From Methylophilales bacterium HTCC2181 (GTDB taxonomy: Bacteria; Pseudomonadota; Gammaproteobacteria; Burkholderiales; Methylophilaceae), in assembly GCA_000168995.1 (NCBI GenBank), contig AAUX01000001.1, forward strand, positions 1,116,001 to 1,180,000: a stretch of DNA of 64,000 nucleotides, read 5' to 3'. Made by a program: the position numbers and the translations under genes. Below, one piece after another: positions 1 to 64,000 of the stretch (its first letter is position 1; the number at the start of each line of letters is the position of its first letter). The notes under the pieces are model-generated. The model was not told where the DNA came from. It searched no databases and saw only the letters and a list, made by a program, of their open reading frames with translations.

Positions 1-2
1 AG

Positions 3-707
3 GATTTATGGTCCTTTAATACCGAAAGTGTTGCTTATGCAATTTTTAATTCAATCCTGCCGGTTATTTCCGCTGTTGGCCATGAAACTGATTTTACTAT
101 TGCAGATTTTGTTGCTGATACTAGGGCACCGACGCCCACGGCCGCTGCAGAAATTATTAGTGAGGGTAGTAATCAAATTTTAAGCACTATCGACGTTTAC
201 TTAAATTCGATGACAAAGATGTTTGAAAGAAAAATAGAGCAGTCTCAATTAAAATTAAATTTTCTGGAAAGGCGTTTAATTTCTCCCATACAAAGAATTG
301 CAGGTCAAAAAGATTTACTAAAGAGCTATGAAAAGAGAATGCTTCTTAATATCAACGCAAAGCTAGAATCCTATAGAAATAAAATAACCCGTACAATAAT
401 TCAGCTTCCCCCACCAAAGCAGTTAATTCAAGAAAAGAAAGAGCAAATCGATACGCTTAGAAGAAGATTGGAAATCAATACGAGATCACAAATCACTTCA
501 TACTCTTCAAAGATTCTCTCTATTAAAAAAAATTTATTGATGCTAAATCCAAAATCTATCCTCAAGAGAGGTTATTCTATTGTGCAGGACGTTGATGAAA
601 AAATACTTCGAGATACGAAAAATATTAGTGTAGATGATAATATTGTTATAACCTTCCACAATGGATATGCAAAAGCAATGATCACTGAGAAAAATTCAAA
701 AAAATAA
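3..707 (+). CDS. xseA: Exodeoxyribonuclease VII large subunit, 3' part (5' end outside window)
   Basis: This is the C-terminal part (about 234 residues) of the large subunit of exonuclease VII, which degrades single-stranded DNA from either end into oligonucleotides. The open frame runs from the window edge, so no start is visible. The family signature [20 protein letters not shown] is encoded near bases 72-131, followed by the PTP-AAA stretch. A lysine- and arginine-rich coiled-coil region follows, then the conserved ending with [10 protein letters not shown]. The small subunit, xseB, lies about 47 kb away in this window, so the two subunits are not co-transcribed. Identification is firm; only the length is unknown. 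Confidence 0.95.
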
Positions 708-732
708 CCTACTATTTAAATTGAAATCAATT

Positions 733-2607
733 ATGTCAAAAAAACACAATGCAGGTATGTTTGCCCTATCTTTAGGGGCTCTAGGCGTAGTATTTGGAGA
801 CATAGGCACAAGTCCGCTGTATGCGATAAAAGAAATATTCTCAATTGGCAACAATATATTGGCGCTGAATAATCAAAATATGCTGGGAATTCTATCTCTA
901 ATTTTTTGGTCTCTTTTATCCATTGTTTCGGTTAAGTACATAACCTTTATTATGCGGGCAAATAATAATGGCGAGGGCGGGATTATGGCACTTTTATCCT
1001 TAGCCAATAGAAATGCAAAATCCAAATATAAGAAACTTTTTATTATGGCAATAGGAATGTTGGGTGCCTGCATGTTTTATGCTGACGGAATGATTACTCC
1101 TGCAATTTCAGTGCTTTCAGCTGTTGAAGGTATTGAACTAATAACTCCTAAATTTGATAGCTTTATAATTCCCGCTACCTTAGTAATTATATTTGGTCTT
1201 TTTTGGGCTCAAAGCAAAGGTACAAGCGCAGTAGGTTTTATGTTTGGCCCGGTTATGCTTGTTTGGTTTTTAACTTTAGGTGCATTGGGCGTCTACAATA
1301 TTATTCAAGCGCCCATTGTCCTTCATGCGCTAAACCCTATATATGCAGTTAACTTTTTAACTAATGAGTTTTCGGTTGCTTTTATAACTCTTGGCGCAGT
1401 AGTTTTGTGCGTAACTGGGGCTGAGTCGCTCTATGCAGATATGGGGCATTTTGGAAGAAACCCCATTAAAATTACTTGGTTTAGCTTCGTATTTCCCTCA
1501 CTAACGTTAAATTACTTTGGTCAAGGTGCACTGATAATGAACGATCCAAACACCATTAAAAACCCCTTCTATATGATGGCTCCTGACGCCCTTTTACTTC
1601 CACTGGTTATTTTAGCAACGGTTGCAACAATTATTGCGTCTCAGGCATGTATTACTGGCGCATTTTCTGTTTCTAGGCAAGCCTTACAACTTGGTTTCAT
1701 TCCTCGTATGAGGATCGATCACACATCTGAAAATCAAGAAGGGCAAATATATTTACCCAGAGTCAACTGGCTTTTGATGGTGGGTGTTATGTCAGTTGTT
1801 CTGATATTCCAGGACTCTAGCGCATTAGCAGGTGCTTATGGTGTTGCTATTACACTTGATATGGTTATTGCCACAATACTTGCAGCCTTTGTTCTTCCTG
1901 ATGTCTTAAAATGGGGTTGGGTTAAAACTACATTACTTATTTCCTTTTTCTTGGCCATTGATCTTGTGTTTTTTGGAGCGAACATTATTAAAGTCTTTGA
2001 TGGGGGGTGGTTTCCAATCCTGGTTGGAGCAATATTGATTTTATTGATGACCACATGGAAAAAAGGACGCTCAATCCTTTACTCAAAACTTAAAAAAGAG
2101 TCTATGGAAATAGGACAATTTTTAAAAACTATGGGTCCAGCTCTAAAGGTTCGGGTTGCTGGGACTGCAGTATTTCTAACTCCAAATCCTGAGGGGATAC
2201 CCCATGCTCTTTTACACAACCTAAAGCATAATAAAGTACTTCATGAAAAGGTGATCCTATTAACTGTTCGTTTTAGAGATTACCCTCACGCTAAACCAAG
2301 TAATCTTGTGAAGGTAGAAAAACTGACCCATAACTTCTATAAAGTAATAATTACTTATGGTTTTAAAGACGAAACTCGGATTCCAAAAGACTTAGCGAGA
2401 TGTAAAAAACACGGGATAGTATTCGACCCCATGGACACATCTTACTTTATAGGAAAAGAAAGTCTTATTACTAATTCTGGAGGCGAAATGAGCTATTTAA
2501 GAAAAAAAATATTTGTTACTATGTTTAGAAGCGCAGAAAATATATCCAACCAATTTCATCTTCCTGTTAACCGAGTTGTAGAGCTTGGAAGTCAAGTTTT
2601 ATTCTAG
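733..2607 (+). CDS. kup: Kup-family low-affinity potassium uptake protein
   Basis: Inner-membrane K+ uptake transporter of the Kup/HAK/KUP family, which imports potassium probably with protons. With the ATG at 733 it has 624 residues, matching the usual 620-630. The family motif GDIGTSPLY lies at residues 22-30. About twelve hydrophobic segments fill the first 450 residues, and a hydrophilic cytoplasmic C-terminal domain follows. An in-frame TTG at 721 would add four residues, but neither start has a clear Shine-Dalgarno; ATG 733 fits the family N-terminus better. It begins 25 bases after xseA and the next gene follows almost directly, suggesting co-transcription. Confidence 0.95.
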   Translation: MSKKHNAGMFALSLGALGVVFGDIGTSPLYAIKEIFSIGNNILALNNQNMLGILSLIFWSLLSIVSVKYITFIMRANNNGEGGIMALLSLANRNAKSKYKKLFIMAIGMLGACMFYADGMITPAISVLSAVEGIELITPKFDSFIIPATLVIIFGLFWAQSKGTSAVGFMFGPVMLVWFLTLGALGVYNIIQAPIVLHALNPIYAVNFLTNEFSVAFITLGAVVLCVTGAESLYADMGHFGRNPIKITWFSFVFPSLTLNYFGQGALIMNDPNTIKNPFYMMAPDALLLPLVILATVATIIASQACITGAFSVSRQALQLGFIPRMRIDHTSENQEGQIYLPRVNWLLMVGVMSVVLIFQDSSALAGAYGVAITLDMVIATILAAFVLPDVLKWGWVKTTLLISFFLAIDLVFFGANIIKVFDGGWFPILVGAILILLMTTWKKGRSILYSKLKKESMEIGQFLKTMGPALKVRVAGTAVFLTPNPEGIPHALLHNLKHNKVLHEKVILLTVRFRDYPHAKPSNLVKVEKLTHNFYKVIITYGFKDETRIPKDLARCKKHGIVFDPMDTSYFIGKESLITNSGGEMSYLRKKIFVTMFRSAENISNQFHLPVNRVVELGSQVLF

Positions 2608-2621
2608 GGGATGTGCAAATC

Positions 2622-3431
2622 ATGAGATTTATTTTACCAATTCTTCTTGTCATGTATGGATGCTCATCAACAACCATAAAAACAGAGTCGGAGGTCAGTC
2701 GAGGACAATTTCTCTTACTCCCTGAATTTATGGCAATGAGCATGGCAGAAAGCTCATACAAAGATGAGGTTAAAAAAGCAGAGAATAATAAACAACTTAA
2801 CCAAAATACAGAACAAGTTCAGCGAGTAAAGAAAATAGCGTTTCGATTGATTGACCAAGTATCTTATCTCAGAGATGGGACGGAAGATTGGAATTGGGAA
2901 ATTAATGTCCAGGATAGTGAAGAAGTAAATGCTTATTGTATGCCTGGTGGGAAAATGATGATTTACACTGGGTTGATAGAAAAAACCAGCGCAACTGATG
3001 ATGAGATTGCTGCAGTATTGGGCCATGAAATTGCTCATGCATTGAGAGAGCATGGTCGAGAACGTATGTCCACGGCTCTCGTTCAACAGTTTGGCTTAAT
3101 TGGTTTTGCAGCGTACGTCGCAAATCATTCCGATAGTAGAGTGATCTCAGAAACAGCAGTGCAGGCAGCAGTACTCGGCTCAACATTATTTTTTTCTCTT
3201 CCAAATAGTAGGGAGCAAGAAAGAGAGGCAGATAAGTTGGGTATGGAATTATCAGCTAGGGCTGGATATAATCCAGTTTCTGCGGTAAGTTTGTGGCGAA
3301 AAATGGATGCATTGTCTAATTCAAAAGTGCCAGAATTTTTAAGTACTCATCCCTCGAACGAGAACCGTATCTCCGATCTAACTGCACACGCAAAAAAAAT
3401 CAATCAAATTTATCTCGATAGTAAGCGCTAA
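2622..3431 (+). CDS. M48-family metalloprotease, predicted lipoprotein
   Basis: Predicted periplasmic zinc endopeptidase anchored as a lipoprotein, resembling LoiP/YggG-type M48 proteases that act in envelope quality control. From the ATG at 2622 it has 269 residues. A short signal peptide ends in a lipobox (VMYGC) with the Cys at residue 14. The zinc motif HEIAH lies near residues 135-139, and the third-ligand region EREADKLG near residue 205. An in-frame GTG at 2613 sits only two bases after the AGGGG at 2606-2610, whereas the ATG lies 11 bases after it, so ATG is preferred. It follows kup by 14 bases. The substrate cannot be read from sequence. Confidence 0.85.
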   Translation: MRFILPILLVMYGCSSTTIKTESEVSRGQFLLLPEFMAMSMAESSYKDEVKKAENNKQLNQNTEQVQRVKKIAFRLIDQVSYLRDGTEDWNWEINVQDSEEVNAYCMPGGKMMIYTGLIEKTSATDDEIAAVLGHEIAHALREHGRERMSTALVQQFGLIGFAAYVANHSDSRVISETAVQAAVLGSTLFFSLPNSREQEREADKLGMELSARAGYNPVSAVSLWRKMDALSNSKVPEFLSTHPSNENRISDLTAHAKKINQIYLDSKR

Positions 3432-3514
3432 TTAAATAGTTGCATTAAGAAACTTATCTCTGCATTTAAGGTAAAATATCGTTTTTAAATTTATCAAATA
3501 AAGACCATAAAAAT

Positions 3515-4342
3515 ATGACTACATTACAATCAATTATTGAAGAAGCATTCGAGGATAGATCCGAAATTACACCAAGCAATGTAAGCTCGGAAGTTAAAAA
3601 TGCTATTAATGAAACGATAGAAGGGCTTAATCACGGAGTTCATAGAGTTGCATCAAGAATAGAAGGAACCCAAGAGTGGGAAACCCATCAATGGATAAAA
3701 AAAGCGGTTCTTCTGTCATTTAGGATTGAGGAAAACGTAAAATTAGATGCTGGTTATACTAGTTATTTTGATAAGGTAAAGTCAAAATTTGCTAACTACA
3801 GCGCAGAAGACTTTAAGACAGGTGGTTTTCGCGTTGTTCCTAATGCGATGGTGCGGCATGGAAGTTTTATTGGCAAAAATGCGGTGTTAATGCCTTCCTA
3901 TGTAAATATTGGTGCTTACGTTGATGAGGGAACAATGGTGGATACATGGGCTACGGTAGGCTCGTGTGCGCAAATTGGAAAGAATGTTCATTTATCCGGT
4001 GGTGTTGGTATCGGTGGGGTGCTTGAACCAATTCAAGCAGGTCCAACTATTATTGGAGATAATTGCTTTATTGGAGCCCGGTCTGAAGTGGTTGAGGGGG
4101 TGGTGGTTGAGGATAATGTCGTTATATCGATGGGAGTGTATATTGGGCAATCTACTAAAATTTATGACAGAGAAACTGGGGAAGTCACATTTGGTAGAAT
4201 TCCTAAGGGTTCGGTGGTTGTGTCTGGGAACCTTCCATCCAAAGATGGAGCATATAGTCTTTATTGTGCAGTAATTGTAAAAAAAGTGGATGAAAAGACA
4301 TTAGGGAAAGTTGGGATTAATGAGCTTTTAAGAGGTATTTAA
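3515..4342 (+). CDS. dapD: Tetrahydrodipicolinate N-succinyltransferase
   Basis: Transfers succinyl from succinyl-CoA to tetrahydrodipicolinate in the succinylase branch of DAP/lysine synthesis, supplying lysine and peptidoglycan cross-links. Its 275 residues match the classical length (274 in E. coli). An N-terminal helical domain of about 100 residues is followed by a left-handed beta-helix of hexapeptide repeats (around residues 105-230) with GIGGVLEP and [11 protein letters not shown]. An 83-base gap precedes it, so it probably has its own promoter, though none is clear. yffB starts directly at its stop codon and dapE follows, forming a dap operon. Confidence 0.97.
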
Positions 4343-4705
4343 ATGTTTAAATTGTATGGTATTAAAAATTGTAATACCGTCAAAAAAAGTGTCGACTGGC
4401 TCCATAGCAAAAAAATAGATTTTGAATTTATGGATGTAAAAAAAGTATCCCTTGATGTAGTTCTTTTAAAGCAATGGGTAAATGATCTTCCCGATGGTTA
4501 TTCATGGGAAACTTTGGTTAATAGATCTGGGACAACATGGCGAAAACTTGATGATGAACAAAAAAAACAAGCTGACACCCAATCAGGCTCATTTAATCTA
4601 ATCATAGAAAAACCTAGTATTATGAAAAGACCTGTAATTACCAAGGAAAATCATATACTTACGATTGGATTTAATGAGTTAATATTTTCAGAGCGACTTT
4701 TATGA
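4343..4705 (+). CDS. ArsC/Spx-like YffB family protein
   Basis: Small thioredoxin-fold protein of the ArsC/Spx superfamily, YffB type, 120 residues. It begins MFKLYGIKNCNTVKK, with the single active-site-position cysteine at residue 10 and the conserved RSGTTWRKL in the middle. True arsenate reductases need a resistance context, which is absent here. Family members next to dapE are common in proteobacteria, and their role is unproven, possibly glutathione-linked. Its ATG directly abuts the dapD stop, and its TGA overlaps the dapE ATG in an ATGA junction, so translation is probably coupled across all three genes. Confidence 0.85.
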   Translation: MFKLYGIKNCNTVKKSVDWLHSKKIDFEFMDVKKVSLDVVLLKQWVNDLPDGYSWETLVNRSGTTWRKLDDEQKKQADTQSGSFNLIIEKPSIMKRPVITKENHILTIGFNELIFSERLL

Positions 4706-5832
4706 CAAAAACTATAACTCTAGCAAAAGAATTAATTAAGAAAGCTTCAATAACCCCCGACGATATGGGCTGCCAAGATCACATGATAAGCCACATCAAA
4801 CCCTTAGGCTTTAATGTGGAGCTAATGGAATATAGTAACGTAAAAAACTTTTATGCAAGAAAGGGAGATTCATCCCCTTTGATTGTATTTGCCGGTCATA
4901 CTGACGTCGTTCCGACTGGTCCTATCGACCAATGGAGGTTTGACCCTTTTTCCCCATCTGAAGATGACGGTTTATTATATGGAAGAGGTTCTGCTGATAT
5001 GAAAACATCTTTAGCAGCTTTCATTATAGCTATTGAAGAGTTTATTGATGAACATCCCAACCATAACGGATCAATTGGGCTATTGATAACAGCCGATGAA
5101 GAAGGTATTGCTACTGATGGAACCGTTAAAGTTGTTGAGGCATTAAAAGCCAGAAATGAAAAAATTGATTATTGCATTGTTGGTGAGCCAACAAGTAACA
5201 AGTATTTTGGAGATACTGTAAAAAATGGAAGACGTGGATCATTATCCGCAAAACTTATCGTCAAAGGCATCCAAGGCCATATTGCTTACCCAGAACTTAT
5301 TCGTAACCCAATTCATGAAGTAGCTCCCGTAATTGATTTGTTAGTAAAAACGGTATGGGATGATGGTAATGAATATTTTCCCAAAACTTCGTGGCAAATT
5401 TCAAATATTAATGGGGGGACAGGGGCTACAAATGTTGTCCCTGGTGAAGTTGAGATTTTATTTAACTTTAGGTATTCAACATCCAATACAGCCGACAAGC
5501 TTAAAGAAAGAGTGGAGACAATTCTAGTTGATCACAATCTAGACTATCAAATATCCTGGAATCATTCTGGCAATCCATATCTAACTGAAAAAGGAATGCT
5601 AGTAGATAAAATATCAGGAGCGATTGAGAGCGTGCTTAATATAAAACCCTCTATATCAACAACAGGAGGGACCTCAGATGGGCGATTTATTTCTACTATC
5701 TGTGATCAAGTAGTTGAGTTTGGACCTATCAATGCCTCAATTCATAAAATAAATGAACACGTAAACATCAAGGACGTTGATCTTTTAAAAGACATCTACA
5801 AAAAAACACTAGAAAATATACTCTGCTCTTAG
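4702..5832 (+). CDS. dapE: Succinyl-diaminopimelate desuccinylase
   Basis: M20-family zinc amidohydrolase that removes succinate from N-succinyl-L,L-DAP, the step after DapD and DapC. It has 376 residues, the usual length. Metal ligands are visible: GHTDVVPTG with His66 and Asp68, RGSADMK with Asp99, the catalytic ADEEG (Glu133/134), and a C-terminal histidine in the SIHKINEHV stretch. The substrate-binding GGTGATNVVP is also present. The start overlaps the yffB stop by four bases. It ends eight bases from the convergent rluB stop with no terminator hairpin between. Confidence 0.97.
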   Translation: MTKTITLAKELIKKASITPDDMGCQDHMISHIKPLGFNVELMEYSNVKNFYARKGDSSPLIVFAGHTDVVPTGPIDQWRFDPFSPSEDDGLLYGRGSADMKTSLAAFIIAIEEFIDEHPNHNGSIGLLITADEEGIATDGTVKVVEALKARNEKIDYCIVGEPTSNKYFGDTVKNGRRGSLSAKLIVKGIQGHIAYPELIRNPIHEVAPVIDLLVKTVWDDGNEYFPKTSWQISNINGGTGATNVVPGEVEILFNFRYSTSNTADKLKERVETILVDHNLDYQISWNHSGNPYLTEKGMLVDKISGAIESVLNIKPSISTTGGTSDGRFISTICDQVVEFGPINASIHKINEHVNIKDVDLLKDIYKKTLENILCS

Positions 5833-5840
5833 TTTAATCG

Positions 5841-6683
5841 CTATAGGCGCTTGTTACGCTTTCTTTGATTGCTTAGCTGGGGTTTATTAAAATCATTTGG
5901 CTCAATGTCATGTTTCTGAAGAAGCCTTGTCACTTCTGCCTGAGTAAGTTCTGTGTGCATACCTCTTTTTAGGTGAGAAGGAAGGATAACTATGCCGAAT
6001 CTGACTCTAATCAATCTGCTTACAGTTAGGTCGAAATATTCAAACATTCTTCTCACTTCGCGATTTCTTCCTTCTTTTAGAACTACTCTATACCATTTAT
6101 TGGCACCTTCTCCTCCCTCAAAATAAATGGATTCAAATTTAGCTTTACCACCGTCTATGTCAATACCAGACTTAAATTCCTTGATTTGGTCTTCTGACAA
6201 CTCACCTAAAATGCGAACCGAATACTCTCTTTCAATCTCATACTTTGGATGCATTAATCTATTTGCTAGCTCTCCATATGACGTAAAAATTAACAATCCT
6301 GATGTATTAAAATCTAGACGCCCTATGGACATCCATTTGCCCTTCTTTATTCTAGGTAACTTTTCAAATACAGTAGATCTCCCACCAGGATCATTTTCGG
6401 TAACTATTTCCCCTTCAGGTTTGTGGTAAATTAATACACGGGGAAGGTTATTATCATTATTTAAAAAAATTGCCTTCCCATTAAAAATAATTTTGTCGGA
6501 CGGGGTAATCAATTGGCCTATTTTAGCATTTTGGTTGTTTACCAAAACCTTATCTTCCAAAATCGCTTTCTCTATTTCTCTTCGTGAGCCGTATCCTGAC
6601 TGTGCTAGAAGCTTATGGATTCGCTCTCCAACTGGTTCGCCTGCATCAGCCCGGCCTTCATATTTTTTAGGTTTATTAATCAT
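5841..6683 (-). CDS. rluB: 23S rRNA pseudouridine synthase, RluB family
   Basis: RsuA/RluB-type pseudouridine synthase that modifies 23S rRNA. An S4 RNA-binding domain begins around residue 20 (RIHKLLAQSGYGSRREIE), followed by the catalytic domain with GRLDFNTSGLLI, in which Asp124 is the catalytic residue. It ends in a lysine/arginine-rich tail, usual for RluB. A longer frame from 6719 would add 12 residues inside scpB; the ATG at 6683 gives a normal S4-domain N-terminus and an 8-base overlap with scpB, so 280 residues is preferred. The scpA-scpB-rluB order is widely conserved. Specificity for RluB rather than another family member rests on this context. Confidence 0.9.
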   Translation of the reverse strand: MINKPKKYEGRADAGEPVGERIHKLLAQSGYGSRREIEKAILEDKVLVNNQNAKIGQLITPSDKIIFNGKAIFLNNDNNLPRVLIYHKPEGEIVTENDPGGRSTVFEKLPRIKKGKWMSIGRLDFNTSGLLIFTSYGELANRLMHPKYEIEREYSVRILGELSEDQIKEFKSGIDIDGGKAKFESIYFEGGEGANKWYRVVLKEGRNREVRRMFEYFDLTVSRLIRVRFGIVILPSHLKRGMHTELTQAEVTRLLQKHDIEPNDFNKPQLSNQRKRNKRL

Positions 6684-7248
6684 TTGCATCTTCAGGTAAA
6701 TTGGAAGCGACGATATCATTAGCGATATCTTCCTCTGATGTTTTAATATCTGGAAGATCGCCTAATGCCTTTAATCCAAAATCATCTAAAAAGTACTTTG
6801 TTGTAGCATACAAAGATGGCCTTCCTGGAACGTCTTTTTGTCCAATAATCTCTACCCATTCTCTCTCAACAAGCTGTCTTAAAGCATTTGGATTTAAAGA
6901 TACCCCTCTAATTTTTTCAATATCACCACGAGTAACAGGTTGCCGATAAGCAATAATAGCCAAAACCTCCATCACTGCTCGAGAATATTTAATAACCCTT
7001 TCAGGGCTAAGTCGCATTAATGAATTAGAAAATATTGGCTTGGCTTCGAATCGATATCCATTAGCAACTAAAACTAACTCCATTGTTTTTTCAGACCATT
7101 CTGATTTAATTTCATCTAACAACATTCTGATAGTTGACCGCTCAATTCTTTCTTCAAATAATTTTTGAAGCTCATCAATGTTAAGCGGTCTTCCACTGGT
7201 CAATAAGGCGACTTCAATGGTATTTTTTAGCTTTAATGACTGCTCCAT
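6676..7248 (-). CDS. scpB: Segregation and condensation protein B
   Basis: Subunit of the SMC-ScpA-ScpB condensin that organises and segregates the chromosome. The 190 residues carry tandem winged-helix domains. The family-typical YSRAVMEVLAIIAYRQPVTRGDIE is split across the first and second domain, followed by GRPSLYATT. It starts at the base next to the scpA stop and overlaps rluB by 8 bases, so scpA, scpB and rluB form one translational unit. No smc gene is visible in the window. Confidence 0.95.
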   Translation of the reverse strand: MEQSLKLKNTIEVALLTSGRPLNIDELQKLFEERIERSTIRMLLDEIKSEWSEKTMELVLVANGYRFEAKPIFSNSLMRLSPERVIKYSRAVMEVLAIIAYRQPVTRGDIEKIRGVSLNPNALRQLVEREWVEIIGQKDVPGRPSLYATTKYFLDDFGLKALGDLPDIKTSEEDIANDIVASNLPEDAND

Positions 7249-8049
7249 TTAATCACCTGACCTTTGAATATAAATTGGCGAGCAAGGTTCTTGTTGATTT
7301 ATTTTAATCAAACACTCTTTTGTTAATTCAAGAATTGCCAAAAAACAAACTACTAGCTTTGGAATTGGATCTTTTTCCTCATCAAAAAAAGTGTCGAATA
7401 AAATCAACTCATTACTAGCCAACTTTTTTAAGATTAGGGACATATGCTCACGGACTGACAACTCTGATCGATCGATCTTATGTGATTCAAACTGGCCCGC
7501 TCTTTTTACTACATTTTTCCAGGCATTAAACAGATCTTCGATAGAAGCATCCGGTAAAGATTGTGGTTCTACTATTTTCTTAAAATAACCTTGAGCAACC
7601 AATCTATCTCTTCCAATCTGAGGAATGTCATCAAGGTCGTGTGCAGCTTTTTTCATTAGCTCATACTCGATAAGCTTTGCAACTAACTCAGCTCTTGGGT
7701 CTAGATCATCATCATCTTCCGAAATTATTGGCGGAAGAAGCATTCTAGACTTAATTTCTATGAGCATCGCTGACATCAAAAGATAGTCTCCTGCTAACTC
7801 CAACTTAATTTGTTTCATTTTTTCCACATATTCCATATACTGGATTGTCAACAAAGCCATCGGAATATCCAAAATATCAATATTGTTTTTTCTAATTAAG
7901 TAAAGAAGCAAGTCTAGCGGACCTTGGAAAGAGTCAAGGTAAACTTCTAAGGCATCTGGTGGAATGTATAGATCAAGAGGTAAGGCTTTTAATGACTCTC
8001 CATAAACCTTGGCCTTATTATCATCTACAACATTAGTTGAGTCTGTCAT
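7249..8049 (-). CDS. scpA: Segregation and condensation protein A
   Basis: Kleisin subunit that bridges the SMC heads in the bacterial condensin. The 266 residues include the characteristic N-terminal FQGPLDLLLYLIRK near residue 40 and a helix-rich middle. An acidic DEDDDLDP loop, which follows KSRMLLPP, is typical of proteobacterial ScpA. The C-terminal winged helix (ELILFDTFF and after) is shortened but recognisable. Its ATG overlaps the trpS stop by four bases, so it is probably translated from the trpS mRNA. Confidence 0.95.
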   Translation of the reverse strand: MTDSTNVVDDNKAKVYGESLKALPLDLYIPPDALEVYLDSFQGPLDLLLYLIRKNNIDILDIPMALLTIQYMEYVEKMKQIKLELAGDYLLMSAMLIEIKSRMLLPPIISEDDDDLDPRAELVAKLIEYELMKKAAHDLDDIPQIGRDRLVAQGYFKKIVEPQSLPDASIEDLFNAWKNVVKRAGQFESHKIDRSELSVREHMSLILKKLASNELILFDTFFDEEKDPIPKLVVCFLAILELTKECLIKINQQEPCSPIYIQRSGD

Positions 8050-9248
8050 GAAAAGTCAATTCCCATTACTTCCCTAACCTCTCTCATGGTATCTCTTGCT
8101 AGTTTACGAGCTTTTTCACAACCTTCAGCAACCACACTTTTCACTAAGTCCGGACTTTCCGTATAATTACTCGCTCGCTCCTGCATCGGCTTTAATTCTT
8201 TAAGAACCGACTCTATAACAGGTTGCTTACACTCTACGCATCCAATACCAGCTTCTTTGCATCCAATCTTGACCCAATCTTTTGTTTTTTCAGAAGAATA
8301 CACATCATGTAATTTCCAGACAGGGCAATTATCTGGATTTCCTGGATCATTTCTTCTAATCCTCGCTGGATCAGTAGGCATGGTTCTAATTTTTTTCTCA
8401 ACCTCTTTTGGTTCTTCTCGCAATGAAATAGTATTGTTATAGGATTTAGACATTTTTTGCCCATCAAGACCGATCATCTTAGAAGCTGGAGTTAATTTAT
8501 ATTCTGGTTCAACCAAAATCATTTTGCCTCCACCTTCGAGAAATCCTAAAAGACGCTCCTTATCTCCAAGGCTTAAATTTTGCTGTTCTTCAATTAATGC
8601 TTGAGCGGCCTCAAGAGCTTGATCATCACCCTCTTCCTGATAAACCGTTTTCAGCTCTCTATAAAGCTGCCCCTTCTTTGAACCTAATTTTTTTATTGCA
8701 TCCTCAGCTTTTTCCTCATAACCTACTTCTTTCCCGTAAAGATGATTAAATCTTCTAGCAACCTCTCTGGTAAATTCAATATGAGGAACTTGATCCTCAC
8801 CAACAGGAACCTGAGTAGCCTTATAAATTAAAATATCTGCACTTTGAAGCAATGGATAACCTAAAAAGCCATACGTTGATAGATCCTTTGAGGTTAATTT
8901 TTCTTGTTGGTCTTTATAGGTAGGGACTCTTTCAAGCCAGCCAAGAGGTGTTATCATCGACAAAAGGGTATGAAGTTCAGCGTGTTCAGGAACTTTTGAC
9001 TGAATAAATATGGTTGCAAGTGCAGGATCAATCCCCGCGGCCAACCAATCAACAACCATGTCCCATACATTTTTTTCTATTATCCCTGGGTCATCATAGT
9101 GTGTTGTGAGAGCATGCCAATCTGCGACGAAAAAAAGCGATTCTGCTTCGTGTTGAAGGCTGACCCAGTTTTTTAGAACTCCGTTGTAGTGACCTAAGTG
9201 GAGGTTCCCTGTTGGTCTCATTCCTGAAACAATTCTTTCAATCGCCAT
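8046..9248 (-). CDS. trpS: Tryptophanyl-tRNA synthetase
   Basis: Class I aminoacyl-tRNA synthetase that charges tRNA-Trp. The HIGH-type motif is TGNLHLGHYNG at residues 13-23, and the KMSKS loop lies near residue 270. At 400 residues it is longer than the roughly 330-residue E. coli enzyme. The extra length is an insertion of about 60 residues before the KMSKS loop (the helical KKLGSKKGQLYRELK region), a form seen in several proteobacteria. It is the upstream gene of the trpS-scpA-scpB-rluB unit and lies 25 bases downstream of the M50 protease gene. Confidence 0.97.
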   Translation of the reverse strand: MAIERIVSGMRPTGNLHLGHYNGVLKNWVSLQHEAESLFFVADWHALTTHYDDPGIIEKNVWDMVVDWLAAGIDPALATIFIQSKVPEHAELHTLLSMITPLGWLERVPTYKDQQEKLTSKDLSTYGFLGYPLLQSADILIYKATQVPVGEDQVPHIEFTREVARRFNHLYGKEVGYEEKAEDAIKKLGSKKGQLYRELKTVYQEEGDDQALEAAQALIEEQQNLSLGDKERLLGFLEGGGKMILVEPEYKLTPASKMIGLDGQKMSKSYNNTISLREEPKEVEKKIRTMPTDPARIRRNDPGNPDNCPVWKLHDVYSSEKTKDWVKIGCKEAGIGCVECKQPVIESVLKELKPMQERASNYTESPDLVKSVVAEGCEKARKLARDTMREVREVMGIDFS

Positions 9249-9273
9249 AACTTCCCTTAATTAAATAAATGAA

Positions 9274-9912
9274 TTACCCAAATATAATAAAAATTATACT
9301 CTGACTAAGACCTACGAGTGGAGTTAAAATTTTCCCTAAGATTCCTGAAAATAATAAGAATATTAGAATAAAAAAACCATACCTCTCGAGACCGGCCAGA
9401 TGGCTGGACCAAGGATAAGGTAATAAACTTACCGCAACTCTCCCTCCATCCAATGGGGGCAATGGAATCATATTTAACACCATTAAGACGAGATTAATTT
9501 GAATGCCCGCGTAACACATCACGCTTAAAAAGTGCGCTGCTTCTAGTGGGAAAAGATTAATTCTTACTAAAATAATAGTCCAAAAAATTGCCATGATCAG
9601 ATTAGATGCAGGTCCAGCAATAGCAACCCAAAGCATATCTTTTTTTGGATTCCTAAGATTGGAAAAGTTTACGGGTACTGGCTTTGCCCATCCGAAAAGT
9701 ATTCCTCCAAGCATAACGCTGAGCGCTGGTATCAAGATTGTCCCTACAAGATCAATATGGCGTATTGGGTTGAGTGTAATTCTTTTTAAATAATGAGCCG
9801 TCATATCTCCGAAATACCTTGCTGCATAGCCGTGTGCAGCTTCATGCACTGTAATAGCAAAGATTATAGGTAATGCATAAGCGCTAACTTTTTGTACAAG
9901 AGTTAAGTCCAT
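9274..9912 (-). CDS. Site-2-protease-like M50 family membrane protein
   Basis: Integral membrane metalloprotease-family protein of 212 residues. It has a zinc motif HEAAH at residues 23-27 in the first hydrophobic segment and the second motif LPPLDGGR near residue 155 supplying the third ligand. About five or six membrane segments are visible, and there is no PDZ domain, unlike RseP. This short form is common next to trpS and scpA in proteobacteria, but its substrate is unknown. It starts directly after the stop of the PHP gene, so the two are probably co-translated. Confidence 0.85.
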   Translation of the reverse strand: MDLTLVQKVSAYALPIIFAITVHEAAHGYAARYFGDMTAHYLKRITLNPIRHIDLVGTILIPALSVMLGGILFGWAKPVPVNFSNLRNPKKDMLWVAIAGPASNLIMAIFWTIILVRINLFPLEAAHFLSVMCYAGIQINLVLMVLNMIPLPPLDGGRVAVSLLPYPWSSHLAGLERYGFFILIFLLFSGILGKILTPLVGLSQSIIFIIFG

Positions 9913-10791
9913 TTAATAAATATCTTTATGATTTGATTGTGTTAGTTTTTTAATGTCTGGCCACTTTTCCCATACAGGCTTGCAGTTGGGTGGGATGATT
10001 TGTTTTTGACCCATTTGCCTAAAAGAAATCCCTGGCCCATGAAAATCTGAGCCGCAAGAAGCAAAAAATCCAAATTCATTCGCAATTTTAGCAAAATACT
10101 CTGTCTGAGACGGATCTTGGCTTCCTGATACAACTTCAATAGCCTCCCCTCCCGCAAGCTTAAAGTCGTTCATCAGTCTTGGATATAGTTTAGCACCCAT
10201 ATCGTACCGTCCTGGATGGGCGATCACTGCCACACCACCAGCACCTTTAATCCATGAAACAGCCTCTGTAAGATCTGCCCAAACATGCTCTACATATCCC
10301 GGTTTTCCTGGAGTTAAAAATTTTTTAAAGACCGATTTAACGTCTTTTGCGTGTCCTTTTTCAGCTAAATATTGAGCAAAATGAATTCTTCCGACAGAAC
10401 CATCCTTACAGTATGAGCGAGCCCCCTCTAGAGCTCCCATAATCCCAGCCATACCTAAGCCATGAGCGATTTTTATTGCTCTAGCATCCCTTCCTTCGCG
10501 AATTTTAGTTAAGCTATCAGCCAATGTGTAATTTTTGTGATCAAAATTAAGTCCTACAATATGTAAGGTTCTTTTTTGCCATGTAACAGAAATCTCAACA
10601 CCATTAATAAAGACCATACCAAGCGCACTTGCCTGTTCTCTCGCTTGAGGCAAACCATCAATATCATCATGATCTGTTAAAGCTAAAACTTGAACCCCTT
10701 TGCTGTGGGCGTACTTAACCAGCTCAGTTGGAGAAAAAAGTCCATCAGATATAGTAGAATGACAATGAAGGTCTATTATTGGAGTTATCAT
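9913..10791 (-). CDS. PHP-domain phosphoesterase (YciV/RNase AM-like)
   Basis: PHP-fold metal-dependent phosphoesterase of the YciV/TrpH type. The E. coli relative degrades short oligonucleotides and matures rRNA 5' ends. Metal-binding motifs are DLHCHSTISDG at residues 7-17, LTDHDD near residue 45, AHPGRYD near residue 195 and GSDFHGP near residue 250. A longer frame opens at 10806, but its codons contain a GAGG that sits 9 bases before the ATG at 10791, so that ATG (292 residues) is the likelier start. It diverges from yciB with a 59-base gap. The RNase role is inferred from the family. Confidence 0.85.
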   Translation of the reverse strand: MITPIIDLHCHSTISDGLFSPTELVKYAHSKGVQVLALTDHDDIDGLPQAREQASALGMVFINGVEISVTWQKRTLHIVGLNFDHKNYTLADSLTKIREGRDARAIKIAHGLGMAGIMGALEGARSYCKDGSVGRIHFAQYLAEKGHAKDVKSVFKKFLTPGKPGYVEHVWADLTEAVSWIKGAGGVAVIAHPGRYDMGAKLYPRLMNDFKLAGGEAIEVVSGSQDPSQTEYFAKIANEFGFFASCGSDFHGPGISFRQMGQKQIIPPNCKPVWEKWPDIKKLTQSNHKDIY

Positions 10792-10850
10792 AGCTTGATA
10801 CCTCATTATATTAGCTATTTACAACTAACGATAGGTGTTAAATTTTATTT

Positions 10851-11381
10851 ATGCAAAAATTTCTTTTTGATTTACTTCCCATTATCTTATTTTTTATTGC
10901 TTTTAAATTTTATGATATTTTTACTGCAACTGCCGTTGCTATTATCGCGACGCTTCTCCAAATCGTATATGTTTTTTTAAAAAATAAAACGGTTGAAAAA
11001 GTTCTTTTATTTAACGGGGTAATGATTACATTCCTCGGAGGACTCACCATCCTCCTTCAAGATAAAATGTTCATAATGTGGAAGCCTTCGGTCATTTATT
11101 GGTGCTTTTCTCTTGCCCTCTTATTTTCAAATTATGTATTAAATAAAAATCTGGTGCGGATGATGTTGGGTAAGCAAGTAGAATTAAAAGATAGATTTTG
11201 GAATGTGATAAATTTAAACACAAGCATATTCTTTTCGTTACTTGGCTTTATCAATCTCTATATTGCCTATAACTTTAGCGAAGATACCTGGGTAAACTTT
11301 AAATTATTTGGTATAACCGGGCTTCTATTTATTTATATGATTTTTATAACGTTATACATCTCTAAAGCTAGTAAAGGATAA
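10851..11381 (+). CDS. yciB: Intracellular septation protein A family (YciB)
   Basis: Small polytopic inner-membrane protein (176 residues, about five membrane segments) of the YciB/IspA-septation family. It is linked in enterobacteria to division and envelope integrity. The typical opening FLFDLLPIILFFIAFKFYDI and the central KPSVIYWCF are present. It heads a run yciB-yciI-bolA-parvulin isomerase that is conserved in betaproteobacteria, with gaps of five bases, one base and then an 8-base overlap. Confidence 0.92.
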   Translation: MQKFLFDLLPIILFFIAFKFYDIFTATAVAIIATLLQIVYVFLKNKTVEKVLLFNGVMITFLGGLTILLQDKMFIMWKPSVIYWCFSLALLFSNYVLNKNLVRMMLGKQVELKDRFWNVINLNTSIFFSLLGFINLYIAYNFSEDTWVNFKLFGITGLLFIYMIFITLYISKASKG

Positions 11382-11386
11382 ATAAA

Positions 11387-11686
11387 ATGTGGTACGTCTT
11401 TAATGCGGCTGACGCAAAAAACAGTTTGGATGGTCGAACAAAATATAGGCCCGAACATCTAGCAAGGCTAAATATACTTATTAAAGAAGGAAGACTTTTG
11501 GTGGCTGGTGCCTATCCTGCAATAGATAATATAGATCCAGGGGGGAATGGCTATACAGGAAGTTTAATTATTGCGGATTTTGACTCTTTAAGTGAGGCTA
11601 AAAGCTGGGCTGATAAAGAGCCTTTTCTTTTACATGGGATTTATAGCTCGATCGACATCAAACCATTTAAAAAGAGCTTGCCATAA
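11387..11686 (+). CDS. yciI: YciI family protein
   Basis: 99-residue ferredoxin-like-fold protein of the YciI/YCII family. It begins MWYVFNAADAKNSLDGR and contains the conserved R-EHL (residues 21-26, RPEHLA) and the GSLIIADFDSLSEAKSWA block with a conserved aspartate and tryptophan. Family members form dimers with a His/Asp pair suggestive of catalysis, but no general reaction is established. The upstream neighbour is yciB and the downstream neighbour is bolA, as in many betaproteobacteria. Confidence 0.9.
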   Translation: MWYVFNAADAKNSLDGRTKYRPEHLARLNILIKEGRLLVAGAYPAIDNIDPGGNGYTGSLIIADFDSLSEAKSWADKEPFLLHGIYSSIDIKPFKKSLP

Positions 11687-11687
11687 G

Positions 11688-11942
11688 ATGATAGAAAAAA
11701 CTATAAAAGACAGGCTTACTTTTTTAAATGTTACTGCGCTTGAAATTGTCAATGAAAGTCACCTGCACCACGGTCATGCAGGTAATAACGGAGGGGCTCA
11801 TTTTAATGTGCTTATCAAAAGCCCTTTATTTATTGGTAAGACAAGAATGGAAAGGCATCGCATGGTTTATACGGCGCTTGAAGACCTTATTCCACAAACT
11901 ATTCATGCATTAAGCATCAAAACAGAGGTGCCGGATGATTAG
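11688..11942 (+). CDS. bolA: BolA family protein
   Basis: 84-residue BolA-type protein with a class II KH-like fold. Family members pair with monothiol glutaredoxins and bind iron-sulfur clusters, influencing iron handling and morphology. The motif ESHLHHGHAGNNGGAHFNV (residues 22-40) carries the conserved histidines, and RHRMVYTAL precedes the invariant HAL near residue 75. The frame stays open upstream to 11592 inside yciI, but the ATG at 11688 gives the family length and follows the yciI stop by one base. The stop overlaps the next gene by eight bases. Confidence 0.92.
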   Translation: MIEKTIKDRLTFLNVTALEIVNESHLHHGHAGNNGGAHFNVLIKSPLFIGKTRMERHRMVYTALEDLIPQTIHALSIKTEVPDD

Positions 11943-12723
11943 ATTGTACTTTTATTCTATTTTGGTTCTATCTGCCTTAATACACTCCTCATTTATAAAT
12001 GCTGAAATAGCATCGGTCAACGATAAACAAATAAAATCAAGCTATCTAGAATTCATAAAAACCGAAGTGAGCAAGCAGGGGCAGCAAGTAGACAAAAAGA
12101 TGGAGAGAACTATTGTCAACCGTTTAATCGATCTTGAAGTTATAAATCAAAAGGCACGATCATCTGGATTACTAAGCAATGAAAGGGTCGTGGCTCAAGC
12201 AGAACTATCAAACCAGGAATTAATATACACACTGTACCTTCAAGATTATATTATTAATAACCCTGTTACTGAAGAAGAGGTAGCAACAGCATACAATCAA
12301 TATAAAGCAGCCTTTAATGAAAGTGAGTTTAAGGCAAGCCACATTCTTCTTACCTCAAAAAATAAAGCCGAATTAATAATTAAAAAATTAGATGCAGGAG
12401 AAAGCTTCGGTGTATTGGCAAAAAAAGAATCTGAGGATAATGACACTAAAAACAATAATGGTGATTTGGGATGGTTTTCAAAAGAAACAATGGTCCAATC
12501 TATTTTTGATGCTGTTAAGAATACAGGCTCTGGGGAAATTTTCCCTAAACCAGTGAAAACACAGTTCGGTTGGCATGTCATTAAAGTGGATGATGTCAGG
12601 CCTTTGGAGGTAGAGACTTTTGCTCAAAAAGAAGAATTCATCAAAACAGAGCTTCAAAAAATTAAATTAAAACAACACCTGTCTTTATTAAGATCGGGTG
12701 CCAGAATATCTGTAGCTGAATAA
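11935..12723 (+). CDS. Exported parvulin-type peptidyl-prolyl isomerase
   Basis: Predicted periplasmic folding catalyst of 262 residues. A signal peptide (residues 1-23, ending SFINA) precedes a SurA/PrsA-like N-terminal helical region. A single PpiC rotamase domain follows around residues 125-222, with ASHILL, NGDLGWF and the TQFGWHVIKVDD ending typical of parvulins. It probably helps outer-membrane protein folding. It is distinct from SurA, which has two rotamase domains and normally sits beside lptD. It ends the yciB operon; the Fur-controlled feo promoter starts immediately after its stop. Confidence 0.9.
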   Translation: MIRLYFYSILVLSALIHSSFINAEIASVNDKQIKSSYLEFIKTEVSKQGQQVDKKMERTIVNRLIDLEVINQKARSSGLLSNERVVAQAELSNQELIYTLYLQDYIINNPVTEEEVATAYNQYKAAFNESEFKASHILLTSKNKAELIIKKLDAGESFGVLAKKESEDNDTKNNNGDLGWFSKETMVQSIFDAVKNTGSGEIFPKPVKTQFGWHVIKVDDVRPLEVETFAQKEEFIKTELQKIKLKQHLSLLRSGARISVAE

Positions 12724-12729
12724 ATATTC

Positions 12730-12758
12730 TTGTACATAAAAAAACTATCCTTTATAAT
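12730..12758 (+). promoter_or_regulatory. Sigma70-type promoter for feoAB
   Basis: TTGTAC at 12730-12735 and a perfect TATAAT at 12753-12758 are separated by 17 bases, placing the likely transcription start near 12765, about 27 bases before feoA. It is one of the best -35/-10 matches seen in the window. The -10 box overlaps the Fur site by two bases, so iron-loaded Fur would block RNA polymerase. Confidence 0.75.
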
Positions 12759-12775
12759 TGAGAATGATTCTCATT
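12757..12775. promoter_or_regulatory. Fur box upstream of feoAB
   Basis: The 19-base site contains GAGAATGATTCTCATT, a close match to classical Fur operators (alternating GATAAT/ATTATC half-sites) and nearly palindromic around TGAGAATGATTCTCA. It spans the predicted transcription start of feoAB. This predicts iron repression of ferrous iron uptake; the fur gene itself is not in the window. Confidence 0.8.
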
Positions 12776-12791
12776 TAACTAATTAACCACT

Positions 12792-13034
12792 ATGTCTCTG
12801 CTAAATAAATTGTCTCAATTGCCCGAAGGAAAATCGGGAATTATCAAAAATTTAACCTCTAACGATATTGTAAACGGCCGGTTAAAGGCTTTGGGGTTTG
12901 AGAAGAAAACTGTTATTAAAGTATTGCGAAAAGCTAAATATAAAGGCCCAATACACCTTCAAATTGGTTCTACTGAACTGATGATCAGAGAAAAAACTGC
13001 AAATGAAATATCCCTAGAACCTGCCAAAAGTTAA
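12792..13034 (+). CDS. feoA: Ferrous iron transport protein A
   Basis: Small cytoplasmic SH3-like protein (80 residues) that assists the FeoB permease. It starts MSLLNKLSQLPEGKSGIIKN and contains the family pattern of a central RLKALGF turn followed by basic strands. It lies one base before feoB, downstream of the Fur-overlapped promoter, so both are made when iron is scarce. No feoC is present. Confidence 0.92.
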   Translation: MSLLNKLSQLPEGKSGIIKNLTSNDIVNGRLKALGFEKKTVIKVLRKAKYKGPIHLQIGSTELMIREKTANEISLEPAKS

Positions 13035-13035
13035 C

Positions 13036-14781
13036 ATGAAAAAAATTGCTTTACTAGGCATGCCTAATACAGGCAAATCCACTTTATTCAATCAAATTAG
13101 CGGTTCTTCTGCCAAGGTTGGTAATTGGCCCGGAATAACGGTTGACCTTTATAGCGTAAAAACTCTTCTCAATGGTCAATTAACTGAGTTAATTGATCTT
13201 CCTGGAATTTACGACCTTAAAGGTTATTCAGAGGATGAAAAGGTGGTACATACTTTCTTAGACAAAAATAAAATAGATCAGGTCTTATTTGTCATCAATA
13301 GCACGCAGATAGACAGGCAGCTTAGTCTTGCATTAGACATTATAAAGCTTGGAATTCCTGTTCTAATAATTGCCAATATGATGGATGAAGCTAAAAAATT
13401 TGGTCTTACCTTTGATTTTGGTCTTCTTGAAAAACTAACGGGCTGCCCTGTAGTTCCCATAAGTGCAAAATACAAAACGGGCTTAGATCAATTAAACCAA
13501 AAGATTCTTGCTACCCAAGAGAAGTCTCATGTTTTTAATGGAAAAATATCAGCAAAAAAGATTATAAAAAAAACTGTGAAGTTTCCTGCTAAGCTAAATG
13601 ATAAGACGACTAAAAAGCTCGATAGCATATTTCTCCACCCCTACCTTGGTCTTCCAATATTTCTTTTAATCATCTATGGAATATTTCAATTAGTCTTTAC
13701 ATTAAGCGGGCCACTTCAAGAATACATGGCTACCATGCTATTTTATTTCGAAAAAAATGTTCTGCTTCAGCTTTTCACGGACAGCAATCCAATAATTAAA
13801 AGTTTTTTTATTGATGGAGTGTATTCTGGTGTCTCGACAGTAGCTGCATTTGTTCCAGTCATTGTTTTATTCTTTTTTGTTATGACTATTGTTGAAGATA
13901 GCGGTTATTTCTCAAGAGCAGCCTTTTTGATGGACAAGCTTATGGAGAAAATAGGTTTGGATGGTCGCGGTTTTGTAATGATGCTTATGGGTTTTGGTTG
14001 CAATGTTCCTGCGATCAGTGGGACAAAAATTATGCGCACAAAGGAAATGCGTTACCTGACAATGCTAGTAATACCCTTTTCTCTTTGTTCGGCTCGACTG
14101 CAAGTTTTCCTATTTATTGTATCGGCTTTTTTTGCTTCACATCAAGGTGCTCTGGTTCTATTCTTTATGTACTTATTAAGCTTCTTTTCAATATTTATTA
14201 CCGCTATTATGTTTAAAAATAAATATAAGAATGAAGAGCCGTTAATTTTGGAGCTTCCTCCCTATCGATTTCCAACAATAAAACAAATACTGTTTAGGGG
14301 TTGGCAAGAAGTGCGTTTTTTTCTTAAGCGTGCAACAAAATTTATTGTGTTCGGTGTTATAGCAGTTTGGGCTCTTACGCACTTTCCTGGCGAATATGAA
14401 GTTGCCAGTATTAATACCTATGCTGGTCAAATCGGAATATTCTTCAAGCCAATCTTTGCGCCAATTGGTATCGATAGCATTTTAATCATTGCCTTATTTT
14501 TTGGCTTTATTGCCAAAGAAATATTAATTGGTGCTCTTGCAGTTATATTTGGCCTTGAGGGACAAGCGCTGGGACAACATCTGGCAGAAATTTTAACGAA
14601 TGGGCAAGCAATTAGTTTTATGATATTTACTCTTATTTACACACCGTGTGTTGCATCTATTGCAACTATCAAGCATGAATCGAAAAATATTAGGCTTGCT
14701 TTAGTTTCTATTGTCTGGTCTTTGGCTCTAGCTTGGCTGATGAGCTTTATTTTTTACCAATCCTATAAATTCTTCATTTAA
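13036..14781 (+). CDS. feoB: Ferrous iron transporter FeoB (compact form)
   Basis: Inner-membrane Fe(II) permease with an N-terminal GTPase. G motifs are GMPNTGKST (8-16), the switch GITVD (33-37), DLPG (54-57) and NMMD (114-117). The two gate repeats follow: GFGCNVPAISGTK near residue 320 and the TPCVASIATIKHES region near residue 545. At 581 residues it is much shorter than E. coli FeoB (773). The linker helices after the G domain and the C-terminal cytoplasmic tail are reduced, but the core gates are intact, so it should work. It is co-transcribed with feoA. Confidence 0.95.
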   Translation: MKKIALLGMPNTGKSTLFNQISGSSAKVGNWPGITVDLYSVKTLLNGQLTELIDLPGIYDLKGYSEDEKVVHTFLDKNKIDQVLFVINSTQIDRQLSLALDIIKLGIPVLIIANMMDEAKKFGLTFDFGLLEKLTGCPVVPISAKYKTGLDQLNQKILATQEKSHVFNGKISAKKIIKKTVKFPAKLNDKTTKKLDSIFLHPYLGLPIFLLIIYGIFQLVFTLSGPLQEYMATMLFYFEKNVLLQLFTDSNPIIKSFFIDGVYSGVSTVAAFVPVIVLFFFVMTIVEDSGYFSRAAFLMDKLMEKIGLDGRGFVMMLMGFGCNVPAISGTKIMRTKEMRYLTMLVIPFSLCSARLQVFLFIVSAFFASHQGALVLFFMYLLSFFSIFITAIMFKNKYKNEEPLILELPPYRFPTIKQILFRGWQEVRFFLKRATKFIVFGVIAVWALTHFPGEYEVASINTYAGQIGIFFKPIFAPIGIDSILIIALFFGFIAKEILIGALAVIFGLEGQALGQHLAEILTNGQAISFMIFTLIYTPCVASIATIKHESKNIRLALVSIVWSLALAWLMSFIFYQSYKFFI

Positions 14782-14788
14782 CCAAACT

Positions 14789-14809
14789 AAAATCTGAGAG
14801 GATTTTTTT
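14789..14809 (+). terminator. Weak candidate terminator after feoB
   Basis: AAAATC (14789-14794), a six-base loop and GATTTT (14801-14806) can form a 6-bp, mostly A-T stem followed by T residues. The stem is weak, but the position just after the feoB stop and before purL fits an operon end. Confidence 0.35.
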
Positions 14810-14818
14810 ATAAAACAC

Positions 14819-14827
14819 TGATAAAAT
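14819..14827 (+). promoter_or_regulatory. Candidate extended -10 promoter for purL
   Basis: TGATAAAAT fits a TGn extended -10 element (TAAAAT at 14822-14827) with no good -35 box. It predicts a leader of about 35 bases before purL. In AT-rich DNA such a nonamer can occur by chance. Confidence 0.35.
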
Positions 14828-14868
14828 CGGGTTCTAAATTTAGCTTCTTTTATTTTAAATAAAATTCA

Positions 14869-17800
14869 ATGCATAAAAATATAATAACCTCTTTTGTCGG
14901 TACCAAGATCTTTTCCGATTTTCGCAAAGCTTCGCTGTTAAAAAAAATTCAAGAACTATATCCGGAAATTAATGATATAGATTCTGCCTACTTACACCTC
15001 GTTGAAACTAATGAGGAGCTAACCCCAACTGAATGTGATCGAATTAAACAAATTTTCGATTATAGAGCTTCACCTATTGCAGAGATTAAAATAAGTGCTA
15101 ATGCAATCTATATAGGCCCAAGGGTTGGCACAATATCACCTTGGAGCTCTCGAGCTACTGATATAGCCCTTCATTGTGATATAAATTTGATTCGAGCTGA
15201 ACGGTGTTCAGCGCTTTGGTTTTCCTGCACAAAGGAACTCGATAGCGATACTAAAGTTGCTCTCGGTAAGCTAATTTTTGATCGAATGACAGAGTCCATA
15301 TTTTTAGAGGAAATCGCAACCCACCAACTTTTCAGTCATCTTCCGCCAAAACCACTCGAACGGATTAATTTTCTTGGGGAGGGTATCAAGGCAATAAGAC
15401 ATTTCAGCAATAAAAATGGATTGGCGCTATCGGAGGATGAAATATCGTACCTTGCAGATCATTACCATGTATCTCAATCCAATCCGACAGATGCAGAGTT
15501 AATGATGTTTGCTCAAGCAAACTCAGAACATTGTCGGCATAAAATTTTTAATGCTAGCTGGTTTATTGATGGCATTGAACAAAAAGAATCGTTATTTGGC
15601 ATGATAAGAAATACTCATAAAAAATCGCCACATAAAACCATTGTTGCCTATTCAGACAACTCTTCTATTATACAAGGGCAAGAAATCCATCGTTTTTATT
15701 CTGATGTACAAGGTATTTACGAGCCACATCAGGAAATCACGCATTACCTAATGAAGGTTGAAACTCATAACCACCCAACAGCTATATCTCCTTTTTCAGG
15801 GGCAGCAACTGGATCAGGCGGGGAAATTAGAGATGAGGGGGCAACGGGAAGAGGGTCAAAACCGAAAGCTGGACTAGCAGGGTTCTCTGTGTCGAATCTA
15901 AATATACCTGGATTTAATCAAGACTGGGAAAGCCATGGTATTGGTCGTCCAGATCGGATTGCGTCCGCATTGCAAATAATGATAGATGGTCCGATTGGTG
16001 CAGCATCCTATAATAATGAATTCGGTAGGCCTAACATTCTAGGGTATTTTCGAACACTAGAGATAAAAGTAAATAATGAATGGAAGGGCTACCATAAACC
16101 CATTATGTTGGCTGGTGGTATTGGAAACATAAGTGACGCTCATACTGCAAAAGAACCGTTGTCGGAAAATAACCTTCTTATACAACTGGGAGGTCCAGCA
16201 ATGCTAATAGGCTTGGGTGGTGGTGCAGCATCAAGTATGGAAACCGGCACCAATCAAGAAAGCTTAGACTTTGATTCAGTTCAAAGGGGTAATCCTGAGC
16301 TTCAAAGAAGAGCCCAGGAGGTAATAGATAGGTGCTGGCAGATGGGAAAGGACAATCCCATTCTTAGTATTCATGATGTTGGTGCTGGCGGATTATCAAA
16401 TGCATTTCCCGAGCTAATTCATGATGGTGGTGTAGGAGCTATTTTTGATCTAAGGGCTATACATAATGAAGAGCTCAGTATGAGCCCTAAAGAGATATGG
16501 TCAAATGAAGCACAAGAAAGGTACGTGCTTGCTATAGATAAAAACAGTTTGAATATTTTTGAAGCAATATGTAAAAGAGAAAGGTGTCCTTTTGCTGTTG
16601 TAGGAAAAGCAACTAAAGAAAATAAATTAATTGTAGAGGACGGTTTGCTTAATGATATTCCTGTAAACATGGACCTTAATGTACTTCTTGGTAAACCACC
16701 CAAAATTATTAAGAAAATAAACTCTAAATTTCCCTTAACTAAAAAGTCTGATTTATCGTATCCTAAACTTTCAGTAAGCATTAAGAAAGTTCTCAATTAT
16801 CCTGCAGTTGCGAATAAAAGCTTTCTTATAACTATTGGAGATAGATCGGTGACAGGGTTAATTGCACAAGACCAAATGGTTGGGCCTTGGCAGGTACCTG
16901 TAAGCAATGTTGGAGTTACTAAATCAGATTTTCAAGGGTCTTTAGGTGAGGCTTTTGCTGTAGGTGAAAAAGCTCCTATAGCAATAACTAATGCTCCAGC
17001 ATCTGCAAGAATGGCAGTTGGCGAAGCATTAACTAATATAGCAGCTAGCTTCATCAATGACATAAGTGATATTAAGCTTTCGGCTAACTGGATGTCTTCT
17101 GCAGGAAATGATGAAAATGATTTTGCTTTATTTGAGTCGGTCAAGACTATTGGAATGGATTTATGCCCAAAACTAGGAATTAGCATACCTGTCGGGAAAG
17201 ACTCCATGTCAATGCAAACTAAGTGGGGTGATGGTGAAGAAAAAAATGTAGCCTCACCAATGTCTGTAGTGATTACCGCCTTTAGTGAATGTCCTGATGT
17301 AACAAAAACACTAACCCCACAGCTTGAAAACAATGAAAAAACGACATTGCTATTTATTGATCTAGCTGCTGGAAAAACAAGGATGGGCGGATCATCACTC
17401 AATCTTGTGAATCAATTAGTTAGTGGTAAAACTCCTGATCTAGAAAACCCTGAGTTTTTTAAAAAGTTTTTTCATCTCATCCAAACTCTTAACAAAGAAA
17501 ATAATATTTTAGCCTACCATGATCGTTCCGATGGAGGGCTTATTACGACATTACTTGAAATGGCTTTTGCAGGGCATTGTGGGTTAGATATTCAGCTCGG
17601 AAAGTTAGATGAGATTGCTTTATTGGAGTACTTATTTAATGAGGAATTGGGCGTTGTCATACAGGTTGATAATAGTAAATTGAAGTTTGTAACAGCTAGT
17701 ATTGAAGATGCATTAGGCCATTCTGTTTACCCAATTGGGAGACCAACAAACAATCAATTAATTACCGTTACAGTTAACGGCAAGAAAGAATTTCAAGAAA

Positions 17801-18747
17801 CAAGGGCCAACTTACAAAGTTGGTGGTCGGAAACAAGTTATCACATTCAATCACTTCGTGATAATCCAAAAACCTCCAAAGAAGAATACGAAAACATTCA
17901 CCATAATAATGATCCCGGGATTAATCCGCAAATACACTTTGAGGTTCCACAAGTAATTCATTTCAATAAAATTAAGCCTAAAATTGCAATACTCCGAGAA
18001 CAAGGTATTAACGGACATAGCGAAATGGCTGCTGCATTTTATTATGCGGGATTTGAAGCACATGATGTCCATATGTCAGACATTATCTCAGGGGCAAAAG
18101 TGCTTAGGGACTATCAAGCTTTAGCTGCTTGCGGAGGTTTTTCCTATGGGGATGTTTTAGGGGCAGGACAAGGCTGGGCTAAATCCATTCTATTAAATGA
18201 AAAATTACGGGATCAATTCCAAGCATTTTTCCATCGAGAAAACACCTTAACCCTTGGGGTCTGTAATGGATGTCAAATGCTAAGCCATATTAAAGAATTA
18301 ATACCGGGGACTGATTGTTGGCCTAATTTTATAAAAAATGAATCGGAACAATTTGAAGCACGTTTTTTAAGTGTGTTAATTGAAAAAAACAACTCTCCAT
18401 TTTTAGATGGTATGGAAGGAAGCATTCTTCCTGTCGCCATTGCTCATGGTGAAGGAAGAGTTAATTTTAGTAATGCGAGTCAATTGCATGAAGCCGTGAA
18501 GGGAAATTTTATTACTCTTAAGTATGTTGATAATAATAATCAGGGAACTTTAAGGTATCCCTACAATCCAAACGGTTCAGTATTGGGGATAACAGGTTTA
18601 AGTTCAACTGATGGCCGGGCTCTTATTATGATGCCTCACCCTGAAAGAGTATTTAAATCAGATCAAAATTCATGGCATCCAAAAGGATGGAATGAATATG
18701 GTCCTTGGTATAGAATGTTTGCCAACGCAAATAATTTTTTTGCATAA
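14869..18747 (+). CDS. purL: Phosphoribosylformylglycinamidine synthase
   Basis: Large single-chain FGAM synthase (1292 residues), the glutamine- and ATP-dependent fourth step of purine synthesis. The N-terminal PurS-like part is followed by two AIRS-type halves: MKVETHNHPTAISPF with the FSGAATGSGGEIRDEGATGRG loop near residue 320, and the second half with GKDSMSMQTKW. A C-terminal class I glutaminase has the nucleophile in GVCNGCQML near residue 1135 and a late PHPERVF. The length is normal for the proteobacterial form. It probably has its own promoter, and an exported ankyrin gene follows after 13 bases. Confidence 0.97.
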   Translation: MHKNIITSFVGTKIFSDFRKASLLKKIQELYPEINDIDSAYLHLVETNEELTPTECDRIKQIFDYRASPIAEIKISANAIYIGPRVGTISPWSSRATDIALHCDINLIRAERCSALWFSCTKELDSDTKVALGKLIFDRMTESIFLEEIATHQLFSHLPPKPLERINFLGEGIKAIRHFSNKNGLALSEDEISYLADHYHVSQSNPTDAELMMFAQANSEHCRHKIFNASWFIDGIEQKESLFGMIRNTHKKSPHKTIVAYSDNSSIIQGQEIHRFYSDVQGIYEPHQEITHYLMKVETHNHPTAISPFSGAATGSGGEIRDEGATGRGSKPKAGLAGFSVSNLNIPGFNQDWESHGIGRPDRIASALQIMIDGPIGAASYNNEFGRPNILGYFRTLEIKVNNEWKGYHKPIMLAGGIGNISDAHTAKEPLSENNLLIQLGGPAMLIGLGGGAASSMETGTNQESLDFDSVQRGNPELQRRAQEVIDRCWQMGKDNPILSIHDVGAGGLSNAFPELIHDGGVGAIFDLRAIHNEELSMSPKEIWSNEAQERYVLAIDKNSLNIFEAICKRERCPFAVVGKATKENKLIVEDGLLNDIPVNMDLNVLLGKPPKIIKKINSKFPLTKKSDLSYPKLSVSIKKVLNYPAVANKSFLITIGDRSVTGLIAQDQMVGPWQVPVSNVGVTKSDFQGSLGEAFAVGEKAPIAITNAPASARMAVGEALTNIAASFINDISDIKLSANWMSSAGNDENDFALFESVKTIGMDLCPKLGISIPVGKDSMSMQTKWGDGEEKNVASPMSVVITAFSECPDVTKTLTPQLENNEKTTLLFIDLAAGKTRMGGSSLNLVNQLVSGKTPDLENPEFFKKFFHLIQTLNKENNILAYHDRSDGGLITTLLEMAFAGHCGLDIQLGKLDEIALLEYLFNEELGVVIQVDNSKLKFVTASIEDALGHSVYPIGRPTNNQLITVTVNGKKEFQETRANLQSWWSETSYHIQSLRDNPKTSKEEYENIHHNNDPGINPQIHFEVPQVIHFNKIKPKIAILREQGINGHSEMAAAFYYAGFEAHDVHMSDIISGAKVLRDYQALAACGGFSYGDVLGAGQGWAKSILLNEKLRDQFQAFFHRENTLTLGVCNGCQMLSHIKELIPGTDCWPNFIKNESEQFEARFLSVLIEKNNSPFLDGMEGSILPVAIAHGEGRVNFSNASQLHEAVKGNFITLKYVDNNNQGTLRYPYNPNGSVLGITGLSSTDGRALIMMPHPERVFKSDQNSWHPKGWNEYGPWYRMFANANNFFA

Positions 18748-18760
18748 ACAGGGGAAATAA

Positions 18761-19243
18761 ATGTACGAAATAATTAAAAAAGCTGCTTTATTAATGTTGG
18801 TCGTTTCGATGCAAGCTATTGCACTTAATGATTCTGAAGAAATGGAATTTGTTGGTGCGGTAAATGATGGGGATATCAAAATTGTTCAACGTTATGTTGA
18901 GACTATGAATGTAAATTTAGAGGACAGCTATTTCGCATGGACGCCCTTTCTTATGTCAGCGGCAAAGAACCAAATGGAAGTAATGAGATATTTGAAAGAC
19001 AATGGTGCAAACATGAACTATACGCATCCCGTAACAAGATTTAATGCTCTCCATCATGCTGCATTTAATGGTAATAAGGAGATGGTCAAGTATTTAATTG
19101 ATCTAGGAATTGAGCAAAAAAATCTCAAGGGTAATGTGACATTAATTCGCGCCCTTAACGAAGACAACAAAAAAGATATGGCAGAATTTCTTATCTCTCT
19201 TGGCATGAAAGACGATGGTTGCCAAGAAGATAGATGCTTCTAA
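18761..19243 (+). CDS. Exported ankyrin-repeat protein (short)
   Basis: 160-residue protein with a signal peptide (MYEIIKKAALLMLVVSMQAIA, split by the charged start and hydrophobic core) and then three to four ankyrin repeats. These are recognisable from TPFLMSAAKNQMEVMRYL, NALHHAAFNGNKEMVKYLI and the following TLIRALNEDNKK. The C-terminus carries two cysteines (GCQEDRCF) that could form a disulfide in the periplasm. A good Shine-Dalgarno (AGGGGA at 18750-18755) precedes the start. It sits between purL and a strong terminator. Ankyrin repeats bind proteins; the partner is unknown. Confidence 0.8.
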   Translation: MYEIIKKAALLMLVVSMQAIALNDSEEMEFVGAVNDGDIKIVQRYVETMNVNLEDSYFAWTPFLMSAAKNQMEVMRYLKDNGANMNYTHPVTRFNALHHAAFNGNKEMVKYLIDLGIEQKNLKGNVTLIRALNEDNKKDMAEFLISLGMKDDGCQEDRCF

Positions 19244-19256
19244 ATCATTTGTTTAT

Positions 19257-19292
19257 AAAAAAAGCCAATATTAATTTATTGGCTTTTTTTTT
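19257..19292 (+). terminator. Rho-independent terminator after the short ankyrin gene
   Basis: AAAAAAGCCAATA pairs with TATTGGCTTTTTTT around a six-base loop, giving a 9-13 bp stem followed by a long T tract. It closes the purL-ankyrin unit. Because of the flanking A and T runs it could also work on the opposite strand. Confidence 0.85.
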
Positions 19293-19345
19293 ATGAAGAA
19301 ACTTATAATTTCAATTCAGATGACTAAAATTTACCTCCTGATATA

Positions 19346-20518
19346 ATGTTTAGATTAAATATAACCCTCCTTATAGCAAGCTTTTTATTTGTGCCTTCTG
19401 TTTATTCCAACGAAGAATTCAGTAATTTTAAAAAATACAACCTAACAGAAACGCAGTTTAAGCTTGAGGTTATAACCAAACCATTTGATCATCCATGGGC
19501 GTTAACATTTGTTGATGAGAAGCATCTAATTGTCACAGAGAAAAATGGTGGTCTTTATAAGGTAAATATAAACAACGGAAGTAAAACATCAATCAAGCAT
19601 AAAATTAATCATGTTGGCTATGATGGCGGAAGTATTGCTTACTCACAAGGTGGCCTCTTAGATGCTTACTTTAATAGTAAAGATGGTTATATTTATTTTA
19701 CTTATAGCCATGACTTTAAAGAGCTCCACATTGATGGTAAGCCAAAGAAGAATTCTAGTACCGCAATTTCAAGAGGGAAATTGATCGGAAACCAAATAGA
19801 AGACCTGAAAGTTCTATTAATTGCTGAACCTAAACTTCCTACAAACAAACATTTTGGTTCTAGAATCGTTATTCTCAACGATCTTATTTATGCTGGCTTT
19901 GGAGAGCGTGATGAAGGAATGATTGCCCAAGATCCGAATAAACACCCTGGAAGCATCATTCGCATAAAAACCAACGGCGATATACCTAAAGATAATCCAA
20001 AATTTGACGAAAAAACTAAATGGCTGGCAGAAATTTTTACTATTGGCATTAGAAACCCTCAAGGAATAACAGTCTCTCCTCATGATAATGAGGTGTATTT
20101 TTCAAGTCATGGGCCTCGAGGGGGAGATCATATTGGTAAAGTTAAATCAGGCGCTAATTATGGATGGAAGGATATCGCATGGGGTGGAACTGAGTACTCA
20201 TTCTTAAGTATTGGGGAGAAAGCGTTTAAAGAAAAATACGAGAAGCCAATTAAAACTTGGGTACCATCTATGGCTATTAGTAGCATCCAGTTTTATAAAG
20301 GAGAGGTTTTTCCTGAATGGGAGGGTGACTTGATTGTAGCGTCACTAAACGGACAAAGTCTTATTAGGCTTGAATATGAAAACAATGCTATTGTAAGTGA
20401 GGAAATAATTTTTAAAGATAAAATTGGGCGCATTCGAGACTTTGAAATTGACAAGCAAGGCAACATCTATCTTATCAGTGATTCGCCACATTCCTCCCTA
20501 TGGAAATTAACGAACTAA
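19346..20518 (+). CDS. Exported PQQ-dependent aldose/glucose dehydrogenase-like protein
   Basis: 390-residue exported six-bladed beta-propeller of the soluble quinoprotein glucose/sorbosone dehydrogenase family (YliI/Asd type), which oxidises sugars with PQQ. The signal peptide ends near residue 22 (VPSVYS). Family hallmarks are the DHPWALTFVDE opening, KHFGSRIVI with the catalytic-position His, GIRNPQGI, and the SSHGPRGGDHIG segment with NYGWKDIAWGG. PQQ use fits a methylotroph that must make PQQ for methanol dehydrogenase, but the sugar substrate is unknown. It is followed 22 bases later by another exported propeller gene. Confidence 0.85.
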   Translation: MFRLNITLLIASFLFVPSVYSNEEFSNFKKYNLTETQFKLEVITKPFDHPWALTFVDEKHLIVTEKNGGLYKVNINNGSKTSIKHKINHVGYDGGSIAYSQGGLLDAYFNSKDGYIYFTYSHDFKELHIDGKPKKNSSTAISRGKLIGNQIEDLKVLLIAEPKLPTNKHFGSRIVILNDLIYAGFGERDEGMIAQDPNKHPGSIIRIKTNGDIPKDNPKFDEKTKWLAEIFTIGIRNPQGITVSPHDNEVYFSSHGPRGGDHIGKVKSGANYGWKDIAWGGTEYSFLSIGEKAFKEKYEKPIKTWVPSMAISSIQFYKGEVFPEWEGDLIVASLNGQSLIRLEYENNAIVSEEIIFKDKIGRIRDFEIDKQGNIYLISDSPHSSLWKLTN

Positions 20519-20540
20519 TTAGATTACAAAAGGAAAACTA

Positions 20541-21356
20541 ATGAAAAAAACTATTACAGGTCTTTTGACGCTAATGCTATCTCTAGCCTTAAATGCTAAT
20601 GAAACATTCTCTGGGTTTGTTATGCCAGAATCTGTTGCGGAAGGAAAAGATGGCTCCATCTATGTTTCAGAAATAGGTAAAAGAGACGTTGATAAAGATG
20701 GGAAAATTAGTAAAATTAATAAAGAGGGAGTCATTACAACTGTTGCTGAAGGTTTGTATGACCCTAAAGGTATTGTATTTTTTGAAGATAAGTTATACGT
20801 AACGGATCGTGATGTAATTCTAGAAGTAAATCTTGATGGCTCATGGGGAGTTTATTCAGGAACAATGGCATTCCCCAAAACACCTGTATTTCTAAATGAT
20901 ATTGATGTAGCAGATAATGGAGATCTTTACGTTACAGATTCAGGTGACTTTTCATCAAGCGGCTTTATTTTTCTTGTTAAGAAAAATGGTGAGATAAGTG
21001 TATTGTTTGATGGGGACAAAAATATTAAGGCACCTAATGGAATTTTACCTGTTCCAAATTCAAGACTGTTAATTGTTGACTGGGCTGGTGACTTATTAGA
21101 AGCCAACCTCACTAATAATGAAGTAAAAAAAATCGCAGAAGGGTTTGATGGTGGTGATGGCCTAGCTTATAACAATGGGGCTATTTATGTAAGCAGTTGG
21201 AAGCGTGGCGTAGTTTATAAGGTTGAGAATGGAGAAAGTACTGTCATTGCAGAAGGCTTTAAGGCGGCCGCAGACATCGCACTGAGTCTAGACAAGAAAA
21301 AGTTAATAGTTCCTGACATGATGGGTGGAACCGTGACATTGGTTGATGCTAAATAA
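20541..21356 (+). CDS. Exported SMP-30/NHL-like beta-propeller protein
   Basis: 271-residue protein with a clear signal peptide (residues 1-19, ending LALNA) and repeated propeller strands (for example PESVAEGKDGSIYVSEIG, DIDVADNGDLYVTDSGD and GLAYNNGAIYVSSWKRG). These resemble SMP-30/gluconolactonase-like or NHL propellers. It could hydrolyse lactones made by the upstream sugar dehydrogenase, which would give a two-step periplasmic sugar oxidation. That is an inference from adjacency, and a purely binding role is possible. A Shine-Dalgarno AAAGGAAAA precedes the start. Confidence 0.7.
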   Translation: MKKTITGLLTLMLSLALNANETFSGFVMPESVAEGKDGSIYVSEIGKRDVDKDGKISKINKEGVITTVAEGLYDPKGIVFFEDKLYVTDRDVILEVNLDGSWGVYSGTMAFPKTPVFLNDIDVADNGDLYVTDSGDFSSSGFIFLVKKNGEISVLFDGDKNIKAPNGILPVPNSRLLIVDWAGDLLEANLTNNEVKKIAEGFDGGDGLAYNNGAIYVSSWKRGVVYKVENGESTVIAEGFKAAADIALSLDKKKLIVPDMMGGTVTLVDAK

Positions 21357-21418
21357 TCCTGAGATAAAAAAATATAGCTTTTAACTCCGTTTGGATTTAC
21401 AAAAATAAAGCATCATTC

Positions 21419-21427
21419 TGCTATCAT
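21419..21427 (+). promoter_or_regulatory. Candidate extended -10 promoter for sucCD
   Basis: TGCTATCAT matches a TGn extended -10 box (TATCAT at 21422-21427) about 30 bases before sucC. No convincing -35 is present. The 101-base gap upstream holds no other structure that I can see. Confidence 0.4.
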
Positions 21428-21457
21428 TACACTTTATCAACTTTATATCTGGGCTTA

Positions 21458-22627
21458 ATGAACCTTCACGAATATCAAGCTAAAAACCTCCTCAAAATTT
21501 ATGGAATTAATACGCCTAAACACGTTGTTGCCTCAACAACAAAAGAGGCAGAATTGGCAGTCCAGATGCTCAAAGGTAATGCTTATGCTATCAAAGCACA
21601 AATTCATGCTGGAGGGAGAGGTAAGGCTGGAGGGGTAAAAATTATCTCCACTGCCCAAGAAGCACAAGATTTTTCTGAAGCATGGCTTGGAAAGAACCTT
21701 GTAACTTATCAAAATGCTCCATTAGGGCAGCCGGTTCATAGGGTGCTGATCGAAGAAACGGTAACAATAAAAAAAGAGCTGTACTTTTCTTTATTAGTTG
21801 ACCGTCAACTAGAAAAAATTACATTAATTTTTTCTTCGGCTGGAGGAACTGAGATAGAGGATATATCAAAAAAAAATCCAGAATTGATTTTAAAGATTAG
21901 CACATCAATACAGAAAGAATTTTCTGAGCAAGATGTGTCGAGCATATTAGACAAGCTTCAAATGAAAGCTAGTTCTATGCTTCTATTTAAGTCTCTTATA
22001 AAAAATACATTTAAACTTTTCACTGAAAATGATCTAAGTTTATTGGAAATCAATCCTTTGGTTATTACCAATGATAATGATTTGGTCGCTCTAGATTGTA
22101 AGATGAGTATCGACTCAAACGCTTTATTTAAACACCCTCATATTATTGATTTTCAGGATTGGTCACAAATTGACCACAAAGAGGCTGAAGCTCATCATGC
22201 AGGATTAAATTATATTGCTTTAGAGGGCAATATTGGCTGTATGGTTAATGGTGCAGGTCTTGCTATGGCCACAATGGATTTAATTAAATTATCTGGTGGT
22301 GAGCCGGCAAATTTTCTTGATGTTGGGGGGAGCGCCACAGCAGATACAGTAAGTAAAGCTTTTAAAATATTGCTGTCAGATCCAAAAGTGCGGGTTGTTT
22401 TGGTTAATATTTTTGGAGGGATTATGCGGTGCGATATTATTGCCAATGGAATCATCGCTGCGATTAAAGAGGTTGGTATTGAAATTCCTATTGTGGTTAG
22501 GCTAGAAGGAACAAATGTGGAGCTAGGAAAAGAAATATTAAATCAAAGTAACTTGAATATTATATCAGCTGAAAGTCTTACAGATGCAGCGACTCAATCT
22601 GTTCATCTTGCTTCTGGAGGTACATGA
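21458..22627 (+). CDS. sucC: Succinyl-CoA synthetase (ADP-forming) beta subunit
   Basis: ATP-grasp subunit of succinyl-CoA synthetase, 389 residues, the usual length. It starts with the family opening [12 protein letters not shown], has [17 protein letters not shown] near residue 45 for nucleotide binding, and [18 protein letters not shown] plus [10 protein letters not shown] in the C-terminal CoA-ligase domain. Besides the TCA cycle, the enzyme supplies succinyl-CoA used here by DapD. No 2-oxoglutarate dehydrogenase gene is in the window. The last codons carry a GGAGG that serves sucD. Confidence 0.96.
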
Positions 22628-23502
22628 TGGCTATTCTAGTTGATAAAAATACCCGAGTATTATGTCAGGGCTTTACTGGAAAGCAAGGCACTTTTCATAG
22701 TGAGCAGGCGATCACTTATGGAACAAAACTCGTTGGCGGAGTTACCCCTAGTAAGGGAGGGCAAACGCATTTAGGCCTCCCTGTATTTAATAACATGGTT
22801 GAGGCTGTCAATGAAACAAAAGCTAATGCCACAATGATCTACGTGCCACCTCCTTTTGCAGCAAACTCGATTATAGAGGCTAGTGAGGCTGGAATAGATT
22901 TGATAGTATGCATCACAGAAGGTATCCCCATACTTGAAATGCTAAGAGTCAAAGAAGTGATCAATGCTAATGGTTCAAAACTTATAGGGCCAAACTGCCC
23001 AGGAATAATTACTCCAGATCAATGCAAAATGGGAATAATGCCAGCAAGCATTCACCAAGCAGGAGCTATAGGTATTATTTCTCGGTCAGGCACCCTCACC
23101 TATGAGGCGGTTCATCAAACAACCGCATTTGGCCTTGGGCAATCTACATGTATTGGAATCGGGGGTGACCCCATCAAAGGGTTAAACTTTATTGAGTGCC
23201 TTGCTATGTTTGAAAAAGATCCAAGCACTAAAGGAATTATTATGGTGGGTGAGATTGGCGGAACAGATGAAGAATTGGCAGCTGAATATATTCAATCAAA
23301 TATTACTAAGCCAGTTGTTGCACATATTGCAGGAATAACGGCCCCTAAAGGAAAGCGCATGGGGCATGCTGGTGCCATCATCTCTGGAAATACGGGTAAG
23401 GCGGAAGATAAAATTCGTTGCCTAGAAAAAGCTGGAGCTCTTATTGCTAGATCCCCTTCTGATATGGGTTCTATGATTAATAAGGTAATGATTCAATTAT
23501 GA
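22627..23502 (+). CDS. sucD: Succinyl-CoA synthetase alpha subunit
   Basis: CoA-binding and phospho-histidine subunit, 291 residues. The N-terminal Rossmann-like part has [17 protein letters not shown], the middle has [10 protein letters not shown], and the phosphorylated histidine lies in [11 protein letters not shown]. Two ATGs overlap the sucC stop (22624 and 22627). The GGAGG at 22616-22620 is three bases from the first and six from the second, so the second is preferred, sharing one base with the sucC TGA. The stop overlaps the long ankyrin gene by four bases. Confidence 0.95.
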
Positions 23503-24449
23503 TAAAAAAAATATTAAATCCTCTCGGGATATTGCTCTTAATTTTTTGTATAAATTTTTCAGCTTCCTCGGAAGAAGTGTCATACCTGTTAACAGCTTCT
23601 GCAAAAGGAGATATGGCAAGTGTGCGCGCAATCATAGAGAGTGGTGGGAATCCAAATACCACAGACAAGGATAAGGTTACTGCACTAATGTATGCTGCAA
23701 GAAAAAATCAAGTAGATGTGATTAAATTCTTAATACTTAGTGGAGCGAACGTAAATGCTGTAGAAGAAGACGGATGGACAGCCCTTATGTATGCAGCAAA
23801 AAAAAATTATACGAATACAGTCAAAATTCTTTTGGAAAATGGAGCTGATCCTAAGATTATTGATCCGGATGGATGGTCCGCATATGGATTAGCTGCAACC
23901 TCAGGATTCCACCAGACAATAGATCTATTAATTAAAGGTGGTATCGATCCTAATACAAGAAACAACTCTGGTTTAACAGTTCTTATGCTTGCCTGTAAAA
24001 GTGGTGATGTACAAACGATTAAAACGCTTCTTGATAATAAGGCACTAATTCACCTTAAAGACAAATACGGCAAAACTGCTTTGATGTATGCCGTAATTAA
24101 TGGGAATAAAGATGCCGTCACATTCCTTTTAAATTATGGAGCGGAAGTAGATGCGTTTGATAAGAGTGAATGGACAGCATTGATTTGGGCGGTAAAAAGA
24201 AAGCAAACTGATATCGCCAAGATATTGATTGATAAAGGGGCGAATATCAATTATGAAGATAACGAAGGAACGCACATCATTCATTATGCGGTTTTTAGTG
24301 GGTCAGAAAAATTAGTTGAAATGCTAATTAATGCAGGAGTAAAACTAAAAGCTACTGATCAATACGGCTTAACTCCTTTAGTTTATGCTTTAAAGCAGAA
24401 TAATACAAAAATGGTCAAAAAAATTAAGCTAGCCGGAGGGAGCTATTAA
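23499..24449 (+). CDS. Exported ankyrin-repeat protein (long)
   Basis: 316-residue protein with a signal peptide (residues 1-24, hydrophobic core [13 protein letters not shown]) followed by about eight consecutive ankyrin repeats. Repeats such as [39 protein letters not shown] and [20 protein letters not shown] fill the rest of the chain, with nothing else attached. It starts at an ATGA overlap with the sucD stop and ends at the base before nadE, so it is made from the sucCD transcript. The target is unknown; similar exported ankyrins include periplasmic AnkB-type proteins linked to peroxide defence. Confidence 0.82.
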
Positions 24450-27135
<2,686 letters not shown>

Positions 27136-27138
27136 TAC

Positions 27139-27312
27139 TTATTCATCCAAGCTAACTACTCTTGCTTCACTTTCTAATAAGATTGGTATCCCGTCCTTTA
27201 TTGGATATGCTAATTTTGCCGAATTCGAAACTAATTCGTTATTCTCCTTATCAAATTCTAATGGCCCCTTGGTAACCGGGCAAACTAAAATGCTAAGTAA
27301 TTTTGTATCCAT
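27139..27312 (-). CDS. Trm112/UPF0434 family small protein (YcaR-like)
   Basis: 57-residue protein read from the ATG at 27312. It begins [20 protein letters not shown] and continues with the conserved [17 protein letters not shown] block, which is diagnostic for the UPF0434/Trm112 family. In the CPVC pattern of E. coli YcaR the second cysteine is Thr here (CPVT), so a complete zinc site is unlikely. The family sits between lpxK and kdsB in many proteobacteria, as here (3 bases on each side). The biochemical role in bacteria is not established. Confidence 0.9.
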
Positions 27313-27315
27313 TAA

Positions 27316-28311
27316 TTATAATCCCACCTTTATGAGCATTTCATTTATCAAATCAGCATCAATTTTAAGAGAAATAGATGCTACCCACAAATTATTATGT
27401 TTGATATGGGCACATTTAATTGCATCTTTTTCCGTTAAAACTATATACATATCTTGGTAATCATCAAAGTCGCTTTGAGTAAAGTTATAATGATCATCAA
27501 AAATTACTTTTTTAAAGTTTAACTGTTTAAGAGTCAATGTTCTAAAGAATTTATCGGGATTAGCAATAGCAGTAAAGGCAACTAGGTTCTTATCCCTAAT
27601 AGAAGAAAAATTAATTTTTCTTTTTCCGTTAATTGAAATCAATTGATCGTCACAAATCGACTTCACTGTATTGGCAGCAGAAATTTTTAATTTTCCGTTA
27701 TCGTCAATACTTATTATGGCGTCAGCTTTTTCTAGTCTTGATAATGGCTCCCTTAATGGTCCAGTTGGAATCAATCTCTGGTTTCCAAAATGCCTTGTAC
27801 CATCTACAAGAAGAAATTCATAGTCACGAAATAATGAATAGTGCTGCAGACCATCATCAGAAAGAACTATCTGAGTTTTCGGATATAATTTTAAAAGGTG
27901 ATCGGCGGTTAAGAAACGTTTTTTTCCAACAAATACCGGACAATCCACTTTGGTCTTAATGAGTAATGGTTCATCGCCAACATCTTGAGCTGCAGAGGAG
28001 GTTAATACTTCTCGAGGATTAGAGTAATTTGATTTGTATCCCCTGGAAATTATTCCTACATTTATATTTTTTTGTATCAATTGATTGGCCAACTCAATTA
28101 TAAAAGGAGTTTTCCCCGTTCCTCCAATTGTAATATTACCAACAATAACCACAGGAACATTAATTTTCCTTACATTCAAAATATTCTTTTTATACAAAAA
28201 ATACCTTACACACAGAAGGATATAAAATAATATGCTTACGGGAAGTAAAAAAGCTCCCCAAGTGAGCTTTTTATAATGCTGATCCCGCATGAGGCTCTCG
28301 ATAGACCTCAT
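27316..28311 (-). CDS. lpxK: Tetraacyldisaccharide 4'-kinase
   Basis: Inner-membrane kinase that phosphorylates the 4' position of the lipid A precursor. The 331 residues contain one N-terminal membrane helix (about residues 15-40) and a P-loop GNITIGGTGKTP at 58-69. The catalytic-region ISRGYKSN lies near residue 90 and LSDDGLQHY near residue 150. An alternative in-frame ATG at 28290 would shorten it by seven residues. It starts one base after the msbA stop, so flippase and kinase are produced together. Confidence 0.95.
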   Translation of the reverse strand: MRSIESLMRDQHYKKLTWGAFLLPVSILFYILLCVRYFLYKKNILNVRKINVPVVIVGNITIGGTGKTPFIIELANQLIQKNINVGIISRGYKSNYSNPREVLTSSAAQDVGDEPLLIKTKVDCPVFVGKKRFLTADHLLKLYPKTQIVLSDDGLQHYSLFRDYEFLLVDGTRHFGNQRLIPTGPLREPLSRLEKADAIISIDDNGKLKISAANTVKSICDDQLISINGKRKINFSSIRDKNLVAFTAIANPDKFFRTLTLKQLNFKKVIFDDHYNFTQSDFDDYQDMYIVLTEKDAIKCAHIKHNNLWVASISLKIDADLINEMLIKVGL

Positions 28312-28312
28312 T

Positions 28313-30058
28313 TTAACTAAATCCTCTTTTATACAAAGCCGTGTACTTTCCTTTTTTCTTCATTAGCTCGTTATGATTACCTTGTTCAGCTAGCTCACCA
28401 TCGTGGATTACTAAAATCTTATCCGCATTCATTATTGTACTTAATCTATGTGCAATGACTATTGAAGTCCTTTTTTTCATTAAGTTATCAAGAGCGTCTT
28501 GAACCAATAATTCTGATTCCGAATCAAGTGCTGAAGTAGCCTCGTCCAATAATAATATGGGGGCATTTTTTAGGATAGCTCTTGCAATAGCAATCCGCTG
28601 TTTTTGCCCACCAGATAACTTAACTCCTCTATCGCCAATAACATGATTGAATCCGTGAGGAAGTTTTTCAATAAACTCTATGGCATTAGCTGCTTTTGCT
28701 GCTTTTTTCACAGCCTCTATACTACTTTTTCCTTTAGCTCCATAAGCAATATTATTAAATACTGTGTCATTAAATAGGATGGTGTCCTGACTAACTAGGG
28801 CAATTTTTTCTCTGAGGCTTGGCAACTTACAGTCATTAATATTTATACTGTCTATCTGAATCTCACCCTCAGTAATCTCATATAAACGAGGTATCAAATT
28901 AATTAAAGTAGTTTTTCCTCCACCCGATTTACCAACTAAGGCAATTTTTTCTCCTGGTTTTGTTGAAAAAGATATTTTATTAATAGCTGGATTTCTTTCC
29001 CCAGGGTAAGAAAAGGTGACGTTATTAAAATGAATTTCTCCTTTAATTTTATTTAATACTTTTTTCCCTGCATTTTTTTCCTCAGGCTCATCCATTACAC
29101 TAAAAATGCTTATTGCTGCCGCATAACCAACCTGAATCTGTTCATTAATGGCTGTAATCTTTTTTATTGGTGAAATTAGCATCAATAATGCTCCAACAAA
29201 AGCAGCAAATTCGCCAGCAGTAAAATGACTGATTGAATAAAAAACTACTGAAGCCAGTGCAATTGCAGACATAACCTCTATAACTAGACTGTTTATGCCA
29301 GACATTTTCGCAAGCTTTGTATGCATCTTACGGTTTCTGATTGTTATATTGGTAAATCTTTTTAATTCAAAAAAAGCCGTGCCGAATATTTTAACTATTC
29401 TTTGTGAGGCTATAGCTTCTTCTGATATTCGAGTCATATCACCCATAGATTCTTGAACTTCCGAACCAGCCTGCCTTAACCTTGGTGAGACTTTTTTAAG
29501 GTATAAGGCCATTATTGGAGCCATTACTGCAAAAATTAACGTTAAAAACCAATCTAAATAAAGCATATATCCAACAATACCTATGACCGTTAGAACGTCC
29601 CTAATTGCATCTAATGCTACCTTGGTCACAATTGTTGACAGCTGTTCAGTCTCATACGTCAGCTTTGAAACAATATTACCAGCGGCATTATTATCAAAAA
29701 ACTTAACTGGTAGAGCCATTATTCTTTTGAAAGAATCGAATCTCAGATCTTCCACTATCTTTCTTGAAACCCATCTCATAGAATAACTTGAAATAAATCC
29801 AGCCAATCCCCTTAGACTCATTAGGAGGACAATAGCAATTGGCAGTAACATTGAGGCGTCAGCAGATTTCTCCACCAAGCCTTCATCAGTAATTTTTTTA
29901 ATTAATGCCAAAAACCCTGTATTTGTAAGCGCTAATATGAATAATGAAATAATGCTAAAACTTAAAATTAATTTATATTTAAGGGCGTATTTTAATAGCC
30001 TTAAATAAATGACTTTAAAGCTTGGTTGTTGGGATTTTTTTATCTTATCGTTCAACAT
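28313..30058 (-). CDS. msbA: Lipid A export ATP-binding/permease MsbA
   Basis: Homodimeric ABC exporter that flips lipid A-core across the inner membrane. The 581 residues match E. coli MsbA (582). Six membrane segments fill residues 30-310. The ATPase then shows Walker A VGKSGGGKTTL near residue 375, the Q-loop LVSQDTILFNDTV, the signature LSGGQKQRIAIARA near residue 480, Walker B ILLLDEATSALD and the H-loop IAHRLST. Its place between exbBD and lpxK is the standard betaproteobacterial arrangement. Confidence 0.96.
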   Translation of the reverse strand: MLNDKIKKSQQPSFKVIYLRLLKYALKYKLILSFSIISLFILALTNTGFLALIKKITDEGLVEKSADASMLLPIAIVLLMSLRGLAGFISSYSMRWVSRKIVEDLRFDSFKRIMALPVKFFDNNAAGNIVSKLTYETEQLSTIVTKVALDAIRDVLTVIGIVGYMLYLDWFLTLIFAVMAPIMALYLKKVSPRLRQAGSEVQESMGDMTRISEEAIASQRIVKIFGTAFFELKRFTNITIRNRKMHTKLAKMSGINSLVIEVMSAIALASVVFYSISHFTAGEFAAFVGALLMLISPIKKITAINEQIQVGYAAAISIFSVMDEPEEKNAGKKVLNKIKGEIHFNNVTFSYPGERNPAINKISFSTKPGEKIALVGKSGGGKTTLINLIPRLYEITEGEIQIDSININDCKLPSLREKIALVSQDTILFNDTVFNNIAYGAKGKSSIEAVKKAAKAANAIEFIEKLPHGFNHVIGDRGVKLSGGQKQRIAIARAILKNAPILLLDEATSALDSESELLVQDALDNLMKKRTSIVIAHRLSTIMNADKILVIHDGELAEQGNHNELMKKKGKYTALYKRGFS

Positions 30059-30076
30059 AATTGTATGGTGTGGCCC

Positions 30077-30490
30077 TTATTTTAACTTGGTTGAAAAAGT
30101 TATTTTGTTCAACCCGGCCAACCTTGACGCCTCCATAACATTAACTACAGCCTGATGAGTTGCCAGTGCATCTGCATTAATAATAATTGGAATATCAGTC
30201 TTACCTTCTGATGCAACTTTAATCTTGCTTACCAGAGTATTAAGGTCTGTTGATTCAACTGGGATTTCATTAACAGAGTACCTTCCCTCTTTTGTTACTT
30301 CGATAGTGATAAATCCCTCTTGTTTATTATTTTGATTGGCTTCGGCCACTGGAAGATTAATTTTCAATTCACTGAATTTGGAGAAAGTTGTACTAACAAC
30401 TAAAAAAATGATTATTACGAGCAGAACATCAATCAGTGGGATAAAATTAATTTCAGGATCTTCTAGGTTTGTTTTTCTTCTAAAATTCAT
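30077..30490 (-). CDS. exbD: ExbD/TolR-type biopolymer transport protein
   Basis: Single-pass inner-membrane protein that works with an ExbB/TolQ ring to harvest the proton gradient. The conserved membrane aspartate is in EINFIPLIDVLLVIIIFLV. The ATG at 30490 gives the family opening MNFRRK (137 residues). An in-frame GTG at 30508 would add six residues and overlap exbB by 14 bases; its purine-rich upstream lies too close to be a good ribosome site, so ATG is preferred with moderate certainty. No TonB or TolA gene is next to it; the pair probably energises an outer-membrane process. Confidence 0.9.
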   Translation of the reverse strand: MNFRRKTNLEDPEINFIPLIDVLLVIIIFLVVSTTFSKFSELKINLPVAEANQNNKQEGFITIEVTKEGRYSVNEIPVESTDLNTLVSKIKVASEGKTDIPIIINADALATHQAVVNVMEASRLAGLNKITFSTKLK

Positions 30491-30494
30491 TTTT

Positions 30495-31100
30495 TTACTT
30501 TCGCTCACCTCTAATAACTTCCACTAATCTCAGAGCCTGTTGCTCCATCTCATTTACTAAATGATCTACCTTAGACCTAAAATATCTAAAAGCTATCATA
30601 GCCGGTACTGCCACAACTATTCCTCCTGCAGTATTGTATAAAGCAATGGAAATTCCTCTGGCAAAAATACTTACATCATGGCCCGTAGAGGTAAAGGAGC
30701 TAAATAATTCCACCATACCAATAATGGTTCCAAACAAACCTAATAATGGCGCTACAGTTGATATTGTACTAAGAAATCCTAAATACTTTTCTAGCCTAAA
30801 ACTTGCGAGCGATCCTGCTTCTTCAATTGAATCTTTTATTACCGCTAAAGATGCATTTTTATTTTCAATAGCTACAGCCATTATTTCACCCAGTGGAGAG
30901 CTCTTTTTAAGCGCTTCGATCGATTCTTTATTAACAACATTAGAACTGATCAAGCTGGAGGCATCTATCCAAAGATTGCTAGGGGCAATATTAGATTCCC
31001 TCAACGTCCATAATCTCTCTAAAATAATAGCCACCCCAAAGATTGACGTTGCTATCAAGGGCCAAATTGGCCAACCTGCAACCACGATAATGTTCCACAC
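30495..31100 (-). CDS. exbB: ExbB/TolQ-type proton channel protein
   Basis: 201-residue MotA/TolQ/ExbB family subunit with three membrane helices. The first is at residues 8-27, and the other two are in the C-terminal half: FLSTISTVAPLLGLFGTIIG and the later TAGGIVVAVPAMIAF. The TVAPLLGLFGTVxGM-type signature is nearly exact. It is encoded with exbD inside the lol/msbA cluster, as in Neisseria-like betaproteobacteria. A 41-base gap separates it from lolD, possibly holding a promoter, although none stands out. Confidence 0.93.
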   Translation of the reverse strand: MWNIIVVAGWPIWPLIATSIFGVAIILERLWTLRESNIAPSNLWIDASSLISSNVVNKESIEALKKSSPLGEIMAVAIENKNASLAVIKDSIEEAGSLASFRLEKYLGFLSTISTVAPLLGLFGTIIGMVELFSSFTSTGHDVSIFARGISIALYNTAGGIVVAVPAMIAFRYFRSKVDHLVNEMEQQALRLVEVIRGERK

Positions 31101-31141
31101 TATTTACTACTCCCTATAAATTGAATTGGGTAGAAACTATG

Positions 31142-31819
31142 CTATCTACTATTAATTGTGCCTTCGTTTAAATAATAAATCTTTTTCATTTTTCTTGCTA
31201 ACGCAAGATCATGAGTTACAAGCACTATAGAGGATTTTAATTCATCAGCTAATTCAAGAAACATTTCAAATACTAGTTTGGCATTTTTATGGTCTAAATT
31301 ACCCGTTGGCTCATCAGCTAGAATCAATTTAGGCTCTGTTATCAACGCTCTTCCTATGGCAACCCTTTGTTTCTCTCCACCCGACAGTTGATGTGGGTAA
31401 TGTTCAGCTCTTTTTGTAAGACCTAAAGTTTTAAGTATTTTTAAGGCTTGGTTACGCCCTTGTTCATAACTTCCACCTTTAATAATCAGTGGCATAAGAA
31501 TATTTTCTAGTGCTGTGAAATCAGGGAGCAAGTGATGTGCTTGATACACAAATCCAATAAGTACATTTCTCATTACTGCTAATTGTGATTGATTCAGAGT
31601 GGCTAAGTTTTTATTATCAATTTCAACAGAGCCTTTGCTCGGAATATCTAAACCAGCCATCAGGTGTAAAAGAGTGCTTTTTCCTGAGCCTGAAACTCCT
31701 GTTATAGCAATATTTTCTCCTTGAAACAAACATAGATTAATTTTATTTAAAATTGGTGTATCAAGCCCTGCGTAAACCTTACTCAGGTCTATTAAATTTA
31801 GAATCATAGACTTATTCAT
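31142..31819 (-). CDS. lolD: Lipoprotein-releasing system ATPase LolD
   Basis: ATPase of the LolCDE transporter, which extracts outer-membrane lipoproteins from the inner membrane. The 225 residues show Walker A GVSGSGKSTLLH near residue 40, the LolD-typical GFVYQAHHLLPDFTA, the signature LSGGEKQRVAIGRAL and Walker B LILADEPTGNLD. It overlaps the lolC-type gene by eight bases. An ATG four codons further in (31807) is an alternative start. Confidence 0.95.
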   Translation of the reverse strand: MNKSMILNLIDLSKVYAGLDTPILNKINLCLFQGENIAITGVSGSGKSTLLHLMAGLDIPSKGSVEIDNKNLATLNQSQLAVMRNVLIGFVYQAHHLLPDFTALENILMPLIIKGGSYEQGRNQALKILKTLGLTKRAEHYPHQLSGGEKQRVAIGRALITEPKLILADEPTGNLDHKNAKLVFEMFLELADELKSSIVLVTHDLALARKMKKIYYLNEGTINSR

Positions 31820-33083
31820 ACTTTAAAGTCACTGCGGGGTCTAATTTGGAAGCTTTAATGCTTGGGTATATTGAGGCTACAAAAGATAAAAACAAACCCA
31901 TAAAACTAATATATACAATATCGCTACTTAAAATCTTTGAAGGCACCTCACTGATATAGTAAATATCTTTTGCCAGAAACTGAATGCCAAAAAAACCTTC
32001 TATAAAAGGAATAATAATGTCTATATTTGCAGCAATCAGTATTCCAATAAATACACCTAAAAATGTACCCATAATTCCTGTAAGCGCGCCTTGCAACATA
32101 AAAATAAGCAATATGCTAAGCTGGCTAGCTCCAATAGTTCGCAAAATAGCGATGTCGGACTTTTTCTCTGTTACACCCATTACTAATGTTGAGACTATAT
32201 TAAATGCAGCTACAGCAATGATGAGGGTTAGAATAATTGACATAACTTTTTTTTCAAGTTGAATGGCTGAGAATAGATTGGTGTGTTTTTTAGTCCAATC
32301 CAAGACATAGAATTTATTACCAGCATTGATAGCATTATTTATAGCTGCAGAAGATTCTGAGGTCTTATCAAGATCTTTTAACTTTACTCGTATTCCGGAA
32401 ATTTCACTTCCCATTTGAAAAAACTTTTGCGCATCTTTCATGTGTATGAGGACCAATCCAGCATCGTACTCATACATTCCAGCATCAAAAATACCTGCAA
32501 CTGTAAATTGTTTTATCCTTGGTAACATGCCTACCGGTGAAAAATTTGCCTGAGATGAAATCATTGATATTTTGTCCCCCAGATCAAGAGAAAAATATCT
32601 AGCCAGATCTATGCCAATCAAAATTTCAAATTTTCCGGGGGTTACTTTAAAGTCGCCAGCCGTTAACTGCTGCTCCAAATTACTTACTGTTGATTCATTT
32701 TCTGGGTCCACTCCTCTTACCAGAACCCCTCTATTATATTTTCCTATTGATACTAAGGCTTGGCTGCTGGTAAAGGGGGCGGTGGATTCAATATTATTTA
32801 ACGAGGATATTTTTCTTTCAGTTTCTTGCCAGTCCCCTAGATTAGAGGCTGCGCTTATCACCTCAACGTCAGATGCAACATTTAAAATTCTAGCTCTAAG
32901 CTCTGATTGAAATCCGTTCATAACAGATAACACTACAATTAGGGCCATTACACCTAACGCTATGCCTATGATGCTGGTAAGTGAAATAAAAGAGATGAAA
33001 TTATTTTTATTTCTGAGTCGCGTATATCTTGACGCAATCCACAGCTCGTAAAAATGTTCCTTGAAAAAATCTTCTTTTATCAT
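31812..33083 (-). CDS. lolC: Lipoprotein-releasing system permease LolC/LolE
   Basis: Inner-membrane permease of the lipoprotein-export ABC transporter, 423 residues. One membrane helix follows the ELWIASRYTRLR start (about residues 30-55). A large periplasmic MacB-like domain comes next, and three helices close the chain with KKSDIAILRTIGAS and LDPAVTLKYE at the end. Only one such permease is present, so the transporter is probably a LolF-type homodimer as in many betaproteobacteria rather than LolC plus LolE. It is the first gene of the leftward cluster and diverges from ribE with a 44-base gap. Confidence 0.92.
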   Translation of the reverse strand: MIKEDFFKEHFYELWIASRYTRLRNKNNFISFISLTSIIGIALGVMALIVVLSVMNGFQSELRARILNVASDVEVISAASNLGDWQETERKISSLNNIESTAPFTSSQALVSIGKYNRGVLVRGVDPENESTVSNLEQQLTAGDFKVTPGKFEILIGIDLARYFSLDLGDKISMISSQANFSPVGMLPRIKQFTVAGIFDAGMYEYDAGLVLIHMKDAQKFFQMGSEISGIRVKLKDLDKTSESSAAINNAINAGNKFYVLDWTKKHTNLFSAIQLEKKVMSIILTLIIAVAAFNIVSTLVMGVTEKKSDIAILRTIGASQLSILLIFMLQGALTGIMGTFLGVFIGILIAANIDIIIPFIEGFFGIQFLAKDIYYISEVPSKILSSDIVYISFMGLFLSFVASIYPSIKASKLDPAVTLKYE

Positions 33084-33112
33084 ATTTTAATTAAATTTTA
33101 GATGTCGCATTC

Positions 33113-33121
33113 TGCTAGAAT
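33113..33121 (+). promoter_or_regulatory. Candidate extended -10 promoter abutting the ribE start
   Basis: TGCTAGAAT is an extended -10 match whose hexamer (33116-33121) ends six bases before the ribE ATG at 33128. Transcription would start at or within one base of the start codon, implying a leaderless mRNA. No Shine-Dalgarno is visible in this gap. Confidence 0.4.
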
Positions 33122-33127
33122 TATGGC

Positions 33128-33712
33128 ATGTTTACAGGAATAATAGAATCAGAAGGCACCATTAACTCTTTAGTTAAAAAAGGCGCTGATATAAGTGTAA
33201 AAGTTTTGTTCGATAATGGCATGCTCGATGATATTCAGCTTGGTGACAGCATAGCAGTGAATGGCGTTTGTCTTACTGTAGAGGCTCTTACAAATAACGA
33301 GCTCAGCTTTTATTTATCAGTTGAGTCTATCTCCAAAATTGCAGATCTAAAGTTAAATCAAAAAGTTAACCTTGAAAGATCTCTTAAAATGAACGGACGA
33401 ATATCGGGCCACTTCGTTTTTGGGCATGTGGATGGTGTATGTGATATCAAAGAGATAAAAAAGTTAGATGGTTGCGAGCAATGGTTCATAGAAGCCCCTA
33501 ACAATCTTATAAAATATATTGCACAAAAAGGCTCAGTATCATTATCGGGAGTGAGTCTGACAGTTAACTCTGTTGATGAAAACGTCTTTAGTGTAAATCT
33601 TGTTCCATTCACATTAAGCCATACAACCCTAAAATACAATAAAACTGGTGATAAATTAAATATTGAAATCGATATGTTAGCTAGATATGTTGAGTCAATA
33701 AATAAGGCATGA
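33128..33712 (+). CDS. ribE: Riboflavin synthase alpha chain
   Basis: Dismutates two 6,7-dimethyl-8-ribityllumazine molecules to riboflavin. The 194 residues contain the two lumazine-binding barrels: the first starts with the invariant MFTGIIESEG and has NGVCLTVE; the second has SGHFVFGHVDG and SLSGVSLTVN. The canonical N-terminus fixes the start although there is no ribosome site. ribBA follows after seven bases; ribH, nusB and ribD, often nearby, are not in the window, and no FMN riboswitch fits in the 44-base upstream gap. Confidence 0.95.
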   Translation: MFTGIIESEGTINSLVKKGADISVKVLFDNGMLDDIQLGDSIAVNGVCLTVEALTNNELSFYLSVESISKIADLKLNQKVNLERSLKMNGRISGHFVFGHVDGVCDIKEIKKLDGCEQWFIEAPNNLIKYIAQKGSVSLSGVSLTVNSVDENVFSVNLVPFTLSHTTLKYNKTGDKLNIEIDMLARYVESINKA

Positions 33713-33719
33713 TTATTTA

Positions 33720-34802
33720 ATGATAAATAAAATAGAAGAGTTGATAGAGGATCTAAGACAGGGAAAGATGGTTATTCTTGTGGATGATGAAGATCGGGAG
33801 AATGAAGGTGATTTAGTTGTTGCTGCTGAGTTTATCAGTCCAGAACATATTAACTTTATGGCTAAATTTGGGAGGGGGTTAGTTTGTTTAACTCTTACAG
33901 AAGAAAAATGCAAAAAACTTAAGTTGCCACTTATGGTCGAGCAAAATGAAGGTCAGTTAGGTACTAATTTTACCGTATCAATTGATGCAGCAACAGGCAT
34001 TACAACCGGAATTTCTGCGTCTGATAGGTCAAATACCATAAAAGCCGCTATTAATAAAAGTTCGGACCATAAAAGTATCGTGAGGCCAGGACATATCTTC
34101 CCTCTTACCGCTCATCCTGGCGGAGTTCTTTATCGTGCTGGTCATACTGAAGCCGGATGTGACCTTTCAAGCTTGGCAGGGCTTGATCCGTCCTCTGTCA
34201 TATGTGAAATACTGAATGACGATGGGAATATGGCGAGAATGCCTGATTTGATTTCTTTTGCTAAGACGCACGATATAAAAATTGGTTCGATAGCCGACTT
34301 AATAGAGTTTAGAAGTAAAAAAGAAAAGTTGATAGAAAAAATAAGTGAAAAATTAATCAAAACAACATTTGGAGAAATGCGGTTAATTTTATACACAGAC
34401 CTTTTGTCTAAAAATACTCACATTGCATTAGTTAAGGGAAAAATAGAAAGTAATGACAATATTTTAGTAAGGGTTCATGAGCCCTTATCAATTCTTGATT
34501 TTATTGAAGCTGAAACCAATCACTCGTGGCCACCTCTTGAAGCATTAGCATTGATCAGAAATGAAGATAAAGGGGTTATTATTTTTCTTAACTATCAAGA
34601 ATCACAAAACAAAATTACAAAAGCACTTGATGCTGATAAGCAAGCTACCAATAAAAGAAGTGATTTGAGAAATTATGGTATTGGATCTCAAATCCTAGTG
34701 GATTTAGGTGTATCAAAGATGAGGTTGTTATCCTCACCAAGAAAAATGCCCAGCATGACAGGTTATGGCCTTCAAGTTACTGAATTTATTGAAAATCTTT
34801 AA
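33720..34802 (+). CDS. ribB: 3,4-dihydroxy-2-butanone-4-phosphate synthase with GTP-cyclohydrolase-II-like domain
   Basis: 360 residues. The N-terminal DHBP synthase domain (residues 1-200) is intact: DDEDRENEGDLVVAAE, and RPGHIFPLTAHPGGVLYRAGHTEA, which gives the C4 unit of riboflavin. The C-terminal half (from about 215) has the GTP cyclohydrolase II fold pattern (FGEMRLILYTD, then DLRNYGIGSQIL) but lacks the zinc-binding cysteines of the CDC motif; I see none in the expected region. It is thus probably inactive in GTP opening, a form known from other proteobacterial RibBA proteins. A separate RibA is then required elsewhere. Confidence 0.9.
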   Translation: MINKIEELIEDLRQGKMVILVDDEDRENEGDLVVAAEFISPEHINFMAKFGRGLVCLTLTEEKCKKLKLPLMVEQNEGQLGTNFTVSIDAATGITTGISASDRSNTIKAAINKSSDHKSIVRPGHIFPLTAHPGGVLYRAGHTEAGCDLSSLAGLDPSSVICEILNDDGNMARMPDLISFAKTHDIKIGSIADLIEFRSKKEKLIEKISEKLIKTTFGEMRLILYTDLLSKNTHIALVKGKIESNDNILVRVHEPLSILDFIEAETNHSWPPLEALALIRNEDKGVIIFLNYQESQNKITKALDADKQATNKRSDLRNYGIGSQILVDLGVSKMRLLSSPRKMPSMTGYGLQVTEFIENL

Positions 34803-34822
34803 ATAGCATTTTAGCAATAGCA

Positions 34823-34831
34823 TGATAAAAT
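34823..34831 (+). promoter_or_regulatory. Candidate extended -10 promoter upstream of ruvX
   Basis: TGATAAAAT (TAAAAT at 34826-34831) is a TGn extended -10 match in the 120-base gap before ruvX. No -35 is recognisable. It could drive the ruvX-pyrR-pyrB group. Confidence 0.35.
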
Positions 34832-34840
34832 AAGGGTAAT

Positions 34841-34936
34841 ATGAATTTATATTTTATAAAAACTTCTGTTCATAGTCCACTTAAATCTATTTCACTTTTT
34901 TTTCAATACCGCTATAAAGTGAGTGCTCTTGTTTGA
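34841..34936 (+). CDS. Possible 31-codon ORF upstream of ruvX
   Basis: An ATG with AGGG five bases upstream opens a 31-codon frame that ends in TGA one base before the ruvX ATG at 34938. The peptide starts MNLYFIKTSVHS and is basic with a hydrophobic end. I recognise no family. It could be a coupling leader peptide or chance; it is listed because the position relative to ruvX is precise. Confidence 0.25.
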   Translation: MNLYFIKTSVHSPLKSISLFFQYRYKVSALV

Positions 34937-34937
34937 T

Positions 34938-35375
34938 ATGGCACCCTCATCAAACATACGGCCCAATACAAATGTCATCGCTTTTGATTTTGGTGAAAAA
35001 AAGATTGGTGTTGCAATAGGGAATAGCATTACGAAAACTGCTCATCCTCTTGAAACAATAAGAAAAGTAAAGAAAAGTGAGCGCATTGAAATTATTGAAA
35101 ATTTATTGAATGAATGGGAGCCTGGTATAGTTGTTGTAGGCCTACCTTTAAACGAAGATGGTACAGAAAGCAGATTAACTTTATTGGCACAGAATTTTGC
35201 AAAAAAGATTAAAAACCGATTTCAGGTTCCAATTGTTATGGTAGATGAAAGGTATACATCGGTTGAAGCGAAAATTCTTCTTAATGAGAATGTCAAAAGT
35301 ATAAAAAAAGGAAATCAAGTAATAGATCAAGTTGCCGCACAAATTATTCTAGGCTCATACTTTGATAGATCCTAA
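34938..35375 (+). CDS. ruvX: Holliday junction resolvase-like protein RuvX/YqgF
   Basis: RNase H-fold protein of the YqgF family, implicated in pre-16S rRNA processing and recombination. It has VIAFDFGEKKIGVAIGN near the start, VVVGLPLNEDG in the middle and the DERYTSVEA motif with catalytic-position acids. ATG 34938 gives 145 residues; an in-frame GTG at 34923 would give 150. Neither start has a clear Shine-Dalgarno. It overlaps pyrR by 14 bases. The usual upstream neighbour yqgE is absent. Confidence 0.93.
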   Translation: MAPSSNIRPNTNVIAFDFGEKKIGVAIGNSITKTAHPLETIRKVKKSERIEIIENLLNEWEPGIVVVGLPLNEDGTESRLTLLAQNFAKKIKNRFQVPIVMVDERYTSVEAKILLNENVKSIKKGNQVIDQVAAQIILGSYFDRS

Positions 35376-35877
35376 AAATACACTTCCGGATCCAATTTTA
35401 TTAATTAAAAAAATGGCCGCAGAGCTTTCGAAAGAAATTGACTCCAACACTTGTTTGATTGGTATCCCAAAAGGTGGCCATTTAATCATAAATGAATTAA
35501 AAGGTATGTTGTCTTCTTCTACCCTTGATTATGGATTAATTGATACATCATTTTATCGTGATGATCTAGAAATTTCTGGATTAAAGGTCAAGGAAATGAC
35601 TACGGATGTAATGTTTAATATCCATGATAAAAAAGTTATCCTGATTGATGATGTTTTTTATACAGGAAGAACTAGCCGTGCAGCAATAAACGAATTATTT
35701 GACTTTGGAAGGCCTCGAGAAATATTGCTATACGTATTAATCGACAGGCAATCAGCTCAACTTCCCATAAAACCAAATTACTCTGCTTTTCAGGTAAGCC
35801 CAAAAAAAAATAACTACATTAATTTAGAGGAAAATAATAAATCCCTCACTTTTAGAACAAAAATAATAAATGAGTAA
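35362..35877 (+). CDS. pyrR: PyrR family uracil phosphoribosyltransferase / regulator
   Basis: Type I phosphoribosyltransferase fold, 171 residues, with the PRPP-binding loop [18 protein letters not shown] near residue 95 and the [16 protein letters not shown] ending typical of PyrR. In Gram-positives PyrR is an RNA-binding attenuator of pyr operons; in proteobacteria its role is less certain and may be enzymatic. The start is TTG inside ruvX, supported by alignment of the residues before the internal ATG at 35414 with PyrR N-termini. It overlaps pyrB by eight bases. Confidence 0.88.
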
Positions 35878-36823
35878 AATTCAATATTCGAATGATGGCA
35901 ACATAAAACATCTTCTGACTATAGAGGGGCTTCAGGAAGAACTTATTTATAAAATTTTTGATCTTGCTGAATCATTTCTAAATGTTGGAAATAGAGAAAT
36001 TAAAAATGTTCCGCTTTTGCGAGGCAAAACAATATGTAACCTCTTCTTTGAAAACAGTACGAGAACAAGAACAACATTTGAAATTGCGGCTAAAAGATTG
36101 TCTGCTGATGTAATAAACCTTGATATAGACTCTTCATCACAATCAAAGGGTGAGTCAATATTTGACACTGTAGATAACCTTATATCAATGGGAGCTGATA
36201 TTTTTGTCGTTAGGCATCCAGAGCCAGGAATGCCAGAGTTACTAGCTAAGCATGTTGGTGGCAATGCTCATATTATAAATGCGGGGGACGGTAATCACGC
36301 TCATCCAACCCAAGGATTGCTCGATACATTCACTATTAAAAAATACAAGAATAGATTTGATAATTTGTCTGTTGCAATCATTGGTGACATAAAACATTCA
36401 AGGGTAGCTAGATCTGAAATACATGCACTAACAACATTAGGTGTCCCTGACATTAGACTAATCGGTCCAACAGATCTCATGCCAACAGATATGAGTAAAA
36501 TCAACCTTAAGATATTTGAGAGTATGGATGATGGATTAAAAAATGTTGATGTAATCATGATGCTTAGAATTCAGAAAGAAAGAATGATTGGGGCTATTAT
36601 TCCTGAAGAAGGGGAATACTCGGAAAAGTATGGGTTACGAAAAAAACATCTATTATTAGCAAAAAAAGATGCAATCGTTATGCATCCAGGTCCAATGAAT
36701 AGGGGCATTGAGATAGATTCTGATGTTGCAGATGGTCAGCAATCGGTAATATTGTCACAAGTAACCTTTGGCATTGCTATCAGAATGGCTGTGATGTCGA
36801 TGTTGATTGGAAAAAATATTTAG
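35870..36823 (+). CDS. pyrB: Aspartate carbamoyltransferase catalytic subunit
   Basis: First committed step of pyrimidine synthesis, joining carbamoyl phosphate and aspartate. The 317 residues show the carbamoyl-phosphate motif [12 protein letters not shown] near residue 60, the [14 protein letters not shown] motif near residue 145, and [12 protein letters not shown] near the end. It belongs to the pyrR-pyrB type used without PyrI. The pyrC-like gene that often follows is missing; instead a new promoter for the repeat gene starts 17 bases after the stop. Confidence 0.96.
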
Positions 36824-36840
36824 CCAGTTGATTGAAGAAT

Positions 36841-36849
36841 TGTTATAAT
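36841..36849 (+). promoter_or_regulatory. Extended -10 promoter of the KPAAK repeat gene
   Basis: TGTTATAAT combines a TGn element with the exact consensus TATAAT (36844-36849). The start would be near 36856, followed by AAGGA at 36872-36876 six bases before the ATG at 36883. No -35 stands out. With the downstream terminator this makes the repeat gene a self-contained, probably well-expressed unit. Confidence 0.65.
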
Positions 36850-36882
36850 CGCAAGGATCTTCCAATTACTTAAGGATAAAAT

Positions 36883-37239
36883 ATGCTTGAAAAATTACTA
36901 AACGCCCTATTTGGAAAATCATCGCCAGAGAAACCAGCAGCTAAGAAACCAGCAGCTAAGAAACCAGCAGCTAAGAAACCAGCAGCTAAGAAACCAGCAG
37001 CTAAGAAACCAGCAGCTAAGAAACCAGCAGCTAAGAAACCAGCAGCTAAGAAACCAGCAGCTAAGAAACCAGCAGCTAAGAAACCAGCAGCTAAGAAACC
37101 AGCAGCTAAGAAACCAGCAGCTAAGAAACCAGCAGCTAAGAAACCAGCAGCTAAGAAACCAGCAGCTAAGAAACCAGCAGCTAAGAAACCAGCAGCTAAG
37201 AAACCAGCAGCTAAGAAACCAGCAGCTAAGAAAAAATAA
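36883..37239 (+). CDS. (KPAAK)20 repeat protein, histone-H1-tail-like
   Basis: 118-residue protein: a 16-residue start ([16 protein letters not shown]), then twenty KPAAK units and a final KK, so about 40% lysine. Lysine/alanine/proline tails of this kind occur in histone H1-like and AlgP/HctB-type bacterial proteins that bind DNA or polyphosphate; no globular domain is present. Residues 2, 5, 6, 9 and 10 of the start are Leu/Phe, giving a short amphipathic helix. It has a consensus extended -10, a good Shine-Dalgarno and a strong terminator, so it is monocistronic. The frame is real, because the other open frame over the repeats lacks a promoter-proximal start and Shine-Dalgarno. Function unproven. 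Confidence 0.8.
36931..37230 (+). repeat. Tandem repeat, 20 identical copies of a 15-bp unit
   Basis: The unit AAACCAGCAGCTAAG is repeated 20 times without a single base difference, including synonymous positions, over exactly 300 bases. Each unit is five codons (KPAAK), so copy-number changes keep the frame. Perfect identity points to recent expansion or ongoing homogenisation by slippage or recombination, and copy number is likely to differ between strains. Confidence 0.98.
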
Positions 37240-37261
37240 AGTTAAACGAAAATTGTATTTT

Positions 37262-37292
37262 AAAAAACCAGGCTACTGCTTGGTTTTTTTTT
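37262..37292 (+). terminator. Rho-independent terminator after the repeat gene
   Basis: AAAAAACCAGGC and GCTTGGTTTTTT pair around a short TACT loop, with one mismatch/bulge, and run into a long T tract. The T tract ends at about 37292, only three bases before the yggS ATG at 37296. Confidence 0.8.
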
Positions 37293-37295
37293 AAA

Positions 37296-37961
37296 ATGGA
37301 TAAAATCAAAAAAAATTTACTAATACTTAATCAGCAAATAGAGTCTATAAAAGCTTCTAATAGAACTGTTATTGTTGCGGTCAGTAAAAAACAGGATTCT
37401 TCTAAAATTATTGAGGCTATTAAATCCGGCCAAACTATTTTTGGTGAAAACTATGTCCAAGAAGCTCTAGAAAAACAAGAGATTCTTAAAAAATATAACC
37501 TTGAATGGCACTTCATTGGTCCGATCCAAAGCAATAAATGCAAAGCAATAGCAGAAAATTTTTCGTGGGTACAAACAGTTGATCGCCTAAAGACTGCCAT
37601 AAGAATTAATGATGCTAGAGAAGGTATGGAGCCCATTAATGTTTGTCTGCAAATAAATATAAGTAGTGAAGATTCAAAAGGTGGGGTTATGCTAGAGGCG
37701 GCTGAAGATTTGTTCAAAGAAGTGAGTAAGCTTAAAAACTTGAATATTAGAGGGTTGATGGCCATACCATCAAATACAAGTAATGCACACGTTTTAAAAA
37801 AAGAATTTCAGTTGTTAAAAAATGCTTATGATGAATTTAAAAAAACCTATCCAAGCATTGACACACTATCAATGGGTATGTCAAATGACTATTTAGAAGC
37901 CATTCAGCAAGGTGCTAATATGATCAGAGTTGGTAGTAATATTTTTGGAGAGAGAAAGTAA
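37296..37961 (+). CDS. yggS: PLP homeostasis protein, YggS/PLPBP family
   Basis: Non-catalytic PLP-binding TIM-barrel protein that maintains vitamin B6 balance. The 221 residues contain the PLP lysine in TVIVAVSKKQ near residue 30, GENYVQEAL, WHFIGPIQSNK, and the ending LSMGMSNDYLEAIQQGANMIRVG. The start codon lies three bases after the T tract of the preceding terminator, so there is no room for a Shine-Dalgarno outside the hairpin. Its stop overlaps the proC start by one base, the common yggS-proC pair. Confidence 0.95.
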   Translation: MDKIKKNLLILNQQIESIKASNRTVIVAVSKKQDSSKIIEAIKSGQTIFGENYVQEALEKQEILKKYNLEWHFIGPIQSNKCKAIAENFSWVQTVDRLKTAIRINDAREGMEPINVCLQINISSEDSKGGVMLEAAEDLFKEVSKLKNLNIRGLMAIPSNTSNAHVLKKEFQLLKNAYDEFKKTYPSIDTLSMGMSNDYLEAIQQGANMIRVGSNIFGERK

Positions 37962-38770
37962 TGATCAAACAAAAAAAAATTATTTTTGTCGGTGGCGGAA
38001 ATATGGCGAAAGCAATAATTTATGGTCTGATTAACAATGGTTATACACAGTCCAATCTTTTTGTTATTGATCCTTCAGCCGACCAACTTAATACAATTTC
38101 TAGTGACTATTCTGTCAACGTGTCTACATCTATGTGCCAACTAAATGGGGGTGAAATAATAATCTTAGCTACAAAACCCCATCATATTAAATCTATATGC
38201 GAGTCCATAAAAGATAATTTGAATCAACAACTTATAATTTCTATTGCAGCCGGTATTTCAATTAAAAATATAAGTAAATGGCTTGGTAACTATAAACATA
38301 TTGTAAGAACAATGCCAAACTTGGTAGCTCAAATACAGCGAAGTATGACTGCATTATGTGGTGCAGAGGAGCTTTCTCAAGACCATAAAAACGATGCACA
38401 AAGTATTTTTAATACCATCGGAAAAATATTATGGCTGAATGATGAGTTCAAAATTGATGCAGTGACCTCAATTTCAGGCAGCGGTCCCGCTTATGTGTTT
38501 TACTTTCTTGACTCTCTTATTGAGGCGGGAGAAAAAGTGGGTCTAAGCAGGGATGAAGCTGAATATCTTGCTCATGAGACACTCATAGGTTCAGCAATCA
38601 TGTCTGAATCTTATCTGAATGATCTTGGAACCCTCATAAATAACGTCTCGTCAAAGGGTGGAACGACTGAACAAGCAATAAGTGTGCTTAAGAATAAAGA
38701 CCTTAAAGAAATTATTGGTCTAGCAGTTGCTTCTGCATTTAAAAGAGCAATTGAAATTGGAAGCAAGTAA
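37961..38770 (+). CDS. proC: Pyrroline-5-carboxylate reductase
   Basis: NAD(P)H-dependent last step of proline synthesis. The 269 residues start with a Rossmann motif FVGGGNMAKAI near residue 10 and contain the C-terminal family signature DAVTSISGSGPAYVF and SSKGGTTEQAI. Its start overlaps yggS by one base, and mnmA begins directly after the stop, so yggS-proC-mnmA-nadC form one unit. Confidence 0.96.
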   Translation: MIKQKKIIFVGGGNMAKAIIYGLINNGYTQSNLFVIDPSADQLNTISSDYSVNVSTSMCQLNGGEIIILATKPHHIKSICESIKDNLNQQLIISIAAGISIKNISKWLGNYKHIVRTMPNLVAQIQRSMTALCGAEELSQDHKNDAQSIFNTIGKILWLNDEFKIDAVTSISGSGPAYVFYFLDSLIEAGEKVGLSRDEAEYLAHETLIGSAIMSESYLNDLGTLINNVSSKGGTTEQAISVLKNKDLKEIIGLAVASAFKRAIEIGSK

Positions 38771-39880
38771 GTGAAAGGGGAAAGTATAGTTGTTGGCTTA
38801 TCTGGTGGTGTAGATTCTGCTGTAACTGCTTGGTTGTTAAAAGATCAAGGTTACGATGTTACTGCTTTATTTATGAAGAACTGGGAAGATGATGACGAGG
38901 ATGAATACTGCTCAAGCAAACAAGATTTGCTTGATGCTATAGCAGTAGCAGAGAAAATTGGGGTTGATATTGAGGTAGTTAATTTTGCAAAAGAATATAA
39001 AGAAAAAGTTTTTTCCTTATTTATTGACGGTCTTAAAACTGGAATTACGCCCAACCCGGATATTTTATGTAACTCGGAAATTAAATTTGATGCATTTTTA
39101 AACCATGCACTTGCATTGGGGGCCGATAAAATAGCGACCGGCCATTACGCAAAGGTTATGGAAAGAGATGGTTTGTTTTATTTGCTTAAAGGAGATGATG
39201 GCTCCAAAGATCAAAGTTACTTTCTTCATCGGCTTAATCAAGACCAGCTATCAAAATCAGTCTTCCCTCTAGGTGGGCTGTTAAAAAAAGATGTGCGAGA
39301 AATTGCTAGAAAAAACTCTCTTCATATTCATGATAGAAAAGACTCTACAGGTATATGCTTTATAGGTGAAAGGCCTTTTGCAGAATTTATTGGGGGATAC
39401 ATAAACAAAGATCCGGGAAGTATAGTTAGCGCCGACGGAGGTGAAGTTCTAGGTACTCATGATGGCTTAAATTTTTACACAATAGGGCAAAGACAAGGCC
39501 TTAAAATAGGTGGAGTTCAAAAAGGTAATGGTAAGCCATGGTTTGTTATAAGCAAAGATTTTAAAAAGAACCAACTTGTTGTTGGGCAAGGCCATGATCA
39601 CCCTCTTCTTTTTAACGATGGTCTGATTGCTAAGGAAATGCATTGGATTGGAGAAAAGCTACCTAGAGAGAATTGGGTTTATGCCGCTAAAACAAGATAT
39701 AGGCAACCTGATGCTCCTTGTGAAATTGATGATATCAACGATGTCTCAGCCACAGTATTGTTTGGTCAAAAACAATGGGCTGTTACTCCCGGTCAGTCAA
39801 TTGTAATTTATGAAAGCAATGTATGTTTGGGTGGAGGATTTATTGAGCAAGCAATTAATATGAAAAATATTAAGCAATGA
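38771..39880 (+). CDS. mnmA: tRNA-specific 2-thiouridylase
   Basis: Installs the 2-thio group on U34 of tRNA-Lys, -Glu and -Gln using ATP and a sulfur relay. The 369 residues include the PP-loop [15 protein letters not shown] near residue 10, the nucleophile cysteine in [12 protein letters not shown] and the second catalytic cysteine in [12 protein letters not shown]. The GTG start at 38771 directly follows the proC stop and is supported by GGAAG about eight bases upstream. It overlaps nadC by four bases. Confidence 0.96.
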
Positions 39881-40713
39881 AGCTAAATAAAAACATTATC
39901 TTAGATGCTGTAAACAATAACGTAGTTTCTGCCATTGCTGAAGACATTAAAAATATAGATAAATCGTCAACACTTGTTCCCTCAAATATAAATGGAGTTG
40001 CTATTGTTAAAGCAAATCAAAAAGCTATTTTATGTGGCAAGCCATGGTTTGAGAAAAGCTTCAAATTAATTGACAAAGGAATCACGTGTCAATGGGGTAT
40101 TGAAGAAGGGCAAGAGTTTAAAAAAAATCAGATTATTTGTACACTTCATGGGAAATACAACAAATTGCTTGAAGGTGAAAGAATTGGTTTAAATTTCTTA
40201 CAAACTCTTTCTGCTACTGCAACTTCTACAAATATTCTGGTGAAAAAAATTGCACAGACATCCTCTGTTCTCCTGGACACAAGAAAAACAATTCCTGGAT
40301 TAAGAATTGCCCAAAAGTATGCGGTAAAAATTGGTGGGGGTCTCAATCAGAGACTTGGTCTATATGATGAAATTCTAATAAAAGAAAATCATATTAAATC
40401 GTTCGGATCCATACGAGCAGCCATAGAAAATGTAGGGAATAATAATTACCAAATAGAGGTTGAAACCATTGGTGAGTTAATAATTGCGCTAGAGTGTGGC
40501 GCTAAAAATATTTTGCTGGATAATTTTTCAATCCTCAAAGCAAAAGAAGCTACCTTAATCAACAAAGGAAAAGCAATGCTAGAGGTGTCAGGCAATATTA
40601 ATATTGATAATATTTTAGATTATGCCAAATTAGGCATACCGAGAATTTCTGTTGGGGCAATTACTAAAAATATTGAAGCGATTGATTTTTCAATGATTAT
40701 TGACACAATTTAG
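39877..40713 (+). CDS. nadC: Nicotinate-nucleotide pyrophosphorylase (quinolinate phosphoribosyltransferase)
   Basis: Converts quinolinate and PRPP to nicotinate mononucleotide in de novo NAD synthesis. The 278 residues include [17 protein letters not shown] near residue 105, [18 protein letters not shown] near residue 130 and the [11 protein letters not shown] loop. The barrel part ends with [14 protein letters not shown]. nadE is also in this window, so at least two steps of the NAD pathway are present. Its ATG overlaps the mnmA TGA. Confidence 0.96.
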
Positions 40714-40723
40714 CCAACTTCGC

Positions 40724-40752
40724 TTGAGCTAAGCGCTTCTAAAGGGTATCAT
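40724..40752 (+). promoter_or_regulatory. Sigma70-type promoter for ilvBHC with an inverted repeat
   Basis: TTGAGC (40724-40729) and TATCAT (40747-40752) are 17 bases apart, predicting a start near 40759 and a leader of about 20 bases before ilvB. The inverted repeat CGCTT-GAGCT-AAGCG (40721-40735) overlaps the -35 and could be an operator. The short leader leaves no room for a peptide attenuator. Confidence 0.6.
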
Positions 40753-40778
40753 ATTTGTTTAATTGAAACGCTCCTTGC

Positions 40779-42500
40779 ATGAAACCTGAAATTATAACTG
40801 GCGCTGAAATCGTCATTCGCTCACTTCAAAAAGAAAGTGTAGATTTTGTATTTGGCTACCCTGGTGGTGCCGTATTAAATATATATGACGCAATATTTAA
40901 GCAAAAACACTTTAAGCATGTCCTAGTCAGGCACGAGCAAGCTGCTGTGCATGCTGCAGATGCTTTTTCTCGAGCCACCGGAAAGGTTGGCGTTGCACTA
41001 GTAACCTCTGGCCCAGGGGCAACTAATGCTGTAACGGGTATAGCGACCGCTTATATGGATTCTATTCCAATGGTTATAATCAGTGGTCAAGTCCCTACGC
41101 ATGCAATCGGTGAGGATGCATTCCAGGAATGTGACACTGTTGGAATCACAAGACCTTGCGTAAAGCATAATTTCCTCGTAAAAGATGTTAACAAAATAGC
41201 AAGCACTATTAAAAAAGCATTTTATATTGCGGCTACAGGTCGCCCAGGTCCAGTCTTGGTTGATATTCCAAAAGATATTACAGCGGAGGAGGCTGAATTT
41301 GTTTATCCAGAAACAGTAGCCTTGCGATCCTACACTCCGGTAACCAAAGGGCATTTAGGTCAGATAAAGAAAGCCTTAGACTTATTAATCAAAGCAAAAA
41401 AGCCCATGGTTTACTCTGGTGGAGGAGTTGTTTTGGGCGACGCCGCAGAGTCTTTAAAAAAACTTATAGACACTCTTGGCTTTCCAGTAACCAATACGCT
41501 TATGGGGCTGGGTGGCTTCCCTGCCTCGGACGAAAAGTTTTTAGGCATGTTAGGCATGCATGGAACTTATGAAGCCAATATGGCCATGCAGGATTGTGAT
41601 GTTTTGATTGCAGTTGGTGCAAGGTTTGATGATAGAGTTATTGGGAATCCTGACCACTTCCTTTCTAAGCCTAGAAAAATTATTCATATTGATATAGACC
41701 CTGCTTCTATCTCCAAAAGAGTTAAAATTGATGTGCCGATAGTAGGTGATGTAAAAATCGTTTTAGACGATATGCTGGAGTGTTATGGCGAAGTAAAGAG
41801 TGATCATGATAAAAGCCGTGTAAAACCTTGGCTTGCCCAAATTAAAGAATGGGCTAGCAAAGATTGTATGGCTTTTGAAGATGATGGCTCTTTCATCAAA
41901 CCACAAAAGGTAATACAAACATTGCATAAAGTTACGAATGGGGATGCCTTTGTTACCTCCGATGTTGGTCAGCATCAAATGTGGGCAGCTCAGTACTACC
42001 CGTTTGATAAACCAAGGAGATGGATAAATTCAGGAGGTTTAGGGACTATGGGGGTAGGCCTACCATATGCTATGGGCTGTCAATTAGCATTTCCGGACTC
42101 GCAGGTTGCATGCGTTACCGGCGAAGCATCTATACAGATGTGTATTCAAGAGTTATCAACCTGCAAACAATTTAATTTACCGATAAAAATTATCAATCTT
42201 AACAATCGCTATATGGGTATGGTTAGGCAGTGGCAAGAGTTTTTTTATGGCAACAGATATGCTGAGTCTTATATGGACGCCCTTCCCGACTTTGTTAAAT
42301 TAGCCGAATCTTATGGGCATGTAGGAATGAAAATAGAAAAGTCAGCCGACATTGAACCTGCACTAAAAGAGGCTTTTAGTGAAAAACTAAAAGAAAAGCT
42401 GGTTTTCATGGACTTTATTACTGATCAGACTGAAAATGTATTTCCTATGGTACCAAATGGAAAAGGTATTTCTGAGATGATTCTTGCAGGAGATTCATAA
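40779..42500 (+). CDS. ilvB: Acetolactate synthase large subunit
   Basis: TPP-dependent first step of valine, leucine and isoleucine synthesis. The 573 residues include the catalytic-glutamate region VRHEQAAVHAADAFSRATGK near residue 50, the FAD-domain centre and the TPP/Mg motif, here GEASIQMCIQELSTCKQFNLP followed by the NNRYMGMVRQWQ loop. It has its own promoter. ilvH follows without a gap, so the two subunits are made together. Confidence 0.97.
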   Translation: MKPEIITGAEIVIRSLQKESVDFVFGYPGGAVLNIYDAIFKQKHFKHVLVRHEQAAVHAADAFSRATGKVGVALVTSGPGATNAVTGIATAYMDSIPMVIISGQVPTHAIGEDAFQECDTVGITRPCVKHNFLVKDVNKIASTIKKAFYIAATGRPGPVLVDIPKDITAEEAEFVYPETVALRSYTPVTKGHLGQIKKALDLLIKAKKPMVYSGGGVVLGDAAESLKKLIDTLGFPVTNTLMGLGGFPASDEKFLGMLGMHGTYEANMAMQDCDVLIAVGARFDDRVIGNPDHFLSKPRKIIHIDIDPASISKRVKIDVPIVGDVKIVLDDMLECYGEVKSDHDKSRVKPWLAQIKEWASKDCMAFEDDGSFIKPQKVIQTLHKVTNGDAFVTSDVGQHQMWAAQYYPFDKPRRWINSGGLGTMGVGLPYAMGCQLAFPDSQVACVTGEASIQMCIQELSTCKQFNLPIKIINLNNRYMGMVRQWQEFFYGNRYAESYMDALPDFVKLAESYGHVGMKIEKSADIEPALKEAFSEKLKEKLVFMDFITDQTENVFPMVPNGKGISEMILAGDS

Positions 42501-44014
<1,514 letters not shown>

Positions 44015-44653
44015 TTGGAAAAATCTACTTATCCTATTATAGCTAAAGAAGGATGGCCTTTTCTAGGCCTTTCTTTACTTGTAAGCCTAGTTCTGACTTT
44101 TATTCATAGTCCCCTGAGTTGGCCGGCATGGATTATCACATTATTTATATTACAATTTTTCCGCGATCCCCAAAGAGTCAAACCGTCAGGTAAGGATATA
44201 ATTTTATCTGCTGCGGACGGCAAGGTTATAGCAATAGAAAAAACCATAGACCCTTATCGAAATGAAGAAGCTATAAAGGTAAGTGTTTTTATGAATGTTT
44301 TTAATGTTCATTCAAATAAAAGTCCTGTTGACGGAAAGATACTTGAAAAATTTTACTATCCTGGAAAATTTCTAAATGCTGCTTTATCAAAAGCATCGTT
44401 AGAGAACGAAAGGTGTGCCATCGTCGTTAAAACTAAGGGTGGTAAAGTTATAACGTGCGTACAAATTGCTGGGTTAATTGCTAGAAGAATACTTTGTTAC
44501 AAAGAAAAGGGGCATAACATTTCTAGCGGGGAACGTTACGGTTTTATTAGGTTTGGTTCTCGAGTTGATCTCTATCTTCCCATTAACGCCACTATAAAAG
44601 TTGACCTTGGTCAAACCGTTAAAAATACAGAAACCATTATTGCTAAAATCTAA
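44015..44653 (+). CDS. psd: Phosphatidylserine decarboxylase (short form)
   Basis: Produces phosphatidylethanolamine from phosphatidylserine. This is the short (212-residue) form typical of betaproteobacteria, with an N-terminal hydrophobic stretch (residues 15-50) and the sequence FMNVFNVHSNKSPVDG near residue 95. The self-cleavage site is the FGSR motif near the end, where Ser becomes the pyruvoyl group. The start is TTG directly after ilvC. The usual following genes pssA and leuA are not here; instead a convergent nudix gene ends five bases away. Confidence 0.95.
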   Translation: MEKSTYPIIAKEGWPFLGLSLLVSLVLTFIHSPLSWPAWIITLFILQFFRDPQRVKPSGKDIILSAADGKVIAIEKTIDPYRNEEAIKVSVFMNVFNVHSNKSPVDGKILEKFYYPGKFLNAALSKASLENERCAIVVKTKGGKVITCVQIAGLIARRILCYKEKGHNISSGERYGFIRFGSRVDLYLPINATIKVDLGQTVKNTETIIAKI

Positions 44654-44658
44654 ATCGG

Positions 44659-45135
44659 CTAAGCTGAAGGAAGATACTCAAACAGTTCTTTTAAGGCCTG
44701 TTCATATACAGCTTTTTTGAAATCAATAATCTGATCTATAGGAGCCCAAAAACCAGCCCACTTCCAGTCATCAAACTCTGGCTTTTCTGTATTTTTTAAA
44801 AAAACATCGGAATCTTTTCCCGTGAAACGTAATAAAAACCAAATCTGCTTTTGCCCCCTATATCGATCGCGGCAATCTCTTCTAATCCAACTCTTTGGAA
44901 CGTCGTACTTTAGCCAGCCTTTTGTTCTGGCAAGTATTTCTACATTATGAGGATCAAGGCCGACCTCCTCTTTTAATTCTCTATACATAGCTTCCTCAGC
45001 ACTTTCTCCGTTATTAATACCCCCTTGAGGAAATTGCCAAGCTTCCTCACCGGTTCTTCTTGCCCACAAAACCTTTCGTTGGTCATTACAAATTACTATT
45101 CCAACATTTTCCCGGTAACCTTCTTTATCAATCAT
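44659..45135 (-). CDS. rppH: RNA pyrophosphohydrolase
   Basis: Nudix enzyme that removes pyrophosphate from mRNA 5' ends and triggers decay by RNase E. The nudix box GGINNGESAEEAMYRELKEEVGL begins near residue 37 (split here by my reading of the start), preceded by WQFPQGG. The frame extends to 45195, but the ATG at 45135 is preceded by AAGGAT eight bases upstream and gives the normal N-terminus MIDKEGYRENVGI, so 158 residues is preferred. It ends five bases from the convergent psd. Confidence 0.95.
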   Translation of the reverse strand: MIDKEGYRENVGIVICNDQRKVLWARRTGEEAWQFPQGGINNGESAEEAMYRELKEEVGLDPHNVEILARTKGWLKYDVPKSWIRRDCRDRYRGQKQIWFLLRFTGKDSDVFLKNTEKPEFDDWKWAGFWAPIDQIIDFKKAVYEQALKELFEYLPSA

Positions 45136-45186
45136 AATGTTATCCTTATATATATACGCATTTTTCCACAAAACACTAAAATTTAA

Positions 45187-45192
45187 TAGAAT
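45187..45192 (+). promoter_or_regulatory. Candidate -10 box abutting the YncE-like start
   Basis: TAGAAT lies five bases before the ATG at 45198, the spacing expected if transcription starts at the start codon. No Shine-Dalgarno is visible upstream of the ATG. A -35 element is not clear. Confidence 0.3.
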
Positions 45193-45197
45193 CAATT

Positions 45198-46163
45198 ATG
45201 AGCAAACAAAAAAAAATACTCTTACTTATATGTGCATTTGTTTTGGCAGGCTTGGTTTCAATTATTTTATTAAATAAAAGTCATAGCGTAAGTAAGGCAT
45301 ACATTACCAACCAAGGTGAGGACAGCGTCTCTGTGGTAAATCTAGATACATTAAAATTAGAAAAAAAAATTTCCGTAGGTAAGAGTCCTCTTGGTATCTC
45401 AATAGTTAACTCAAAAGATATTGCTGTAGTTGGTAACATTGAAAGTCAAAGCTTATCTATAATTGACCTCAAGGATAATGAAGTGATTAAAACCATTCCA
45501 ATTGATGCTACTCCCTTAGGTATTGTTGCAGACGCAGATGGTAGCAGAGTATTTATTACTAGTTGGTTTAAAAATCAAATTTTAGTTTTATCTACTCATG
45601 ATTTAACAATCTCAGAAGCCTTTAATGTAGGGGCCACACCATCCGGGATAACTTTTAACGAAAATTACAATCTAATTATTATTGCAAACCGTGATGAAAA
45701 TACGCTTGAAATGTACGATGCAGAAAGTTTTAAATTAAAAAAAGTGCTAAGGGTTGGCAGTCATCCTTACGGAGTCTCAACCAGAAATCATCTAGTATTT
45801 TCTGCTAACGTTTATGATGACAGTATTAGTATTGTAAATTTACAAAACTGGGAGCAAAAAACTGTAGCTGTAGGTATGCACCCTTATAGTGTTGCCGCAA
45901 ATCAAGATAGGCTTTTTGTGGCCAATTCTCAAGGTGACAATATAACTGTTATTAATCTAAATAACCTACAGGAAGTAAAGTTGCTTGATGCCGGTGAAAC
46001 ACCTGAAAATATAGCTATTGATGCTATAAACGATAAGCTGGTGAGCACAAATTGGGGATCTGACTCAGTAACAGTATTTGATTTAAACACTCTTGAGCAG
46101 ATAGCAGAAATAAAAACGGGGTTGCAGAGCCGTTCTTTTGGCCAATTTATTTACAGAAAATAG
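45198..46163 (+). CDS. YncE/YVTN-type beta-propeller protein, exported
   Basis: 321-residue protein with an N-terminal membrane anchor or signal (residues 6-25, lysines before it) and about seven propeller blades of the YVTN/YncE kind, each with a D-SVSVVNL-like strand and GKSPLGI-type turn. The blades repeat with HPYGV, HPYSV and GDNITVINL. YncE-like proteins bind DNA or act as scaffolds in the periplasm; in methylotrophs, propeller proteins of this kind occur near methanol-oxidation genes. The MxaD-like gene 72 bases downstream supports that setting. No enzymatic motif is visible. Confidence 0.75.
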   Translation: MSKQKKILLLICAFVLAGLVSIILLNKSHSVSKAYITNQGEDSVSVVNLDTLKLEKKISVGKSPLGISIVNSKDIAVVGNIESQSLSIIDLKDNEVIKTIPIDATPLGIVADADGSRVFITSWFKNQILVLSTHDLTISEAFNVGATPSGITFNENYNLIIIANRDENTLEMYDAESFKLKKVLRVGSHPYGVSTRNHLVFSANVYDDSISIVNLQNWEQKTVAVGMHPYSVAANQDRLFVANSQGDNITVINLNNLQEVKLLDAGETPENIAIDAINDKLVSTNWGSDSVTVFDLNTLEQIAEIKTGLQSRSFGQFIYRK

Positions 46164-46235
46164 CTTATTCTCATGAAATCAAATGTTGTTTGTAGTAAAA
46201 TTAAAAGTTAACGAATAAAAAAGGACTTATACCTA

Positions 46236-46757
46236 ATGAATAAATTCATACTATTTTTAGTAACTCTAATATTTTCAGCTTCAGTACTTGCTCACGGGCC
46301 GACGCCTCAAAAAGTTCAAGAATCAGTAACTGTTAATGTATCTCCAGAAAAAGCGTGGGAGCTTGTTAAGGATTTTGGAGCGATTAGTACATGGCTCTCT
46401 TCAGCAAAAGTGACTAAAATTGAAAAAAGAGGCGAAGATACGTACCGAATTATTACTCTGGAATCCGGAGATAAGTTAGATGAAAAACTCAGATCTACTG
46501 ACGAAGATTTAAAAAAAATAAGATGGGAAATTACTAAAGGCAATGTCCCCTTTACTGATTTTAATGCTTACATGATTGTATCAAAAGGATCTAATGACAA
46601 CGAATCAGTTATTCAGTGGACCGCGAGATTTTATCGTGTCTACAAACTAAATCCACCAATACCTGAAGGTCAAGATGATGCTACAGCTAAAGCTGCGGTT
46701 CAGGGTTTCGTAGACAGTGGTCTAGCAGGTCTAAAAAAAGTATTAGAATCGAAATAA
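46236..46757 (+). CDS. MxaD-like periplasmic SRPBCC protein
   Basis: 173-residue exported protein with a signal peptide (residues 1-20, ending SVLAHG) and an SRPBCC/polyketide-cyclase-like lipid-binding fold (VNVSPEKAWELVKDFGAISTW). This opening and the ending FVDSGLAGLKKVLESK match MxaD, a periplasmic protein that aids electron transfer from methanol dehydrogenase to cytochrome c. It is the strongest methylotrophy marker in the window, although no dehydrogenase gene is present here. AAGGAC precedes the start and a strong terminator follows. Confidence 0.78.
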   Translation: MNKFILFLVTLIFSASVLAHGPTPQKVQESVTVNVSPEKAWELVKDFGAISTWLSSAKVTKIEKRGEDTYRIITLESGDKLDEKLRSTDEDLKKIRWEITKGNVPFTDFNAYMIVSKGSNDNESVIQWTARFYRVYKLNPPIPEGQDDATAKAAVQGFVDSGLAGLKKVLESK

Positions 46758-46778
46758 TTTTCGGATAATCTATGGAGG

Positions 46779-46803
46779 GCGGATTTTTTAATCCGCTTTT
46801 TTT
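46779..46803 (+). terminator. Rho-independent terminator abutting the carboxylesterase start
   Basis: GCGGATT pairs with AATCCGC around a TTTT loop (46779-46796) and is followed by seven T residues ending at 46803. The next base begins the ATG of the carboxylesterase gene at 46804, so the hairpin occupies the whole space where a ribosome site would lie. Confidence 0.85.
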
Positions 46804-47418
46804 ATGCTTATTATAAACAAGCAAAAGAACCCAAGAATGTTGGTAGTCTGGTTGCATGGGTTGGGAGCGGACGGCAATGACTTTGCAGCTGTTGTGCAGG
46901 GGTTAGGTCTTTCTGATATAGAATTTATTTTACCGAATGCACCAATGATTCCCATCACCCTCAATCAAGGACTGGAAATGCGTGGGTGGTATGACATAGA
47001 ATCCCTTTCTTTTATGCGCCACGATATTGATGGGATGAATAAATCTATGGTTTATATAGAAAAAATTATCTCTGATAGGTTAATAAATAGCATAAATTCC
47101 TTAAAAATATGTTTGGTTGGTTTTTCTCAAGGCGCGGTATTATCATTATATATTGCCGCAAATAGCTCAACAAAATTAAATGGTGTTATTGCGTTATCGG
47201 GCTACCTTCCAGAAAAAAATGTAGTTAAGGCGTCATCTAAAATGCCCATTCTTGCTATTCATGGGCAGCATGATGATATTATAAATATAAATTATGCACA
47301 GAAAAGTTTTTGTGACTTAATGCCTATGGAGCACTTTAATCTTTTAACTTTCCCTATGGGTCATGAGGTCATTGATGAAGAAATTATGCATATCAAACAA
47401 TTTTTACAGAGAGCATAG
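46804..47418 (+). CDS. Carboxylesterase / phospholipase family alpha-beta hydrolase
   Basis: 204-residue alpha/beta hydrolase of the bacterial carboxylesterase (EstB/YpfH-like) family. The family opening VVWLHGLGADGNDF lies near residue 14, the nucleophile serine is in LVGFSQGAV near residue 105, and Asp and His follow in HGQHDDI and MGHEVID. The ATG is directly after the terminator T tract; the next in-frame ATG (46837) would remove the first strand of the fold. Two bases separate it from xseB. Confidence 0.9.
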   Translation: MLIINKQKNPRMLVVWLHGLGADGNDFAAVVQGLGLSDIEFILPNAPMIPITLNQGLEMRGWYDIESLSFMRHDIDGMNKSMVYIEKIISDRLINSINSLKICLVGFSQGAVLSLYIAANSSTKLNGVIALSGYLPEKNVVKASSKMPILAIHGQHDDIININYAQKSFCDLMPMEHFNLLTFPMGHEVIDEEIMHIKQFLQRA

Positions 47419-47420
47419 CT

Positions 47421-47642
47421 ATGAAAGAAAAAGGACTAAGTATTGAGAAGGTTTTAAAAGAGCTTGAATCAATAGTCAACAAAATGGAGGAAGACAACCT
47501 TAATCTAGAGGACTCTTTATCCTCATACGAAAAAGGAATTTCCTTGGTAAAACTAGCTCAAGAAAACCTAAAAAAAATAGAACAGCGGGTGCAAATACTT
47601 TCTAAAAACGATGAGATAATAGAATTTAACCCTGATGACTAA
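47421..47642 (+). CDS. xseB: Exodeoxyribonuclease VII small subunit
   Basis: 73-residue coiled-coil subunit that surrounds the XseA filament in exonuclease VII. It contains the conserved pattern LKELESIVNKMEEDNLNLEDSL... followed by YEKGISLVKLAQENLKKIEQRV (each seen in part). It lies just before ispA and dxs, with an eight-base overlap with ispA, the order typical of proteobacteria. Its partner xseA is at the left edge of the window. Confidence 0.95.
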   Translation: MKEKGLSIEKVLKELESIVNKMEEDNLNLEDSLSSYEKGISLVKLAQENLKKIEQRVQILSKNDEIIEFNPDD

Positions 47643-48525
47643 AATCGCTGATGACATTTGGATATCACATCACCAAAAAAAAATAAATCTTGAGCTTAGT
47701 CATTTTTTTAAAGAAATAGATCAATCCCTGTTAAAAAATGTCTGTGAGTATGCGGTTCTTAACGGTGGCAAGCGATTGAGATCCCTCCTGATATATGCTA
47801 TTAGCAATTATAGTGATGGGTATGATACTCATTTTAATTGTCTTGCCTTAGCTGTAGAAATGATTCATGCATATTCATTGGTGCACGATGATCTTCCATC
47901 AATGGATGATGATGAGCTTAGAAGGGGAAAGCCTTCATGTCATATAAAGTATGATGAAGCTCAAGCCATTTTAGGTGGCGACGCACTTCAATCTCTTGCC
48001 TTTGAACTGCTTTCCTCGGATAAATTTAATGTACAGGATAAGGTAAAAATAAAAGTACTTAATATGTTGTCACAGTCGATTGGTTTGCATGGAATGGCTT
48101 TAGGCCAATCTATAGATATAGACAGCGCAAATAAAGAATTAAATTTAAAATCATTAGATCATTTACAGGCACTAAAAACCGGCGCATTAATAGAAGCTTC
48201 GTGTGTTATGTCTTATGTCATCTCAGATAAATACAATCAGAAACATGAAAAAGATATAGCCTCAATTGGAAAATTAATAGGTAGTATTTATCAAATTACG
48301 GATGATATTTTGGACTTTGAATCGGATACAAATACATTGGGGAAAACTATTGGTAAAGATGCTAAAGATAAAAAAGCAACCTACATAACATTGATGGGTG
48401 TTACAGAAGCTAAAAAAATTAAAGCTCTATTATTTTCTACCTTACGCAAAGAAATAGAGCAATTTCCAAGCGACCTAACAGTATTAAACAATCTCGTAAG
48501 CTACATATATCAAAGAAATTACTAA
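47635..48525 (+). CDS. ispA: Farnesyl diphosphate synthase
   Basis: Condenses isopentenyl diphosphate with dimethylallyl and geranyl diphosphates to give farnesyl diphosphate. The 296 residues show the first aspartate-rich motif HDDLPSMDDDELRRGKPS near residue 85 and the second DDILDFESD near residue 225, with NGGKRLR near residue 42. It overlaps xseB by eight bases. dxs begins immediately after the stop, linking the start and the end of precursor synthesis. Confidence 0.95.
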   Translation: MTKIADDIWISHHQKKINLELSHFFKEIDQSLLKNVCEYAVLNGGKRLRSLLIYAISNYSDGYDTHFNCLALAVEMIHAYSLVHDDLPSMDDDELRRGKPSCHIKYDEAQAILGGDALQSLAFELLSSDKFNVQDKVKIKVLNMLSQSIGLHGMALGQSIDIDSANKELNLKSLDHLQALKTGALIEASCVMSYVISDKYNQKHEKDIASIGKLIGSIYQITDDILDFESDTNTLGKTIGKDAKDKKATYITLMGVTEAKKIKALLFSTLRKEIEQFPSDLTVLNNLVSYIYQRNY

Positions 48526-50367
48526 ATGGCCATATTAGAAAAAATCAACTATCCCAAAGATCTAAAAAACTTATCAAGAGACGAACTTAAACTATTGGCA
48601 GATGAGTTAAGAGAATTCGTCATTGAAAGCGTATCCAAGACTGGAGGGCATTTATCTTCAAATCTCGGGGTTATTGAATTAACAGTAGCATTGCATTATG
48701 TCTATGATGCTCCTAAAGATAAACTGGTTTGGGATGTTGGGCACCAAACCTATGCACACAAGATAATAACTGGAAGAAAGCATGAAATGCACACACTGAG
48801 AAGAAAAAATGGTCTCTCAGGCTTCCCAAGAAGATCTGAGAGTATGTATGATGAATTTGGTACCGGCCACTCCAGTACGTCAATATCTGCAGCATTAGGA
48901 ATGGCAGAGGCCTTAAGGAAAAGAAAATCAAAAAATAAGGCGATTGCCATTATTGGGGATGGCGCAATGACTGCTGGCATGGCATTTGAGGGACTCAATC
49001 ACTCAGGAAGCACTGATAATAATATTTTAGTTATTCTCAACGATAATGATATGTCTATATCAAAAAATGTGGGTGCACTAAACAACTATCTAGCCAAGCT
49101 TCTTTCAGGAAGAGTTTATGATGGATTAAAAAGATCAGGCAAAGCTGTATTTTCTAAGGTACCTCCAATACTTGAATTAGCAAGAAAAACCGAGGAGCAT
49201 ATGAAGGGAATGGTTATACCCGGGACGCTTTTTGAGGAGTTTGGTTTTAATTATATCGGTCCTATTGACGGGCATGATCTTGATGTCCTAATAGACACAC
49301 TTGAAAATATCAAAAAAATTGATGGGCCTCAATTTCTTCATGTTGCAACGAAGAAAGGCTTTGGCTATGCCCCCGCCCAAGATGATCCCAACAAATTTCA
49401 TGGTGTAGGAAAATTCAATCCAGAGGATGGATTATCTAAAGACTCCAATAAGTCACTAACCTATACACAGGTTTTTTCTTTATGGTTAATGGACGCAGCA
49501 AAAAAAAATATGCACCTGTGTGCAATAACACCAGCAATGTCAGACGGGTCAGGCCTGAATGCATTTGCAAAAAAATATCCATCTAGATATTATGATGTGG
49601 GAATTGCAGAGCAGCACGCTCTCACTTTTGCAGCTGGCTTGGCATTATCAGGAAACAAGCCTGTAGTAGCGATATACTCCACTTTTATGCAGAGAGCTTA
49701 CGATCAACTCATTCATGATATTGCCATTCAGAATATACCTATGTTATTTGCTATTGATCGTGCAGGTTTGGTAGGTGCAGATGGGGCAACGCATTCTGGT
49801 AACTTCGATATATCATTCATGCGATGTATCCCTAATTTGATTCTGATGGCACCATCTAACGAATCTGAGTGCTTTCACATGCTCTCGTTTGGATATAAAT
49901 ATAATGGAGTGTGCGCAGTTAGGTATCCCAGAGGAAATAGCCCTGGTAGCTCGATAGAGCTTTTAAATGATCCTATAAGAATAGGCTGTGCAAATAAAGT
50001 TCGAACAGGTAAAAAGGTGGCTATCCTCGCTTTTGGTCCCATTATAGAAGTCTGTCGTGAAGTTGCTGAAGAAATTAATGCATCCCTAATTGATATGAGA
50101 TTTATTAAACCAATTGACAAAAAAATGATCAAACAAGTATGTAAAGATCATGAATTGATAGTTTCCGTAGAAGAAAATGCAATTACTGGTGGCGCGGGAT
50201 CTTCTGTTCTTGAGGTTATAAGTGAGTCGAACCTTTTGACCAAGACACTTGTACTGGGCATTCCTGATCAGTTTTTCGAGCACGCCTCGCAGCAAGAAGT
50301 TCTAAAGGCATGTGGCCTTGATAAGCAAAGCATAAAACGTAAAATTGTTAAACAACTTAATGGATGA
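48526..50367 (+). CDS. dxs: 1-deoxy-D-xylulose-5-phosphate synthase
   Basis: TPP-dependent condensation of pyruvate and glyceraldehyde 3-phosphate, the first step of the MEP isoprenoid pathway. The 613 residues show GGHLSSNLGVIELTVALH near residue 40, DVGHQTYAHKI, the TPP motif GDGAMTAGMAFEGLNH near residue 146 and the transketolase-type YDVGIAEQHALTFAAGLA near residue 355. It sits directly after ispA; its stop codon overlaps a possible -10 box for folE2. Confidence 0.97.
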   Translation: MAILEKINYPKDLKNLSRDELKLLADELREFVIESVSKTGGHLSSNLGVIELTVALHYVYDAPKDKLVWDVGHQTYAHKIITGRKHEMHTLRRKNGLSGFPRRSESMYDEFGTGHSSTSISAALGMAEALRKRKSKNKAIAIIGDGAMTAGMAFEGLNHSGSTDNNILVILNDNDMSISKNVGALNNYLAKLLSGRVYDGLKRSGKAVFSKVPPILELARKTEEHMKGMVIPGTLFEEFGFNYIGPIDGHDLDVLIDTLENIKKIDGPQFLHVATKKGFGYAPAQDDPNKFHGVGKFNPEDGLSKDSNKSLTYTQVFSLWLMDAAKKNMHLCAITPAMSDGSGLNAFAKKYPSRYYDVGIAEQHALTFAAGLALSGNKPVVAIYSTFMQRAYDQLIHDIAIQNIPMLFAIDRAGLVGADGATHSGNFDISFMRCIPNLILMAPSNESECFHMLSFGYKYNGVCAVRYPRGNSPGSSIELLNDPIRIGCANKVRTGKKVAILAFGPIIEVCREVAEEINASLIDMRFIKPIDKKMIKQVCKDHELIVSVEENAITGGAGSSVLEVISESNLLTKTLVLGIPDQFFEHASQQEVLKACGLDKQSIKRKIVKQLNG

Positions 50368-50373
50368 TAAAAT
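50365..50373 (+). promoter_or_regulatory. Candidate extended -10 promoter for folE2
   Basis: TGATAAAAT begins with the dxs stop codon; TAAAAT is at 50368-50373, which predicts a start about 24 bases before folE2. No -35 is clear. The folE2 gene may also be read from the dxs transcript. Confidence 0.3.
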
Positions 50374-50403
50374 CTTGACCTTAATTACTTATAAAGAACT
50401 TAC

Positions 50404-51207
50404 ATGAACAGACCAACAAACCCAGAGCTTATAGAAGACGTGCAAAATACTTCTGATAAAAGACACCTAGATATTGATCAGGTTGGCATACGCGCTATTA
50501 AACATCCAGTGATTGTGAAAGATAGGAGTGGTGGCATTCAACACACAATTGCAAATTTTAATATGTATGTTCACCTGCCTCACAACTTTAAAGGCACTCA
50601 TATGTCCAGGTTTGTTGAGATTCTCAATGAAAACATCGAGGCCATATCCGTTGAATCATTTGAGACCATATTAAACCAAACATTAGAAAGACTTGAGTCT
50701 AAAGCCTGTGATATAGAAATGACTTTTCCTTACTTTATAAATAAAAAAGCTCCTATTTCTGGTGTAATGAGCTTGCTCGATTACGAAGTTAGCTTTATAG
50801 GAAAAATAGTCAATGGAAAATTTATCAATACAACTAAAGTGCTTGTGCCAGTTACAAGCCTATGTCCTTGTTCTAAAAATATCTCTGATTATGGGGCGCA
50901 CAACCAAAGATCTCATGTCACTGTGACTGTTCAAACTAATAAATTGCTTTGGATAGAAGATATTGTTGAAATGATTGAGAAACAAGCATCTAGTGAACTT
51001 TACGGCTTACTAAAAAGACCAGATGAAAAGTTTGTAACAGAAAGAGCTTATGATAACCCTAAGTTTGTTGAAGATATGGTTAGAGACATTGCGACAGAGC
51101 TTAATAATCATGAAAGTATTAACAATTTTGTTGTGGAGTCAGAAAACTTTGAGTCTATTCATAATCACTCTGCCTACGCACTTATTCGTGGCGGCAGTGA
51201 CTCCTAA
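50404..51207 (+). CDS. folE2: GTP cyclohydrolase FolE2
   Basis: Type IB GTP cyclohydrolase, which makes dihydroneopterin triphosphate for folate and can use metals other than zinc. The 267 residues contain [14 protein letters not shown], and the conserved cysteine lies in [21 protein letters not shown] near residue 157. No folE (type IA) is seen in the window. It ends one base from the convergent MFS gene. Confidence 0.95.
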
Positions 51208-51208
51208 G

Positions 51209-52366
51209 TTATATATTTTTAGGAAAATCCTTTAGCCCAAAGAATATAATCAAAAACCCCACTAACGGAAGTAGCGCTGAACATGAGAATGTCATTTCGG
51301 CGCCTACACTTTCGATCATAAATCCGCCTCCTAAACCACCAATTGCTCCTCCAACTCCATATGTGATGCTGTTATAAAGAGTCTGGCCCCTTGCGTGGTG
51401 GTCCTTATTAAAAAAATGTTCGATAATATGTATCGAGGCAACATGAAAACTTCCGAACGTTGCTGCATGCAGCATTTGAGCAAAAATTAAAATAAGCAGA
51501 TGATCTACATATGCTCCAATTAGATAAAACCTTATCACTGCGAATGCCAGGCTAATTAATATAACCTGCCTTACATTAATTCTTCTTAAAATTTTTGGCA
51601 TTAATAAAAAAATCGCTATTTCACAAACTACACCAATAGACCATAAACAACCAATTACGAAGCTTGAATAGTTATGCGATTTAAGAAAAATTGAATAGAA
51701 GTTATACAAAAGGCCGTGGGATGAAACCATCAGGGCACAACCTATCAATACAAATATAACCTGAGGATTTTTAATAACACTAATTATTGGTCTTCTTACA
51801 ACCCCTAAAAGCTGCACTTTTTTTTCAGGAATGGTCATTGAAGCGCCCAGGATTGCTACTTGAGTTATAAGTAAAGCCCATACGACAGCATTTATATCAA
51901 GCTGGTCAATTATAAATCCTAAGATAAAAGCTGCACAAATAAAGCCTACGGAACCCCACAACCTAATTTTACTGTAGCTGCTGTCACCCTTATGAGATGA
52001 AAGATGGGCTAGTGTAAGAGATTCAGCAAGCGGCAACGTTGAGCTTGTAAAAATACTCATAGCCATCATAATCACAAGCATAGTTACGAATGTGTTAGCC
52101 CAGAAAATTCCACAGAATCCAATAACTCCTACAAGCGCAGTAAACCTTATCCATCTTGCCCTTTCTTCTGTATGGTCGGCAAGCCAGCCCCAGAAATTCG
52201 GAGCAAAAATTCTACTAAACTGAAAAAGGGACAAGAGAAAGCCTATTTGAAGCGCATTAAATTCTAGAGATTGAAGATAAAGTCCCCAGTATGGTGTGAA
52301 TAGGCCAACAAAAAAATAATAAACAAAATAAAATCTGGCTAGCTGCCAAAAAAGAATATTTGTCAC
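51209..52366 (-). CDS. MFS transporter, HcaT/LacY-like
   Basis: 385-residue major facilitator of the 3-phenylpropionate-permease-like (MFS_1_like) group with about twelve membrane helices. The N-terminus [19 protein letters not shown] and the loop [14 protein letters not shown] between helices 2 and 3 fit this group, as does the GIVGFV-like [14 protein letters not shown] later. The substrate cannot be predicted. Its start overlaps the aroC stop by four bases, so it is probably co-expressed with aroC. Confidence 0.85.
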
Positions 52367-53451
52367 ACTGAAAAGGGATACATTCTTGAAACCTCTTTGT
52401 TCTGTGCACGATCTCTCAACACATGATCAATTAATACGAGAGCCAACATAGCCTCAACAATTGGAACTGCTCTGATCGCAACACAAGGGTCATGCCTTCC
52501 TGTTGTTTTCATCTCTACCTCATTACCCGCCCTATCAATTGATTGTCTATCCTGAGGTATGCTTGATGTCGGCTTAAAAGCAACATTTACCTCGATATTT
52601 TGACCACTAGAAATTCCACCGAGAATACCTCCCGCATTATTTGTCTTAAAACCTTTGCTGGTAATCTCGTCACCATGCTCTGTGCCTTTTTGTGCGACAC
52701 TCATAAATCCTGAGCCAATTTCCACACCCTTTGTAGCATTAATACTCATCATCGCCGAAGCAATATCAGCATCTAAACGACTAAAAATAGGCTCACCTAG
52801 GCCAATAGGCATATTTACTGCTTGTACAAAAATTTTAGCTCCAACAGAATTTTTTTCTGACCGAATTGTGTCTAGATAGGCGCCCAATTCCTCCACCATA
52901 GAGCTGTCTGCAGCAAAAAAAGCATTACTATTCACAGCACTCCAATCTGTTATAGGGATCATTTTTTCACCTAACTGTGTAATGCAAGCACGAATATCAA
53001 CTTGGAGGCGTTCTTTTAACCATTTTTTTGCAATAGCACCAGCTGCTACCCTAACAGCAGTTTCCCTAGCACTTGATCGCCCACCCCCTCGGTAATCCCT
53101 GATGCCATATTTTTGTTGGTAGGTAAAGTCTGCATGCCCCGGTCTAAATGTTTCTTTAATTTTAGAATAATCCTGGCTACGTTGATCTTTATTTCTAATA
53201 ATCAAGCCAATGGGTGCCCCAGTTGTTTTTCCCTCAAAAACACCTGAGAGTATTTCAATCTCATCATCCTCTTTTCTTTGCGTTACAAATTTTGATGTGC
53301 CCGGCTTTCTTCTGTCCAAATCGAGTTGTAAGTCTGCCTCGCTAAGACTTAATCCTGGGGGGCATCCATCAACAACTCCGCCAATAGCAGGTCCATGTGA
53401 TTCACCAAATGATGTGAGAGTAAAAAGCTGTCCAAATGTATTGCCTGACAT
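52363..53451 (-). CDS. aroC: Chorismate synthase
   Basis: FMN-dependent last step of the shikimate pathway. The 362 residues carry the family signatures [19 protein letters not shown] near residue 13, [30 protein letters not shown] near residue 105 (seen in parts) and the late [18 protein letters not shown]. It is the first gene of a two-gene leftward unit with the MFS gene. A 72-base gap separates it from the upstream rluE stop; I see no clear promoter in that gap. Confidence 0.97.
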
Positions 53452-53523
53452 ATATTATTCCTAATTTACACAGAAAGTTTATTGCTGAATTATATCATTT
53501 GATTAGATTTCATTTATTTATGA

Positions 53524-54054
53524 TTATTCAACTACATAATAATTTCCTGGTTCTAAATCACCAATTTTATAATTACCAACGCTTGTCCTTATTAGCCTGA
53601 GGGTTGGAAACCCTACAGCAGCAGTCATCTTTCTTACCTGCCTGTTTTTACCTTCCGTAATTCTAATTTCGAGCCATGCGGTTGGTATCGAACTTCTCTT
53701 TCTTATTGGTGGAACTCTTTCCCAGAGCATCGGATCTTCTATCAATCTAACTTTTGCTGGTTTAGTTATGTATTTAGAAATCATAACGCCTTTTTCCAGC
53801 TTTGCTAAGTCCTCGCTACTTGGTATATTTTCAACCTGAACAACGTATACTTTTTCTATGTTGCTTGTTGGGTCAGATAATTTATTCTGTAATGCCCCAT
53901 TGTCGGTTAAAATAACGAGGCCCTCGCTATCTGCGTCTAGCCGACCAGCGGGGTAAACGTTTTTATGAGATATAAATTCTTTTAATGAAGGATAAACTTC
54001 ATGTTCCGAAAATTGAGTGATTACTCCATATGGTTTATTGAAAATAATTAGCAT
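53524..54054 (-). CDS. rluE: 23S rRNA pseudouridine synthase, RluE family
   Basis: RluE/RsuA-like enzyme without an S4 domain, 176 residues, predicted to make pseudouridine in 23S rRNA. The opening [14 protein letters not shown], the catalytic [15 protein letters not shown] (Asp near residue 40) and the [23 protein letters not shown] ending (seen in parts) are diagnostic. It diverges from icd with 27 bases between, so the two start sites are very close. Confidence 0.9.
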
Positions 54055-54081
54055 AAATTTTTAACAGGAAGAAAGGTAGCT

Positions 54082-55326
54082 ATGACAAGTAAAATAATAA
54101 TTCCCAATAATGGTGAGTCAATAACCATTGATTCTAACCTAAACCTACAAGTTCCGGATAGGCCAATTATTCCATATATCACTGGAGATGGTATAGGGGA
54201 AGATATCACTCCACCAACTCAAGAGGTAATTTCTTCTGCTATAAACAAAGCATATGGTAAAACCAAAGAAATTGTCTGGATGGAAGTATTTGCTGGCGAA
54301 AAAGCCACTAAAGTCTATGGCGAGAATGTTTGGCTTCCCGACGAAACTATTGAGGCAATGAAGAATTATGTCCTCTCCATCAAAGGGCCCCTAGCTACAC
54401 CAGTTGGCGGAGGTATTAGATCCTTGAATGTAGCATTAAGACAACAACTTGACTTGTATGTATGCCTAAGGCCGATACGATATTTTGCAGGTGTTCCAAG
54501 TCCACTTAAAAGGCCTGAAGATACCGATATGGTTATTTTTAGAGAGAATACTGAGGATATCTATGCTGGCATTGAATATGCTTCGGGATCAGATGAGGCA
54601 AATAGTTTGATGGGTCTATTAGACCAGTTTGGGCATAAAGGAAAAATACGGTTTCCAAATACATCGGCCATTGGCATTAAGCCAGTATCCGCCGAAGGAA
54701 GCCAAAGATTAATTAGAAGAGCTATAGAATATGCTATAGCCAATGATCGTAAATCCGTTACTCTTGTCCATAAAGGCAATATTATGAAGTTTACCGAAGG
54801 TGGATTTAAGCAGTGGGGTTACGAGCTAGCTAAAAAAGAGTTTGGTGCTATAGAAAGTAAATCTGGGGTCATTGAAATTACAGACGGGGAAAGAAAGATA
54901 ATTATAAAAGATATGATTGCCGATGCATTCTTACAGGAAATTTTATTAAATCCCAAGGAGCACGACGTTGTAGCAACGCTGAACCTTAACGGGGACTACA
55001 TTTCTGATGCATTAGCAGCTCAAGTTGGAGGTATTGGTATATCACCAGGTGCAAATTTATCTGATAAAACAGCTATATTTGAAGCTACTCATGGGACAGC
55101 TCCGGCTATTGCTGGTAAATGCATAGCTAATCCTAGCTCGTTAATTCTTTCTGCTGAGATGATGTTGACTCATATGGGATGGACGGATGCTGCAAACATT
55201 CTTATTAAAAGTTTCGAAAAAACCATTAAAGAACATAAGGTTACTGCTGACTTTTCCAACCAAATTTCTGGTTGCAAGGCTTTATCTACAAATGATTTTG
55301 CTCAAGCACTTATTACCAATATGTAA
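54082..55326 (+). CDS. icd: NADP-dependent isocitrate dehydrogenase
   Basis: Oxidises isocitrate to 2-oxoglutarate with NADP, the source of NADPH and of the carbon skeleton for glutamate. The 414 residues show [15 protein letters not shown] near residue 34, [20 protein letters not shown] with the substrate/phosphorylation-site serine, [14 protein letters not shown] and the late [13 protein letters not shown]. The Shine-Dalgarno AGGAAGAAAGG precedes the start. A bidirectional terminator separates it from the cold-shock genes. Confidence 0.97.
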
Positions 55327-55360
55327 AAAAAAGGCCCTTTAAAAAAGGGCCTTTTTAAAA
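55327..55360. terminator. Bidirectional terminator between icd and the cold-shock gene
   Basis: AAAAAAAGGCCCTTT pairs with AAAGGGCCTTTTT around a short A-rich loop. Both flanks are A and T tracts, so the hairpin should stop transcription from icd and from the convergent csp gene, whose stop is at 55363. Confidence 0.9.
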
Positions 55361-55362
55361 AA

Positions 55363-55566
55363 CTAACCTTTTTGTATATTTGAAGCCTGCTTGCCTTTAG
55401 GGCCGTCAGTTACTTCGAAAGTTACTGTTTCACCTTCTTTTAAACTTTTGTAACCATCGTCAACGATAGCTGAAAAGTGAGCAAATAAGTCATCACCACC
55501 GTCTTCAGGAGTGATAAAACCAAAACCCTTTGAATCATTAAACCATTTTACTGTTCCTGTTGCCAT
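55363..55566 (-). CDS. Cold-shock-domain protein (copy 1)
   Basis: 67-residue CspA-type OB-fold RNA chaperone. RNP1 is KGFGFITP and RNP2 is LFAHFSAI, both intact, with [19 protein letters not shown]. An in-frame ATG three codons earlier (55575) overlaps the AAGGA that is the ribosome site of the ATG at 55566, so the latter is preferred. It differs from copy 2 at only a few residues and is read after it, probably from the same transcript. Confidence 0.93.
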
Positions 55567-55625
55567 TGCGTACATCCTTTTAATATTATGAAAATTTAAA
55601 ACTCAAAAAAGAGCTTCGTTTGAAA

Positions 55626-55832
55626 TTAACCAGCTGGCTGAATATTTGAAGCCTGCTTGCCTTTAGGGCCGTCAGTTACTTCGAAAGAAACTCTTGCACC
55701 TTCTTTTAAACTTTTGTAACCATCGTCAACGATAGCTGAAAAGTGAGCAAATAAGTCATCGCCACCATCATCGGGAGTGATAAAACCAAAACCCTTTGAA
55801 TCATTAAACCATTTTACTGTTCCTGTTGCCAT
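55626..55832 (-). CDS. Cold-shock-domain protein (copy 2)
   Basis: 68-residue CspA-type protein, nearly identical to the downstream copy: changes are E/D in [15 protein letters not shown] for GETVTFEV, and a slightly longer end (QPAG). The same AAGGATGTACGCAATG context precedes both starts, so the duplication included the ribosome site. A promoter and a leader of about 110 bases lie upstream, as in cold-shock genes. Confidence 0.93.
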
Positions 55833-55941
55833 TGCGTACATCCTTTACTAATTGGGGAGGCACCCTAAAATAAGATCAAGAATTAGATTTGGGAAACTTA
55901 AAAGATAAGAAAACACAAATAGAGCTTGAAATACTGCACCT
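55833..55941 (-). other. Long 5' leader of the cold-shock genes
   Basis: About 109 bases lie between the predicted transcription start (near 55941) and the ATG of the upstream csp gene. Long structured leaders that change fold with temperature are usual for cspA-type mRNAs. I see no obvious single hairpin here; the assignment rests on position and the promoter. Confidence 0.35.
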
Positions 55942-55948
55942 GATTCGT

Positions 55949-55977
55949 TTTTTACGTGTATTTGGTGTAAATGTCAA
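55949..55977 (-). promoter_or_regulatory. Promoter of the cold-shock genes
   Basis: On the minus strand a perfect TTGACA (55972-55977) is followed after exactly 17 bases by TAAAAA (55949-55954). It lies between the dsbC-like stop and csp copy 2 and is the only exact -35 consensus I noticed in the intergenic regions. Confidence 0.6.
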
Positions 55978-55999
55978 GAAAATTTATTGAGTAATTCCA

Positions 56000-56704
56000 T
56001 TAATCATAAAACCCACTCAAGTACTTTTCTAGCTCATCGGCAGAAATTGCCCCAGGCAATCTCTTTCCGTTTGGCAGTATAATAGTAGGGGTTGAGCTAA
56101 TACCCAAATTTTTTGCAAGGCCAATTGTTTCCTGAATTGGCGTATCGCAATCCCCTTTATTCTTTGGCATCTTATTACTTACCATTGCATTAGTCCATGC
56201 CTCCGATCGATTTTTGCTGCACCAAACTTTGGCTGACTTTGTTTCTGCTTTAGGATGAATGGCTAGCGGAAACAAAAAGTTATATACAGTAATGTTATCG
56301 ATTTTTGCTATGGTTTCTTTTTCCAGCTTTCTACAAAATGGGCAATCAATATCTGAAAAAACCGCTATTATTCGTTCGCCACTGCCTTTTTTAATTTTAA
56401 TTGCCTTGTCTAAAGGAAGGCTACTAAAATTAATTCTTGTAAGCTCTTCAAGCCTGTCAGCAGTTAAATCAATTTTGGTTTGAGGGTTGACTACCCTTCC
56501 CTCAATAATCAAAAAAGAAAACGATTCGTCCGAATAGATAATCTGATCTCCCAAAAAAATTTCATACAAATCATTATAATTTGTCTTTTTTATGCTTTTT
56601 ATCGGCAAGTTAGGATAACTTTTAATAATTTTTTCTTTTAGCTGATCTGCGTTAGAAAAAACAAAGCTGGGAATTGTAATAAGTAAAAGAATGATGATCT
56701 TCAT
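56000..56704 (-). CDS. dsbC: DsbC-like thiol:disulfide isomerase
   Basis: Exported disulfide isomerase of 234 residues. A signal peptide (residues 1-17) precedes a DsbC-type dimerisation domain and a thioredoxin domain with CPFC in VFSDIDCPFCRKLEKE near residue 115; E. coli DsbC has CGYC. SSTPTIILPNG near residue 205 holds the cis-proline. Another cysteine pair is present (WCSKN and DCDTP), as in DsbC. It is the last gene of the amgK-murU-pepP-ubi unit and overlaps its neighbour by four bases. Confidence 0.88.
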   Translation of the reverse strand: MKIIILLLITIPSFVFSNADQLKEKIIKSYPNLPIKSIKKTNYNDLYEIFLGDQIIYSDESFSFLIIEGRVVNPQTKIDLTADRLEELTRINFSSLPLDKAIKIKKGSGERIIAVFSDIDCPFCRKLEKETIAKIDNITVYNFLFPLAIHPKAETKSAKVWCSKNRSEAWTNAMVSNKMPKNKGDCDTPIQETIGLAKNLGISSTPTIILPNGKRLPGAISADELEKYLSGFYD

Positions 56705-57846
56705 TGGGTGGCCTGTTTAATTATGGCTTGCTTTAAAAATTTATTTTTTAGGAGTCCATTAATAGCTGCAGGGATTATGCTGCCTTTGTTAAGTTTATTC
56801 ACATAATGCTCGCCATGAACTGTATTGCTCAATACATCAGTTAGGAGGGCAAGCTGAGCAACATCTTTTTTTCTCATTTTCTCATACCTTCTTAAAAAAT
56901 TTTCATTTCCCGCATCCGCAATTTTACTGCTCTCCAAGAGAGCTTCTATAGCTCTTATGTCTCTCAATCCTAAATTAAGTCCTTGCCCAGCCATGGGATG
57001 AATGATGTGCGCTGCATCCCCAATCGCCAAAACTCTTTTATCAAATACACTATCTAAGGTCTTTAATTTTAGATTAAATTGATTTTTAGCATTCAGCTCT
57101 GAGTCTACACTAAATCTTTTTTTAATTCTTTTTTCAAAAAAACTTTTAAAATTTTCTGGATTCAGATGCACCAATAAGTCCCTCAATACATTATTACAGG
57201 ACCATACCACACCTACTTGACTATGACTTAATGGGAGCAATGCGAGGATACTATCTTCGAAGAAAAATTGAGACGCACAATCAAAGTTGCCTTCTTTTGC
57301 ATAAAAAGAAAAGGTAATGGCAGTCTGGTTATATTGCTTTACTGTCTCCCCAAAACCATCATTGATTATCTCTTTGTCGTCCGCATCGCAGACAATCAAA
57401 AGTGACGCTTTAATTGATTCGCTTCCAGAGGAGCACTCAACATAATTACTGTTTTCTTTATAACTTGTTTGATCCAAATCCATATTAAATATATTTGCGC
57501 TATCTTTAGAGCTTAATGCATCAATAAAATCTGTTTGCTTAACCATGAAAGCCAAGCTATCTAAAAACATCTCATCTGCATTAAACAGATGCTCTATATT
57601 CGCTTGGGCATTAATTAGATTTATTTTTTTTAGCGCATGAATGTTTTGAAAAAAATCTTGAGGAAGGCCTAGTCTTCTTAACCAATCAATGATGGAAGGA
57701 GTAATAGCAAAAAAACTATCATTATTAAGGGGATCTCCTCTTTTTATATGGATCACTTTATAACCTAACCTAGCAATCATAATCGCGCACACATGGCTGA
57801 CAATGCCTGAACCCCTAACCGCTATAGCACCTTTTTTACTCACCAT
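56701..57846 (-). CDS. UbiH-family FAD-dependent monooxygenase (second copy)
   Basis: 381-residue flavoprotein hydroxylase of the UbiH/UbiF/Coq6 family, presumably adding a ring hydroxyl in ubiquinone synthesis. The C-terminal FAD motif GDAAHIIHPMAGQGLNLGLRD is intact. The N-terminal dinucleotide motif is unusual, VRGSGIVSHVCA in place of GxGxxG (the last Gly is Ser). Its GDAAH form is like UbiF, in contrast to the GNA form of the upstream copy. The start overlaps that gene by 11 bases. Exact ring position is not predictable. Confidence 0.82.
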   Translation of the reverse strand: MVSKKGAIAVRGSGIVSHVCAIMIARLGYKVIHIKRGDPLNNDSFFAITPSIIDWLRRLGLPQDFFQNIHALKKINLINAQANIEHLFNADEMFLDSLAFMVKQTDFIDALSSKDSANIFNMDLDQTSYKENSNYVECSSGSESIKASLLIVCDADDKEIINDGFGETVKQYNQTAITFSFYAKEGNFDCASQFFFEDSILALLPLSHSQVGVVWSCNNVLRDLLVHLNPENFKSFFEKRIKKRFSVDSELNAKNQFNLKLKTLDSVFDKRVLAIGDAAHIIHPMAGQGLNLGLRDIRAIEALLESSKIADAGNENFLRRYEKMRKKDVAQLALLTDVLSNTVHGEHYVNKLNKGSIIPAAINGLLKNKFLKQAIIKQATQ

Positions 57847-58993
57847 AGCTCATCTTTTTCACAAACCTTCTTTTTAGTGGGGAAAGACAATCAAGTAGGG
57901 TTAGCGTAAGCCCTCTGAGCTCACTAATTCCAACCAAATCGTTAGAAAAAAAAGTGGCTAGATGATTGGTTATATTGATAATATCTGCTGACTTATTAAA
58001 TCGCATTGCATTAAACTCTCTAGCAATATTTAATTTAGTTGGCGTTTCTGGCAAATCATGAACAAAAGAGGATAATGTGAATGCTTCTCTAATACCAACA
58101 TTCAAACCTTGTCCAGCAACCGGGTGTATCACCTGAGACGCATTTCCAATCGATATCACATCCGAATTATTTATATTAACTAATCTTGAGCTTTTTAAAG
58201 GGAATGTTTTTCGATTCGATATTTTAGTGAATGTCCCTGCCCGGCTACCAAAATTTGCCTGTATGCTTTTTAATAAACCCTCATCATCCAGCTTAAGTAA
58301 TTCACTAATGTTCTTTTCAGGCCCAGTCCATACAACTGTATATGTATCATGCTTGTTTGGCAAAAGTGCTATAGGTCCTTCTGCTGTGAATCTTTCATAA
58401 GCCCTTCCTTTATGCTTTTTATTAGTTTCAAGATGAGAAACCAAGGCTGCATGATCTAATTTTATTTCTTCTCTTACAATTTTGAGACCCTTAATTTTTG
58501 AATGGCCGCCGTCTGCAAGGATTAAGAGGCTGTAAAGCATGCTTTTTGTTGCATTTTTTTCTGTAAATTCAATACTCTTTTCGAAATTCATTTCTTTTAA
58601 ACTTTTAGCTTCAGAGTTAAATAATATTTTTACTGTTGAAAGTGTATTTATCTTTTCTTTAAGCGCATTAATTAAATCTGCATAGGAGACTATATAGCCT
58701 AAAGCATCTTCCTCACAGTCTTTTGAGCTAAGCAAGGTTCTGCCAAAAGAATTTTTTTGACTGGTATGAATTTCATGTATAGCAGTAGCATGTTGCTCTA
58801 ATAGTCTCCAAATCTTTAGCCTGGAGAGTATAAATACTGAGCTATTAGATAGAGCAAGCGCCTTACTATCTTTGTGGTCAAAATCTTTAGGTTTGGATTC
58901 AAGCAATGTTACATGTAAACCATTAAGACCCATCAGTGCAGCTGAAATTAAGCCAACAGGTCCTCCTCCAACAATCACAATACTTTTAATCAA
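57836..58993 (-). CDS. ubiH: 2-octaprenyl-6-methoxyphenol hydroxylase-like (UbiH)
   Basis: 385-residue FAD-dependent aromatic hydroxylase of ubiquinone synthesis. The N-terminal FAD motif is IVGGGPVGLISAALMG (residues 7-22). The second motif GNASQVIHPVAGQGLNVGIRE carries Asn instead of Asp, as in E. coli UbiH (GNAAQTLHP), which favours the UbiH assignment. It overlaps pepP by four bases, the pepP-ubiH order being widely conserved. Confidence 0.87.
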   Translation of the reverse strand: MIKSIVIVGGGPVGLISAALMGLNGLHVTLLESKPKDFDHKDSKALALSNSSVFILSRLKIWRLLEQHATAIHEIHTSQKNSFGRTLLSSKDCEEDALGYIVSYADLINALKEKINTLSTVKILFNSEAKSLKEMNFEKSIEFTEKNATKSMLYSLLILADGGHSKIKGLKIVREEIKLDHAALVSHLETNKKHKGRAYERFTAEGPIALLPNKHDTYTVVWTGPEKNISELLKLDDEGLLKSIQANFGSRAGTFTKISNRKTFPLKSSRLVNINNSDVISIGNASQVIHPVAGQGLNVGIREAFTLSSFVHDLPETPTKLNIAREFNAMRFNKSADIINITNHLATFFSNDLVGISELRGLTLTLLDCLSPLKRRFVKKMSYGE

Positions 58994-60297
58994 AAAAAAG
59001 ACCCAACTAAACTTTCTATCTCATTAATTTCTTTTGGTGCTTCAATGCTAAGCACTTTGTTGCCTTGGTTTGTTACCTCTACATCATCCTCAATTCTTAT
59101 TCCAATCCCCCAAAATTCCTTTGGTGTTGTTTCTGATGGCTTGATATAACATCCGGGCTCAATAGTGAGTACATTTCCTTTTTCCAGTAAGACAGAATTT
59201 TCGTTATTATCAACATAATTTCCTACATCGTGAACATCCAACCCTAACCAATGACTGGTTCTGTGCATAAAGAAATCCCGGTACAATTTTTTTTCCAAAA
59301 CTTCATCAACACTCCCTTTACAAAGACCTAGATCGACCATACCCTGAATCAAAATATTCAATGCAGTTTCGTGTGGCTTATTGAATGAATTGCCTGGCTT
59401 AACTTCAAGAATGGAGGCTTTTTGAGATGCCAGCACAAGCTCGTAAATAGTTTTTTGTGCACTGGAAAACCGCCCATTAATAGGATAGGTTCTGGTGATA
59501 TCTGATGCATAAAATTCAAGCTCACAACCCGCGTCAATAAGAAGGAGATCGCCATCTACAAGCTTACTATTGTTTGCAGAATAATGAAGGGTGCAGGCAT
59601 TTATCCCACCTGCTACGATAGATTGATAAGATGGTTCCTTGGCCCCCAACTGCATAAATTGATTTAATATTTCACCTTCAATTTGATATTCATAAAGACC
59701 TGGCTTGGTCTTTTGCATTGCAATTGTATGGGCCTTGGCTGCAATATTGGCTGACTTTTGCATCACATCCAATTCGGATTCTGACTTAACAACTCTCATA
59801 GCATCTGCAATATGGGAAAGATTTACCATCATCTCTGGGGTTCGTACGCCAGCTCTTTTTTGTTTTTTATTAATGTTAATCCAGCTCTGAATTTGACTTT
59901 GAGAATTTTGATCGGCGTCTGCAGGCGTGTAGACGCTTTTAAATTGAGCTATTATTTTTGGGGCAATCTCATTGATTTTTTCGATACTATAAGCCTCATC
60001 AAAACCATATTGCTCTTTTGCCTCATCGGGCCCAAACCGAAAACCTTCCCAAGTTTCTAGTTCAGGGTTTTTTGGTCTACAAAATATAATTGATCGCGGC
60101 TTATCTCCTGCAAGGATAAAAATAACGGCCTCTGGCTCAGGGAAGTAAGAAAAATAATGAAAATAACTGTCAGGCCTAAACTTGAAATGGCAGTCACTAT
60201 TCCTAGTCACCTCTTTTGCATTAAAAAGAATGGCAACGCCATCAATTATTTTACTCTGGAGCGCTTTTCTTCTTGAGATACATTGATCTGTAGACAA
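58990..60297 (-). CDS. pepP: Xaa-Pro aminopeptidase
   Basis: Dimetal aminopeptidase P that removes an N-terminal residue before proline. The 435 residues comprise an N-terminal creatinase-like domain with FRPDSYFHYFSYFPEPE near residue 40 and a pita-bread catalytic domain. Metal ligands are in LLIDAGCELEFYASDITRTYP, HRTSHWLGLDVHDVG and LTIEPGCYI, near residues 255, 350 and 390. It starts 32 bases after the murU stop. Confidence 0.95.
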   Translation of the reverse strand: MSTDQCISRRKALQSKIIDGVAILFNAKEVTRNSDCHFKFRPDSYFHYFSYFPEPEAVIFILAGDKPRSIIFCRPKNPELETWEGFRFGPDEAKEQYGFDEAYSIEKINEIAPKIIAQFKSVYTPADADQNSQSQIQSWININKKQKRAGVRTPEMMVNLSHIADAMRVVKSESELDVMQKSANIAAKAHTIAMQKTKPGLYEYQIEGEILNQFMQLGAKEPSYQSIVAGGINACTLHYSANNSKLVDGDLLLIDAGCELEFYASDITRTYPINGRFSSAQKTIYELVLASQKASILEVKPGNSFNKPHETALNILIQGMVDLGLCKGSVDEVLEKKLYRDFFMHRTSHWLGLDVHDVGNYVDNNENSVLLEKGNVLTIEPGCYIKPSETTPKEFWGIGIRIEDDVEVTNQGNKVLSIEAPKEINEIESLVGSFF

Positions 60298-60329
60298 TTT
60301 AATTTAACCTTTTTTTGTAATATTTATTA

Positions 60330-61001
60330 TTATAGTTGATCTAGACATCTTAATCTCTCAGGCGTTCCGATATCCATCCAAATAGCATCGAGCATTTGGC
60401 CACTAACTCGATGGTTTTTAATAGCATCTATTAGGTATGGCGCTAATTTCAGGCGCTTTCCCAGTTCTACCTTATAAAAAAATTTCTTACTGTAAATGGC
60501 TATGCCGGTGAAAGTGTGCGCCTTATTTTTTTCATTTGAAACCATGTTATTTGGCGTTAGTGAGAAATCTCCCTCTATATTATGTTCAGGGCTCTCTGTT
60601 AGAAACAAATGTGCGTCAATATTTGGGTTTAAATGCAAATTGAGCAACAGGTGGTAATCGAATTCATTGTAAATATCTGCATTAATTACAACAAATGGGT
60701 CGGAGCCGATCAGCGTCAAAGCCTTTCTAATGCCTCCTGCAGTTTCTAAGATAGGTGATTCTTCAGAAAATGTTACCCTGAGGTTCCAGTCAGAACCGTC
60801 ACCCACATAATCTCTAATTTGTGAGGAAAGGTATGACGTATTGATCACAACATCTTTAAAACCTGCATTTGAAAGTTTCTCCAAGTGTCTTTCCAGTAAA
60901 GTTTTTCCTTTGCTAACTAACAATGGTTTTGGTGTGTCTTTAGTAAGGTTGCCCATTCGCTTCCCTCTTCCTGCAGCAAGAATCATGGCGGTTCTAGTCA
61001 T
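60330..61001 (-). CDS. murU: N-acetylmuramate 1-phosphate uridylyltransferase
   Basis: Sugar nucleotidyltransferase of 223 residues. The opening AMILAAGRGKRMGNLTKDTPKPLL is the NTP-binding motif, and the metal-binding VVINADIYNEFDY follows near residue 105. With AmgK it recycles cell-wall MurNAc directly to UDP-MurNAc, bypassing the de novo route, as in Pseudomonas. It overlaps amgK by four bases, and the pair lies beside lptD as in pseudomonads, which supports MurU over other nucleotidyltransferases. Confidence 0.9.
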   Translation of the reverse strand: MTRTAMILAAGRGKRMGNLTKDTPKPLLVSKGKTLLERHLEKLSNAGFKDVVINTSYLSSQIRDYVGDGSDWNLRVTFSEESPILETAGGIRKALTLIGSDPFVVINADIYNEFDYHLLLNLHLNPNIDAHLFLTESPEHNIEGDFSLTPNNMVSNEKNKAHTFTGIAIYSKKFFYKVELGKRLKLAPYLIDAIKNHRVSGQMLDAIWMDIGTPERLRCLDQL

Positions 61002-61969
61002 AACTCTGTGGCTTTCATTAAAATATTCCTCAAAGGAAAGAGCTCACTATATCTTTTGGTGGTGGTTAACAAATAGTTTTCAACCAACCTAATATCATCT
61101 AAGTATTGATCTTTGCCATCTCTAATGGATAGTCGCACAAAAATACCTAATATCTTCATGTGTCTCTGAACCCCCATCCATTCAAAACTCTTATAAAAGT
61201 CCGAGAAGTCATTATTTTTAATCAAATTCGCTTCTTTCAACCTCCCCCAGTAACGAACCAATAAATCAATCACGAGGTCTTCTTCAAGCTCATAATACGC
61301 ATCCTTAAGAAGCGATGCTAAGTCATATGTTATTGGCCCATTCACTGCATCCTGGAAATCAATAATTCCGGGTGCTTTGTTTCGGCCTATAAACATAAGA
61401 TTTCGGCAATGAAAGTCTCTGTGGACAAACAACTGGGGCTGATTAAGGTTAGATGAAACAATCAATTGAATAACTTCGTCCAAGGCTTTGCTTTCTTTAT
61501 CTTTTAGTATGATTTTTTTATATTTAATTAGGTACCAGTCATGAAATAATGTCATTTCCTTAGCTAGCAATGATTCTGAGTAGGATGGAAGGTTTTCATA
61601 ATGGCAATTATTTTGGATATCAAACAATGAGTCCAGCGCAACTCTATACAAAGACAAGGGGTCATCAAAACTGAAGGCTTCTAGGTAGGTTGTGCTTCCA
61701 AAGTCACTCATCAATATAAAGCCATCATTAATATTAACTTCATATAAATCAGGGACATTGATATTGTCCTTAAAAAGCTTTTTACCAATAGCAATAAATT
61801 CGGAAATGCTTTCTTTGTCCGGCGGAGCATCCATGACAATGTAGCTCTTACCCTTTTGAGTTACCCTAAAGTATCGCCTAAAGCTTGCGTCACTTGATGC
61901 CAGCTCTACAGCCGGTTGATCTCCAAGAAACTGGGTAATCCACTTTATGAGCAAATTGTATCTGGTCAA
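60998..61969 (-). CDS. amgK: Anomeric MurNAc/GlcNAc kinase
   Basis: Phosphotransferase of the aminoglycoside-kinase fold, 323 residues, which phosphorylates the C1 hydroxyl of MurNAc and GlcNAc. The catalytic motif is FVHRDFHCRNLMF near residue 180, and the metal-binding GIIDFQDAVNGPITYDLASL follows near residue 205. It diverges from lptD across about 125-154 bases of AT-rich DNA that should hold both promoters. Confidence 0.9.
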   Translation of the reverse strand: MTRYNLLIKWITQFLGDQPAVELASSDASFRRYFRVTQKGKSYIVMDAPPDKESISEFIAIGKKLFKDNINVPDLYEVNINDGFILMSDFGSTTYLEAFSFDDPLSLYRVALDSLFDIQNNCHYENLPSYSESLLAKEMTLFHDWYLIKYKKIILKDKESKALDEVIQLIVSSNLNQPQLFVHRDFHCRNLMFIGRNKAPGIIDFQDAVNGPITYDLASLLKDAYYELEEDLVIDLLVRYWGRLKEANLIKNNDFSDFYKSFEWMGVQRHMKILGIFVRLSIRDGKDQYLDDIRLVENYLLTTTKRYSELFPLRNILMKATEL

Positions 61970-62023
61970 AATAAATATCTCAATTTAAATAAATAATTAT
62001 CCATCTTTTTTAAACACTTGAGT

Positions 62024-62029
62024 TATAAT
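62024..62029 (+). promoter_or_regulatory. Candidate -10 box upstream of lptD
   Basis: An exact TATAAT lies in the intergenic region between amgK and lptD, about 66 bases before the small upstream ORF. No good -35 is visible at 16-18 bases. The rest of the gap (61970-62094) is AT-rich with no other structure that I see. Confidence 0.35.
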
Positions 62030-62094
62030 TCCTAACTAACTGATTAATATATAAATTTTTAATCATAAAAAAACGAAAAAGGCAGTAAATTAAA

Positions 62095-62127
62095 ATGACT
62101 ATAGCAGGTTTAAGATCAAACAATTGA
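62095..62127 (+). CDS. Possible 10-codon leader ORF overlapping the lptD start
   Basis: ATG at 62095 opens MTIAGLRSNN and stops at TGA 62125-62127, overlapping the proposed TTG start of lptD (62124) as TTGA. AAAGG lies about 12 bases before the ATG, while lptD itself has no good ribosome site. This suggests coupled translation, but a peptide this short may be chance. Confidence 0.3.
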   Translation: MTIAGLRSNN

Positions 62128-64000
62128 CCAAAAATTTTACAATATATTCTAGGTTTTTACTTGGGTTATGTATCTATGTATTTGCACCCATTCTGTACGC
62201 AGAACCAACAAATAATGGACAGGTTATTATTGAGGGTGATGTGCTAGAAAATATTCTAGACAGGAAACTAAAAGCCAGTGGAAATGCTATTCTATCGCGC
62301 GGAAACCAATCCATTAAAGCAAATGTGATTGAGTATGACCAGGTGTCGGAGGAGCTTTACGCCAATGGAAACGTTCAACTCTCAACCAAATCAAGTCACA
62401 TAGAGGGTACAGAACTTGAGTTATCCTTGGATAGCAACACTGGCTCAATGCCTAATGCATCATTCAGCTCAAGTCTGAATAGTAATTCCAAATTCAATAA
62501 TACTCTGCGAGGCACTGCATCGTTACTTTTCTTAGAAGGTGAAAGTAAAAAACGCCTACAGAATGCTTCTATTACCACATGTGAAGCAGGACAAAATGAT
62601 TGGTTTATCAATGCTTCAGAATTAGAAATCAATGAAAGATCACAAAGAGTTGACGCTAAAAATGTCGAGCTCGAATTTAAAGGCTTTCCTTTGTTATTTT
62701 CACCTTACGTCAACTTCTCCTTTAATGATGACAGAAAATCAGGGTTTCTTGTCCCCAGTGTTGGCTCAACCTCAAGAAGTGGGTTTGAGACGGCTATTCC
62801 TTATTATTTTAATCTCTCCCCAACAAGTGATGCCACAATCACCCCAAGATACTTAGGGAAAAGGGGGACGCAAGTGTCAGGGGAGTATCGCTATCTTAAT
62901 AAAAAATTTGTTGGTGAAACATCACTCGAGTACTTACCTACTGATGATGCATCCTCGCAAGATAATAGATACTATGCGAAAATAAAGCATGCGCATGAGC
63001 TAGGTGCCGGCTTTACAGCAGGCTATAATATTGAAAAAGTTTCTGATGATAACTATTTTTCAGATATGTCCTCGCTTATATCAGTGACCAGTCAAGTCAA
63101 TCTGAACCAAGAAGCCTTTCTAAACTACTCTGATAACGATTGGAACGCCAGTTTAGTTACACAAAAATTTCAGAACCTCACCTCCTCCTCCCCTTACGAG
63201 CGACTTCCATCCCTTACAGTTAATCATGGGAAGATTTTTGAGGACGCCGAAGGCTTTACCAGCTATGAAACACAAGTAAACTTTAGCCTCACGCAGTTTG
63301 AAAGAAACAATGATTATGTGGGTGCATCAAACGAAAACGGAACAAGGCTTACTGCAAAACCTAGCCTGAGCATACCGTTTGAGAGGCCTTATGGCTATGT
63401 AACGCCTAAGCTGGCAATGGATATCAAGTACTATGATTTAAATGACGCTAATGTGGCTAGTAAAGATTTTTATATACCAACGGTATCCCTTGATAGTGGT
63501 TTGTACTTGGATAAAAAAATGAGCTTTAAAGACAGTACCTTTACGCAAACACTGGAGCCAAGAATCTTTTACTCCTATACCTCCTACGAAGATCAATCCA
63601 TGCTACCGATGTTTGATACCGCCCTCGTAGATCTAAATGCACAATCCATTTTTTCAGAAAACCAATTTGTAGGTGGGGACCGAGTAATGGATTCTCACCA
63701 AGTAACACTGGGCGGTACAACAAGGTTTATTGATGCCTATGGAATGGAAAGGATCTCAGGAACCATTGCTCAAAGGTTTTATATAGGTGACAGAACGGTA
63801 CTTGAGGAATCTCAATTTAACAACTCATCCGCACAAAATGATTCTTCAGACCTCTTTATGTCAGCATCTGCATTAATTACTAGAGCATTAAAATTGAATG
63901 CAGATGCCCAATACAACCTTGATGAAAATAGCACCAACAGGGCAACTTTCGGGGCAAAATATAATCCAAGACCTGGAAAGCTTCTTAACGCCAGTTATAG
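62124..64000 (+). CDS. lptD: LPS-assembly protein LptD, 5' part (continues past window)
   Basis: N-terminal 625 or so residues of the outer-membrane LPS translocon. The only credible start is TTG at 62124 (no ATG or GTG in frame before the mature part). It gives a signal peptide with basic start and hydrophobic core ending ILYA before EPTNNG. The periplasmic OstA jelly-roll (GQVIIEGDVL, KASGNAILSRGNQ, ELYANGNVQLS) is followed by the beta-barrel with FKGFPLLFSPYVNF and DDRKSGFLVPSVG. It partners with LptE and works with the lipid A genes in this window. surA is expected beyond the edge. Confidence 0.93.
   Translation, partial: MTKNFTIYSRFLLGLCIYVFAPILYAEPTNNGQVIIEGDVLENILDRKLKASGNAILSRGNQSIKANVIEYDQVSEELYANGNVQLSTKSSHIEGTELELSLDSNTGSMPNASFSSSLNSNSKFNNTLRGTASLLFLEGESKKRLQNASITTCEAGQNDWFINASELEINERSQRVDAKNVELEFKGFPLLFSPYVNFSFNDDRKSGFLVPSVGSTSRSGFETAIPYYFNLSPTSDATITPRYLGKRGTQVSGEYRYLNKKFVGETSLEYLPTDDASSQDNRYYAKIKHAHELGAGFTAGYNIEKVSDDNYFSDMSSLISVTSQVNLNQEAFLNYSDNDWNASLVTQKFQNLTSSSPYERLPSLTVNHGKIFEDAEGFTSYETQVNFSLTQFERNNDYVGASNENGTRLTAKPSLSIPFERPYGYVTPKLAMDIKYYDLNDANVASKDFYIPTVSLDSGLYLDKKMSFKDSTFTQTLEPRIFYSYTSYEDQSMLPMFDTALVDLNAQSIFSENQFVGGDRVMDSHQVTLGGTTRFIDAYGMERISGTIAQRFYIGDRTVLEESQFNNSSAQNDSSDLFMSASALITRALKLNADAQYNLDENSTNRATFGAKYNPRPGKLLNASY

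Follow-up and report, generated by a model that had tools for sequence, protein, structure and literature searches.

A terminator-like hairpin abutting the start codon of a carboxylesterase gene in Methylophilales bacterium HTCC2181 and its relatives

Results

Genes at the locus

The window, i.e. the whole stretch of DNA that was analysed, comprises 64,000 nucleotides of contig AAUX01000001.1 from Methylophilales bacterium HTCC2181 (positions 1,116,001 to 1,180,000). On its forward strand an ORF at 46236-46757 codes for a 173 aa SRPBCC protein with a Polyketide_cyc2 domain (PF10604). It is followed on the same strand by a carboxylesterase ORF of 204 aa (46804-47418; PF02230, supported by relatives), by xseB for the small subunit of exonuclease VII (47421-47642; PF02609), by a gene for an ispA-type polyprenyl synthetase (47635-48525; PF00348) and by dxs (48526-50367; NCBIfam profile match TIGR00204). 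The gaps within carboxylesterase-xseB-ispA-dxs are 2, -8 and 0 nt. An earlier note on this DNA had called the SRPBCC gene mxaD and had assigned it to methanol oxidation. This label was not confirmed: Pfam reported Polyketide_cyc2, NCBIfam returned no MxaD name, and 0.8 Mb of contig coordinates separate the SRPBCC gene from the best match to a PQQ alcohol dehydrogenase (599.5 bits; the two matches are G000:C3:348128-349798 and 220374-222002). The second, weaker match is on the opposite strand and consists of two pieces of one open frame.

Anatomy of the junction

A core terminator hairpin, GCGGAT-TTTTTA-ATCCGC (46779-46796, forward strand), starts 21 nt after the end of the upstream ORF at 46757. 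It is followed by a T7 tract (46797-46803), the last base of which stands directly 5' of the ATG at 46804. Hairpin, T7 and ATG are contiguous with 0 nt between T tract and start codon. Thus the abutment claimed by the earlier note, with the T tract ending at 46803 and the ATG at 46804, is real; its coordinates can be read directly and the junction is kept in relatives. The foot of the hairpin is formed by GGAGG (46774-46778), which is predicted to make weak G-U and A-U pairs with the T tract or, alternatively, might be the Shine-Dalgarno sequence of a split ribosome-binding site. The segment 46779-46803 has the hallmark of an intrinsic terminator, a stable GC-rich hairpin immediately 5' of a T tract. 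Folding of the 34-nt element gave -13.8 kcal/mol and a z-score of -4.39, with 0 of 200 shuffles being as stable. The element also ranked first among the 16 sites of a terminator scan covering 38-56 kb of the window. Because shuffled sequences yielded 12.8 ± 3.7 sites, the scan alone proves nothing and the comparison with relatives decides. There were no Rfam matches at gathering score in the window from 36000 to 50000.

The inverted repeat GCGGAT-N2-14-ATCCGC occurs at a single place in the 1.30 Mb genome (1,304,428 bases on three contigs), so that the stem was rejected as a repeated genomic signal, e.g. an uptake sequence. The heptamer AGCGGAT as an uptake-type repeat was likewise dismissed, since the window shows no enrichment of it (2 occurrences vs. 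4.34 expected).

No in-frame ATG, GTG or TTG is located between the preceding stop codon and ATG 46804, and the carboxylesterase protein is conserved in relatives starting at the methionine of this codon. ATG 46804 is therefore very likely the true start. A later start at the in-frame ATG 33 nt downstream was discarded because it would drop conserved residues. A frame of 14 codons (46772-46816; ATG GAG GGC ... TAA) extends across the hairpin and over the carboxylesterase start in a different reading frame. It is probably due to chance, since by eye its counterpart in genome G025 stops after four codons.

Conservation in the same and in the sister genus

The genus of the source genome (g1) is represented by 31 genomes, 30 of which had a match to the carboxylesterase gene and one of which had none. 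In the 30 upstream regions that were read, including those of G015 and G027, a hairpin with a T tract at the ATG is present in 18, while 12 are without such a hairpin. The pattern search alone had found it in 17 of 31 genomes; G015 was added from reading of the locus. The distance from T run to ATG is 0 nt in 17 of the 18 hairpin loci, a single A intervening in G011, and the T run of G018 is broken by an A. Full-length identity of the carboxylesterases to that of the window is 47-60% among these 18 genomes, with 76% in G003; three genomes yielded only fragments. In the sister genus g15, all 15 loci that were read (16 genomes; G086 was without a match) have the order GCAGAA...TTCTGC, T7, ATTT or ATTC and ATG, i.e. 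the stem and T tract are 4 nt from the start codon.

Two of ten stem pairs have changed on both sides between g1 and g15, the compensatory change expected of an intrinsic terminator. A joint stem alignment of 33 rows, 22 of them distinct, was examined, in which the row of G025 was retained although shifted by one column. Standard pairs made up 95% of the pair cells, as compared to 39-71% when the partner was slid by 1-3 columns. Cells changed on both sides numbered 12 vs. 3.5 ± 1.3 in shuffles, and the covariation score was reached by 0 of 500 shuffles. On the other hand, two of the five measures of the pair count did not exceed the shuffles: the two pairs changed on both sides and the eight further pair types were reached by 415 and 481 of 500, respectively. 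All double changes fall into two pairs, and they represent a single event that separates the two genera. As judged from the relatives, the junction is real and inherited, and it is this conservation, not the existence of a second case, that provides the real evidence against an accident.

Abutting terminators are not enriched

The earlier note had argued that the carboxylesterase junction was a second independent case of the same arrangement and so less likely to be an accident. Its first case is evidently the ATG of yggS at 37296, located 3 nt past a T9 tract; the comparison junction at 37262-37298 on the forward strand, defined by sequence and relatives, consists of a terminator AACCAGGC...GCTTGGTT, T9, AAA and ATG. 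Upstream of yggS, at 36883-37239 of the window, a histone H1-like protein is encoded that consists almost entirely of KPAAK repeats; it scored 49.6 bits with the NCBIfam model hist_H1_lk_Burk, i.e. under the cut-off of 80.

The genome-wide search for enrichment that the note had suggested was run on 464 kb (36% of the genome) with 433 ORFs of at least 80 aa, and no enrichment was found. Candidate terminator-start junctions numbered 10 at a threshold of -6 kcal/mol and two at -10 kcal/mol, namely 37296 and 46804. Among 323 co-directional gene pairs, 17 had a terminator that folds at -8 kcal/mol or lower. The spacings from terminator to start codon in these pairs were 0, 12, 18, 26, 29, 36, 38, 53 nt and higher values, without any clustering at zero. 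The yggS junction with its 3 nt is absent from this count because a spurious ORF overlaps yggS. TTTTTATG occurred 276 times vs. 300 times for its reversal. T in six of the seven bases before the ATG was seen in 5 of 377 ORFs vs. 1 in a control window, numbers too small to build on. With two junctions among 433 ORFs, no accumulation of zero spacings and TTTTTATG not commoner than its reversal, the argument from a second case fails. As far as enrichment is concerned, this is the outcome that the note itself had listed first as a refutation. Abutting terminators are not a genome-wide device or a general rule here. In other Methylophilaceae (e.g. G098, G099, G103 and G104) CCGCTTTTTTTATG recurs 3' of hairpins, in some cases on the two strands of a single hairpin; the ATGs concerned are candidate starts.

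The yggS junction served as a control for the interpretation of conservation. Both its stem and its T run could be identified in 24 of 25 g1 loci, the sequence of G012 being masked there, and the T run is 0-12 nt from an in-frame yggS ATG in 23 of 25. In G020 the in-frame ATG follows after 144 nt; there is an ATG at 10 nt, but in a different frame. At locus L203 (G024) a T8 run is immediately 5' of the yggS ATG, a zero spacing at a second locus. Because the conserved yggS stem is close to its ATG as well, neither stem conservation nor closeness is specific to the carboxylesterase junction, and stem conservation was rejected as proof of a special function there. In the loci compared, what is specific to the carboxylesterase is the zero distance, which is nearly constant. 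This near-constant spacing could be due either to selection or to compaction having reached its limit.

A longer spacer with a putative promoter in a less reduced genus

In g16, a less reduced genus (the genome of G103 has 1,754,988 bases), a terminator follows the same upstream gene, and the ATG is reached after a further 61, 64, 65, 82 and 83 nt in G104, G100, G103, G102 and G101, respectively. The first ATG comes after only 28 nt in G097 of this genus and after 26 nt in G180 of another genus. Of the ten genomes listed for g16, eight were read, and seven of these carry the box TGYNAAAAT, which begins at -39 to -43; it is missing in G097 and in G180. In an alignment the box is conspicuous within an otherwise variable spacer (the row of G100, aligned from an ATG further downstream, is out of register). 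By consensus we take TGYNAAAAT to be an extended -10 promoter, and it is probably that of the carboxylesterase operon. It may also be some other motif, its carriers being related genomes. The 4 kb fetched from G098 and from G099 yielded no homologue of the upstream gene, and the nearest long frames there run along the opposite strand. The box is present in both, which indicates that it travels with the carboxylesterase.

In the compact genera the box was found in none of 30 g1 and none of 15 g15 loci within 120 nt before the start, the starts of hairpin-less loci having been assigned by a script. A mere upstream shift of the box within these 120 nt was thereby rejected. In other sampled genera (L156, L157, L159-L167) no conserved arrangement 5' of the carboxylesterase was apparent by eye. 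Median gaps between co-directional genes, determined in samples, were 7 nt in the source genome, 9 in G011, 6 in G094, 18.5 in G103 and 49 nt in G061.

Loss of the hairpin and start codons

A tree of 54 rows was built from four proteins by a quick method, which flagged six long end branches and warned of the joining of outgroup and g1. On this tree the hairpin-less g1 loci form two separate clades of nine and three genomes, and hairpin state and ATG state change twice each. The hairpin-bearing genes start with ATG in 18 of 18 cases. The hairpin-less starts, as assigned here, are TTG in 10 of 12, GTG in one and ATG in one (G012, the deepest of its clade). The GTG is that of G024 and is less sure as a start, because there is also an ATG 33 nt past the start of the match. 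The contrast comprises two independent events (sign test, p 0.5), and with only two the association with TTG or GTG is a pattern to test and not a result. The carboxylesterase start of G012 (L093) has no T tract and shows an inverted repeat ATGAATCAT...ATGATTCAT of -11.1 kcal/mol with the start codon in the 3' arm; from the predicted fold, this is a possible other way to hide a start.

Discussion

With moderate confidence we favor the view that the element is the ordinary Rho-independent terminator of the SRPBCC gene, which streamlining would have pushed against the next ORF, so that the operon would now be fed by read-through. What was observed in support is the anatomy of the junction, its conservation, the compensatory stem change, the spacer lengths and the absence of the box. 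The state resembling the ancestral one would be that of g16, with 61-83 nt after the terminator and probably a promoter of the operon's own. Streamlining would have removed the spacer, and probably the operon promoter too, leaving 4 nt and then 0 nt in the compact lineages. RNA polymerase that passes the terminator, coming from the promoter of the upstream gene or from a putative one inside that gene, would feed carboxylesterase-xseB-ispA-dxs. The terminator would then set the ratio of the upstream gene to the operon. From the observations above we infer the direction of change, the identity of the promoter, the dependence on read-through and its sensitivity to ribosomes. Methylophilaceae have been described as undergoing genome streamlining with shorter spacers (PMC6794327). 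The locus is similar in that spacers shorten with genome size and an intermediate genus is present. It differs in that the passages concerned do not cover this junction, and its main text contains 0 instances of "mxaD".

The T tract and the ATG leave no space between them, so that operon transcripts started upstream must cross the hairpin. Since there is no room for a promoter before the ATG and the putative promoter of the g16 type is missing, read-through coupling of the operon, as suggested in the earlier note, is plausible and in our view likely; the proposed tie to methanol oxidation did not hold up. Read-through may also depend on translation of the upstream gene and would be expected to rise when that gene is actively translated, because the core stem is only 13-22 nt past its stop codon (16 measured g1 hairpin loci; 20 nt in 15 of 15 g15 loci). 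According to the relevant passages of PMC4824070, a terminator a few bp past a stop codon is almost silent in E. coli and reaches its maximum beyond about 30 bp; in two series, distances of 17 and 18 bp gave efficiencies of about 0.12 and 0.8, respectively. The analogy is that 13-22 nt falls into this range of steep change for ribosome-repressed terminators. Yet those data refer to lambda tR2 measured in E. coli, a different clade.

The element shares with intrinsic terminators the GC-rich stem, the T tract, the position past a stop codon and the compensatory stem change in relatives, but here zero bases precede the next start codon. It also resembles the internal operon terminators that set stoichiometry, as portrayed in parts of PMC9045158 and PMC10450193, by lying between co-directional genes with no room (0 nt) for a promoter before the next ORF and by a downstream gene that would be fed by read-through. 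In contrast to the lower U content and the longer GC-rich stems described for such terminators in PMC9045158, the junction has an uninterrupted T7 and a short core stem of 6 bp. Furthermore, the flanking functions look unrelated. Among the papers listed by a literature search, with most subscription journals outside its coverage, no title or opening of an abstract reports a terminator that abuts a start codon across a clade.

A rather unlikely alternative places the operon promoter within the upstream ORF or immediately 3' of it, the hairpin and T7 being mainly a structured 5' leader or a signal for the end or decay of the mRNA with only incidental termination. Promoter-like sites do occur throughout the scan, e.g. 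at 46173-46201, 5' of the upstream ORF, and at 46973-47002, inside the carboxylesterase ORF; a promoter within the latter is possible and counts against the favored read-through from upstream. However, the 53 sites compare with 59.5 ± 7.6 in shuffles, which makes the promoter scan uninformative. TGYNAAAAT is missing from the 120 nt 5' of the start codon in all 30 g1 loci, and a transcript from such a promoter would still cross the hairpin and the T tract.

We give little credence to the idea that the hairpin is a neutral residue of spacer deletion which hardly acts, with the operon running straight on from the upstream gene. The retention of the gene order in the two g1 clades that lost the hairpin would agree with it, but core stem and T tract have been kept at 47-60% protein identity (76% in G003), and the stem has changed in a compensatory manner between genera.

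It is equally doubtful that the hairpin is looped out between GGAGG and AUG as part of a split ribosome-binding site, which would shorten the spacing from 25 to 7 nt and make the read-through mRNA translatable. The order GGAGG, 18-nt hairpin, U7 and AUG is present, with a Shine-Dalgarno sequence at workable looped-out spacing both here and in G003. Passages of PMC3014915 describe precedents in genes 38 and 25 of phage T4, with spacings reduced from 22 to 5 nt and from 27 to 11 nt. Shine-Dalgarno-like tetramers precede 118 of 377 ATG ORFs vs. 53 in the control window, thus such sequences are used in this genome. Unlike in the T4 sites, the hairpin here is a terminator and the Shine-Dalgarno sequence is not conserved across the clade: a tetramer is found in 10 of the 18 g1 hairpin loci, five of which qualify only if the first stem base is included, and in 0 of 15 g15 loci. 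In addition, the predicted fold pairs GGAGG with the T tract. In a few lineages the arrangement of these elements makes a split site possible.

As improbable as a split site is, to our mind, an element with both functions, in which the hairpin would terminate and would form a split site in the read-through RNA, tuning the gene pair without a spacer, while TTG or GTG starts would lower the output where the hairpin was lost.

Returning to the favored reading, the relatives provide a series: a long spacer with a putative promoter, 4 nt, 0 nt, and loss of the terminator. This series makes it testable whether compact genomes swap promoters for read-through and whether a weak start codon substitutes for a lost terminator. 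The element itself is probably an ordinary terminator in an unusual place, and the comparison of genera suggests a way in which streamlining could join an isoprenoid operon (ispA, dxs) to the adjacent gene across a terminator.
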